From NCBI GenBank assembly GCA_947647735.1, contig CANSLJ010000032.1:1-42589 (forward strand): a stretch of DNA of 42,589 bases, written 5' to 3'. Both the position numbers and the translations under genes were made by a program. This stretch comes from an uncultured bacterium (GTDB taxonomy: Bacteria > Bacillota > Clostridia > Lachnospirales > Lachnospiraceae). Below the pieces are notes generated by a model. It saw only the letters and a list, made by a program, of their open reading frames with translations, had not been told where the DNA came from and did not search any database. Positions 1 to 42,589 of the stretch are shown piece after piece (within the stretch, counting starts at the first letter, position 1; each line of letters begins with the position of its first letter).

Positions 1-26
1 GAAAAAGGATTTTTTCTCCTGTTCAT
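1..26 (-). CDS. Start of next Tad pilus gene (TadC-like?), cut by window edge
   Basis: An ATG at 26 overlaps the tadB stop codon as ATGA and opens a frame (MNRRKNPF) that runs off the left edge. In Tad loci tadB is usually followed by tadC, a second T2SSF-type inner-membrane platform protein, and translational coupling through ATGA is common there. Only eight codons are visible, so the identity rests on gene order alone. Confidence 0.35.
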
Positions 27-805
27 ATCTGTATGTCTGTTATCTTTCTTCCCAGAATATATGCCGTTATATAAACCGCAAGACATACCGTCATAACCAG
101 CCTTCCGGCGGATGTGGTATACAGCGTATCAAAATATCCGCCGGAAGTTATACCCACATAACATATGATCGCAAAGGGAATGATCGACATAATATTCTGT
201 TCCAGCCGTTTTGCCGAAAGCAGTACCTGTATTTCTTTTTCCACCTCTATCTTTTCACTGATCACCATCGCCGTCTCATCGATGATTTCAGTCAGGTTCC
301 CCCCGCTTCGTTTGGCTATGGCAAAAACATCCGCAAACTCCTGTATTTCCTCGAGTTTTGATCCCCCGGCAAACTGTTCCATCAAAGCCTCAATACCGAT
401 CTGGTTTGCCAGTCCCTGCACGACTTTATAGAATTCCTGATAGATCAGAGATCCTTCCCCGTGCAGCAGCTTCATTTCCTGCAGGCATTCCCGAAAAGCA
501 TTTTCCACGGCATAGCCTGCCCGCAGATTCGCTGCAACCGATAAGATAGCATCCTTAAATTCATTTCGCAGCCGCCCTCTTTTTTCACTGCCCTTCTTTT
601 CTTCCTGCATGCCAAGATAATATGCTCCCGCCGGGATCATAAGTAAAACCGCTCTCAGATCCCTGTAGAAAAACAGTCCCAGAAACACCGTTACACAGGC
701 CGCCTGCAGGGAGCAGTATATTTTCTGTCTCCCTGTAAAACTGCTCTCCGCCCCGTAAAGCCTCCTATAAAGACAATAGGCCCGCCGCCTGCAATTTCGC
801 CACAT
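23..805 (-). CDS. tadB: TadB-like type II secretion F-family pilus platform protein
   Basis: A 260-residue inner-membrane platform protein of a Tad/Flp-type pilus, expected to work with the CpaF ATPase just upstream. A hydrophobic segment lies near residues 33-65. A soluble helical T2SSF domain follows (residues about 80-205, with the typical LRAGYAVENAF and FAIAKRSGGNL stretches), and two more hydrophobic segments close the protein (about 205-255). The ATG at 805 is preceded by a GGAGAGGG ribosome site, so the 41-bp overlap with the end of cpaF looks real and implies translational coupling. The family assignment is firm at the T2SSF level; TadB rather than TadC follows from gene order. Confidence 0.85.
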   Translation of the reverse strand: MWRNCRRRAYCLYRRLYGAESSFTGRQKIYCSLQAACVTVFLGLFFYRDLRAVLLMIPAGAYYLGMQEEKKGSEKRGRLRNEFKDAILSVAANLRAGYAVENAFRECLQEMKLLHGEGSLIYQEFYKVVQGLANQIGIEALMEQFAGGSKLEEIQEFADVFAIAKRSGGNLTEIIDETAMVISEKIEVEKEIQVLLSAKRLEQNIMSIIPFAIICYVGITSGGYFDTLYTTSAGRLVMTVCLAVYITAYILGRKITDIQI

Positions 806-1988
806 TTTTCAGTTCCCTCTCCTTTTCCAGTTTTTCGCTGTCATAGTGATATACAAAGAGCGGCCTGAGCCGGATCCCCTGCTCCTCATACCCGCAGACC
901 TCTGTGATCTCCAACACCTTCCGGCTTTTGTCCCGCATCCTGCCCAGATGAATGATAATATCCAGCGCGGATGCGATCTGCTGCCGGATCGCCGCCACCG
1001 GCAGATCCATTCCCATCAGCACCATAGTCTCCAGCCTGCTGATCAGATCCGCCGCACTGTTGGAGTGCCCGGTGGAGATGGAACCGTCATGCCCCGTATT
1101 CATCGCCTGCAGTAAGTCCACCGCCTCCGCACCCCTGACTTCGCCCACAACGATCCTGTCCGGCCTCATCCGCAGGGCCGTCCTGATAAGATCCCGTATG
1201 GTGATGGGCAGACACCCCTCCGTATTGGCGTTCCTTGTCTCCAGTCTGACCAGATTTTCAATCGTATGAATCTGCAGTTCCGCACTGTCCTCAATCGTGA
1301 TCACCCTTTCTTCTCCGGGAATAAAGCCGGACAGCGCATTTAAAAATGTGGTTTTCCCGGAACCTGTTCCGCCGCTGATCATAATGTTATACCCTGACTT
1401 CACGAGTTTTTCCAGAAAGCGGCTGTGGCTCTCCTGCAATGCCCCGAGCTCTATCAGCTTATCCATATCCATAGGCTTTTCAGAAAACTTCCGGATCGTG
1501 ACGATCGGCCCGTTCAGGGCGATAGGTTTCAGTACCACATTTACCCGGGAGCCGTTCTCCAGCCTGGCGTCCACGATCGGCGCAGCTTCATTAACGGCTC
1601 GATTGCATCCCGCTACTATCTGCTGGATGATATTGTTCAGCTTTTCCTCCGAATCAAATCCGTTTTCCCATCGGGATATCCACCCGTCCTGCTCGATAAA
1701 AATATGATCCTTTCCATTGATCATGATCTCCGTTATCTTCGGATCCTCTATCAGCTCCTGCAGGATATCAAGCTGGCGCATGGAACGGAATATCTCTCTT
1801 CTCATCTGTTTTCGCTCTTCCAGCCAGAGCCCCTGCCTCAGTGCGGTCTCATGAATCTTCTCATCGATCAGCTCCAGCAGCTCCTCCTCCTTCAACTCCC
1901 TTGAAAAGTCAAGTTCCTTCAACAGTTCCTGCTGTATCGCCTTTCTGATATCCACATAAAGATCTTTTCTCTTTTTCCTGTTTTCCAT
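765..1988 (-). CDS. cpaF: CpaF/TadA-family pilus assembly ATPase
   Basis: A 407-residue secretion ATPase of the VirB11/CpaF group that powers pilin polymerisation at the membrane platform. Residues 1-75 form a charged helical N-domain. The Walker A loop GGTGSGKTT lies at 206-214, an Asp-box (TIEDSAELQ) near 231-239, and Walker B (RIVVGEVRG) near 278-286. A His-box (TGHDGSISTGHSNS) follows. All catalytic elements are present, so it should be active. GGGAGG precedes the ATG. It lies 12 bp after the CpaE-like gene and overlaps tadB. Confidence 0.93.
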   Translation of the reverse strand: MENRKKRKDLYVDIRKAIQQELLKELDFSRELKEEELLELIDEKIHETALRQGLWLEERKQMRREIFRSMRQLDILQELIEDPKITEIMINGKDHIFIEQDGWISRWENGFDSEEKLNNIIQQIVAGCNRAVNEAAPIVDARLENGSRVNVVLKPIALNGPIVTIRKFSEKPMDMDKLIELGALQESHSRFLEKLVKSGYNIMISGGTGSGKTTFLNALSGFIPGEERVITIEDSAELQIHTIENLVRLETRNANTEGCLPITIRDLIRTALRMRPDRIVVGEVRGAEAVDLLQAMNTGHDGSISTGHSNSAADLISRLETMVLMGMDLPVAAIRQQIASALDIIIHLGRMRDKSRKVLEITEVCGYEEQGIRLRPLFVYHYDSEKLEKERELKNVAKLQAAGLLSL

Positions 1989-2000
1989 TTCTTTCCTCCC

Positions 2001-3002
2001 CTATAAAAGTCCGTCTTCCTTCAACTGTTTTTCCACGTGATCCGCCAGTTCACTGCGGCATAAATGCTCCAGGTTAAGGGGCAGATTTTTAAAGACCGGC
2101 ATCCTGCATTCCCTTGTCTTTTCAAGGATATCCCGGTGGGCCTCCTGCTCCAGCATCAGCTCGTACTGCGCCAGCTTCGCTCTCGCCATACGGTCATCCC
2201 TGATCAGCGTATAGATTTTGTCACAGCTTCCCAGCAGGGAGTACACGCCTCGCACCTGCTCTGTCAGATCAAGTAGCACCGCCTCATATCCGCCGCTCTC
2301 CGCAATCCCGGTAATAACAGAGAGCCATTCCTCCTCCTGAATATCCCGGAAGTCCTCGTAGGAACTCGCCGGCGGAATATAATAGAGCCCCTCCAGTTCC
2401 TGCACGATGCTCTCCAGCTTGTACGAGAACTTCTCTCTGGCGCATCCGTAATAATAGAGCACATCCGTCAGGTTTCCCCCGAATCGTTTTCCGAGCAGTG
2501 TTTCAAACCCGGAAAAACACTCAAAATTCAAATACAGCGTTTTCTTCTTTTTTGCCAGAAGCTGTCCTGCCGTCAGGACAAAGGTTGTCTGCATGCAGCA
2601 GTGCAGCGGTGAATATACACCGATCAGCTGAAACATTCCCTTTTTTGCCCCCCGGAACGGCACTATCTTGTCCCCCTCCCCGTACACTCTCATGATCTCC
2701 CGGTATAGCTCTCCTGCCGGCTGAAATTTATTGACCGCCGCCACCTGCTTCGGCAGTGTTCCTTCCCCCTCCTGCAATACAAGAATCCGGTCAATCTCTT
2801 TCTCCTGCAGTTTCTCCTCATAATCCGGCTCTGAAATGATCAGAAGCGCAACTTTATTTTCATCGCAGAATTCCTGCAGGCTCTCGTTTTTCGTGAACCC
2901 GTGTATTTCAAACGGTAATTCTTTCTTTCCCTGAAACAGTGCGATCAGCTGATTCGTATAACCCGCCTGCCTGTCACAGATCGCCATGATCGGTTTTCCC
3001 AT
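2001..3002 (-). CDS. CpaE/TadZ-like pilus localisation protein with degenerate P-loop
   Basis: A 333-residue protein in the position of cpaE/tadZ, between the prepilin peptidase and cpaF. CpaE/TadZ proteins combine a receiver-like N-domain with a ParA/MinD-type ATPase and place the pilus machine in the cell. An N-domain of about 110 residues and a MinD-like C-domain (YLNFECFSGFETLLG, AVLLDLTEQ) can be recognised. The loop where Walker A should lie reads YSPLHCCMQTTFVL, without the usual glycines and lysine, so ATP binding is doubtful. GGAGGAG precedes the ATG. Assignment rests on context plus weak fold resemblance. Confidence 0.7.
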   Translation of the reverse strand: MGKPIMAICDRQAGYTNQLIALFQGKKELPFEIHGFTKNESLQEFCDENKVALLIISEPDYEEKLQEKEIDRILVLQEGEGTLPKQVAAVNKFQPAGELYREIMRVYGEGDKIVPFRGAKKGMFQLIGVYSPLHCCMQTTFVLTAGQLLAKKKKTLYLNFECFSGFETLLGKRFGGNLTDVLYYYGCAREKFSYKLESIVQELEGLYYIPPASSYEDFRDIQEEEWLSVITGIAESGGYEAVLLDLTEQVRGVYSLLGSCDKIYTLIRDDRMARAKLAQYELMLEQEAHRDILEKTRECRMPVFKNLPLNLEHLCRSELADHVEKQLKEDGLL

Positions 3003-3065
3003 CTTTTCTCCTCCTCTTTCAAAATATAAAATTTGATCTCAATTTCGGATTCCCCAAAAGCCATC

Positions 3066-3518
3066 TCAGCCTTTCAGGATGATTCCCTCAAACTGATAAC
3101 ACAAAACCGCCAGTAAAAATGCCGGTGCAAAATGGATAGCGGTCACTTTCCGTTTCTCCCTTTTTATCCTGTAGATCAGGATCAGCAGTATGCTTTCTGC
3201 CGCCGCTATAAAAAAAGTACTTACAATCACAAAAATCGCTTGTTTTGCCGGCAGAAACACGCCGGCCATAAGAAGGAGCTTACAATCCCCTGCTCCCAGG
3301 CCGCCCATCGCAAAGACGGGCCACAGACAAATAAAAAGAACGACAATTTCCAGTACCATAACCGGAATATCCCACAATGCTTCAGACATAATATCCAATA
3401 TGATCCTGAATACCGCACCGATCCCCATTCCCGAAAACACCAGCCGGTTGGGTATGATATCCTTACGCATGTCACACAATAACGCCGCCACAGCCAGCAA
3501 AATAAATATCACTGCCAT
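3066..3518 (-). CDS. A24-family prepilin peptidase (TadV/CpaA-like)
   Basis: A short (150-residue) membrane aspartyl protease that cleaves the leader of Flp-type pilins. The first catalytic region has D16 and D20 (DMRKDIIPNR). The second is the GxGD motif (GLGAGD, Asp78). About five hydrophobic segments span the protein. It lacks the N-terminal methyltransferase domain of PilD, as expected for the CpaA/TadV subgroup. It is the first gene of the visible Tad operon, about 240 bp after bofA, and GGGAG precedes its ATG. Confidence 0.9.
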   Translation of the reverse strand: MAVIFILLAVAALLCDMRKDIIPNRLVFSGMGIGAVFRIILDIMSEALWDIPVMVLEIVVLFICLWPVFAMGGLGAGDCKLLLMAGVFLPAKQAIFVIVSTFFIAAAESILLILIYRIKREKRKVTAIHFAPAFLLAVLCYQFEGIILKG

Positions 3519-3732
3519 GCAGGCTTCTCCCGCATCAAAACAAACTCATCACTCTCCTTCTCACCCTGCATCTTTATAAGATCCTGTATCCTTTTAAGTA
3601 TCCCTGGGAAATAAATTAAAAATAGAACGTCAGAAATATTTTCAGAAATCTCCCGATATGTCTTTCCAGTCCGAACGGACTTTTGAAGTAATTCCGATTA
3701 TATGAGGTTTTTTCCTGCCTGTCCAGTCCTTT

Positions 3733-3758
3733 TTTCACAAAAATTAATTTTTGTGAAA
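3733..3758 (-). terminator. Perfect 26-bp palindrome just after bofA
   Basis: The sequence is a perfect inverted repeat with arms TTTCACAAAAATT and AATTTTTGTGAAA, starting 3 nt after the bofA stop. Read along the minus strand it is followed by A residues rather than a T run. It could be a weak terminator, an mRNA-stabilising 3' hairpin or a binding site ahead of the tad operon. Confidence 0.45.
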
Positions 3759-3761
3759 TCT

Positions 3762-4037
3762 CTATACCATGCTCAGTATCTGAATACAGAAAAGCAATAA
3801 AAACCCCGGAATTCCGAGAAATCCGCATGTCAAAACCGTAAGCGGATTCAGCGCAATAATAGAAACAGCATTTTGTGTCAAAAAGAACTGGTTCATGCCA
3901 TAGATCAAAATGCCTCCCAGAACAGCCTGTACCAGAAACCTCAATACCATATTCGCTCTGCTTTTTAAGATCGCGATAAGTACCACAAAAGAAGTGATCA
4001 GCCCTATCATCCATTCCGTCTGTTCCAAATCTCTCAC
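3762..4037 (-). CDS. bofA: BofA-family protein (pro-sigma-K processing inhibitor homologue)
   Basis: A 91-residue membrane protein with three hydrophobic segments. The C-terminal signature LNPLTVLTCGFLGIPGFL matches the BofA family, which in Bacillus holds the SpoIVFB protease inactive in the forespore outer membrane until sigma-K is needed. In many clostridia bofA persists even where the rest of that checkpoint differs. A TTTAGGGAGGGGG ribosome site fixes the ATG at 4037. It is divergent from the yaaL homologue at 4171, and these two genes are neighbours in Bacillus as well. A 132-codon frame overlapping it in another phase is a shadow. Confidence 0.88.
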   Translation of the reverse strand: MRDLEQTEWMIGLITSFVVLIAILKSRANMVLRFLVQAVLGGILIYGMNQFFLTQNAVSIIALNPLTVLTCGFLGIPGFLLLFCIQILSMV

Positions 4038-4170
4038 CCCCTCCCTAAAATATATGCGCCGGCTTTTCCATTATGAACGCAAAATAAATGCCGTGAAATT
4101 TTTTCATCTGGAATAAATTCCCAAAAGGGTGCCTATACTTATATTAGATCATTGATATGGAGGTAGCTGT

Positions 4171-4461
4171 ATGAAATCTTTTTTCAGTCACACTACATAT
4201 GCGGCTGATGAAACAGAACTGTCCGGCAGGGACAATGACGAGAAACGTCTGCTGAACGATCTGAAACTTACCCGGACAGAACTGGAAATTGCCTATTCGG
4301 GCTTTGATAATGTGACAGATCCCGATCTGATAGACTGCTATATCTACAAAGTAAACGCAGTCCTGAAGCGTTACAAATTTTTGATGGAAAAAGCTGCTGA
4401 GCTGAACATTATAAAGGCAGCGGATTTCACACCGCTGCCAAAGGAAGATCTTCCAAATTAA
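4171..4461 (+). CDS. YaaL-like DUF2508 protein
   Basis: A 96-residue soluble protein with the DUF2508/YaaL pattern: a leading helix with LLNDLKLTRTELEIAYSGFD, then DPDLIDCYIYKVNAVLKRYKFL. Family function is unknown, but it is usually beside bofA or recR, which fits the divergent bofA here. GGAGGTAGCTGT precedes the ATG. Its stop codon lies 2 bp from the convergent FliS-like gene, leaving no room for a separate terminator. Confidence 0.82.
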   Translation: MKSFFSHTTYAADETELSGRDNDEKRLLNDLKLTRTELEIAYSGFDNVTDPDLIDCYIYKVNAVLKRYKFLMEKAAELNIIKAADFTPLPKEDLPN

Positions 4462-4463
4462 AC

Positions 4464-4940
4464 TCAGACTAAAAAGCCTCTGCTGCCCGCGGGCTGCGCT
4501 ACGCTCTCCACAAGAGAACCCTTTCCGTAGGTCAGCCCCGCATAGATCTGCTGCGTATTGTCCATGACCGGTTCAAAGGAGCCGGTCTTTTCCAGTTCCA
4601 GATACGCATCCCGCAATCTGGTCAAAATACTCACCGGCTGAGAAAGCGGCTCCGCCGAAGAAGAGATGACGGCATTTGCCATCTCTTTGTGCATGTACAG
4701 ATACAATGCGTACAGCGCAGGCGCGGGCTCATATTTCATATCAAGAGAATTTATCAGTTCCATCAGGCAGTCCTGCGCGTGATGGATCTCCAGCACGAAT
4801 CTTCTTTCCTGCTGTGCCTCAAGCGCTTTCCCGGCATCCTCCAGATATATCAGCGTCATATCATAGAGGATCGTGATCATGGAGACCGGATTTGCCTGTG
4901 CGATCCGCCTCGCAAATTCTTTTTTTAATTCATCCTTCAT
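4464..4940 (-). CDS. FliS-like flagellar export chaperone
   Basis: A 158-residue, mostly helical protein directly downstream of flagellin. Its N-terminal part (FARRIAQANPVSMITILYDM) and helical register (HHAQDCLMELINSLDMKY) match FliS, which binds the C-terminal tail of unpolymerised flagellin and holds it for export. It is somewhat longer than typical FliS (120-140 residues), with an extra C-terminal tail of about 30 residues that is poorly conserved and may be disordered. It lies 27 bp from flagellin and is probably co-transcribed. Confidence 0.75.
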   Translation of the reverse strand: MKDELKKEFARRIAQANPVSMITILYDMTLIYLEDAGKALEAQQERRFVLEIHHAQDCLMELINSLDMKYEPAPALYALYLYMHKEMANAVISSSAEPLSQPVSILTRLRDAYLELEKTGSFEPVMDNTQQIYAGLTYGKGSLVESVAQPAGSRGFLV

Positions 4941-4967
4941 ATGTCACTCCAGCCTTCCCCGCCTGAT

Positions 4968-6254
4968 CTACTGCAATAACTGCAGTACCTGAGACGGCCG
5001 TTCATTAGCCTGCGCCAGAACAGATGTACTCGCCTGAGAAAGAACCTGATAGGTTGCATATATCGTATATTCCTCAGACATATCCGTATCGATGATGCCG
5101 GAGTATGCCGCTGTCATATTCTCATGGTTGACCTCGTTGCTCTCCACAACAGATTCCAGACGGTTCTGGTATGCGCCCAGTTTACTGCGGATGGAGGACA
5201 GCTTATCGATAGCCGCGCTGACCTTTTCGATGGTGTACAGAGAATCCTCCTTCGTCCTCGTGTTGATGTTCTGGATCTCCAGCCCCTGAACACCGACTTC
5301 CGGAATCTCCACATCCAGCTCCTGTCCCTCGTTTGCGCCGACCTGAATAGTCATGGGGCCCATGCCGGTCAACTCCACTTTAATCTTCTGGCTGCCGTCC
5401 GCCGCGGCTGTCACAGATCCCGGGAACCCTTCCCTGACATCAAGATTTATCTTAAATCCCGCCTCGTTCTCCAGTGTGATCACGGATCCGTTTACAGCGG
5501 ACACCACGGTATCCACAGTATTTCCGTCCGGACAGGTTACCGGAATCTTGATATCACTCTTATTGGGCACTTTCACCGTCTCGGTAAACCCATCCGGAAA
5601 AACCGTCCCCGGCGCCGCCGCTTTTGTCGTGTCAACCGGATCCGCGCGGACTTCCACCTGAGGGTTATTCGCCGGATCAGGCGTCGTAAAAGCTTCCTCG
5701 ATCAGATTGCCTTTTACATCATACAGATCTTTATTATCAAACGCGCTCAGGTCAAACTCATAGAACCCGATCGCCATATCCTCGCCGTATCCCGCCACCT
5801 TCACATTGATATTATCAGTATACCCCTTCAACTGGAAGGAACCATCCAGAAGCTTTTGCCCGTTAAACTCAAAAGTCTCCGCTGTACGCTGTATCTCCTC
5901 CTTCAGCTTCTGCACTTCCTCGTCCACAAGCTCCCTGTCCCCGTCGGACAGCGTACCTGTCGATCCTTTGATCGCAAGTTCGTTAATTCTCTGCAGCATA
6001 TCATGGACTTCAGAGAGGGCGCCGTCCACCGCCTTCAAGATGTTGACACCTGTGTCAGAATTGTCCCTTGCCTGCATCAGCCCCTCCAGCTGGGCACGCA
6101 TCTTTCTGGACATCGCGTAACCGGACGGATCGTCCTTCGCCCTGTTGATCTTATAGCCGGAACTTAACTTTCCTGTGGATACAGACAGATTCTGATCATT
6201 CACATTCAGTCTGTTCACTGCCATCATCGCTGTCGCGTTATAATTAATTCTCAT
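4968..6254 (-). CDS. Flagellin
   Basis: A 428-residue filament subunit. The conserved D0/D1 N-domain covers residues 1-170 (MRINYNATAMMAVNRL, LSSGYKINRAKDDPSGYAMS), and a D1/D0 C-domain covers about 325-428, ending ASTSVLAQANERPSQVLQLL. The middle (about 175-320) is a variable surface domain rich in beta-type sequence, including PDPANNPQVE and VPNKSDIKIPV. There is no signal peptide, as expected for type III export. AAAGGAAAAAGT precedes the ATG, and a hairpin sits in the leader. Whether it is the only flagellin in the genome cannot be seen. Confidence 0.96.
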   Translation of the reverse strand: MRINYNATAMMAVNRLNVNDQNLSVSTGKLSSGYKINRAKDDPSGYAMSRKMRAQLEGLMQARDNSDTGVNILKAVDGALSEVHDMLQRINELAIKGSTGTLSDGDRELVDEEVQKLKEEIQRTAETFEFNGQKLLDGSFQLKGYTDNINVKVAGYGEDMAIGFYEFDLSAFDNKDLYDVKGNLIEEAFTTPDPANNPQVEVRADPVDTTKAAAPGTVFPDGFTETVKVPNKSDIKIPVTCPDGNTVDTVVSAVNGSVITLENEAGFKINLDVREGFPGSVTAAADGSQKIKVELTGMGPMTIQVGANEGQELDVEIPEVGVQGLEIQNINTRTKEDSLYTIEKVSAAIDKLSSIRSKLGAYQNRLESVVESNEVNHENMTAAYSGIIDTDMSEEYTIYATYQVLSQASTSVLAQANERPSQVLQLLQ

Positions 6255-6270
6255 ACTTTTTCCTTTCAGC

Positions 6271-6290
6271 TTTACAAATCCGTTTGTAAA
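6271..6290 (-). promoter_or_regulatory. Leader hairpin of flagellin with GGA in the loop (possible CsrA site)
   Basis: On the minus strand the leader folds into TTTACAAA-CGGA-TTTGTAAA, a perfect 8-bp stem with a GGA-containing tetraloop. It lies about 17 nt upstream of the flagellin ribosome site, which itself contains AAGGAA. A GGA in a hairpin loop plus a second GGA at the Shine-Dalgarno is the layout of CsrA-controlled flagellin leaders in Gram-positive bacteria. The regulator is not encoded in this window, so this is inference. Confidence 0.5.
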
Positions 6291-6318
6291 CTCTTAGATT
6301 CAGATCCTTCTCATACAT

Positions 6319-9300
6319 TTATTTTCGGACAGTTTCCAGAAATATTTTAGCAATTTGATAAAGTTCCCCGGTAGAAATTTCTTTTTCTCCGGTTTTCCGC
6401 AAAGCACCGTCTTCTTTCTCTGTCCCGCCTGCTGTCCCGTAGGCTGCCGCCTTTCTGATACGTCTCCCCTGTATCACAGAAATATCTTCCGCCGAAATCC
6501 CCGCTGTCTGAAGCCTTTCCTTCACACGCTCCGCAATACCGTCCAGCATCTTTACGCCGCTCTCCGTCTCCGCAAACAGGTTTCCGCTGACACTCTTTCC
6601 TGCACCGTCCGCACTCTCATTTTCGGCTCCGGTCTTTTCGCTCTCCGCAAATACCGCCTCCAGCCTGCCATACTCCTTCGTCTCTATGGAGATTTCAGCC
6701 CGGGCCTCTCCGCTTCCCTTCTTTACCGTCAGATTCATCACGGTATAGCCTTCCTCCAGTTTCACCGGAATCTGATAGCGGGATTCTTTTGAAAGTTCTG
6801 TCCTGAACCGGATTCCCCTATACGCCTGCTGCAGATCCCTGATATCCAGCTCCGTGACTCCTTCCCGCTCTTCCGCTCTCCGGAGTATCTCCTCCGCCTG
6901 TTTTGCAAAGGTTTCCATTCCCTCCTGCAAAGATGCCTCATCCGACACCGTCTCCTGCAGATTCATCACGCAGCCCTCAAGCCTGCTCTGTTCCGCTTCC
7001 AGTCTCTCCTCCCGGCCTGTCTCCTTTTCATAATCTTCTATCTTCTGATAGATACCTGCGTCCTCCTGAAGGATCGCGGAAGCCTCCAGCAGATTTGATA
7101 CGGTGACAGGCTGATGCATCTCTCTCAGGAAATCCGCAGCCGCCTGTTCCTCCTGCCCTGCTTTCTGCCCCGCGCCTTCCAGCGCCTGCATGGTCTCTTC
7201 ATAGCCTCTCCTGTCTTCATAGGGCGCCGCACCTATCTGGTCGATAATGCTCTTTCCCTTCTGCAGCGCATCCACACCGGAGAAGTCCCCATCGATCTTA
7301 TAATCCATGTAGCCCTTTTTCCCGCTCCGCACCGCCGCCAGCAGGTTTTCCATCGTAAGCTGCGCTTCACTCCCAAGAAGGTAGCCTTCCGCCTTTCCGT
7401 CAGATTTTTCCACCTGACGGATCAGCCTGTAGATGCCGATATAACTCTCCCGCTCCCCGGGCGTAATGTCACCGCTCTTATCCAGCTTATGTAAAAAGCG
7501 CGCAAAGTCTTCGCTCTCTTTGGCAAACTCATTTTTCTGCAGTGTCAGATAAGCATCCAGCTCCTCAATGTCCGTATGCAGCACATCCACGCCGTCCCGG
7601 ATCATCTGCAGCACCCTGCCCGGCTTCATATCCCGGAACAGGTTCTGCACTTTCCTGTCCACCTCAAGTGCCCTTGTCAGATTTTCCTCCGTGATCTCCA
7701 GCCTGTTATAGCCGAGCATACGCACCGCCCTGCGATTTTCCTCGGAGGGCTCCTGATTCATATCCGTCAATATATCATCCACATTCCGGAAAGCTTTTCG
7801 GATGGAGTCCCCCAGATCCGCACGGGGTTCCGTCTGCATGGTCTCATAGCGCTCCCTGGCAGCCTCCTGCTTTGCTCTCTCCGCCGCCAGATTTTCCACA
7901 TCCGCCTGCAGCTCGCTTCCCTTTTCATGCAGCGACTCTATCGTGAAGGAAATCTCCCTGCTCACCACATAACTCAGCGTATAGGCAGGCATGGCGCGCA
8001 GTTCATTCAGCTTCTCCACCGCTTCCGACATCTGTGAAATGCCCTGTCCCGCCAACGCCTCTTCCGCCAGCTTTAATTCCCCGATCAGCCTCTCCATCGG
8101 CGCCGTATCGATCTGAAACCCGCTGCGCAGAAGCCTGATATTGGCTTCCACCGTCATCCGCAGGCGCACCTCCTCAAGCTGCCTTCTCGCCGTCAGAAAC
8201 TCTCTGTTCTCAAAGTTTTCTTCTCCAAGGCCCGCTCTGTCTGCCGCCACAGCCCTTGTCTCGTCCGCGGATTCCGGTTTTTCCGCCCCCTGATCCGCCT
8301 CTTTTCCGGCTTCTATCAGATCCCTTAAGGTAAGCTCCTTCCCTTCGGAAAGTTTCTCAAGCGCCTCCTCCACCGTCTCCGATGTCAGCTCCTGCACCGC
8401 CTCATAAAGATCCGAAGCCTGCTGATAGATACTCTCATCCCGGGAGAGATCCGCCTGATCTGCCGCCCTGCCTTCATAGGCCTGCATGGTGATCCTGTAT
8501 TTCAGTTCCTCCTCCGAAAGCCTCTCTCCGTCCTTTTCAAAAACCTTCACCTTTTCATACAGCCGCAGGTTTTCCTCCGTCAGCGGAATATCATGCCTTA
8601 ACAAAAAGGCCGCATCTTCCCTGCTTTCTCTATTCTGGACAAGTCCCGCATCCCGGATCACTTTATCGATCTGTTCCCAGAACGCCTTCCCTTCCTCCTC
8701 TTCCATATCCGGCAGTTCCACATCCCGCGATCCCTGATAAGCGCCCGCGGAATATTTAGCCCTGTAAATATTTTCTGCCGTCGGTGTCATCTGCTGCTCC
8801 ACCATATAAGCGGCGGCGCCTTCCTCCAGCCCGCCCTCCAGCGCCTCGGCATAGGCGCTACTGCCCAGAATCTGCTCCAGTGTCTCCTTCGACAGTTTAT
8901 CCGTGAAACCCTCTATCTCGCCGCCGCCCTTTGCAACCGCCACCTTGATCTGATCCAGGATCGTCACCAGCGTCTCAATATCCACATCCGAAACACTGTA
9001 ACCGTCCTCCAGCATTTTCTGAAAATCCTCCTGGGACATGGAATTGGACATCACCGCCATGTACATTTTCTGTATATCCATATCCATCTGGGACGCCTGC
9101 ATGGAGATTTCTTCCGCTGTCAGATTTTCCTTTTTATAAGTACTGTCCTTCCCTCTGACGTCCTGTTCGCCGATATTCACGGAATAAGCGCCCGCTCTCT
9201 CCGCCTTTTTCGCCGCATCCTGCATGGATGCATGGGATTTTTCCGCAGTGCTTCTTCCCTGTATATTATGTTCCTGTGCTGTTTCAAATGAAATCCTCAT
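6319..9300 (-). CDS. Large DUF6240-like flagellar protein with FliK-like C-terminus
   Basis: A 993-residue acidic, mostly helical protein upstream of flagellin on the same strand. The N-terminus (MRISFETAQEHNIQGRS) has no signal peptide. Residues 80-830 look like repeats of a helical unit: phrases such as PTAENIYRAKY, LTEENLRLYEKVKVF, ITEENLTRALEVDR, LTMENLLAAVRSG and VTVSNLLEASAIL recur at intervals. Residues 842-950 (IPVKLEEGYTVMNLTV, then GRLEAVFAES and ERLQTAGISAEDISVI) resemble the C-terminal hook-length domain of FliK. From memory this architecture corresponds to DUF6240. A role in hook-length control or flagellar export is inference. Confidence 0.65.
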   Translation of the reverse strand: MRISFETAQEHNIQGRSTAEKSHASMQDAAKKAERAGAYSVNIGEQDVRGKDSTYKKENLTAEEISMQASQMDMDIQKMYMAVMSNSMSQEDFQKMLEDGYSVSDVDIETLVTILDQIKVAVAKGGGEIEGFTDKLSKETLEQILGSSAYAEALEGGLEEGAAAYMVEQQMTPTAENIYRAKYSAGAYQGSRDVELPDMEEEEGKAFWEQIDKVIRDAGLVQNRESREDAAFLLRHDIPLTEENLRLYEKVKVFEKDGERLSEEELKYRITMQAYEGRAADQADLSRDESIYQQASDLYEAVQELTSETVEEALEKLSEGKELTLRDLIEAGKEADQGAEKPESADETRAVAADRAGLGEENFENREFLTARRQLEEVRLRMTVEANIRLLRSGFQIDTAPMERLIGELKLAEEALAGQGISQMSEAVEKLNELRAMPAYTLSYVVSREISFTIESLHEKGSELQADVENLAAERAKQEAARERYETMQTEPRADLGDSIRKAFRNVDDILTDMNQEPSEENRRAVRMLGYNRLEITEENLTRALEVDRKVQNLFRDMKPGRVLQMIRDGVDVLHTDIEELDAYLTLQKNEFAKESEDFARFLHKLDKSGDITPGERESYIGIYRLIRQVEKSDGKAEGYLLGSEAQLTMENLLAAVRSGKKGYMDYKIDGDFSGVDALQKGKSIIDQIGAAPYEDRRGYEETMQALEGAGQKAGQEEQAAADFLREMHQPVTVSNLLEASAILQEDAGIYQKIEDYEKETGREERLEAEQSRLEGCVMNLQETVSDEASLQEGMETFAKQAEEILRRAEEREGVTELDIRDLQQAYRGIRFRTELSKESRYQIPVKLEEGYTVMNLTVKKGSGEARAEISIETKEYGRLEAVFAESEKTGAENESADGAGKSVSGNLFAETESGVKMLDGIAERVKERLQTAGISAEDISVIQGRRIRKAAAYGTAGGTEKEDGALRKTGEKEISTGELYQIAKIFLETVRK

Positions 9301-9360
9301 AGCTTCCGTCCTTTTCTTCTCTATCCGTTTTCAGTGCCGGAGCACTTTCCTATACAATAA

Positions 9361-9390
9361 AAAGAGTGCACGCATCTGCATACACTCTTT
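9361..9390 (-). terminator. Rho-independent terminator after glgB
   Basis: AAAGAGTG and CACTCTTT form an 8-bp stem around a 14-nt loop. On the minus strand the stem is followed by a T-rich tract (TTTATTG). It separates glgB from the flagellar block. Confidence 0.7.
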
Positions 9391-9454
9391 ATATCGTCAA
9401 ACTTTTATTTTCTCTGAAGACCTTTCCTTTGAATCAGCTCCGGACAGCTTCCCG

Positions 9455-11389
9455 TTAAAACGCATAGATCAGAGCGCTGTAGGGCGGCAGATCAAGAGTA
9501 ATGGAATAATCCTTAAAGGCACAGGGCTCTTTTTTCGCCGTAACCTCCGCCGGCACTTCCCCGCCGCTTCCGCCGAATCTTTCCTCTGTACTGTTCAGCA
9601 GCAGTTTATATTTCTTCTTCGCCGGCACACCGACTCTGTAGTTCTCCCACTTCATCGGCGTCATATTGATAATAAATAACAAACGTTTTTTATCACTGTC
9701 ACACTTTCTGATAAAGCTGTAAGTGCTTCTGTCGCAGTCGTCCGCATTCATCCACTCAAAGCCGCTCCAGTCCGCATCGTTCTCCCACAGACACGGATAT
9801 TTTCGATAGATATGAAGCAACTCCTTCACATAATCCTGCAGTCCTTTATTCAGGTTTTCTCCGAGCAGGAACCAGTCAAGCTCTCTCGCCTCGCTCCACT
9901 CCCTCTCCTGGCCGAAATCCTGTCCCATAAACAGGAGCTTCTTTCCGTTGTGTCCGAACATATAGGTATAGCCGTTACGCAGATTTGCATACTTATCCAC
10001 CTGATACCCGGGCATCTTGTTCACCATGGAACATTTCAGATGCACCACCTCGTCATGGGAAAGCGGCAGGATATAACTCTCACTGCTGTTATAAGTCATG
10101 GCAAAAGTCATGCCGTAATGGCTGTTTTTCCTGAAATAAGGGTCCAGCTTCATATATTCGCAGAAGTCGTGCATCCAGCCCATATTCCATTTGAAGGAGA
10201 AGCCAAGGCCCTCGCCTCCGATATCGCTGGTTACCATCGGCCATGCCGTGGATTCTTCCGCAATGGTTAAAAATCCCGGATAAGTACCCCGCACTACGGA
10301 ATTCAGGTGTTTGAAAAACTCGATCGCTTCCAGATTTTTGTTTCCACCGTAAATATTAGGCACCCACTGTCCGTCCTGTTTTCCATAGTCCAGATATAAC
10401 ATGGAAGCCACCGCATCCACACGGATGCCGTCCACATGGTACTCCTTCAACCAGAACAGCGCATTGGCGATCAGAAAATTCTTTACTTCCGTTTTCCCGT
10501 AATTGAAGATCTTTGTGCCCCAGTCGGGATGCTCCCCGAGCCTTGGGTCCGGATGCTCAAAAATGCATTCCCCATCGAATCTGCCAAGCCCGTGCGCATC
10601 TGTCGCAAAATGCGCAGGCACCCAGTCCAGAATGATACCGATCCCGGCTTTATGGAACTTATTGATCAGATACATGAAGTCTGTCGGCTCCCCGTGTCTG
10701 GAGGTGGGCGCATAATATCCTGTCACCTGATAGCCCCAGGAACCGTCAAAGGGATACTCCGCAATGCCCATCAGCTCGATATGGGTATATCCCATTTCCT
10801 TTACATAATCACAGGCTCTGTCCGCAAACTCCCTGTAGTTGTAAAAGCCGTCCTCCGTTCCGTCCGGATGCTTCATCCAGGAACCGATATGGCATTCATA
10901 GATTGCCATCGGCTCTTTCTTCATATCCTTCTGGTCTCTCTTCTCCATCCAGACATCATCCGTCCATTTAAATCCGGAAATATCCGTTGTTTTGGATGCA
11001 TTGCCCGGACGCATCTCCGCATAGTTTGCAAAGGGATCTGCCTTGTAAAGCTTTTCCCCCGCAGATGTGACCACCAGAAACTTATACATCTGATTCTTCT
11101 GCACACCCGGGATAAAGCAGCTCCAGATACCGCCGTCCCCCAGTTTCTTCATCGGGTCCGCCGTCTCATTCCAGTCATTAAACTCGCCGATCACATACAT
11201 CTCAGCCGCATTTGGCGCCCAGACGCCAAAGAAATAGCCTTTCTTTCCATCCTCCTCCGAAGGATGCGCCCCCAGCTTCTTGTAGATATCGTAGTGTGTC
11301 CCCTCCGCAAACAGGAACTGATCCGCCTCGGATATAAATACCTTTTTCTCTTCCGGCCTTGTGTCCAGAGTGTTTTTCTTTCTTGCCAT
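9455..11389 (-). CDS. glgB: 1,4-alpha-glucan (glycogen) branching enzyme
   Basis: A 644-residue GH13 enzyme that moves alpha-1,4 glucan segments onto 6-hydroxyls, making glycogen branches in the cytoplasm. An N-terminal CBM48-type domain (FFGVWAPNAAEMYVIGEFNDW) precedes the catalytic barrel. GH13 motifs are visible: DWVPAHFATD, DGIRVDAVASMLYLDY (nucleophile Asp), EESTAWP (acid/base Glu) and PLSHDEVVH. The start was placed at 11389 (MARKKNT) because AAGGGA sits 8 nt before it. A longer frame from 11410 lacks any ribosome site. No other glg genes are nearby; it follows the TPR/pseudo-AAA+ gene by 58 bp and is probably co-transcribed with it. Confidence 0.95.
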   Translation of the reverse strand: MARKKNTLDTRPEEKKVFISEADQFLFAEGTHYDIYKKLGAHPSEEDGKKGYFFGVWAPNAAEMYVIGEFNDWNETADPMKKLGDGGIWSCFIPGVQKNQMYKFLVVTSAGEKLYKADPFANYAEMRPGNASKTTDISGFKWTDDVWMEKRDQKDMKKEPMAIYECHIGSWMKHPDGTEDGFYNYREFADRACDYVKEMGYTHIELMGIAEYPFDGSWGYQVTGYYAPTSRHGEPTDFMYLINKFHKAGIGIILDWVPAHFATDAHGLGRFDGECIFEHPDPRLGEHPDWGTKIFNYGKTEVKNFLIANALFWLKEYHVDGIRVDAVASMLYLDYGKQDGQWVPNIYGGNKNLEAIEFFKHLNSVVRGTYPGFLTIAEESTAWPMVTSDIGGEGLGFSFKWNMGWMHDFCEYMKLDPYFRKNSHYGMTFAMTYNSSESYILPLSHDEVVHLKCSMVNKMPGYQVDKYANLRNGYTYMFGHNGKKLLFMGQDFGQEREWSEARELDWFLLGENLNKGLQDYVKELLHIYRKYPCLWENDADWSGFEWMNADDCDRSTYSFIRKCDSDKKRLLFIINMTPMKWENYRVGVPAKKKYKLLLNSTEERFGGSGGEVPAEVTAKKEPCAFKDYSITLDLPPYSALIYAF

Positions 11390-11447
11390 AACCTGTCCCT
11401 TCTCTTTCATAGTTCATTATTTATTTCCCGGCTGAGCACGGGAAGCT

Positions 11448-14189
11448 TTACGCATAATAGAAGAAATCTTCTTCCCTGAGCACGATCATATCCTCATGAT
11501 CATAACGTTTTCCGATCAGTACATCAAAGAAATGCCTCGGTGTCTTTTTATTTGCATGCTGAATGGCCTCTTTTACAAGCCTGCGCACATCTGAAGTCGT
11601 AACGGAATGTTCTGCCGTCTGCATGTCCGCGATTCTGGTATGGAGTGCCAGTACCCCCATTTCGTCAATGGCATACTCTTTATCATATGCGAACTTTTTA
11701 CCGTAAGCCACCAGCGCATCATCATTCAGCGCCTCGATATCGATTCTTGTATTAAACGGATCTTTGAGCACCGGATTGACCTCAAGCAGACTGTTGATCG
11801 CCCCTTTGGTATCCACCAGCATCACGATAATGCCTTTGCTTTCGGTCTGCAGCGCATCCACCAGTTCCTCCGCCGTACTGCAGTTCATCCCTCCGGCTTC
11901 CACTACGATCAGCGCACCGTTTTTCAGCTTTTCAATGATATCCGCCGGATTCTTCTTATTTAATGCCTTACCTGTGATCTTTGCCGCCCTGCCGGAAAAG
12001 TTGCTGTCGGACATCTGCATATCCTGCACCAGGTTCTTCGCAAAGTTCATTGCCCCCGCGTCCTCCTCCCCGGTGATCAGGACATTCCCGGTATAAGCCG
12101 CCAGGCTCATATTATCCAGCACATGCAGCAGCTGCCCTCTGGATTTGCGGCTGTGTACAAAAGCCTCAAACAGCTCTTTTTCCTCCGGTGAAAGAGGCCT
12201 GTCATTTGGCGCCGGCCGCAGTTCCTCCGGCAGGCTTCGCTCCTGATGCGTCTCCTTCACAGGCTTCCGCCCTGCTTCTTTCTCTTCTTCCGGCTCCGCT
12301 TTTTCCTCCTCGCGGGCAGGTTCTTCAGGTTCCTCCTGCCGCCCCTGTTCCTCGGGTGATGCCTCCCTCTGCTGCTCCGCCTCTTTCTGCGCCGCCTTTT
12401 CGGCTTCCTTCTCCTGCGCTTCTTTCGCCGTCTGTTCCAGCTCCCTGATCAGGGCATCTTTGGATGCCTCAAATTCCGCAAAGATATCTCCGGTCTTATC
12501 CAGCACGCTCTTCTGTACATCGTTTTTCAGCTGTGCTTCTTTATTCTTTTTCATCTGCTCCCATTCCAGCAGAATGTCCTGAATGCTCATCTGGCCGGTG
12601 ATCTGTTTTTCTACTTTTTCCTTTTCCGGCACAACCAAAGAAATCTGGCCGTCCGGCTCCTGGGAGAGCATCTCATCGAAGCCGGATTTCTGTTCCGCAA
12701 AATCCGTGGGCTCCATCGATCCCTTCGGAGGCCTCAAAACCCCCTGCCCCGGTGTTGTCGGCACGATCACCTTTCTCACACCGGCTACGGAACTTTCTTC
12801 CTCGTAAACAGGCCCCTTTCTTTTTTCCTCCTGCTCTGTTACTTCCGGTTCCTCGACAACTTCTATTTCCATAGCCGCCGCAGCCGCCATGATCTCCGGA
12901 TTGGAAGCCGCATCCGGCAGGTCTATCGTATTAGGGTCCTCAAAAAAGACTTCTTCCATATCAGGCACAGGCGGGATCTCCTGTGTCTCTTCCAGCATCG
13001 GCGCCATCAGGCTCCTCATAATGCGGTCCGGCTCCGCCTCCTCTTCCTCATCCGGACTTTCCTGAATGAACATCTCCCCCGTATCGCCTATGACCTCCTC
13101 CTCATCGCCGTCATAAAGCGCTTCCTGCCCTTCCTCATACACAGGCTCATCCGTATATACAGCTTCCTCCTCGTATACCGGCTCCTCCGCGTATACAGCT
13201 TCCTCCTCATACGCCGGTTCTTCCGTATATACAAACTCTTCCTGTACGGGCTCCTGATTATAAGATACGCCTTCCTCCGCTTCCTGTCCATAGACAAAAT
13301 CGCCATTTTGACTATCCGGCAGCGCGGGATCCATCCCCTCCCAGACAGGCTCCTGGCTTTCTCCCGCCATCAGGCGCTGCATGTCCTTCGCCAGCGCCGC
13401 CTGCAGGTTCATCGTATTATACGGGCTGTCATCCAGGATCTTCACCTGAATATCCGCCAGGTCCTCCACCGGCAGCCTCACCGTCGGTGCCTCCGATACG
13501 CTTCTTCCCTCGTTCTCCTTCACGATCGCCGCATCCAGATTGGGGATAACCTGTGTCTGTCCCTGCTCTATCTCCATCTGCCTCTCGCCGTTATAGAGCG
13601 CCTGCTGTTTCGGTGTCAGCGGCTCGTGCAGCATTTTCAGCTCCATCGCCTTCCGCACATACCTGCCCTCGCCCAGCCAGAGGATCATCTCATCGCACTC
13701 TTCCACGCACTTTGTGCCAAATCCGATCTTATGGTACAGATAGGCAAGCTCATAAACCCATCTGTCTATATATTCTTCCTCTTTCAGCTTTTCCAGCACT
13801 TTGATCTGTTCTTCCAGGCTTACTTCCTGCGCCGCATATACCTTATACAGCAAAATATACTTTCTGCTGTCATCCGGCGCCACCTGACAGAACTCTTTAT
13901 AGTATTCCCAGGCATTTACCACATCACCCAGCTTCAGGCACAGTTCTGTCAGCGCGAACACGATCATCCTGCTGCCGGGGCGTTTCTCGTATGCCATTTC
14001 CAGTATGGTCTTACTGTCTTCGTAACGGCGCACCATCTTATATATATCGCTGATGGTACAGAGCATCTTTACGCTCTTTACCCTGCGCCAGTCTATGGTA
14101 TCTGCTATATCAGCAGCCTCCCGGTAGTTCTTTTCCTCTACCAGAGCTCTGATCTCTTCCGATCTTATCTTGTATTCCTGTTTATCCAA
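11448..14189 (-). CDS. TPR protein with acidic repeat linker and degenerate AAA+ domain
   Basis: A 913-residue protein in three parts. Residues 10-185 are TPR-like helical repeats (DIADTIDWRRVKSVKML, DSKTILEMAYEKRPGS). Residues 200-680 are a low-complexity acidic linker with Tyr/Glu repeats at 315-353 and a Glu/Ala/Lys-rich stretch. Residues 702-913 resemble an AAA+ core, but the P-loop reads GEEDAGAMN without Lys-Thr and the Walker B strand reads ALIVVEAGG without an acidic pair, so hydrolysis is unlikely. It starts with TTG at 14189, supported by GAGGTGA 8 nt upstream. Function is unknown; the linkage to glgB may hint at glycogen-related scaffolding, which is speculation. Confidence 0.7.
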   Translation of the reverse strand: MDKQEYKIRSEEIRALVEEKNYREAADIADTIDWRRVKSVKMLCTISDIYKMVRRYEDSKTILEMAYEKRPGSRMIVFALTELCLKLGDVVNAWEYYKEFCQVAPDDSRKYILLYKVYAAQEVSLEEQIKVLEKLKEEEYIDRWVYELAYLYHKIGFGTKCVEECDEMILWLGEGRYVRKAMELKMLHEPLTPKQQALYNGERQMEIEQGQTQVIPNLDAAIVKENEGRSVSEAPTVRLPVEDLADIQVKILDDSPYNTMNLQAALAKDMQRLMAGESQEPVWEGMDPALPDSQNGDFVYGQEAEEGVSYNQEPVQEEFVYTEEPAYEEEAVYAEEPVYEEEAVYTDEPVYEEGQEALYDGDEEEVIGDTGEMFIQESPDEEEEAEPDRIMRSLMAPMLEETQEIPPVPDMEEVFFEDPNTIDLPDAASNPEIMAAAAAMEIEVVEEPEVTEQEEKRKGPVYEEESSVAGVRKVIVPTTPGQGVLRPPKGSMEPTDFAEQKSGFDEMLSQEPDGQISLVVPEKEKVEKQITGQMSIQDILLEWEQMKKNKEAQLKNDVQKSVLDKTGDIFAEFEASKDALIRELEQTAKEAQEKEAEKAAQKEAEQQREASPEEQGRQEEPEEPAREEEKAEPEEEKEAGRKPVKETHQERSLPEELRPAPNDRPLSPEEKELFEAFVHSRKSRGQLLHVLDNMSLAAYTGNVLITGEEDAGAMNFAKNLVQDMQMSDSNFSGRAAKITGKALNKKNPADIIEKLKNGALIVVEAGGMNCSTAEELVDALQTESKGIIVMLVDTKGAINSLLEVNPVLKDPFNTRIDIEALNDDALVAYGKKFAYDKEYAIDEMGVLALHTRIADMQTAEHSVTTSDVRRLVKEAIQHANKKTPRHFFDVLIGKRYDHEDMIVLREEDFFYYA
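13131..13247 (-). repeat. Tandem repeat coding for Tyr/Glu-rich heptad-like units
   Basis: Inside the TPR/pseudo-AAA+ gene, near-identical units encode EEPAYEEEAVYA, EEPVYEEEAVYT and DEPVYEE. The DNA (for example tcctcctcgtatac) repeats with few changes, so the copy number probably varies between strains. Confidence 0.75.
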
Positions 14190-14253
14190 AGGGGGTCACC
14201 TCAAAATTATCCGTGGTAAATTGCTTTCAAATGCGGTTATTTTCTAACTTTAA

Positions 14254-14282
14254 AGTTTATCATAGGTTTTGTGATAAGTCAA
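14254..14282 (-). promoter_or_regulatory. Sigma-A-type promoter for the TPR-glgB unit
   Basis: On the minus strand TTGACT (14277-14282) and TAAACT (14254-14259) are separated by 17 bp, about 65 nt upstream of the TTG start at 14189. Nothing else occupies this intergenic stretch. Confidence 0.6.
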
Positions 14283-14331
14283 AGTGATATATACCAAGTG
14301 TTGTGTTTTTTAACTGCCTGGTATCGAAAAT

Positions 14332-15201
14332 TTAATTTTGAGATCCACATAGCAGATTTGACAGTTCCGCAAACTGGGGGAGGGATAATTTCTCGCCCCG
14401 AATAGTCTCCGGAATTCTCAGTTCCTTCAGAGCTTCCAGAATACTCTCTTTGGTTATGCCCGGTATATTTGCGCCGGTTAAGGCGTTGGGGAGCATTTTG
14501 CGGCGCTGGTTAAAGGCGGCGCGGATCAGAGTGAACATAAACCTGTCGTCCCTCACTTCCACCGGCGGGACCGGATAGCGCTTTAAGTGTATCACGGCGC
14601 TGCCCACGGCGGGGCGGGGCATGAAACAGTTGGGGGGAACGTTGGCTGCGATCTTTGGCTCGGCGTAGTACTGCACGGCGAGGGAGAGCGCGCCGTAGTC
14701 CTTTGTGCCGGGCTCCGCCTGCATACGGTCCGCCACCTCCTTCTGCACCATGACGGTTATGCTCTCCACGGGGACATCCTTTTCAAACAGTCCCATGATG
14801 ATCGGAGTGGTAATATAGTAGGGCAGGTTGGCAACGACCTTGAGCCGTTTTCCTCCGCCGTATTTTTCCGAGAGTTCCCTGATGTCCGTTTTCAGGATAT
14901 CGCCCTGCAGGACAGTGACATTGTCATAAGGCGCAAGCGTTTCCTCCAGTATGGGGATCAGCGCTCTGTCGATCTCCACGGCGATCACCTTTCCGGCATT
15001 TTCCGCCAGATACTGCGTCATGGTACCGATGCCCGGACCGATCTCCAGAACACAGTCTTCCGATCCTATCTGTGCGGCTTTTATGATCCTCTCCAGCACG
15101 GAGGTATCGATCAGAAAATTCTGGCCGAATTTCTTCTGAAAGTGAAACTGGTATTTCTGTAATATTGCTATCGTATTTTGAGGGATTCCTAAAGTTGCCA
15201 T
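14332..15201 (-). CDS. rsmA: 16S rRNA (adenine1518/1519-N6) dimethyltransferase
   Basis: A 289-residue KsgA/RsmA enzyme that dimethylates the two adjacent adenines in helix 45 of 16S rRNA during 30S maturation. The SAM-binding motif LEIGPGIGTMT, the acidic VIAVEID, and the catalytic NLPYYITTPI are all present, followed by the usual C-terminal helical domain (AAFNQRRKMLPNAL). GAGAAGG precedes the ATG. The gene lies 15 bp after tatD, the classical pairing in Firmicutes. Confidence 0.96.
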   Translation of the reverse strand: MATLGIPQNTIAILQKYQFHFQKKFGQNFLIDTSVLERIIKAAQIGSEDCVLEIGPGIGTMTQYLAENAGKVIAVEIDRALIPILEETLAPYDNVTVLQGDILKTDIRELSEKYGGGKRLKVVANLPYYITTPIIMGLFEKDVPVESITVMVQKEVADRMQAEPGTKDYGALSLAVQYYAEPKIAANVPPNCFMPRPAVGSAVIHLKRYPVPPVEVRDDRFMFTLIRAAFNQRRKMLPNALTGANIPGITKESILEALKELRIPETIRGEKLSLPQFAELSNLLCGSQN

Positions 15202-15216
15202 ATTTTACCTTCTCTA

Positions 15217-15999
15217 TCATATTTTTATTTGCAGGCCGTCCATAAACAGCCGTTTCGCATTCTCTTCCGTTATCTCTATCACTTCTTCCTCCGAAACACC
15301 TTTTATTCTGGCGATCTCCGCCACAACATAAGGCAGGTACAGCGAGCAGTTCCTTTTCCCCCGATAGGGAACCGGCGCCAGATAGGGGCTGTCCGTCTCC
15401 AGCAAAATGGCATCCATCGGCAGATATTCCACGCACTCCTTCAGTTTTTTCGCATTCTGGAACGTGACAACACCGCCCACACCGATCAGATAGCCCATGT
15501 CCAGAAATTCTCTTGCGCTCTCTTTCGTATAGGAAAAGCAGTGGATCACACCGCGCTTTCCCACCGCCTCCGCCGCTTTCATCACATCCAGCGTATCCTT
15601 TGCGGCATCCCGGGAGTGAACGACTACGGGCAGTTTCACCTCGTTCGCCAGGGCAAGCTGCCTCGCAAACCATTTTTTCTGTATATCCCTGTCCACATTA
15701 TCCCAGTAATAGTCCAGTCCGATCTCTCCCACTGCGAGAACCTTTTCCTCCCGGCATTGTTTTTTCAGCCATTCAAAGTTCTCTTCATCCAGCTCCCCTG
15801 TATCTGTGGGATGTATCCCCACTGCCGCATAGACAAAAGGATATTTTTTTGCAAGGGCAAGGGTCGTCCGCACCGAGGACAGGCTGGAAGAAATATTCAT
15901 CACACAGCCTATCCCCTTCTCCTTCAGCCCTGAAAGCAGTTCATCTCTGTCTTCGTCAAAGGCTTCGTCATCATAATGTGCATGGCTTTCAAATATCAT
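15217..15999 (-). CDS. tatD: TatD-family metal-dependent hydrolase (DNase)
   Basis: A 260-residue TIM-barrel hydrolase. Metal-binding motifs are intact: ESHAHYDD at the N-terminus, VGEIGLDYYWDN, VVHSRDA, HCFSYTKES and LLETDSPYLAP. TatD proteins are 3'-5' exonucleases on DNA/RNA ends. The ATG at 15999 (MIFESHAHYDD) has GGAG 8 nt upstream. A 20-codon extension to 16059 does not match the family start. First gene of a tatD-rsmA operon, divergent from tRNA-Lys; a TATAAT-like element near 16085-16105 may be its promoter. Confidence 0.94.
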   Translation of the reverse strand: MIFESHAHYDDEAFDEDRDELLSGLKEKGIGCVMNISSSLSSVRTTLALAKKYPFVYAAVGIHPTDTGELDEENFEWLKKQCREEKVLAVGEIGLDYYWDNVDRDIQKKWFARQLALANEVKLPVVVHSRDAAKDTLDVMKAAEAVGKRGVIHCFSYTKESAREFLDMGYLIGVGGVVTFQNAKKLKECVEYLPMDAILLETDSPYLAPVPYRGKRNCSLYLPYVVAEIARIKGVSEEEVIEITEENAKRLFMDGLQIKI

Positions 16000-16134
16000 C
16001 TTACGCTCTCCATCTTTCCATATTTTCCATATCATTTCATTTTTTTTAATATTTTGCAAAAAAACACTTGCATTATCAAAAACATTATACTATAATCATT
16101 CTTGCGTTGTAAATTATAACCTTTCATATTGTAC

Positions 16135-16207
16135 GGGCCATTAGCTCAGTTGGTAGAGCAGTAGACTCTTAATCTATTTGTCCAGGGTTCGAGTCCCTGA
16201 TGGCCCA
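16135..16207 (+). tRNA. tRNA-Lys (anticodon CUU)
   Basis: A 73-nt cloverleaf: acceptor GGGCCAT pairs with ATGGCCC plus discriminator A; D-arm GCTC/GAGC; anticodon stem GTAGA/TCTAT around CTCTTAA (anticodon CTT); T-stem CAGGG/CCCTG around TTCGAGT. CCA is not encoded. A weak TTGCGT / CATATT promoter with 17-bp spacing lies just upstream. Confidence 0.97.
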
Positions 16208-16212
16208 TGAAG

Positions 16213-16253
16213 CACTGTTTCTGTAACTTATGTTGTGGGGACGGTGTTTTTTT
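16213..16253 (+). terminator. Terminator after tRNA-Lys
   Basis: CACTGTTTC pairs (with some G-T pairs) with GGGACGGTG, followed by a seven-T tract. It closes the single-tRNA unit. Confidence 0.65.
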
Positions 16254-16379
16254 GTACTTTTTAAAATACATTCCGGTTTTTTTACCCCCCCACTGGACAT
16301 TTTTATTGCAAAGTGATACATTAATAAATGGCGGAAGATTTCTTTCGCTTAAAATTACGGAAAGAGAGGGAGACTCGAA

Positions 16380-16853
16380 ATGGCAAAAAAATCATGGTCT
16401 GTAACAACAGACGAAGGTACTTTTTCAGTTGATCTGAAAGGCAGCAAAGTGAGCATTAATGGCGGCTCTCCAGAAAGATTGAACAGATTTGCTAAAAAGA
16501 CGCATTTTATTGACACGGAATACACTATTCCACTTGGTAACAGAAGCGCAACTCTGGTTATTCAGTCTATGGCATCTCCTGTATTGGCTTATAACGGTGT
16601 AAACTGTGCTACCGGTGAGCCTTGGGAGTATCAGAAGATTCCTGTTTGGGGCTGGATATTCCTTATTATCGATATCATTCTTGCTCCATTCTTCGGATGG
16701 CTGTGGGCATTACTTGCTCTTCTTGTTTCTGCTGTTGTAATAAGAAGCAAAATGAATGTCGGTGTTAAGATCATTCTTTGTATCTTATTGATTGTTGCAG
16801 CAGCAGCTATGGGGTTGATGGTTGGCGCAGCAGTGGGCGTAGCACTTTCATAG
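16380..16853 (+). CDS. Hypothetical small membrane protein
   Basis: A 157-residue protein that I do not recognise. Residues 1-85 are a soluble beta-rich region (WSVTTDEGTFSVDLKGSKVS, TEYTIPLGNRSATLVIQ). Residues 89-112 and 124-156 are hydrophobic and probably form two or three membrane spans, the last very rich in Ala, Gly and Val. GAGAGGGAG precedes the ATG. It stands alone between tRNA-Lys and the AraC gene. Confidence 0.7.
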   Translation: MAKKSWSVTTDEGTFSVDLKGSKVSINGGSPERLNRFAKKTHFIDTEYTIPLGNRSATLVIQSMASPVLAYNGVNCATGEPWEYQKIPVWGWIFLIIDIILAPFFGWLWALLALLVSAVVIRSKMNVGVKIILCILLIVAAAAMGLMVGAAVGVALS

Positions 16854-16947
16854 TACATAGAACAAAAAGCATGTAAAATGAACTTCCGGTGTAGGGCAAT
16901 CCCGTACCGGAAGTTTTATCATTTATTTGAGCAGCAGGGGAACTTTT

Positions 16948-17802
16948 ATGACAAATGTAGATTATGAAAAAACCGGATACCTACACAGCCCCTTCAAGCT
17001 GTTTCACTTAACAGATCATGAAATAAAGACCTATGACTGCCATTATCATGATTTTTATAAGATCCTGCTTTTTTCCTCAGGCGAAGTGGATTATTTTATA
17101 GAGGGAATCACTTATCGACTAGAACCCCGGGACATTGTCCTAATTGGCGCTGGAGATGTACACAGGCCCATCATCCGTTCTGCCGCTCCGTATGAACGAC
17201 TTATACTCTATGTCTCCTCTGAATTTTTAACTTCCTATACAGATGAAAACTATTCTCTCGAGACCTGTTTCCGAAAAAATGATAAAAATGCAAAGTCCTA
17301 CCCCGTACTCCGCTCTTCTTCCTCCTCGGTTCACTCACTTTTCAAGATCTGTGAAAAACTGGAGGCTTCTCTTTCCGATAAGCAATATGCTGCCGCATTA
17401 TACAGCCGCACTCTTCTTCTTCAGTTTCTGATACAACTTAACAGAAGTTTTTTAACTGACTCTTTCCGTTATATTGAAACTGGCTCCTCTAACCAAAAAG
17501 TTACAGAAATACTTCGTTATATCAATGATCATCTGGATGGTGATCTGTCTATTGATGCACTATCTGGGCAGTTTTTTATCAGCCGTCGCTATTTGATGCA
17601 GCTTTTTCAGCAGGAAACCGGTTATAGCCTCGGAAAATATGTCAATGCTAAACGCCTGTTCTCGGCGAGGGATAAAATCCTACATGGTATGTCCTTAGCA
17701 GAAGCCTGCTATTCCTCCGGCTTTCAGCATTACTCTACCTTTACTCGTTCCTACTATCGGATGTTTCAAACTACACCTGGAACATTAAAAAAAGAACTTT
17801 AA
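16948..17802 (+). CDS. AraC-family transcriptional regulator with cupin sensor domain
   Basis: A 284-residue regulator. The N-terminal half is a cupin-type sensing domain (YDCHYHDFYKILLFSSGEVDY, RLEPRDIVLIGAGDVHRP), usually for a sugar or related ligand. Residues about 185-284 carry two helix-turn-helix motifs (LSIDALSGQFFISRRYLMQL; LAEACYSSGFQHYSTFTRSY). AGGGGAAC lies 5 nt before the ATG at 16948, which is preferred over the upstream TTG at 16927. No transport or catabolic operon adjoins it, so the target is unknown. Confidence 0.92.
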   Translation: MTNVDYEKTGYLHSPFKLFHLTDHEIKTYDCHYHDFYKILLFSSGEVDYFIEGITYRLEPRDIVLIGAGDVHRPIIRSAAPYERLILYVSSEFLTSYTDENYSLETCFRKNDKNAKSYPVLRSSSSSVHSLFKICEKLEASLSDKQYAAALYSRTLLLQFLIQLNRSFLTDSFRYIETGSSNQKVTEILRYINDHLDGDLSIDALSGQFFISRRYLMQLFQQETGYSLGKYVNAKRLFSARDKILHGMSLAEACYSSGFQHYSTFTRSYYRMFQTTPGTLKKEL

Positions 17803-18008
17803 CCTTCCATCGAGGAATCCGAATACATATCAAGTAATCCCACAGTCTCATTTGCAGGTCTGCCATATACATAGCAGCATTTATGGTCAACCAGTTTCTC
17901 TTCCTCCTGCAACTCGTTAAAATTAACGCTCATTCTCCATGCTCCCATCTCCATTTCACTGTCCAAATGTCGTAAAACCTCTTCTATCATTTTTTCCTGC
18001 TCATCCAT
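17799..18008 (-). CDS. Small hypothetical protein
   Basis: A 69-residue protein from the ATG at 18008 (MDEQEKMIEEV), with a weak GTGGGG ribosome site; a GTG 5 codons upstream is possible. It is acidic and helical at the N-terminus, then VNFNELQEEEKLVDHKC and VYGRPANETVGLLDMYS. No family recognised. It overlaps the 3' end of the AraC gene by 4 bp, tail to tail. Confidence 0.55.
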   Translation of the reverse strand: MDEQEKMIEEVLRHLDSEMEMGAWRMSVNFNELQEEEKLVDHKCCYVYGRPANETVGLLDMYSDSSMEG

Positions 18009-18072
18009 ACTGTTGTACCCCACTTTTTATTAAGTCAAATAGGAAAGAGTTCTTCCCTTTGCACATTATAAA

Positions 18073-18098
18073 CGGGATAACAGTTTCCCGTTATCCCG
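18073..18098 (-). terminator. Terminator after ilvE
   Basis: CGGGATAAC and GTTATCCCG form a perfect 9-bp stem with an 8-nt loop, followed on the minus strand by TTTATAAT. It lies 17 bp past the ilvE stop. Confidence 0.65.
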
Positions 18099-18114
18099 CT
18101 AAAATATTCTATCC

Positions 18115-19140
18115 TTACAGGATTGTCTTAATCCAGCCTTCCGGTGCTTCCAGTTTACCCATCTGAATCCCTGTCAAGGTATCATACAATTTCTTTGTCA
18201 CGGGCCCCATTTCATCCATTCCGCTAGGCAGGCAGATTTCTTTTCCATGATCTACAATCTTACCGACGGGAGAAATAACTGCCGCTGTTCCACAAAGACC
18301 ACACTCCGCAAAATTTTTCACTTCGTCCAGCAGGACTTCTCTCTCTTCTACTTCCATTCCCAGATAATGCTGTGCAACATAGATAAGGGAACGTCTTGTA
18401 ATAGAAGGAAGGATACTGCTTGACTTCGGTGTGACCAGCTTATTATCCTTCGTAATGAAAATAAAGTTTGCACCACCAGTCTCTTCCACTTTCGTTCTTG
18501 TCTGAGGGTCCAGATACATATTCTCCGCGTAGCCCTCTTCATGAGCTGTCACAATCGCATGCAGGCTCATAGCATAGTTTAGTCCAGCTTTAATATGTCC
18601 TGTGCCATTTGGCGCCGCACGGTCAAAGTCACTCACTTTAATTGTCAACGGTTTTGCACCGCCTTTAAAATAAGGCCCTACTGGTGTTACAAAAATACGG
18701 AACATATATTCATCAGCCGGCTTTACACCAATCACAGGATTTGTTCCCATCATATAAGGACGGATATATAGCGTTGCTCCGGAACCAAAGGGAGGCACAT
18801 AAGCTGCATTTTCTTTTACTACTTGCACGACAGCATCAACAAATCTATCCTCAGGGAATATCGGCATCTCCAGCCTTCTCGCGGAATCTGCCATTCTCGC
18901 CGCATTTAAATCCGGACGAAAACATACTATATGCCCATCTTCTGTTGTGTAAGCCTTCAACCCTTCAAAAATCGTCTGGGCATACTGGAAAACACCCGCA
19001 CACTCATTTAGAACGATATTAGCATCTGTGACAACAGCACCTGCATCCCATGCTCCATCTTTATAGTTGGAAACAAATCTTGCATCTGTTTGAATATAGC
19101 CAAAGCCAAGATTTGACCAGTCAAGTTGCTTTTTTTCCAT
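18115..19140 (-). CDS. ilvE: Branched-chain amino acid aminotransferase
   Basis: A 341-residue class IV PLP aminotransferase of the BCAT2-like length group, catalysing the last step of Val/Leu/Ile synthesis and the first of their breakdown. Visible features are the N-terminal QTIFEGLKAY, the substrate loop YIRPYMMGTNPVIGV, the PLP-lysine region HIKAGLNYAMSLHA, VEETGGANFIFI and the phosphate-binding LPSITRRSLI. AGGAGG precedes the ATG. Monocistronic; no T-box leader is evident in the 120 bp upstream. Confidence 0.95.
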   Translation of the reverse strand: MEKKQLDWSNLGFGYIQTDARFVSNYKDGAWDAGAVVTDANIVLNECAGVFQYAQTIFEGLKAYTTEDGHIVCFRPDLNAARMADSARRLEMPIFPEDRFVDAVVQVVKENAAYVPPFGSGATLYIRPYMMGTNPVIGVKPADEYMFRIFVTPVGPYFKGGAKPLTIKVSDFDRAAPNGTGHIKAGLNYAMSLHAIVTAHEEGYAENMYLDPQTRTKVEETGGANFIFITKDNKLVTPKSSSILPSITRRSLIYVAQHYLGMEVEEREVLLDEVKNFAECGLCGTAAVISPVGKIVDHGKEICLPSGMDEMGPVTKKLYDTLTGIQMGKLEAPEGWIKTIL

Positions 19141-19262
19141 AACTTTCTCCTCCTTTGCAACTATCTGTCTCTCACTTTCGGGGAACAGCGTATTTATTTC
19201 TTTTTATCTTAGTATAACCTCTGCGATTTGTCCAGATAAAGAACTTATTTTTATACAAAACT

Positions 19263-19526
19263 TCAGCTCCTCTGAACAGCCATCCCCTCATTCCTCGCCA
19301 TAATCCGCCTTGCTTCTTCTTTTGGCACTTTCGTGCTCCACCTGCAGATCGGACAGTAGACATAATATGTCCTGTGAAAAGGAATGATCGGAATGAAAAA
19401 CAACGTAAACCAGGATGTAGTTTTCAAAAGCCTCCAGGTGCTGTCATTATTGCACCTGTTACAGTGCAGATAATCCACACTCCCCAATTCCTTATTGATA
19501 TCTCGAAGTCCCCATATAATAAACAT
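19263..19526 (-). CDS. Small zinc-ribbon protein
   Basis: An 87-residue protein with two CxxC pairs (HCNRC, Cys22/25; YCPIC, Cys58/61) around a short hydrophobic stretch (FTLFFIPIIPF). This is a common zinc-ribbon layout in Firmicutes in which the hydrophobic part may touch the membrane. AGGAGAGAAA precedes the ATG. Specific role unknown. Confidence 0.75.
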   Translation of the reverse strand: MFIIWGLRDINKELGSVDYLHCNRCNNDSTWRLLKTTSWFTLFFIPIIPFHRTYYVYCPICRWSTKVPKEEARRIMARNEGMAVQRS

Positions 19527-19626
19527 TTTCTCTCCTTAGCCTGTTGCCATTTTATCATATTCAGCTAATTCCCATTTTACCACTTTATTTCAATTAGTCC
19601 ATATATAATGTCCTCAACACATGTGC

Positions 19627-20502
19627 CTAATTTGTAAGTTCTTTCTCCCTTAAAAACATGCCTGTATTTTTCACCACATCAAACCGCCCAGAAAACCAGT
19701 CACATTTACAAAGAAAAGCGTAATAAATGTTCCTGCCGCAGCCATTTAATGTCTCAAAGTTTGCCTGCCCTTTCGACAAAATCACATCCGCCTGCTCCAG
19801 AGCTTTTCCCGCCTCTTCACTCAGCATACTCTCTACCGTTCCACCCACGCCATTTCCATTAGAAATAACCTTTGCCACATCACAGATTCCAACTTCCTCT
19901 GCATCTTCCATTGTCGCGTCATTCAGAACCTCTTCCCCCCGCACCATAACACATACATCCAAGTGGGGAAATCGCTTTTTCAATTCCCTGATCAACAGCT
20001 TATCCAACACAATCTCTCCACAGTTATCCGCCAGTAACAAAAATCTTTTCCCTTCCCCGCAGTCCTTTAAAAAGCTTTCATATATCTCTTTGTCAAGAAT
20101 GTTTTTTCCCTCATCCTGAAACAATTCTAAAAATACCTTTTTCTCAACATTCTGCATAGCCCCAAAATCAATGTAATTTCCGATCCGTGCATAAACCAAT
20201 GCCTGTGCCAAAGAATCCTCCGCCGTCAGGATCTTCTCATATAACTCGTCCTCCATAGCCAGCACATATGAATTATATTCCTTTTTTATCTCCGAAAAGT
20301 CCTTGATATCCCCAAAGTATTGTTTATATACTTGATTAAACAAATATACTAAATAAGGCGAACTCGCCTCATCTTCACTTTCCCCGATGATCTTCGTAAC
20401 CTCTTTCATATACGCTGTTTTCTTCTCCTCATCTGTAAATTTCAAAAGCCTTCCCTGCTGCTTATCTACAAGGCAGCGGATACACATACTGTTTAAACGC
20501 AT
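19627..20502 (-). CDS. DUF89 / ARMT1-like metal-dependent phosphatase
   Basis: A 291-residue member of the DUF89 damage-control phosphatase group, which removes phosphate from harmful sugar or cofactor phosphates using a metal. Diagnostic segments are the N-terminal CIRCLVDKQQGR, LLADNCGEIVLDKLLIREL (metal ligands Asp/Asn), VMVRGEEVLNDATMEDA and ADVILSKGQANFETL. The N-terminal CxxC matches the bacterial/archaeal subgroup. The ATG at 20502 has AGGAG 8 nt upstream; the 20-codon extension to 20562 is not needed. Confidence 0.85.
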   Translation of the reverse strand: MRLNSMCIRCLVDKQQGRLLKFTDEEKKTAYMKEVTKIIGESEDEASSPYLVYLFNQVYKQYFGDIKDFSEIKKEYNSYVLAMEDELYEKILTAEDSLAQALVYARIGNYIDFGAMQNVEKKVFLELFQDEGKNILDKEIYESFLKDCGEGKRFLLLADNCGEIVLDKLLIRELKKRFPHLDVCVMVRGEEVLNDATMEDAEEVGICDVAKVISNGNGVGGTVESMLSEEAGKALEQADVILSKGQANFETLNGCGRNIYYAFLCKCDWFSGRFDVVKNTGMFLREKELTN

Positions 20503-20667
20503 AATCTTCTCCTGCTCTCTCTTCTTATATGTTTTTATACCTAACTTCTCAAAACGAATCATGTCAAATCATTACTGTTTTGTTGCCTTTATTATAACTA
20601 TATACGTAGACATAATCAATCATTTTGTCTCGACCAATGCATAGTCGTTAGACGGCACAATCCCCTC

Positions 20668-20696
20668 TTGCATTCCCCCACCAAAAGCGCTATACT
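20668..20696 (+). promoter_or_regulatory. Sigma-A-type promoter of the FAD-GT2-GT2-DegT operon
   Basis: TTGCAT (20668-20673) and TATACT (20691-20696) are spaced by exactly 17 bp and lie 40 nt before the first ATG at 20736. Confidence 0.75.
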
Positions 20697-20735
20697 AAGC
20701 ATACTATTCTCAGAAAAGAAAAAGGCGGGTTTCAC

Positions 20736-21878
20736 ATGCCACAGTATTACGACAAGATTATCATCGGCGCAGGACTCTACGGCTTATACGCCGCTGATTT
20801 TTGTGCCCGAAAAGATGAACATATCCTTGTCCTGGAGTATGATGACTCTCCCTTTCAAAGAGCAACCTATATTAATCAAGCAAGAGTCCATATGGGGTAT
20901 CACTACCCCAGAAGCCTTACCACCGCAATAAAATCTGCCGGATATTTTCGAAGATTCTATGAAGACTTTAATTTTTGTATTCATGACTGTTTTGACCAGG
21001 TATATGCCACTTCGGAAAAATTTTCATGGACAAATGCCCGGCAGTTTCAAGAGTTCTGTAGAGCTGCAGGCATTAAATGCCTGGAAACATCCTCCGAAAG
21101 ATACTTTAATCCCGGTATGTGCGATGGTGCTTTTTTAACAGAAGAATATACTTATGACGCAAAAATACTTCAGAAATATTATGAAGATAGATTACAAGAA
21201 TGCCGTAATGTGGACATGCTGTTCGACGTCAGAATAGAAAAAATCCAAAAAGACGGAGCTCTTTTCCATATTTCCTTGGAAAGCGAAAAGTCTTTTGATA
21301 CCTCTTTCGTCCTGAATTCCACTTATGCTTCTGTCAATCAGATCATCGATAAAACAGAAGGCATTGAAAAAAGCTTTTATGATATTAAATATGAACTTTG
21401 TGAGATCATCCTCTGCAAACCTTCTGGCACCTTAAAGGGTACCGGAATCACAGTGATGGACGGCCCCTTCTTTTCTATTATGCCCTTTGGAAAAACGGGA
21501 CTCCATTCTCTGACATCTGTTACGTTCACACCTCATATGACAAGTTATGACACCAGACCTGCCTTTCATTGTCAAAAGGGGCTTGAAACAGACCTCAGGG
21601 GATGCTCGCCTGAAAAGCTTGGAAACTGTAATACCTGTATCCATAAGCCGGCCTCCGCCTGGCCTTATATGTCCCATCTGGCGGATAAATACTTAAAACC
21701 AGAATATGCTTATTCTTATGTGAACTCCCTGTATAGCATGAAGCCTATTTTAAAGAGTTCCGAGGTAGACGATTCCAGACCTACGGCAATCCGTATTCTA
21801 AGTAAATCGCCCGTTTTTATCAGTGTATTATCCGGTAAGATCAATACAGTGTATGATCTCGATGAATATTTAAATTAA
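20736..21878 (+). CDS. FAD-dependent oxidoreductase (DAO-like)
   Basis: A 380-residue flavoprotein. The N-terminal Rossmann fold has the dinucleotide signature IIIGAGLYGLYAA (residues 8-20) and an acidic strand end (ILVLEYD), followed by INQARVHMGYHYPRS. C-terminal parts include CNTCIHKPASAW and TVYDLDEYLN. The substrate is unknown. First gene of a four-gene operon with two glycosyltransferases and a sugar aminotransferase-type enzyme, so oxidation of a sugar or glycan precursor is a reasonable guess. AGGCGGG precedes the ATG. Confidence 0.8.
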   Translation: MPQYYDKIIIGAGLYGLYAADFCARKDEHILVLEYDDSPFQRATYINQARVHMGYHYPRSLTTAIKSAGYFRRFYEDFNFCIHDCFDQVYATSEKFSWTNARQFQEFCRAAGIKCLETSSERYFNPGMCDGAFLTEEYTYDAKILQKYYEDRLQECRNVDMLFDVRIEKIQKDGALFHISLESEKSFDTSFVLNSTYASVNQIIDKTEGIEKSFYDIKYELCEIILCKPSGTLKGTGITVMDGPFFSIMPFGKTGLHSLTSVTFTPHMTSYDTRPAFHCQKGLETDLRGCSPEKLGNCNTCIHKPASAWPYMSHLADKYLKPEYAYSYVNSLYSMKPILKSSEVDDSRPTAIRILSKSPVFISVLSGKINTVYDLDEYLN

Positions 21879-21906
21879 GATATTAGAAACCTGTAAGAGG
21901 TCCAAC

Positions 21907-22848
21907 ATGAAAGAAAAAAAATTTATTTCGCTGGTTATTTATCTCCATAATAACAGCACTGAACTGGAACAATTTCTTGATCAGGTGCTTCCTGTGTGTA
22001 ATCGAAAGTTCGAACAGTTTGAGCTGGTCTGTGTGGATGATTTCTGCAGCGATGATACGATGGATATCCTCCGGGAATATATAAACCGGAATCATATAAA
22101 TACTATGGTAAATGTGGTTCATATGAGTTTTTTCCACGGACTGGAAAGTTCCATGAACGCAGGCCGGGATCTCGCTATTGGAGATTTCGTTTATGAGTTT
22201 GATCATATTTTTGTAGATTATGATCCAGAACTCATTATCCGCCTCTATGATAAACTTCTTGAAGGAAATGATATCGTTGCCGCAGGCAGACGAGGAAAGC
22301 TTCAACTTACCTCCCGCCTGTTTTATATGCTTTATAACAAGACCAGCAGGGGCAGCGGCAGGATCGGCCCAGAAACATTCCGTCTGGTATCCCGCAGAGC
22401 TATCAATCGTATTAAGGCTATGGGACAGTACATCCCTTACCGAAAAGCAGTTTACATGAACTGTGGGCTTCGTGCAGCAACGATCAGTTATGACTGCATA
22501 AATAAAGAAGTGAAACAACTGCGCAAGGCCGCATCCTCAGAGCGTACTTCTCTTGCTTTTGATTCCTTTATTTACTTCACCAATGTCATGGAACGGATCT
22601 CTACGATCATTTCCGCCGCATTTTTACTCTTATCGGTGGGGATGGGACTTTACACGATTTCTGATATTTTTAACAAAAATAAACCCGTGGAGGGGTGGCT
22701 TTCCACTATGAGTTTTCTATCTCTTGGATTTTTTGGGGTATTCGCTCTACTCACTATTATTTTAAAATATTTATCCGTTATGCTGAATCTGATTTTTAAA
22801 CAACAACAATATCTAGTTTCAGATATAGAAAAGATCGTAAATGATTGA
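21907..22848 (+). CDS. Membrane-anchored GT2 glycosyltransferase
   Basis: A 313-residue family 2 glycosyltransferase. GT-A features are ISLVIYLHNNSTELEQFL, ELVCVDDFCSDDTMDIL and the acidic VYEFDHIFVDYDPE. The C-terminal 80 residues hold two hydrophobic spans (about 230-255 and 268-292), as in polyprenyl-phosphate glycosyltransferases of the DPM1/GtrB/ArnC type. AAGAGGT precedes the ATG. It lies 28 bp after the FAD gene and 13 bp before the second GT2. Confidence 0.88.
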   Translation: MKEKKFISLVIYLHNNSTELEQFLDQVLPVCNRKFEQFELVCVDDFCSDDTMDILREYINRNHINTMVNVVHMSFFHGLESSMNAGRDLAIGDFVYEFDHIFVDYDPELIIRLYDKLLEGNDIVAAGRRGKLQLTSRLFYMLYNKTSRGSGRIGPETFRLVSRRAINRIKAMGQYIPYRKAVYMNCGLRAATISYDCINKEVKQLRKAASSERTSLAFDSFIYFTNVMERISTIISAAFLLLSVGMGLYTISDIFNKNKPVEGWLSTMSFLSLGFFGVFALLTIILKYLSVMLNLIFKQQQYLVSDIEKIVND

Positions 22849-22861
22849 GGAAACATAATCA

Positions 22862-23605
22862 ATGGAACAAACTATAACCACTATTAATATCTTATTCCCC
22901 GTATTAAACGAACGGCTCCGACTCGAAAAGGGCATCCATAAAACCATTGCCTACGTCCGGGAAAACCTCTCCATACCTTGCCAACTCACAATTCTGGACA
23001 ACGGTTCCGATGATGAAACGCCAGATATCGGAAAGGCCCTTGCCGAAAAATATCCTGAGGTTTCTTATGTACGTGTTGGTGAACGCGGCGTAGGTGTGGC
23101 TTTCCGCAAAGGCATTGCCCTGAATGAATGCTCTCTTGTCGGGTATATGGATATTGATCTTTCCACAGATATCAAACATCTGGGACAGGCAGTTTCTATG
23201 TTTCAAAAAGATAACGACCTGCAATACATTAACGGAAGCCGTTTTGCCAAAACCTCTGACACCAGAGGACGGAAATGGTACCGGAAGATTACATCCAAAG
23301 GACTTGTCTTTTTGTTAAAAACAGTTTTTCATATGAAAGCTACCGATGCGGTATGCGGTTTTACATTTCTGCGAAAAGATGCCGCCGAAAAATTAGTTAC
23401 GGCATGCGGCAATGATAACGGATGGTTTTATACCATAGAATTCCTTCTGCGTGCAGAACGTATGGGAATGCGCATCTATGATATGCCAGTAGAATGGCAG
23501 GAAGATTATAACACCACTGTTAAACTATTTAAAACAATCAAAAACTACCTGATTCAGATGCGGCGCCTTCATAAAGAATTTTGTCGGGAAGATAGGATGA
23601 AATAA
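22862..23605 (+). CDS. GT2 glycosyltransferase (dolichyl-phosphate-mannose-synthase-like)
   Basis: A 247-residue soluble GT2 enzyme. LTILDNGSDDETPDIG and GYMDIDLSTDIKH carry the nucleotide-sugar and metal-binding acids; INGSRFAKTSDTRGRKWYR and DAVCGFTFLRKDAAEKL match the DPM1 pattern. It lacks the C-terminal membrane spans of the preceding gene, so the two GT2s may act in sequence or as a pair. GAGGAAACATAATCA precedes the ATG. Confidence 0.88.
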   Translation: MEQTITTINILFPVLNERLRLEKGIHKTIAYVRENLSIPCQLTILDNGSDDETPDIGKALAEKYPEVSYVRVGERGVGVAFRKGIALNECSLVGYMDIDLSTDIKHLGQAVSMFQKDNDLQYINGSRFAKTSDTRGRKWYRKITSKGLVFLLKTVFHMKATDAVCGFTFLRKDAAEKLVTACGNDNGWFYTIEFLLRAERMGMRIYDMPVEWQEDYNTTVKLFKTIKNYLIQMRRLHKEFCREDRMK

Positions 23606-23681
23606 AGATATCATTACTTTGATTTAAGTATCTGATAAAATAACCAAATATAAATTGAGATATAATATAAGGAAAAAAATC

Positions 23682-24776
23682 ATGCTGAAAAGAATTGATC
23701 TGTCCAGAGACTACGAAAAGCATAAACAGGAATATATGACTGCCATTGAAGCTGTCTGTAATGAAACCGCTTTTTCCGGCGGAAAATTTGCTGACAAATT
23801 TGACAAAGAATTTGCCCGCTTTTGCTCTGTTCCATATGCGGCAGGCGTCAACAACGGCACCTCAGCACTGCACTGCGCCATGATGGCACTTGGCATCGGA
23901 AGGGGCGACGAAGTGATTGTTCCCGCCAACACCTATATCGCTACAGCATGGGGCGTTACCTACACGGGTGCCACGCCAGTTTTTGTAGACTGTACCGCCG
24001 ACACCTGGGAGATTGATCCGGATAAGATAGAAGAAAAGATCACAATCAGAACAAAAGCGATCATCGGCGTACATCTTTACGGACAACCTTTTGAGTTTGG
24101 CAAAGTAAGAGCTCTTGCAGATAAATACGGGCTGTTTGTAGTAGAAGACTGCGCACAGGCTCACGGTGCTCTTTATGATGGAAAACCTGTGGGCAGCCTC
24201 GGGGATCTGGGATGCTTCAGCTTTTATCCCGGTAAGAATCTTTATGCTTTCGGTGAAGGCGGCAGCGTAACCTGCCATAAAAGAGAATATTTTGATGCCA
24301 TTACAACGATAAAAAATCAGGGATGCCAAATTCGTTATTATCATGATGTGATTGGATATAATTACCGTCTGGAAGGACTTCAGGGTGCTGTACTCAGCGT
24401 CAGCTTAAAATATCTGCCTGAATGGACAAAGTGCCGGCAGGAAATTGGCAGACACTACCATAAAGAGATCACAAATCCTGCTATCACGATGCAAGTACAC
24501 CCCGAAAATACAGATCCTGTATTCCATCTTTTCGTTATTACCGTAAAAGATCCGGAAAATTTTGTGGCTTATATGAAAAATAAAGATATTGAATGTCACA
24601 GACACTATCCCGTTCCCTGTCATTTACAGAAGGCTTATGCCGATTTAGATTATAGGAAAGGCGATTGTCCCAATGCAGAATATCTTGCAAGTCATTGTGT
24701 AACCCTGCCGCTTTTTCCGGAGATGACCGAAGATGAGACAGAGATTGTCATCAGGGCCTGCAATGAATATATTTAA
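23682..24776 (+). CDS. DegT/DnrJ/EryC1/StrS-family aminotransferase
   Basis: A 364-residue PLP enzyme that transaminates nucleotide-linked keto-sugars. The fold-type I signature is complete: NNGTSALHCAMMALGIG, VVEDCAQAHGA (Asp156) and the Schiff-base lysine in SFYPGKNLYAFGEGG (Lys185). The ATG at 23682 has AAGGA upstream; a frame from 23655 is 9 codons longer but lacks a ribosome site. Last gene of the operon, after a 76-bp gap. Together with the FAD enzyme it suggests oxidation then amination of a sugar, followed by transfer. Confidence 0.9.
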   Translation: MLKRIDLSRDYEKHKQEYMTAIEAVCNETAFSGGKFADKFDKEFARFCSVPYAAGVNNGTSALHCAMMALGIGRGDEVIVPANTYIATAWGVTYTGATPVFVDCTADTWEIDPDKIEEKITIRTKAIIGVHLYGQPFEFGKVRALADKYGLFVVEDCAQAHGALYDGKPVGSLGDLGCFSFYPGKNLYAFGEGGSVTCHKREYFDAITTIKNQGCQIRYYHDVIGYNYRLEGLQGAVLSVSLKYLPEWTKCRQEIGRHYHKEITNPAITMQVHPENTDPVFHLFVITVKDPENFVAYMKNKDIECHRHYPVPCHLQKAYADLDYRKGDCPNAEYLASHCVTLPLFPEMTEDETEIVIRACNEYI

Positions 24777-24791
24777 CATATTATTGTTCTT

Positions 24792-26039
24792 TTACTCTTC
24801 ATCACATATTTGAAAAATATAAAATTTTAAATAGTAGGATTCATCCGCCGCCCACAGGATCGGATGGTCCGGTGCCTGGGTATGGAACTCTACCTGGCGC
24901 AGCCGTTTATGGGCTCCCCTCGCCGCCTCCCGGATTGTTTTTGCAAAGAGCTCCTGTTCCATAAAATGTGAGCAGGAACAGGTTACAAGAAAACCTCCGT
25001 CCTTTACCAGCTTTATGCCCCGCAGATTGATCTCCCGATAGCCCTTTACCGCTCCCTTCGTCGCCTGTCTGGACTTCGTAAAGGCAGGCGGATCGAGAAT
25101 TACCACATCGTATTGTTCACCCCGCTCCTCCAATCGCGGCAGCAACTCAAATACATCCTCACATATAAAATGCACTCTGTCTTCCAACCCATTTAGTCTT
25201 GCATTTTCCCTTGCCTGCGCAATGCCCAGCTCAGACGCATCCACTCCCAAGACAGAATCTGCACCTGCTATTCCTGCATTCAGTGCAAAGGAACCTGTAT
25301 GAGTAAAACAGTCCAGCACCTGCTTCCCAGAACAAAGTTTATGAATCGCGGCACGATTATTTTTCTGGTCCAGAAAAAAGCCTGTTTTCTGTCCATCCTT
25401 CACATCGACCAGGTAACGGACTCCATTTTCCGTAATTTCCACCTTTGTATCGAAGGGCTCTCCTACAAAGCCTTTATAACGTTCCATTCCTTCCTGCAAA
25501 CGCACTTTCGCATCACTGCGTTCATAAATGCCTCTGAGCCTGATACCGTCCTCCTCCAGCACTTTCTTCAGGCTCTCCAACAGTAATGGTTTTAACCTGT
25601 CGATCCCAAGCGCCAGAGATTCCACCACAAGCACATCGGAAAATTTATCTATCACAAGTCCTGGCAGAAAGTCCGCCTCTCCAAAGATCACTCTACAGCT
25701 CTCTATATCTATTACATTTTTACGATATTCCCAGGCTGCCCGCACACGCTTTTCCAAAAAAGCCGGCGTAATCCGGTTTTCCTGCCTGCGTGAGAGCATA
25801 CGGATTCTTATTTTAGAAGCTCCGTTGATAAATCCATAGCCCATAAAATAACCATCAAAATCTTCCACTGAAAGAATATCGCCATCCTCAAAAGACCCTT
25901 TTACCTCAGCGATTTCATTATCATAGATCCATAAGCCACCTGCTTTTAGACTTCGTCCTTCTCCTTTTTTCAAAACAGCTACACCGGAACTGGCCATGTC
26001 TGTGTCCGGTTTTAAAGCTCTCATATCTATTATGTTCAT
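24792..26039 (-). CDS. RlmI-like 23S rRNA (cytosine-C5) methyltransferase
   Basis: A 415-residue protein with an N-terminal PUA-type RNA-binding domain (VAVLKKGEGRSLKAGGLWIYDNEI, residues 20-95), a central domain and a C-terminal SAM-dependent methylase (VLDCFTHTGSFALNA; VVILDPPAFTKS; TCSCSHFM with the likely catalytic Cys). This is the RlmI/YccW architecture for m5C1962 of 23S rRNA. AGGAGAAAA precedes the ATG. It is convergent with the DegT gene (15 bp between stops). Confidence 0.88.
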   Translation of the reverse strand: MNIIDMRALKPDTDMASSGVAVLKKGEGRSLKAGGLWIYDNEIAEVKGSFEDGDILSVEDFDGYFMGYGFINGASKIRIRMLSRRQENRITPAFLEKRVRAAWEYRKNVIDIESCRVIFGEADFLPGLVIDKFSDVLVVESLALGIDRLKPLLLESLKKVLEEDGIRLRGIYERSDAKVRLQEGMERYKGFVGEPFDTKVEITENGVRYLVDVKDGQKTGFFLDQKNNRAAIHKLCSGKQVLDCFTHTGSFALNAGIAGADSVLGVDASELGIAQARENARLNGLEDRVHFICEDVFELLPRLEERGEQYDVVILDPPAFTKSRQATKGAVKGYREINLRGIKLVKDGGFLVTCSCSHFMEQELFAKTIREAARGAHKRLRQVEFHTQAPDHPILWAADESYYLKFYIFQICDEE

Positions 26040-26210
26040 TTTCTCCTACACCTGTCTCATATGCCATATATTTCTATTTCCTTCAACCGTTTTACGATTT
26101 TACCACGAATAGCGCACTATGACAACCCATCTCGCTGAAGCAACCATCTTTTCATTTAGCAGCACATAACATACTCCTGAACACAAACACAAAATACACA
26201 AAATTCTCTC

Positions 26211-26240
26211 TTGACAATCATACCCCAAATAAGGTATTAT
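26211..26240 (+). promoter_or_regulatory. Promoter of tRNA-Pro
   Basis: TTGACA (26211-26216) and TATTAT (26235-26240), 18 bp apart, end 31 nt before the mature tRNA. The rest of the 26040-26271 gap holds nothing else I can identify. Confidence 0.75.
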
Positions 26241-26271
26241 CATAGTTGTTGCAAACAAAGTATTTAGTTAT

Positions 26272-26345
26272 CGGCGCGTGGCTCAGCTTGGTAGAGCGCT
26301 GCGTTCGGGACGCAGAGGTCGCAGGTTCAAATCCTGTCGCGCCGA
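26272..26345 (+). tRNA. tRNA-Pro (anticodon CGG)
   Basis: A 74-nt cloverleaf: acceptor CGGCGCG/CGCGCCG plus discriminator A; D-arm GCTC/GAGC; anticodon stem CTGCG/CGCAG around TTCGGGA (anticodon CGG, reading CCG); T-stem GCAGG/CCTGT around TTCAAAT. CCA is not encoded. Confidence 0.97.
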
Positions 26346-26350
26346 GGCCT

Positions 26351-26376
26351 AAAAAGTCAGTATATACTGACTTTTT
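26351..26376 (+). terminator. Terminator after tRNA-Pro
   Basis: A perfect 26-bp palindrome (arms AAAAAGTCAGTAT and ATACTGACTTTTT), with a further T-rich tract (CGTTTTTTTATC) right after. Clear intrinsic terminator. Confidence 0.88.
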
Positions 26377-26403
26377 CGTTTTTTTATCTAAAACTCATGA
26401 TAA

Positions 26404-26436
26404 AAAACCTGTCATTCAAAACGAATGACAGGTTTT
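26404..26436 (-). terminator. Terminator after the metQ-like gene
   Basis: AAAACCTGTCATTC and GAATGACAGGTTTT form a perfect 14-bp stem around a 5-nt loop. Read on the minus strand it ends in TTTTTTATC. It lies 26 bp past the metQ-like stop. Confidence 0.88.
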
Positions 26437-26461
26437 CACATTTCATCAGCAAATGATCATC

Positions 26462-27388
26462 TTATTCAAACGGAATGACCGCTCCATCATATTTCTCATT
26501 GATAAACTGCTTGATCTCATCTGATTTCAAAACATCTACAAGCGCTTTGATACCCTCGTTATTTTCATTTCCTTCCGCTACCGCGATCACATTCACATAT
26601 GTCTTTGCCGCCTCGGAATCAGCGCTTTCATATGCGATGGAATCCTTCGCAACGCTGAAATTCGCCTGCAGTGCATAGTTGCCGTTTAATACAACATAAG
26701 CCACTTCTCCGACAACCCTGGGTACCTGGGCCGCCTCCAGCTCCTGGATCTCAAGGTTATGAGGATTCTCCACGATATCCTGTACGGTTGCTGTCAGGCC
26801 TGCGCCCTCCTTCAATGTGATCAGGCCGTTATCCTGCAGCAGAAGCAGTGCTCTTGCCTCATTTGTCGTGTCATTGGGTACTGCAATCACATCTCCGTCT
26901 GCCACTTCGTCCAGAGTTTTCTTTGTGCCGGGATAAATACCGAAGGGCTCATAATGGATGCCGCCCGCATTGACAAGATGTGTTCCTCTCTCCGCATTAA
27001 ACTCATCCAGATAGGGAATGTGCTGGAAATAGTTTGCATCCAGTTCACCGCTGTCCACCACCTGGTTCGGCAGAATATAGTCATCAAAGATCGTAACCTC
27101 CAGATTCCATCCCTGCTCAGCCAGGATCGGCTTCGCCGCCTCCAGGATCTCTGCGTGGGGTGTTGCGGATGCCGCTACTGTGATCGTTCCTTTTTCCTCT
27201 ACCGCTTCACTCTCTTCGCCCGCTTCTTCTGTCGTTTCTGCTGCAGCTTCTTCTTCTGCTGGCGCCTCCTCTGTCTCCTCAACCGCCGGTGTTTCTGCCG
27301 CCGTATCCTCCGCCGCACCGCCGCAGCCTGTCAGAACACCTGCTGCCAACACGCCGGTCAAAAGAACCGCTAATACTTTTTTCTTCAT
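26462..27388 (-). CDS. MetQ/NlpA-family substrate-binding lipoprotein
   Basis: A 308-residue ABC-transporter binding protein. MKKKVLAVLLTGVL and the lipobox LTGC give a type II signal peptide, followed by an acidic Glu/Ala linker (residues about 25-60). The NlpA fold then shows TPHAEILEAAKPIL, DYILPNQVVDSGELDANYFQ and AVPNDTTNEARALLLL. The family binds methionine or related short substrates. No metN or metI is present here, so it must use a transporter elsewhere. GAGGAGG precedes the ATG at 27388. The LysR gene upstream and the T-N11-A site at 27504 suggest its control. Confidence 0.9.
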   Translation of the reverse strand: MKKKVLAVLLTGVLAAGVLTGCGGAAEDTAAETPAVEETEEAPAEEEAAAETTEEAGEESEAVEEKGTITVAASATPHAEILEAAKPILAEQGWNLEVTIFDDYILPNQVVDSGELDANYFQHIPYLDEFNAERGTHLVNAGGIHYEPFGIYPGTKKTLDEVADGDVIAVPNDTTNEARALLLLQDNGLITLKEGAGLTATVQDIVENPHNLEIQELEAAQVPRVVGEVAYVVLNGNYALQANFSVAKDSIAYESADSEAAKTYVNVIAVAEGNENNEGIKALVDVLKSDEIKQFINEKYDGAVIPFE

Positions 27389-27452
27389 AATGTTTCCTCC
27401 TCTTTCAGTTCCGCAGGCACCTGAATGCCCGCCGTATTTTGCTGACATGAAG

Positions 27453-27458
27453 AGTATA
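27453..27458 (-). promoter_or_regulatory. -10 element of the metQ-like gene
   Basis: TATACT on the minus strand, with no good -35 at the usual distance. This fits activator-dependent transcription from the LysR site centred about 65 bp upstream of the implied start near 27446. Confidence 0.5.
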
Positions 27459-27503
27459 CCTCTATTTACAAAAAAACGCTAATACACGAAACCTTTACTC
27501 AGT

Positions 27504-27520
27504 TATAGGTTTTTCCTATA
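27504..27520 (-). promoter_or_regulatory. LysR-type operator (T-N11-A palindrome)
   Basis: TATAGG-N5-CCTATA is a perfect inverted repeat containing the T-N11-A core of LysR-family sites. It lies between the lysR stop and the metQ-like gene, centred near -66 from the predicted start, the usual recognition-site distance for LysR activators. Confidence 0.65.
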
Positions 27521-27544
27521 TCAATCTCCTGCACGCTTTCCCGG

Positions 27545-28450
27545 TCACATTGCCATCGCCTGATACTTTTTCAGCTCCTCGATATACAGCTTTCCGCTCT
27601 TGCTGATCTTCTGTCCCTTTCTCACAATATATCCGATCCGCATCCGCTCCGTCTCCTTCAGCGGTATCGCCATATAGTCACTGCCGTTCAATTCCTCGCA
27701 GATGATGCCGGAGCAGAGCGTGTAGGCGTTCAAACCCACCATCAGGTTCAAAAGCGTCGCCCTGTCGTTTGCCTTGATCAGCCTCTTATATTCATAATCA
27801 CTTTTCATCTCCTCCGCCAGAAACAGGGAGTGATACTTTCCCTGATCAAAGGACAGGCAGGGGTAATCGTCCAGCTCCTCCAGGGATATCGTTTTCCTTC
27901 CCGCCAGCGGATGTCCCGACCAGAGATAGACAAAAGTATTACAGGAAAACAGTTCCTTAAACTCCAGTCCGTTTTCCTGTATTGTCTTCATCATGACTTT
28001 TTCGTTAAAGTCATTCAAATATAGTACGCCGATCTCACTTTTAAAGGATCTGACATTCGTAATGACATCATAAGTGGTGGTCTCGTGCACCGCATACTCA
28101 TAACGTTCCATCCCCAGCTTTTTTACCGTCTCGACAAAGGCCTTCACCGCAAAGGTATAATGCTGGGTGGATACGCTGAATTTTTCCTTTTTCTTCTTTT
28201 CAATATATCGGCTCTGTAAAAGCCCGAACTGTTCCGTAACCTGCCTTGCATAGCCCAAAAACTCCTCGCCCTCCGGCGTCAGGCTGATACCCCGGTTGGA
28301 ACGCAGGAAAATCTCAACCCCGGTTTCCGCCTCCAGCTCCTTCATTGTCTCCGACAGGCTCGGCTGGGAAATAAAAAGCTGTTTTGCCGCCTCGTTCATG
28401 GAGCCGCAGTCGGCGATCGCCAAGGCATATTTTAATTGTTGCAGAGTCAA
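27545..28450 (-). CDS. LysR-family transcriptional regulator
   Basis: A 301-residue regulator. The N-terminal winged HTH reads LQQLKYALAIADCGSMNEAAKQLFISQPSLSETMKELE. The effector domain follows from about residue 90 (TYDVITNVRSFKSEIGVLYL; FVYLWSGHPLAG). The start is TTG at 28450, preceded by GGAGGGG about 10 nt away and by a long hairpin. It is immediately upstream of the metQ-like gene on the same strand, so it probably responds to a sulfur amino acid or another substrate of that transporter. Confidence 0.92.
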   Translation of the reverse strand: MTLQQLKYALAIADCGSMNEAAKQLFISQPSLSETMKELEAETGVEIFLRSNRGISLTPEGEEFLGYARQVTEQFGLLQSRYIEKKKKEKFSVSTQHYTFAVKAFVETVKKLGMERYEYAVHETTTYDVITNVRSFKSEIGVLYLNDFNEKVMMKTIQENGLEFKELFSCNTFVYLWSGHPLAGRKTISLEELDDYPCLSFDQGKYHSLFLAEEMKSDYEYKRLIKANDRATLLNLMVGLNAYTLCSGIICEELNGSDYMAIPLKETERMRIGYIVRKGQKISKSGKLYIEELKKYQAMAM

Positions 28451-28469
28451 TTCCCGTCTTCCCCTCCAT

Positions 28470-28520
28470 ATCCGAATCTGTAACTATTCAGTCTTTGGCT
28501 TCATAGTTACGGAATCGGAT
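28470..28520 (-). promoter_or_regulatory. Long imperfect hairpin in the lysR leader
   Basis: CCGATTCCGTAACTAT and ATAGTTACAGATTCGG form an 18-bp stem with two mismatches (flanking bases included) around a 15-nt loop. It lies just upstream of the lysR ribosome site and 17 bp past the stop of the preceding small gene. There is no T run after it on the minus strand. It could be an attenuator, an operator pair (GTAACTAT/ATAGTTAC) for autoregulation, or a 3' stabilising hairpin. Confidence 0.5.
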
Positions 28521-28536
28521 CTTCTTCACATGATAC

Positions 28537-28842
28537 TCACAATATCTCATCAAGGCTGCTTGGCTCATAACGCTTGAATATCTTATCCTCCCCGCAGACA
28601 TGCTTTGTGCCGTCCTCGTCAATGATGATATAGTCTCCCTCGCTGATAAAAGTACGTCCCCTGCGGTGGGAGATATAGGGACACACGATCGATCCGTCCG
28701 GTTTTGTCACCTTGATCAGAGAATCTGTCACGATCCATATCTTTGTCACAATATCCGACCACAACTCGTAACCGTCTTCCAGTCCACTGCCCTGTTCGTA
28801 CTTGATAACTTCTGCTTCTATTGGTGTTCTTTTACATTTCAT
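28537..28842 (-). CDS. Small hypothetical protein
   Basis: A 101-residue protein from the ATG at 28842 (MKCKRTPIEAEVI), preceded by AAAGGGG. It shows beta-rich sequence: LIKVTKPDGSIVCPYISHRRGRT, then FISEGDYIIIDEDGTKHVC and DKIFKRYEPS. Proteins with this look occur in phages and Firmicute chromosomes with no known role. A TTGTCA-17-TATACT promoter lies upstream. Confidence 0.6.
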   Translation of the reverse strand: MKCKRTPIEAEVIKYEQGSGLEDGYELWSDIVTKIWIVTDSLIKVTKPDGSIVCPYISHRRGRTFISEGDYIIIDEDGTKHVCGEDKIFKRYEPSSLDEIL

Positions 28843-28901
28843 AGCGGCGCCCCTTTCCATATCATAATATATACTGATGATCCTGTTCACTGGTTATCTA
28901 C

Positions 28902-28930
28902 AGTATAATACATTTGGGAGCCTTTGACAA
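28902..28930 (-). promoter_or_regulatory. Promoter of the 101-residue gene
   Basis: On the minus strand TTGTCA (28925-28930) and TATACT (28902-28907) are 17 bp apart, about 60 nt before the start. Confidence 0.65.
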
Positions 28931-28977
28931 AACTTTCTTATCAAAATTGTCCGGAATCGCCCGAAACATACGCAAAC

Positions 28978-29002
28978 AGAGCCGGATCTGATCTCCGGCT
29001 CT
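28978..29002 (-). terminator. Terminator after the sugar-binding lipoprotein
   Basis: AGAGCCGGA and TCCGGCTCT form a perfect 9-bp GC-rich stem with a 7-nt loop, 17 bp past the stop. The T run is short (GTTTGCG). Confidence 0.6.
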
Positions 29003-29019
29003 ATCCTGCAGAACAATAT

Positions 29020-30243
29020 TTATTTGATAAGGTTCGGTGCGATCTCCGGATCATTCATGTTTTCAGCATTGTACCAGAATGCCGGTGTCTCCTCATCCTT
29101 TACCTCTTCCCCGTTTGCGATCATGGTCAGCAGGTCCACCGTGATCTGCCCCTGGTATCTCGGGGACTGTGTCACTGCCCCGTACATTGTCCCGTTCTCA
29201 ATAGCTCCGATGATCGTTGCGCCGGAGTCAAATCCGCAGGCAATGATATCGCCCGCTGCCGGATCTGTTCCTAATTTGCTGAGCAGTTCGTTCGCGGTAA
29301 CGATGCCTTCCGCTGTCTCCTGGTTGGTTCCCATGATACCGATCAGATCCTGCTCATTTAACAGAACGCCTGCTTCTATCGCACAAAGTTCGCTGGTTGC
29401 CTGCGCCAGAACTCTCACCTCAATGATCACGTCCGCCGTGTCCACATCCCCGGATTCAGCCGCATCATCCACATACTTGTCACTGCCCGTAACTGCCGCG
29501 GTTTTTCCATCCGCTTTTACAAGTTCCATCATCTTGTCGATAAATCCAAGTCCTCTGTCAACAACGGATTCACTTGTAACATCCTGATTTACCACGCCGA
29601 TCCTGACAGGCGCATCTGCCGCAGCGATCACATCTTTTAAGGCCGCATACATATTCTCCGCCGCAATACCGCCTGCATTATAGTTGTTTGTGGATGCTGT
29701 CGCGTATACGCTTCCTTCCGGCGCATTGGGAACACCGGAGTTAAAGCAGATAATAGGGATACCTGCATCCATAGCGTCCTGAAGGGAATCCATCACCGCC
29801 TCTTTATCACTGGCTGCGATACCGATACCGTCCGGTTTGCTGTTAATGGCATTGTTCAGCATCTGTACCTGATCCGCGATATCCGTGTTGGAGTTAGGCC
29901 CTATCACAGTGACCGTTACGCCCAGAGCCTCCGCCTCATCTTCCGCCCCGTCCGCTGCTGCACGCCAGAAATCGGAACTCATACTTTTTACGATGACATA
30001 TAAGTTATAGTTATCTTTCGCCACAACATCGCCATAAGCGGATTTTCCGGTTTCACCTTCCACCGCTGCCTCTTCTGTGCTCTCTTCCTCCGGAGCTGTC
30101 TCCTCCGAAGGTGCCTCCTCTTCCGCCGGCGCCTCCTCCTGAGCCGGTTCTGCCGCTGTCTCTTCCGCCGCATTTCCACAGCCCGCCAACAGGGAAGCTG
30201 TCATCATTCCCGTCAATAACACCGCCAACATTTTTCTTTTCAT
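29020..30243 (-). CDS. Sugar-type periplasmic binding lipoprotein (RbsB-like)
   Basis: A 407-residue lipoprotein: MKRKMLAVLLTGMM with lipobox LLAGC, an acidic Glu/Ala-rich linker (residues about 25-60), then a Peripla_BP_4 fold (YNLYVIVKSMSSDFWRAAAD, GIGIAASDKEAVMDSLQDAM, VASTNNYNAGG-like region). Such proteins deliver ribose-type sugars or related ligands to ABC permeases. No permease or ATPase is adjacent. AAAGGAGG precedes the ATG at 30243. It lies 74 bp after the UlaG-like gene and probably shares its GntR-controlled promoter. Confidence 0.85.
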   Translation of the reverse strand: MKRKMLAVLLTGMMTASLLAGCGNAAEETAAEPAQEEAPAEEEAPSEETAPEEESTEEAAVEGETGKSAYGDVVAKDNYNLYVIVKSMSSDFWRAAADGAEDEAEALGVTVTVIGPNSNTDIADQVQMLNNAINSKPDGIGIAASDKEAVMDSLQDAMDAGIPIICFNSGVPNAPEGSVYATASTNNYNAGGIAAENMYAALKDVIAAADAPVRIGVVNQDVTSESVVDRGLGFIDKMMELVKADGKTAAVTGSDKYVDDAAESGDVDTADVIIEVRVLAQATSELCAIEAGVLLNEQDLIGIMGTNQETAEGIVTANELLSKLGTDPAAGDIIACGFDSGATIIGAIENGTMYGAVTQSPRYQGQITVDLLTMIANGEEVKDEETPAFWYNAENMNDPEIAPNLIK

Positions 30244-30317
30244 AAAATTGAAATCCTCCTTTTCATGATTAATATGATAAATCACTCTTCTGTGATCTAT
30301 AACCTGTTTCCCCGTAT

Positions 30318-31415
30318 TTACTGGTTCCTCTTTCCGTACTTTCTCGCATATTCTCCATAGGAGACGGAACGTTCCGGATTATAGCCCTCGCTCTGGTTCG
30401 GATAGCGATATCTCCTGATATCCTGATCATCCGGATAAATAAATCTTGCGCCCGGACGAAGAATCACTGTCTTGATATCCGGCGTATTTTCACTTACGAT
30501 CCTTTCAAACTGGCTGCAGAGCATTTCCGGATCGCTGCAGGTATTCGCCCAGTTATCGTAATGATCCGGGATCAGAACTTTTGCCTTCAGCGTCTCGCCC
30601 AGCCTTGCACAATCATAGGGCGTCATCTTATCCGTTGCCCCCGGCGCATTCATTCCCATGTCAAAGATCGCCACATCCACCTGATAATTATCGCCGATCG
30701 CTTTATAGGCATCGTTGTACCAGGTATCGCCAAGGAACATGATATTTCCCGCAGATGTTTTAAATAAAAAGCTCACGCAGCAATTTTCATATTTGTCCCG
30801 GGATGTACCATCCCCTGTTCTGATCACCGTATCGTCATAATTCATAAGAAACTCAACTTCAACGCCGGGGAACTTAATGCTCTCCCCCACGATAGCTGTT
30901 TTGATACGCTCATCCGGCACTTCAAATCCTTTTAACTTTTCCACCGTCTTTACCGGTCCCACAAATTTACAGTCTGTCGTCTGCAATGCGGCCTTAACTG
31001 TATAAAGATCGCAGTGATCCTGATGATGATGGGTGCTGAAAGCCGCATCCAGCCTGTTAAATTTCCAGGGATCGATCAGCTGAGGATTCATGCGCATCCA
31101 GTTGATCGTGTCCGCGCCTGCCTGCTTGCATACGCCGCAGTAATAATACTGGGTATAGTGCGACGGCCCCGAATACACATCGATAAAGAAGATGGCTCCC
31201 TCATCTGTCTTCAACATCCAGGACGGGCCGCCCAGCCACCAGAGCGCAACCGTCCCCTTTTTCACGTCCAGATTTTCAATTTCCTGATTGAGCAGTGTCC
31301 CCCATTCCGGAAAACAGTCCTCCAGCCAGTCCTGTCTGGTCAGCTCTCTGTTCTGATTCAGATAATCGCCTGCCAGAATACCCCGCCCGTCAGTTTTTTC
31401 TACCTTTCTCTCCAC
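30318..31415 (-). CDS. UlaG-like L-ascorbate-6-phosphate lactonase (MBL fold)
   Basis: A 365-residue metallo-beta-lactamase-fold lactonase. FPEWGTLLNQEI and TVALWWLGGPSW match UlaG closely, and metal ligands appear in AAFSTHHHQDHCD, FLGDTWYND and VLIPDHYDNW. UlaG opens the lactone ring of L-ascorbate 6-phosphate. No other ula genes are visible, so another sugar-acid lactone is possible. The start is GTG at 31415, with AGGAGG 7 nt upstream. It lies in a unit with the sugar-binding lipoprotein, under the GntR regulator. Confidence 0.87.
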   Translation of the reverse strand: MERKVEKTDGRGILAGDYLNQNRELTRQDWLEDCFPEWGTLLNQEIENLDVKKGTVALWWLGGPSWMLKTDEGAIFFIDVYSGPSHYTQYYYCGVCKQAGADTINWMRMNPQLIDPWKFNRLDAAFSTHHHQDHCDLYTVKAALQTTDCKFVGPVKTVEKLKGFEVPDERIKTAIVGESIKFPGVEVEFLMNYDDTVIRTGDGTSRDKYENCCVSFLFKTSAGNIMFLGDTWYNDAYKAIGDNYQVDVAIFDMGMNAPGATDKMTPYDCARLGETLKAKVLIPDHYDNWANTCSDPEMLCSQFERIVSENTPDIKTVILRPGARFIYPDDQDIRRYRYPNQSEGYNPERSVSYGEYARKYGKRNQ

Positions 31416-31457
31416 AATGATACCTCCTGATTTCTTTTTTCTGTGATACTACATTGA

Positions 31458-31510
31458 ATTATAGTACACATTTCTTGTATTTACAATACAATTATACAAT
31501 TTTGTATACA
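31458..31510 (-). promoter_or_regulatory. Promoter and twin GntR-type operators of the UlaG-like gene
   Basis: TTGTAA (31481-31486) and TATAAT (31458-31463) are 17 bp apart on the minus strand. The perfect palindrome TTGTATT-TAC-AATACAA (31475-31491) covers the -35. A second site (31494-31510) contains ATACAATTTTGTAT and the core TGTATACA. GT-N2-AC cores are typical of GntR/FCD operators. Confidence 0.7.
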
Positions 31511-31545
31511 TTTAGTCGTTATATCCAATTTTTGCGCGATAAAAA

Positions 31546-31582
31546 AGAGGTATAATTGTCTATAATCGACAATTATACCTCT
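31546..31582 (-). terminator. Terminator of the GntR gene
   Basis: A 15-bp perfect stem (AGAGGTATAATTGTC with its complement) around a 7-nt loop, followed by TTTTTTATC on the minus strand, 16 bp past the GntR stop. Confidence 0.88.
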
Positions 31583-31597
31583 CCTCGAGCATTCTTT

Positions 31598-32254
31598 TTA
31601 TTGGTAAAATATTGCAGGAAGCTTCTTCAGATTATAAAACTGGAGGCCCGGTTCCGTGATCTCATTCAGCCCGCTCTCCACATCACCGCTTTTTAATGCC
31701 TCCACGATCTTCATATGACAGGCATACTGGGCATCCGCATCCTCCGCCTGCAGATAGTTCGCCGCCTGCAGATATTCAATCTGGATCAGCAGGCTTTTTT
31801 CCATCTGCATCAGAGAACGGTTCTTCCCGATCTTGCATAATTCCCAGTGATAATCCGAATCCGCCTTGATCCGGTTCAGCATATCATTTTTTTTCGCCGC
31901 CTTATAACATTTCTCAGCATACTCACAGAGCTTTTCATACTCCGCCCGGCTTCCATAGTAGGCCGCCAGTTTCACTGACATCCGATCCAGGCAGATCTTG
32001 ATCAGCCCGACCTCCTTTACCCTGTCCTCATCATAGACCGCCACCTCGGAAAAGCGGTTTGGATATGTATTGATGATACCGTCCTTTGCCAGATCACGCA
32101 ATGCCTCCCGTATCGGCGTCCTGCTGATCTTAAACTGCTGTGCGATCGAAGCCTCCGGAATCCTGTCCCCCGGCCTCATCTCCAGAGACAGGATCATATT
32201 GATCAGATACTGATAAATCTGCTCCGAAACCGCATTCTCAAACTTGTGTTTCAT
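31598..32254 (-). CDS. GntR-family regulator with FCD domain
   Basis: A 218-residue regulator. The N-terminal winged HTH reads GDRIPEASIAQQFKISRTPIREALRDL. The C-terminal all-helical FCD domain has ligands for a metal or carboxylate (DSDYHWELCKIGKN, ACHMKIVEALKSGD). FCD regulators usually sense sugar acids or other carboxylates, consistent with the lactonase gene it precedes. GAGGGTTGAT precedes the ATG. Its own promoter carries a GTATAC core, suggesting autorepression. Confidence 0.92.
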   Translation of the reverse strand: MKHKFENAVSEQIYQYLINMILSLEMRPGDRIPEASIAQQFKISRTPIREALRDLAKDGIINTYPNRFSEVAVYDEDRVKEVGLIKICLDRMSVKLAAYYGSRAEYEKLCEYAEKCYKAAKKNDMLNRIKADSDYHWELCKIGKNRSLMQMEKSLLIQIEYLQAANYLQAEDADAQYACHMKIVEALKSGDVESGLNEITEPGLQFYNLKKLPAIFYQ

Positions 32255-32309
32255 ATCAACCCTCTGTTTTTAAGTAATATTTTGTATTTTTCTGTTCAGT
32301 TCCAAAAAT

Positions 32310-32338
32310 AGTATACAAAAAATCGAATTGAAACACAA
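32310..32338 (-). promoter_or_regulatory. Promoter of the GntR gene with overlapping GTATAC operator core
   Basis: TTGTGT (32333-32338) and TATACT (32310-32315) are 17 bp apart. TTGTATAC on the minus strand overlaps the -10 and matches half of the operator at 31494-31510. Confidence 0.6.
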
Positions 32339-32355
32339 CATAATAATACGTAATT

Positions 32356-33444
32356 TTAACGGACTGCCCCCATCACCTGCATCGCCACCTGAACTGCCGG
32401 ATCTGTGATCAGATCCCCCGCGAGAAGTTTTTTATCCCCCTCCGTCTCCTCTCCTCTGCCTTTCCGCAGCACCGCCATATTCAATGCCTTAAACATCGGG
32501 ATCAGCTTCCCCATATCCTGCTCCTTATCCAGCACACAATTCCCCAGTAAATGCTGTTCAAATTCGCAGGTGGAGATGATCTGCATACAGATACGCAGCT
32601 CTCCGGTAATATCCGAGGCTTCCATTAAAATATCCGGCCTTTTTTCATAACATCTCAAAAAGTATTCCTTGGCGCCCTGCACATCCTTTTTTTCAAAAAA
32701 GCCTGCCAGAACCCTCTTTACTTCCCCTGTCTCAAACTTTTCTCCTATGATTGCTATCCGACACTCATAAGGGTGTAAGTGATTCCCCTGTATCCAGACC
32801 ATCTGTAAAAATTCTGACAAAAAACCAAAAACACGTTTTCTATATCCGTCATATCCAGTGACATCGATACGCCTCTGCACCTCGAACAAAATATCAAACA
32901 GCCATTCACAATACCTGTCATAAAGGGATTTTGGCATAACACAGATATTTCCGAAATAGACTTTATTGTTATGTACCAGTTTTTCAAAAAATTCATAGTA
33001 AGACGGATATTTTTCCTTTACGACTTCCTCTGTCACCTGCAGGTCATGAAGATTATGATCCACAGCAAAACCATCATAATAATTACTGTGAAGATTGAGT
33101 TGCTCTGTTGTAATCAAATCATATTCTTGTAATATTTGTTCACAGTCCTGCTCTGTTAAAAGGCGCTCTAGTCCACTCTTCTCTCTACGGATCACGGGGA
33201 AGCGCCGATAATGGCAAATTCCTATATTATCTGTACCTTTATAGTTCTTCCATACCCAGTACATACCAGTTAATTCGCTGAAATATGGGTTTTGGGCGGA
33301 AATATTATCCTCCCCATCGTCATCCTGCAGATAAGTTTTATCCAGCGTTCCATGCAGAGCATGTCCTACTTGCAGCGGGATGTACATGCTGTCTTTCGGT
33401 TTTTCAAACAATTTATGCGTCATAACAAAAAACTTTGTGGACAT
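32356..33444 (-). CDS. DUF4422 glycosyltransferase with C-terminal extension
   Basis: A 362-residue protein. The N-terminal part (KFFVMTHKLFE, YIPLQVGHAL, ELTGMYWVWKNY, IGICHYRRF, NICVMPKSLYDRY, FLSEFLQMVW) matches DUF4422, a group of probable capsular or surface-polysaccharide glycosyltransferases. Residues about 235-362 form an extra helical tail of unknown role (GEVKRVLAGFFEKKDVQGAK, ILMEASDITGELRI). The ATG at 33444 has AGAGGG upstream; the in-frame extension to 33510 has no ribosome site. It stands alone between rubrerythrin and GntR. Confidence 0.82.
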   Translation of the reverse strand: MSTKFFVMTHKLFEKPKDSMYIPLQVGHALHGTLDKTYLQDDDGEDNISAQNPYFSELTGMYWVWKNYKGTDNIGICHYRRFPVIRREKSGLERLLTEQDCEQILQEYDLITTEQLNLHSNYYDGFAVDHNLHDLQVTEEVVKEKYPSYYEFFEKLVHNNKVYFGNICVMPKSLYDRYCEWLFDILFEVQRRIDVTGYDGYRKRVFGFLSEFLQMVWIQGNHLHPYECRIAIIGEKFETGEVKRVLAGFFEKKDVQGAKEYFLRCYEKRPDILMEASDITGELRICMQIISTCEFEQHLLGNCVLDKEQDMGKLIPMFKALNMAVLRKGRGEETEGDKKLLAGDLITDPAVQVAMQVMGAVR

Positions 33445-33564
33445 TTTTCCCTCTCTCACAAAAACTTCCCGCACCGCACTGTTCCGCTGCAGGAAGCTTC
33501 TTTGATTCATATAAGAACAGTCTGCGAAACATACCGTCCGTTATTCCATCATGCTGAAATAGTC

Positions 33565-34101
33565 TTAATAATTCTCTGCATGTATCTCAAAATAACCCTG
33601 CGGATGCGCGCAGACAGGGCAGATTTCCGGTGCTTTTGTACCCACCACGATATGACCGCAATTTCTGCATTCCCACACCTTCACTTCACTCTTCTCAAAT
33701 ACTTTCGCAGTTTCAACATTCTTTAATAATGTTCTGTAACGCTCTTCATGATGTTTCTCTATCTCGGCCACCATGCGGAATTTAGCCGCCAATTCAGGGA
33801 AACCCTCTTCCTCCGCTGTCTTGGCAAAGCCCGCATACATATCCGTCCATTCGTAATTCTCTCCTGCTGCTGCCGAAGCAAGATTATAGGCTGTGTCCCC
33901 AATGCCTTCCATCTCTTTAAACCATATCTTTGCATGCTCTCTTTCGTTTTCTGCCGTATCCAGAAACAATTCAGCGATCTGCTCATAACCTTCCTGCTTT
34001 GCCACGGATGCAAAATAGGTATATTTGCTTCTCGCCTGCGTCTCCCCTGCAAAAGCAGCCTCCAGATTCTTTCCTGTCTGTGTTCCCTCATACTTGCTCA
34101 T
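33565..34101 (-). CDS. Rubrerythrin
   Basis: A 178-residue non-haem iron protein that reduces hydrogen peroxide in anaerobes. The N-terminal four-helix domain carries the diiron ligands ([37 protein letters not shown]). The C-terminal rubredoxin-type domain has CRNC and CPVC. Both metal sites look intact. AAAGGAGGAG fixes the ATG at 34101. A TTGACA lies upstream, but I cannot place its -10 with confidence and see no clear PerR box. Confidence 0.96.
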
Positions 34102-34255
34102 CTTGAATCTCCTCCTTTTATCCCTTTCGTCTTCCCTCTGATGTTTTTTATAGCATACATACTCGTATTGTATACCTTTCATTTGTCAATATACCCATTT
34201 TGGCAGAATTCATACAGCCGAAAACACATTTCCAGTATCCATCCGCCCTTTCGTT

Positions 34256-35623
34256 TTACATTTCAACATTCTCCCCTCTTCCGAATGAAATAATACTTCC
34301 ATAATTGGATAGCAGTTTCTGCATATTGTAATCCATTTTCTTTGTGAGCTTCTCGTATATTTCCCGCTCTTCCTGTGTAAAACCGGAAAAGCGCAGTTCC
34401 GCCGCCTCCGACTCCGCCGCCCTCAGCTCCTCCAGAACCGCTTCCGCCTGCGGCAGAAAGGTGACATTAATTCGTTTTGTTTTCCGGGATTCTCCCCTCT
34501 GCCTTCCGGCCTGTGCATCCTCCACCTGAAGATACCCTTTGACCGACAGCTTCTGCAACCTGTGGGATATCCCCTGAACCGTCTCTCCCAGACGATCCGC
34601 CAGATCCCGCTTACGGCAGGGCGAAACCGTCCTGCACAGGCAGAGTATCAGACGCGCATCCCGCAGCGAAAGATCATATTTTACGGCCGCCGGCTCCAGA
34701 TAATAATCCAGAAGTTTTCTACCGCGGTATATTTCCGACAATGCTCCCTCCCCGCTGATTTCTTCCAGAGAAATATACAATTGATTCTCCAGCTTTTTGG
34801 CTCCGATAGATAGACTGCCGTCACCGGCTGCATCAATCAGAAAACGATATACCTGAAACCTAATTTTTTCATAGTCCTCTTCTGAAAAAATATTTTTATA
34901 AAAATTGGTATAGCAGTCAAAAACGGCCCGCTTCATCCGCACTGTCTTCGCAAGGCTCATTCCCTGAGATACCAGGGAACCTTTTGTTTTCACATAATAA
35001 TAGAGCGGTATCTGTACCGCCGAGAACACTGCCGCATGACGGATATATTCCAGATTGAACATAAAGTCTTCACACCAGCTCACAGAAGGATCCATCCTGA
35101 GATGATACTTCTCCACAATATCCCTGCGGTACAGCTTATTCCAGAGAACACCATAATAAAAATCCGCGGGATTCTCCATCATATACGCTGCATACTGCTC
35201 CCGCGAAAAAGGCTCCGTTTCATCGATATTCCCTTTCGGAGAAATACGCTCCCCGATCACACGATAAAAATCCGCGATCACCAGATCACAATGATGCTCC
35301 TCGGCTGTTTTTACAAAACGCTTCGCTGCATCCGGCGTGATCCAGTCGTCGCTGTCCACAAACTGTAAATAAGTACCGCAGGCTTTCGACAACGCCAGAT
35401 TTCTGGAGTCGGAAACACCGCTGTTCTCCTTGTGGATCACCACAATCCGTTCATCCTGCTGTGCGAATTCATCACAGATAGAACCCGAATTATCCGTACT
35501 GCCATCATCCACAAGCAACAGTTCAAAATCCGTATATTCCTGATGTATAATGCTGTTAATACAACGGTGAAGTGTTGCCTGCGCATTATGCACAGGCACA
35601 ATGATACTGACTTCAGGTGACAT
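34256..35623 (-). CDS. GT2 glycosyltransferase fused to a MarR-like winged-helix domain
   Basis: A 455-residue two-part protein. Residues 1-215 are a complete GT2 domain (VSIIVPVHNAQATLHRC, LLLVDDGSTDNS, YLQFVDSDDWITP with the metal DSD at 90-92, GVLWNKLYRRDIV). Residues about 230-310 link to a MarR-type winged helix at 316-435 (LSLRDARLILCLCR, RDLADRLGETVQGISHRLQKL as the recognition helix, then a basic wing RQRGESRKTKRINV). The frame is continuous, and GAGAGGT precedes the ATG. The combination of a sugar-transfer enzyme and a DNA-binding domain in one chain is unusual. Confidence 0.85.
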   Translation of the reverse strand: MSPEVSIIVPVHNAQATLHRCINSIIHQEYTDFELLLVDDGSTDNSGSICDEFAQQDERIVVIHKENSGVSDSRNLALSKACGTYLQFVDSDDWITPDAAKRFVKTAEEHHCDLVIADFYRVIGERISPKGNIDETEPFSREQYAAYMMENPADFYYGVLWNKLYRRDIVEKYHLRMDPSVSWCEDFMFNLEYIRHAAVFSAVQIPLYYYVKTKGSLVSQGMSLAKTVRMKRAVFDCYTNFYKNIFSEEDYEKIRFQVYRFLIDAAGDGSLSIGAKKLENQLYISLEEISGEGALSEIYRGRKLLDYYLEPAAVKYDLSLRDARLILCLCRTVSPCRKRDLADRLGETVQGISHRLQKLSVKGYLQVEDAQAGRQRGESRKTKRINVTFLPQAEAVLEELRAAESEAAELRFSGFTQEEREIYEKLTKKMDYNMQKLLSNYGSIISFGRGENVEM

Positions 35624-35643
35624 AAAAACCTCTCATTTCTTCA

Positions 35644-35673
35644 TTACTCAAGCATATAGCACATTTCATGCCA
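35644..35673 (-). repeat. Ten-codon remnant of a second GNAT gene copy
   Basis: Directly after the GNAT stop codon, in the same frame, the DNA encodes WHEMCYMLE then TAA. This repeats the end of the GNAT gene (WHEMCYVLAQ) with synonymous changes. It looks like the tail of a tandem paralogue lost by recombination, or a local duplication. Confidence 0.7.
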
Positions 35674-35676
35674 TTT

Positions 35677-36198
35677 TCACTGCGCAAGCACGTAGCACAT
35701 CTCGTGCCATTCTTCATTGCCCCATGTAGAATTGGCAATGCCCAGATCGGAGAATCCCATCTTCTTATACATTTCCACTTTCTGCTCAAGGCAGGTGAGG
35801 ATCAGGCGGCTCCGGCCCTCTTCTCTCTGCTTTTCCGCATACTGCTTGACAATCTCCCGCGCCAGTCCCTGCCCGCGGTACTGAGGCAGCACGTCGAGCC
35901 CCAGCAGCATTATGTTTTTCCCTTCCGCATTGTGAAGACTGATGTCCGTAAAAAACTCGTCCCGGAAAGAAGGCTCGTCCGTCGCAACGCCATTTAAAAA
36001 TCCTGCTATTTTTCCCGTTTCCTTATCCACAGCCGTCAGGAAAAATGCCGGGGCTGCCACGATCCGCTCGGTCATCGATTTCGGGGAACATGCCTCGTGG
36101 GGCGGGAAGCAGATCTGTTCAATGGCGACTGCTTCGGCGGTTTGATCGGGGGTTATGTCTTGGAATTTGAATTGATTTGTTATTGGTTGGGGTTTCAT
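35677..36198 (-). CDS. GNAT-family N-acetyltransferase
   Basis: A 173-residue acetyl-CoA-dependent acetyltransferase. The acetyl-CoA loop reads LPQYRGQGLAREIVKQYAE, preceded by the strand IMLLGLDV; substrate-side features include EQICFPPHEACSPKSM, a start seen in AANAT-like GNATs. The substrate (an amine or peptide) cannot be told. AAAGGAAAAACT precedes the ATG. A ten-codon remnant of a second copy follows its stop. Confidence 0.9.
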   Translation of the reverse strand: MKPQPITNQFKFQDITPDQTAEAVAIEQICFPPHEACSPKSMTERIVAAPAFFLTAVDKETGKIAGFLNGVATDEPSFRDEFFTDISLHNAEGKNIMLLGLDVLPQYRGQGLAREIVKQYAEKQREEGRSRLILTCLEQKVEMYKKMGFSDLGIANSTWGNEEWHEMCYVLAQ

Positions 36199-36240
36199 AG
36201 TTTTTCCTTTCGTTTATCGTTTTTTCTTTTTTCGGTATTA

Positions 36241-36873
36241 TTATATAGTTCTTGGAAAAAGTATCCTTTTCAGAACCGCTCGTTTCAAATCAGGATATTT
36301 CTCCAGCGCGTTCTCATATGCCCGAAGTGTTTTATCATCAAACAGCACCCATTTGATCACATCAATCTTTCCAAGATGCATTGCTGCAAACCACTTTGCC
36401 GTACTGACAGCAATTCTTGCTGCATCTTCCAAAGGAAAACGGTAAATACCCGTGGAAATGGACGGAAAAGCAATACTCCTTATTCCATTCTCCAATGCCA
36501 GTTCCAGACAGGACTGATAACTGGATTCAAGCAGTTCAAGCTCTCTGGATTTACCGCCGTTCCAATGGGGCCCCGGTGTGTGGATCACATATTCGCAGGG
36601 GAGCCTGTAGGCCTTCGTTATCTTAGCTTTGCCAGTTTTGCATCCATTCAGCAGACGGCATTCTGCCAGAAGCTCCGGACCTGCCGCGCGGTGGATCGCA
36701 CCGTCAACACCGCCTCCTCCGAGAAGGCTTGTATTGGCAGCGTTCACGATTGCCTGCACGTTATGATTGTGCGTGATGTCACCTTTAACTGCTATGAATT
36801 TAGTCTGGGGTTGCGTTTCTTTGGGTTCATCTTTTTGCTGTGTATTTATTTCGGTGTCTTTTATCTTGTTCAA
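36241..36873 (-). CDS. Macrodomain protein (ADP-ribose / O-acetyl-ADP-ribose hydrolase-like)
   Basis: A 210-residue macrodomain. The ADP-ribose-binding signature is complete (AIVNAANTSLLGGGGVDGAIHRAAG, residues about 41-65; SIAFPSISTGIYRFP later). Such proteins remove O-acetyl-ADP-ribose or reverse mono-ADP-ribosylation. The first 25 residues are a charged extension. The start is TTG at 36873, with AGGAG 12 nt upstream, a rather long spacing. It is 42 bp from the GNAT gene, so the two may be co-transcribed. Confidence 0.9.
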   Translation of the reverse strand: MNKIKDTEINTQQKDEPKETQPQTKFIAVKGDITHNHNVQAIVNAANTSLLGGGGVDGAIHRAAGPELLAECRLLNGCKTGKAKITKAYRLPCEYVIHTPGPHWNGGKSRELELLESSYQSCLELALENGIRSIAFPSISTGIYRFPLEDAARIAVSTAKWFAAMHLGKIDVIKWVLFDDKTLRAYENALEKYPDLKRAVLKRILFPRTI

Positions 36874-36959
36874 AGCGGAATTTGTCTCCTTTTGATTTTT
36901 GTTATAAGAAATTATTCTTCTATACTTATAATATTTTTATTTTATCATCTTTTATAAGT

Positions 36960-37666
36960 TATTTCTTCTGAATTATTATAATAAATCTTTTTGGTGGATA
37001 TCTCAATATGCCTAGGTTATTTTTGTCAAATATGCAAAATTTTTGCTCAAAGTTTTGATACATAAGAAATAAGAAAAATCAGAAACATATAAGCTATAAA
37101 TACCACCAAGGTTCCATTTGACGGCTTTGTATTCAATGGTATATTGGTTGTGCACATTCGCCCTGCTTAAACCGGAATTCTTCCAAGCCCAATCTATTTT
37201 CTATACATTTTGAGCAAAAAGTTTCTGCTGATATTGCTTTACATAATTCAGCACCCTTCTTCCCGCATCTTCATTGGTAAATTTTATAAATTTGCTTGTA
37301 ACCTCTATAAATTTAAAGAGAGAGCAGTAACATCACCTGTGCTATACTCTCTCTTTGCGGGTAATTTTAATGTTGTCTGCCAACGACCAACTGAGTACTG
37401 GTAAATATATCGGATTTGAGAGTTGTTCGCTTATACGGCAAAAGGAACACGCGTCTCCACATGCCTCTGCATATAACTTCGCACTAACATAGTACGGACA
37501 TGGTGTTGTACCTTTTATAGGTTTTCTTTTTCAATCACTTTCTGGAACTACGAACGACTTTATCTGTTAATACCAGAAATTTAGCCATATCTTTAGACTA
37601 TTACAGTAATTCCTTAATATTCGACAATGCTAATCCCACTTAACTTAGAGGCTTAAATTAGTTCAT
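36960..37666. other. AT-rich stretch without a convincing gene
   Basis: About 700 bp separates the macrodomain gene from the AlbA_2 gene. I find no frame with family resemblance in either direction; a 64-codon plus-strand frame at 37210-37404 has no ribosome site. The only clear structure is a hairpin at 37315-37356. Base composition is clearly lower in GC than the left of the window, marking entry into an accessory region. Confidence 0.6.
37315..37356. terminator. Inverted repeat, possible terminator
   Basis: AAAGAGAGAG and CTCTCTCTTT form a perfect 10-bp stem around a 22-nt loop. T runs are short on both sides, so function is uncertain. Confidence 0.4.
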
Positions 37667-39127
37667 TTATTGTTTTGTTATATACTTCTGTAACCTGCTT
37701 TGCGGTTTCTCTGGTATCGTATATGCCAGCTTACCACTTTCTAATAATGGCTTAAGAAGAGTTCTTGTCATATAGGTCAAGTTCTTATATCCCGTATGTT
37801 CTGAAATCTCTTTTTTGCTTCTCGCTATTTTGCAAAATTCAAGAATCTTTTCTGCAGCTGCATCTCCTCTGACTTGGTCACTGACTTGGTCACTGACTTG
37901 GTCACTGACTTGGTCACTACTCTTTGGGCCTGATTTCATTGTTGCAGTTTCATTCAGTGGAATCACTGTTTTAAATACATCTCCCTCTACAAACTGTGGA
38001 ACCCCACCAGAATACAATTTGGTAAATTTATAAGTATTGCGCATTCCAGAACCCAGCTCATCCGCAAGACCAATCTCCCTAAACACTTTAGAGACTGCGG
38101 GATTCTTAGGGAATGGCTCAAATGTATTCAAATCGAGACTTCCATATCCATGCGTTCTGTTACTGTTTTCCGCATATATCCGTTCTTTTTCAATTACCAT
38201 TTTGGCTACATAACCGCTTGAATAGTCTCTGTGTGCCAAACTGTTAGATATAATTTCCCTTAAAATTGCATCTCTAGCACTAACAGACTGCATTCCATCT
38301 AAGACAAATGGATCGCTTAAATGCTTTTTAGCAAACTCACTCATTCTGTCATAGCTGTCCAATAAATTGGTGACTATCACATCTCTATCATCATATCTAT
38401 CCAGATTCTGTACTCGGAAAATCATATCCGTTTTATGCTGCGGAAGTGCTGACATAATAGTTGTGTCTTTTCCAAACAGCAGGATGGCAGCCAGTGTAAT
38501 TCCTTCTCTTCTACTTTCACGATCCAGCAAAATAAGTCCTGCACTTCTTAACAGTTCCTCATCGTCCATTGACAGCCAAGGATGATTGTTACTTCTTGCA
38601 CGAGTCATTTTTCTGGCCCGCTCTATTAAGTCCGATCGCAGTACATCCATTCCCCATTCCGGAAATACCTTATTTACAAAATATGTTCCCTGTTTTCTTG
38701 CATACAGTTTATACACAAGTTCTTCATTATCCGTAATATCAATATCTGACTCGTTATTTCTATCATATATACGCCCAGAACATCTGCTTACCTGCGTACC
38801 GACGGGCACATAAATATGCAGAATTTTTCTTTCCTGAATCTCATATTCCACCGGTGTTAAAAATAGTGGTGGATACATTTTGTTTGCATTATTAATTGCA
38901 GTCACAAAATCTTTTTTCATTTTTTCAGTACAACCGGGGGCTATGCCAAGTATCTCCCCATTATCTTTCACACCTAAGAAAATGTGACCACCATCTCTAT
39001 TAGAAAATGCACAGACACTTTCATAAACGTCCTTCGTGATATCTGTTGTGGATTTCTTGAACTCAGTCGTATGACATTCGCCTTTTTCGATAACTTCCAG
39101 TAATTCTTTTTCGTTCAATTCTTTCAC
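37667..39127 (-). CDS. AlbA_2 (Schlafen-like) and HATPase_c_4 putative transcriptional regulator
   Basis: A 486-residue protein. The AlbA_2 domain (residues 15-130: CHTTEFKKSTTDITKDVYESVCAFSN, GGHIFLGVKDNGEILG) is a putative nucleic-acid-binding domain related to Schlafen. An HATPase_c_4-type region follows (DAILREIISNSLAHRDYSSG; EIGLADELGSGMRN). A perfect SDQV repeat near residues 404-420 precedes a C-terminal winged helix (KKEISEHTGYKNLTYMTRTLL). The GTG at 39127 has no spaced ribosome site. A TTG at 39118 has AGGAG 8 nt upstream and may be the true start. Often found in mobile or defence islands. Confidence 0.85.
   Translation of the reverse strand: MKELNEKELLEVIEKGECHTTEFKKSTTDITKDVYESVCAFSNRDGGHIFLGVKDNGEILGIAPGCTEKMKKDFVTAINNANKMYPPLFLTPVEYEIQERKILHIYVPVGTQVSRCSGRIYDRNNESDIDITDNEELVYKLYARKQGTYFVNKVFPEWGMDVLRSDLIERARKMTRARSNNHPWLSMDDEELLRSAGLILLDRESRREGITLAAILLFGKDTTIMSALPQHKTDMIFRVQNLDRYDDRDVIVTNLLDSYDRMSEFAKKHLSDPFVLDGMQSVSARDAILREIISNSLAHRDYSSGYVAKMVIEKERIYAENSNRTHGYGSLDLNTFEPFPKNPAVSKVFREIGLADELGSGMRNTYKFTKLYSGGVPQFVEGDVFKTVIPLNETATMKSGPKSSDQVSDQVSDQVSDQVRGDAAAEKILEFCKIARSKKEISEHTGYKNLTYMTRTLLKPLLESGKLAYTIPEKPQSRLQKYITKQ
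37869..37916 (-). repeat. Four perfect 12-bp tandem repeats
   Basis: CTGACTTGGTCA (plus strand) occurs four times without a mismatch and encodes SDQV repeats in the linker of the AlbA_2 protein. The 12-bp unit keeps the frame, so copy number can change without breaking the gene. Confidence 0.95.
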
Positions 39128-39345
39128 TCCTGCGTTTTTAATTTATCCATTAAAACAGCATTATAACTTTCTAAATTTGCAAGCACTAATAACTTCTTTG
39201 GTGACATCATTGTAAAGGTGTTTGCTCTTGCCTGCTTTTTAATTCCCTAGAATTCGAGGGGATTAAAATCTGGATTATGAAACAGACCCATAATACCAAT
39301 ATCCATCCCATCTGCATGGATTGTTTCCTTAACTATTTTTCCCAT
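39124..39345 (-). pseudogene. KilA-N domain gene remnant
   Basis: A 74-codon frame with an in-frame TAG at 39247-39249. The translated pieces NPDFNPLEF, GIKKQARANTFTMMSPKK and LANLESYNAVLMDKL match the KilA-N pattern (found in phage antirepressors and bacterial mobile elements), but the N-terminal half is missing. A GGGGGG ribosome site precedes the ATG at 39345. Its stop overlaps the GTG of the AlbA_2 gene. Confidence 0.6.
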
Positions 39346-39380
39346 TGTCCCCCCTTATAATCACAATATAACTTTCTTGC

Positions 39381-39554
39381 TCATTTTACAGACACATCCA
39401 AAAGCACCTCTCCTCGTTCTTCAAACCCTACCTTCACATTGATATGAATATCTGGTGATTTGTTTATGAAAATTACAACCGTCTCCATGTGGCTCAATTG
39501 CTCCAGATTGATGTCAAGACTCCGTTCCCAATGCCTCTTGTAATTTCTAAACAT
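39381..39554 (-). CDS. Short uncertain ORF or gene fragment
   Basis: From the ATG at 39554 the frame encodes a 57-residue peptide ending with IFINKSPDIHINVKVGFEER. It looks protein-like but I do not recognise it. The same frame runs further upstream through the SEC-C gene, where it is only a shadow. It may be another fragment in this debris. Confidence 0.3.
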   Translation of the reverse strand: MFRNYKRHWERSLDINLEQLSHMETVVIFINKSPDIHINVKVGFEERGEVLLDVSVK

Positions 39555-39708
39555 GAGAAGCGGTTTTTGCTGTGAAAGCATCTTCAATATTCGCTTTTTC
39601 CGTTTCCTTAAATGTTCCGCCGATGTGCAATGTCCGGTTATGAAGCGGATGATTCTTATATTTCTTTCCACTTCCATAAGGCCATGGATCGTTTCTTCCA
39701 ATCTTCAT
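39547..39708 (-). CDS. Small degenerate SEC-C motif protein
   Basis: A 53-residue frame: IGRNDPWPYGSGKKYKNH corresponds to the SEC-C zinc motif (usually NDPCPCGSGKKYKxCC/H), but both leading cysteines are Trp/Tyr and the second pair is Asn-His, so zinc binding should be lost. AAGGGCG precedes the ATG, which lies 13 bp past the DUF4268 stop. It may be a decaying tail of a larger protein. Confidence 0.55.
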   Translation of the reverse strand: MKIGRNDPWPYGSGKKYKNHPLHNRTLHIGGTFKETEKANIEDAFTAKTASHV

Positions 39709-39721
39709 CAAGGCGCCCTTC

Positions 39722-40036
39722 CTATGACTGCGTTATATACGGAACAATCACATCGTAAAATCTTTTTGTCCAGTCAGCGTGGAAGTTCGCCATCTGGAGC
39801 CAGTCCGTTTCATTCTCAATACTGACATTACTCAACTGAATAAACACCTTGGACGACTTGATATCATCGCTGCGGTTCCACTGAAGTGTCATGCCCAGTG
39901 CCGATTCGATTTCTTCTTTATGTATATAAAGGCTATCGAAGGCATCCTTATTTTCCTGTTTATTTCCTCTGTCAAATACAACTTCTGCCCGTGCCGCACC
40001 ATAATTTGCTACGCAGCATAGCATCTTCTTCGTCAC
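39722..40036 (-). pseudogene. Truncated DUF4268 protein
   Basis: A 104-residue frame (GTG start) matching the C-terminal part of DUF4268: ANYGAARAEVVFDRGNKQENKDAFDSLY, HKEEIESALGMTLQWNR and VSIENETDWLQM. The first third of that domain is absent and an in-frame TAA lies just upstream. DUF4268 proteins are often linked to nucleases or restriction-like systems, so this is probably a leftover from a defence gene. A short product could still be made. Confidence 0.65.
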
Positions 40037-40051
40037 AACTTACTCTCTTCT

Positions 40052-40068
40052 CCCCAGCATAGCTGGGG
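40052..40068. repeat. GC-rich hairpin at the DUF4268 truncation point
   Basis: CCCCAGC-ATA-GCTGGGG is a perfect 7-bp stem with a 3-nt loop in otherwise AT-rich DNA, 36 bp past the stop of the 190-residue gene and just before the broken DUF4268 frame. It could be the terminator of the three-gene operon (without T run) or a recombination scar. Confidence 0.5.
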
Positions 40069-40104
40069 GATTAGCGTCTTCATTTATACCAAGTTTTCAA
40101 AACA

Positions 40105-40677
40105 TCATTTACGCTTAATTCCAATTGTCAATTCATCAAGCATTCCGAATACCAATTCAAAATTATGTTGAAATTTTGGTGAAATATTATAACTAGCATC
40201 TTCCTTGCTCGAAGATAAACCTAAATATTCATCAATTTCTTTTTCTTGAACTCTATCTCCTGGTTTACATGCAATGGTATTATACCACGACTTAATTTCT
40301 ACTATATCTAAATCTTGCCTCATTTTATTAACATATTTTACAATTTCCTCACCCATTTCAGAAATTTGCGAGTAAGTAGATTTCTTACAATTTATTTTGA
40401 ATTCTGCTCCTTTGTCATCTGCTGCATTTATTTCGTATTTTTCCCAATCAATTTCAAAATAAATTTCACCCACAATTTCATTATTTCTATTGTAATAACG
40501 AAGAGTAATTTTCTTAATGTACTGCTTATCTAATATTCCTTTTCTTATTGTTTCTAAGCAAATAGAATTTGCTCCAAATTGCTCTGCCAACTCATATATG
40601 ACCATATACAAAATGTTTAATCTAGGTTTTACCACTACATCTAATCCTGTGTCAATTCCAGTTTTTACTTCTAACAT
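40105..40677 (-). CDS. Third gene of novel operon: 190-residue protein, possibly HORMA-like
   Basis: A 190-residue protein that I cannot firmly place. Residues 20-47 are helical (LNILYMVIYELAEQFG). Then a strand pair with YIKKITLRYYNRNNEIVGEI and FEIDWEKYEI (53-83), a helix (ISEMGEEIVKYVNKMRQDL), and a long less-ordered tail to a final strand. Helix, beta-hairpin with an IDW phrase, helix and a long C-terminal tail recall bacterial HORMA proteins, but the match is weak. AGGAGGGAGG precedes the ATG, which overlaps the AAA+ gene by 7 bp, so the two are translationally coupled. Confidence 0.55.
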   Translation of the reverse strand: MLEVKTGIDTGLDVVVKPRLNILYMVIYELAEQFGANSICLETIRKGILDKQYIKKITLRYYNRNNEIVGEIYFEIDWEKYEINAADDKGAEFKINCKKSTYSQISEMGEEIVKYVNKMRQDLDIVEIKSWYNTIACKPGDRVQEKEIDEYLGLSSSKEDASYNISPKFQHNFELVFGMLDELTIGIKRK

Positions 40678-41564
40678 TTTGACCTCCCTCCTACTGTTTG
40701 AACTCTATATTCTGATTTGCGAATTTCCGCAAGCCTCTTGATTGTATCTATCTCCACAAATCTCCTATCATAAAGGCTCAAATCATTATTGAACTTCTTG
40801 ATTATTTCATATAAATCTGCAAACGTCTCTTCTTTTATATATTCTTCTATCATATCTGTATAAATATCATTCTTCAATTCCCCAAAAAAAGATAGTGACT
40901 CGTTAATATTTTCTTCTACAAATTCCCGGAATTCTGTAGATACTCCTCCAATCAAAATATCATTATACATTTGATATATAAGTCTGCTCTTTTGCCCTTT
41001 CGACGGTTCCCATTTAAATAACTTCATTCTTCCATCTCTGGTCAGTGGTGAATATAACTGATCAAACGTATTGGCGATTAATATAAAAGGAATTTTTTTG
41101 CCAGGGGTAGCTTTAGTTGTATCAGCTATACTCATTAAATAATCAGTTAATATTTGTGAATTAACTGTTTTTGAAATGTTTTCATCACATGATGCAATAC
41201 TCAAATGAAAATCGTCAATTATAATTACACTAAAACTATCTTCTTTATCGTGTTCTAGAAGGTAATTGTAAGTAGCCTCTAACTTTTTTATAGAATCTCC
41301 TTCTAAATTTCCTGCCAGTTGTGAACTTGAAAAATAATATGGATGAATGCCATGTTTAAAACAGGCATTAATTGTCTGAACAGTTTTTCCTTCACCCATT
41401 TTACCTTCTATGGCCAAAAAACAGGAAGACAAATTCTTTTGCAAAGAATTTGTTACAATGTGTAATAAAACATTTCTCTCAAATTCTTTATCAAGAAATA
41501 TAACATTCATATTCTGTCTATCCCTTGCCGGCTTTAATTCTTTCGGTTTAAATGTAATATCCAT
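40671..41564 (-). CDS. Rubisco-activase-like AAA+ ATPase of novel operon
   Basis: A 297-residue AAA+ ATPase. Walker A is EGKMGEGKT (residues 53-61) and Walker B is VIIIDDFH (113-120). The second region of homology reads ANTFDQLYSPLTRDGRMKLFKWEP (arginine finger Arg179). The phrase Y-x-PL-x-RDGRM-x-F-W is the hallmark of Rubisco activase-type AAA+ proteins, which remodel a bound protein partner. No Rubisco is expected in this organism, so it probably remodels a neighbour gene product. GGAGG lies 11 nt before the ATG, and only 2 bp separate it from the preceding gene. Confidence 0.85.
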   Translation of the reverse strand: MDITFKPKELKPARDRQNMNVIFLDKEFERNVLLHIVTNSLQKNLSSCFLAIEGKMGEGKTVQTINACFKHGIHPYYFSSSQLAGNLEGDSIKKLEATYNYLLEHDKEDSFSVIIIDDFHLSIASCDENISKTVNSQILTDYLMSIADTTKATPGKKIPFILIANTFDQLYSPLTRDGRMKLFKWEPSKGQKSRLIYQMYNDILIGGVSTEFREFVEENINESLSFFGELKNDIYTDMIEEYIKEETFADLYEIIKKFNNDLSLYDRRFVEIDTIKRLAEIRKSEYRVQTVGGRSKC

Positions 41565-41566
41565 AT

Positions 41567-42421
41567 TTAATATTCCTCCCCATTATATTTAATTACATCT
41601 CCTTCTAATTGCTTTTCTAACAACGCTGTCAAAAATGCTTCTACTTCTTCCTTAGAACCTGCCTCGCATTTCTCGAAATCCATACAGACTCCCGGTGCAA
41701 AAACATGAAATGGTTCAGAATATAAAAATGTATGTTCATACATCGCTTTTAGCTTATAATTTCCAGTCTTAGTAAAAACAAGATTATCAAAGCACACTAT
41801 TCCTTCTTTATTCGTGTCCTTTACTCTTGTCCCCGTCCAACTCACACCATCTCTGTTTATATCTAATTGTATTTGCAAATTTTCAGCCTTGGAACCTGAC
41901 TGATATACAGCCTGCACAACCACCTTATTTAATACTTCTTTAGAAGCAACATCTTGTGGTTGACTTATGAATTTCAGTTTCACGGGATTATCTTTAACTA
42001 CTATTAAGTCTTTATAAACAACTCCTTCTGTTCCTTTAATACAAAACCTATGATTTCCTGCCTCTTTAATCTGGATATTATGAAATGAAACTACACCGTC
42101 TTTGTCCGTCTTTTTTATTACAGGACCATATATATTTTCAATACTAAACTCAATATCTGAAAAGGGAGCCGGGGTACCATCTGTAAATTCAACTTTTACA
42201 ACTATATCTTCAACTAATTCGTTTGCATATATATTATTAATACCACTAAGAATATCTATCTTTCCTATTTTCTTAGTGCTATTATTTCCATAATTATTTA
42301 CATACACATTTACAGATTGTCCTTTATCTTCTTTACCACTCTCTTTCCCTTTTGAGTAATATGTAAATGACAGTGTAATTTTAGATATTATCTTTCCCAA
42401 AAATTTTAAAAATTTAATCAT
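41567..42421 (-). CDS. Two-Ig-domain protein with amphipathic N-terminus, first gene of novel operon
   Basis: A 284-residue protein. Residues 1-22 (MIKFLKFLGKIISKITLSFT) form a basic amphipathic helix without a signal-peptidase site. A short linker with VNVYVNNYGNNS follows. Two bacterial Ig-like (Big-type) domains cover about 60-143 (VVKVEFTDGTPAPFSDI, KDGVVSFHNIQIKEAGNHRF) and 147-241 (LKFISQPQDVASKE, KEGIVCFDNLVFTKTGNYKL). A small acidic helical tail closes it. GAGGAGG precedes the ATG. Membrane association from the cytoplasmic side is suggested by the N-terminal helix, but export cannot be excluded. Confidence 0.75.
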   Translation of the reverse strand: MIKFLKFLGKIISKITLSFTYYSKGKESGKEDKGQSVNVYVNNYGNNSTKKIGKIDILSGINNIYANELVEDIVVKVEFTDGTPAPFSDIEFSIENIYGPVIKKTDKDGVVSFHNIQIKEAGNHRFCIKGTEGVVYKDLIVVKDNPVKLKFISQPQDVASKEVLNKVVVQAVYQSGSKAENLQIQLDINRDGVSWTGTRVKDTNKEGIVCFDNLVFTKTGNYKLKAMYEHTFLYSEPFHVFAPGVCMDFEKCEAGSKEEVEAFLTALLEKQLEGDVIKYNGEEY

Positions 42422-42443
42422 TGCTTTTCCTCCTCGTCAATTT

Positions 42444-42542
42444 CTAAGTGGTTTTCCATTCAAATTGTATCTTCTCTTGCGTTTTACTATGAACCATCTG
42501 ATTAATAAACACAAGATGCTCATTCGATAATGTTACTGTCAA
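42444..42542 (-). CDS. Possible short peptide or gene fragment upstream of the operon
   Basis: A 32-codon frame (TTG start) ends in QEKIQFEWKTT, 22 bp before the Ig-protein start. The open frame continues a few codons upstream to a TGA, so no longer gene joins it. It reads like the C-terminus of a protein and could be a fragment. Its first six bases (TTGACA) also look like a -35 element. Confidence 0.25.
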   Translation of the reverse strand: MTVTLSNEHLVFINQMVHSKTQEKIQFEWKTT

Positions 42543-42589
42543 GTAAACGTTGGCAAATTTTTTTCATACAGATTTTTCTACTCTGCCTG

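Follow-up and report, generated by a model that had tools for sequence, protein, structure and literature searches.

Rubisco activase (Rca) is the Rubisco-repair motor of plants and cyanobacteria. What would a motor of the same clade be doing in a Lachnospiraceae bacterium in whose genome no Rubisco was detected, and what are the two genes packed against it? The window that we analyzed (42,589 nucleotides) is the entire contig C32 of a 4.1 Mb assembly that is 86.6% complete; as a consequence, only 168 bases are available 5' of gene 1. Scanning positions 40105-42421 for open reading frames (ORFs) yielded three minus-strand ORFs encoding 284, 297 and 190 aa. Gene 1 and gene 2 are separated by a 2-bp gap, gene 2 and gene 3 overlap by 7 bp, and a purine-rich stretch resembling a ribosome site was read by eye 5' of each ATG. 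The original prediction of three tightly packed genes, each with its own ribosome site, agrees with these coordinates and stretches. The genes and their leader are the following:

41567..42421, minus strand: gene 1, a 284-aa protein with an amphipathic N-terminus, two tandem, probably Ig-like repeats and a conserved tail (from the ORF, a repeat test, orthologues and dN/dS).
40671..41564, minus strand: gene 2, a 297-aa AAA+ ATPase assigned to the Rubisco activase clade (from Pfam, PDB sequence and profile searches and dN/dS).
40105..40677, minus strand: gene 3, a 190-aa protein with a HORMA-like fold predicted at low confidence (from models, profile tests and dN/dS).
42422..42530, minus strand: leader 5' of gene 1, common to the window and locus L003 (boundary set by eye).

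A promoter in this shared leader was considered and dropped, as a scan of positions 780-3400 of L003 returned 12 sites against 14.8 expected. None of the three proteins matched a named family over the cut-off in Pfam (beyond AAA), NCBIfam or PHROGs, and none matched PADLOC up to an E-value of 10. The trio was likewise not found in the open literature that we searched, a scope that leaves most subscription papers and bioRxiv outside.

A pattern scan for the ATPase across a collection of 84,980 species, which reaches close relatives only, identified three further loci, all titled Lachnospiraceae: L003, L004 and L005, with 97%, 69% and 64% identity over the best ATPase segment. The order gene 1, ATPase, gene 3 is kept in all four close loci, window included (in L004 the contig begins within gene 1), and the co-occurrence of the three genes on which the original prediction depended was thus observed. 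The gene 3 proteins of L004 and L005 are 74% identical to that of the window, their ATPases 63-67% and their gene 1 proteins 49-51%. The dN/dS ratio ranged from 0.10 to 0.40 in 11 of 12 comparisons: 0.19-0.40 for gene 1 (four pairs), 0.11-0.24 for gene 2 (four pairs) and 0.10-0.40 for the three computable pairs out of four for gene 3, the remaining comparison being not computable because synonymous sites were saturated. In several of the others dS exceeds 1, and each window-L003 comparison is based on 11 to 18 changes. From these ratios, the trio genes look real and selectively kept, and the trio is a real, conserved operon.

This operon is rare and patchily distributed. The ATPase was found in four of the 392 genomes of the order, own genome included, and in a single genome of the family (1/299), the own genome; the same is true of gene 1 (1/260 family genomes) and of gene 3 (1/398 phylum genomes). 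A profile of the ATPase detected three of 398 phylum genomes including its own, the other two in ORFs of approximately 500 aa. Neither the window ATPase nor gene 1 had a relative in phage or plasmid records, gene 3 and the partner protein of the distant locus L006 (see below) had none in plasmid records, and five scans of viral contigs found no relative.

The motor is the best defined component of the operon, and its diagnostic segments are located as follows:

41382..41405, minus strand: Walker A, residues 54-61; all but residue 55 are identical across the four close loci.
41211..41225, minus strand: Walker B ending Asp-Asp, residues 114-118; identical across the four close loci.
41025..41057, minus strand: LYSPLTRDGRM, Rca-type arginine segment, residues 170-180 (motif comparison with Rca).

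Gene 2 matches the Pfam AAA family (1.3e-10) and, below the curated cut-off of 27 bits, the Rubisco activase helical domain PF21228 (E = 0.0017, 19.0 bits). Against the PDB, Rca was matched at 9.7e-23 by sequence and at 3.8e-26 with a profile; three distinct sequences match at an E-value of 0.01 and all are Rca, while Pch2/TRIP13 is absent from the matches of the gene 2 profile at this threshold. The PADLOC TRIP13 model did not hit gene 2 up to an E-value of 10. As a control, we used the AAA+ proteins of five plasmid HORMA operons (one from Haloarcula and four from CBASS loci whose cyclase is annotated): these retrieved Pch2/TRIP13 first in the same PDB library (among the best 60 of 135 matches), and the PADLOC TRIP13 model scored 473 and 391 bits on two of them. 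Finally, LYSPLTRDGRM of the window corresponds to LYAPLIRDGRM of solved Rca. Judged from these comparisons, gene 2 belongs to the Rubisco activase clade, as originally predicted. The accompanying claim that the host has no Rubisco also held, insofar as the large chain was not detected in the own genome (0/1, 86.6% complete) by a search that was positive in 5 of 14 control genomes. An argument based on a pore-loop tyrosine was dropped because tobacco and Arabidopsis Rca are described, in the relevant part of PMC5385338, as being without the canonical pore motif.

What this motor might act on depends largely on gene 3, which lies directly against it and for which a HORMA-like fold had been proposed. 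Sequence searches against the PDB returned nothing convincing. The two PADLOC HORMA models gave no hit to gene 3 up to an E-value of 10; they match two CBASS controls at 53-283 bits. The bacterial HORMA model PF18138 was found in none of 119 phylum genomes, yet it also failed in all 14 controls. We then considered AlphaFold models of gene 3 and, as a replicate, of its L005 orthologue, with one set of four sequences as input to both. Confidence is low in each (mean pLDDT of 56.1 and 53.6), with a better core; most of the C-terminal third, relevant to a safety belt that would close on a peptide, is below 50. The two segments concerned by the following comparisons are:

40297..40641, minus strand: predicted HORMA-like core, residues 13-127, ordered helix, helix, four strands, helix (two models).
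40414..40542, minus strand: segment aligned by a profile of bacterial HORMA proteins and Mad2, residues 46-88 (weak score, 3.6 bits for the window).

Plain Foldseek searches with both models gave no match at an E-value of 0.001 or better and no HORMA protein among the 50 rows listed. When the top 1000 Foldseek entries of each model were realigned with VIA-align, HORMA proteins occupied 8 of the 9 best rows of the first list (Mad2, a cell-division checkpoint protein, at 5.4 and REV7 at 5.0) and 11 of the 12 best rows of the second (Mad2 at 6.2 and REV7 at 6.0). Where an entry is a complex (polymerase zeta, or REV7 with its partners), we took the chain to be REV7 by title and length. The bacterial HORMA entry among the rows listed for the second model is the CBASS protein 6p8s (5.1, 92 residues at 3.6 Å); further solved bacterial HORMA structures are absent from those rows, an absence that carries no weight against the fold. 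The best unrelated rows, at 4.4 and 5.2, stand 1.0 under the top and fall among the lower HORMA rows, which makes the realignment suggestive rather than a proof. Structure prediction did not rule out the proposed fold: HORMA proteins head both realignments.

We also built a HORMA profile from the five plasmid HORMA proteins, 6p8s and a Mad2 fragment and searched it against five third proteins (window, L004, L005, L006 and L008), 400 shuffles of each and 116 other ORFs taken from the loci of this analysis. Scores were low, from 3.6 bits (window) to 7.3 bits across the window, L004 and L005, which ranked 20, 8 and 5 among the 2121 pooled entries, and two pooled shuffles outscored all three. Compared with their own shuffles, however, the score was reached by only 5/400 for the window, 1/400 for L004 and 0/400 for L005, these orthologues not being independent tests, and only two of the 116 other ORFs scored higher, both from the Haloarcula HORMA operon. 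The corresponding counts were 10/400 for the L006 partner and 287/400 for the L008 partner. The alignment with gene 3 falls on the strand pair through which Mad2 and bacterial HORMA proteins are linked as well. A direct hhalign comparison of the gene 3 family with the HORMA family was not significant (P = 0.14), and pairwise comparisons of gene 3 from the window and L005 with the five HORMA proteins were mixed (1 to 285 of 500 shuffles). As for the Haloarcula halophila plasmid (L031), it carries at 1509-5274 an archaeal AAA+ operon with a HORMA-like gene at 3363-3965, and two of its hypothetical genes are also positive with the HORMA profile (4289-4801 with 63 bits and 4798-5274 with 14 bits).

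These results can be read in two ways. Gene 3 might be another alpha/beta adaptor or substrate, not a HORMA protein, in which case it would serve the motor as an adaptor for threading either gene 1 or a target from elsewhere. We consider this unlikely but worth weighing: neither sequence searches nor Foldseek match gene 3 significantly to HORMA, and it is the most conserved protein of the trio in L004 and L005 (74%, against 63-67% and 49-51%), as would be expected of a core adaptor, but VIA-align placed HORMA proteins first for both models, which come from different orthologues, and the profile scores exceed nearly all of their own shuffles. We favor gene 3 as a likely HORMA partner. The fold itself is supported, albeit weakly: the VIA-align tops and the low-scoring profile speak for the proposed HORMA-like gene 3, whereas plain Foldseek, hhalign and the curated models do not.

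Gene 1 was originally described as joining an amphipathic helix to two Ig-like domains. Its regions are the following:

42368..42421, minus strand: N-terminal amphipathic stretch, residues 1-18 (helical moment 0.51).
41987..42265, minus strand: Ig-like (probable) repeat 1, residues 53-145, from the repeat test; the least conserved part, 37-39% identity in three pairs.
41702..41986, minus strand: Ig-like (probable) repeat 2, residues 146-240, from the repeat test; 48-55% identity in three pairs.
41570..41701, minus strand: C-terminal tail, residues 241-284, conserved at 61-75% identity over three pairs.

The helical moment of the N-terminus was reached by 24 of 2000 shuffles for the window and by 19 of 2000 for the L005 orthologue, and in both proteins residues 1-18 constitute the third-highest amphipathic stretch. 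The tandem repeat is clear, with a score of 85 against 26 ± 4.8 for shuffles (0/1000 as high), and none of 1000 shuffles was as high for the repeats of L005 and L004 either. Thus, the amphipathic stretch and the duplication stood, but the Ig identity did not pass the Pfam cut-off: only sub-threshold matches to beta-sandwich families were found, with no match to a curated Ig-like family. Based on these matches and on our reading of the repeat pattern, the repeats are probably Ig-like beta-sandwiches. The tail is the best-kept part of the protein, well above repeat 1, and we infer that it could be a binding segment resembling a closure motif.

Three more distant motors (L006, L007 and L008) share 25-27% identity with the window ATPase. 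In two of them, L006 and L008, the motor gene is directly followed by a gene of 181 or 168 aa. At L007 (1390-2274, on contig C4 of genome G473), the Rca-type AAA+ gene stands alone, closely flanked by purD-type and purC-type genes, and its product exceeds the Pfam cut-off for the Rca helical domain (28.2 bits versus 27). No Ig-like gene was seen at these three loci, the L008 contig ending soon upstream, and the protein encoded upstream of the L006 motor has no clearly amphipathic N-terminus (its moment was reached by 134 of 2000 shuffles). The partners of L006 and L008 are similar to one another (0/1000 shuffles as high). Gene 3 from the window, L004 and L005 resembles the L006 partner weakly (7, 39 and 3 of 1000 shuffles as high) and shows no link to the L008 partner (548, 83 and 505 of 1000); by sequence, relatedness is therefore weakly supported for the former and unsupported for the latter. 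If these partners are related to gene 3, the motor and its small partner would form an older unit of which gene 1 is the variable part. The L006 ATPase had no relative in phage records and was found in one of 60 relatives of genome G426 (G426 itself), and it matches two megaplasmid proteins of 590-630 aa in different surroundings. The L008 ATPase had no relative in plasmid records, and the ATPase profile detected 2 of 61 relatives of genome G485 (itself and G473).

The neighborhood offers some indications of function. The region upstream of gene 1 can be read in L003 and L005, the contigs of the window and L004 ending too soon. In L005, a TIR_2 gene (9.8e-16), truncated where the contig begins, terminates 12 bp upstream of gene 1; this apparent membership of a TIR gene in the operon of one relative is a new observation. 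Upstream of the leader that it has in common with the window, L003 has a recombinase gene and no TIR. TIR_2 was not detected in the own genome (0/1) by a search that was positive in 4 of 14 controls. In G426, a bSEFIR-like protein (190.8 bits) ends ~0.9 kb upstream of the operon of the distant pair, and the ORFs in between have no family match and appear element-like by eye. Genome G426 also encodes, at L020:9687-10673, a weak Macro-like N-terminus (below the cut-off) joined to a SEFIR/TIR domain.

The original prediction had noted that no cyclase is visible, and we agree: no CD-NTase was found among the six window proteins at 37667-42421 (Pfam and PADLOC), and no cyclase was seen at L003 or L005, where the neighbors were partly searched and otherwise read by eye. 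The only SMODS match over the cut-off in the own genome belongs to a separate CBASS on contig C48 (L026:3255-5998), composed of a cyclase, an E2-like protein with a SEC-C motif and a 4TM effector. Downstream of the trio, the window encodes a 104-aa ORF (39722-40036), probably a remnant, whose only matches are to the end of the DUF4268 and PDC-S11 models, and a Schlafen AlbA_2 protein (37667-39127) with repeated SDQV units before a Fic-like C-terminal domain. Downstream of the trio in L003 (3584-4570) is a gene in two pieces whose start is SIR2-like by eye and which has no Pfam or PADLOC family.

Alternatively, the operon could serve housekeeping or the maintenance of an element (envelope or conjugation functions, for instance), with the TIR and SEFIR genes being accidents of gene-dense islands. 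TIR is indeed present in one of four close loci and not upstream in L003, the SEFIR gene of G426 is separated from the pair by the element-like ORFs, L004 and L005 adjoin IS21-type transposase genes (read by eye), and one distant motor lies between purine synthesis genes. The patchy distribution (1/299 family and 4/392 order genomes, own included in both) and the 12 bp that separate TIR and gene 1 in L005 speak against such a role, which we regard as improbable. The TIR and SEFIR neighbors support, without establishing, an immune reading.

Several known systems inform a possible mechanism. In the pertinent part of a CBASS review, HORMA is described as binding the cyclase and TRIP13 as undoing this binding (PMC10419184); part of another study describes TRIP13 as turning closed Mad2 into open Mad2 (PMC4439613), and Rca rings are described in sections of two reports as threading Rubisco segments through their pore (PMC5437159, PMC5385338). 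By analogy, gene 2 would form an AAA+ ring of the Rca clade that remodels the gene 3 protein, which would adopt a HORMA-like fold and lock onto a short peptide, most likely provided by the conserved tail of gene 1. The N-terminus of gene 1 may sit on the membrane, and its Ig-like repeats may sense something or act as a scaffold. By recycling gene 3, the motor would keep the switch off until a trigger arrives, at which point a separate effector would act, such as the TIR protein of one relative. An operon encoding a HORMA-type protein switch, with an Rca-clade motor, gene 3, gene 1 as the sensor or anchor and a TIR effector in some hosts, is the reading that we tentatively adopt, with slightly less than even confidence. 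The more specific proposal is distinctly more doubtful: that an Rca-clade motor, and not Pch2/TRIP13, opens and recycles a HORMA protein, which would grip a membrane-bound Ig-like sensor by its tail and would hold a TIR effector in check in some hosts without any cyclic nucleotide.

To our knowledge, HORMA switches are known with a single type of motor, Pch2/TRIP13, from meiosis to CBASS. If our reading is true, a motor of another clade would imply that this pairing arose more than once and that bacteria built a HORMA switch twice. The Rca clade would also become a general protein remodeler outside carbon fixation, Rca relatives would have work to do where Rubisco is missing, and a cyclase-independent candidate would join the TIR-linked immune modules. 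Such a motor together with a HORMA-fold partner, if true, would represent an unsuspected way to build a bacterial protein switch, possibly for defense.

Compared with Rubisco activase, gene 2 belongs to the same AAA+ clade, presents the Rca-type arginine segment and has Rca as its only PDB matches at an E-value of 0.01, but its host has no detected Rubisco large chain, its helical domain falls under the Pfam cut-off and it resides in an operon with Ig-like and HORMA-like genes. Type III CBASS with HORMA and Pch2/TRIP13 likewise packs an AAA+ motor gene against small HORMA-type genes, and window-type and CBASS motors align by hhalign over 110 columns with 94.8% probability. The echo of CBASS that had been proposed has to be corrected: an AAA+ gene does lie beside a possibly HORMA-like gene, but the motor is of the Rca type, not TRIP13, no CD-NTase was seen in the operon, the own CBASS lies on another contig, gene 3 is unmatched by PADLOC HORMA models and the four CBASS loci have a hypothetical gene between the motor and the annotated HORMA. 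Mad2 and REV7 are the best structural rows for both predicted gene 3 models, which are of low confidence, but gene 3 has no significant sequence match to them. Finally, the window operon has no visible TIR gene and its three proteins have no PADLOC match, unlike TIR defense (Thoeris) and bSEFIR, but in the L005 relative a TIR gene appears to belong to the operon and a bSEFIR-like gene is found near the distant pair in G426.
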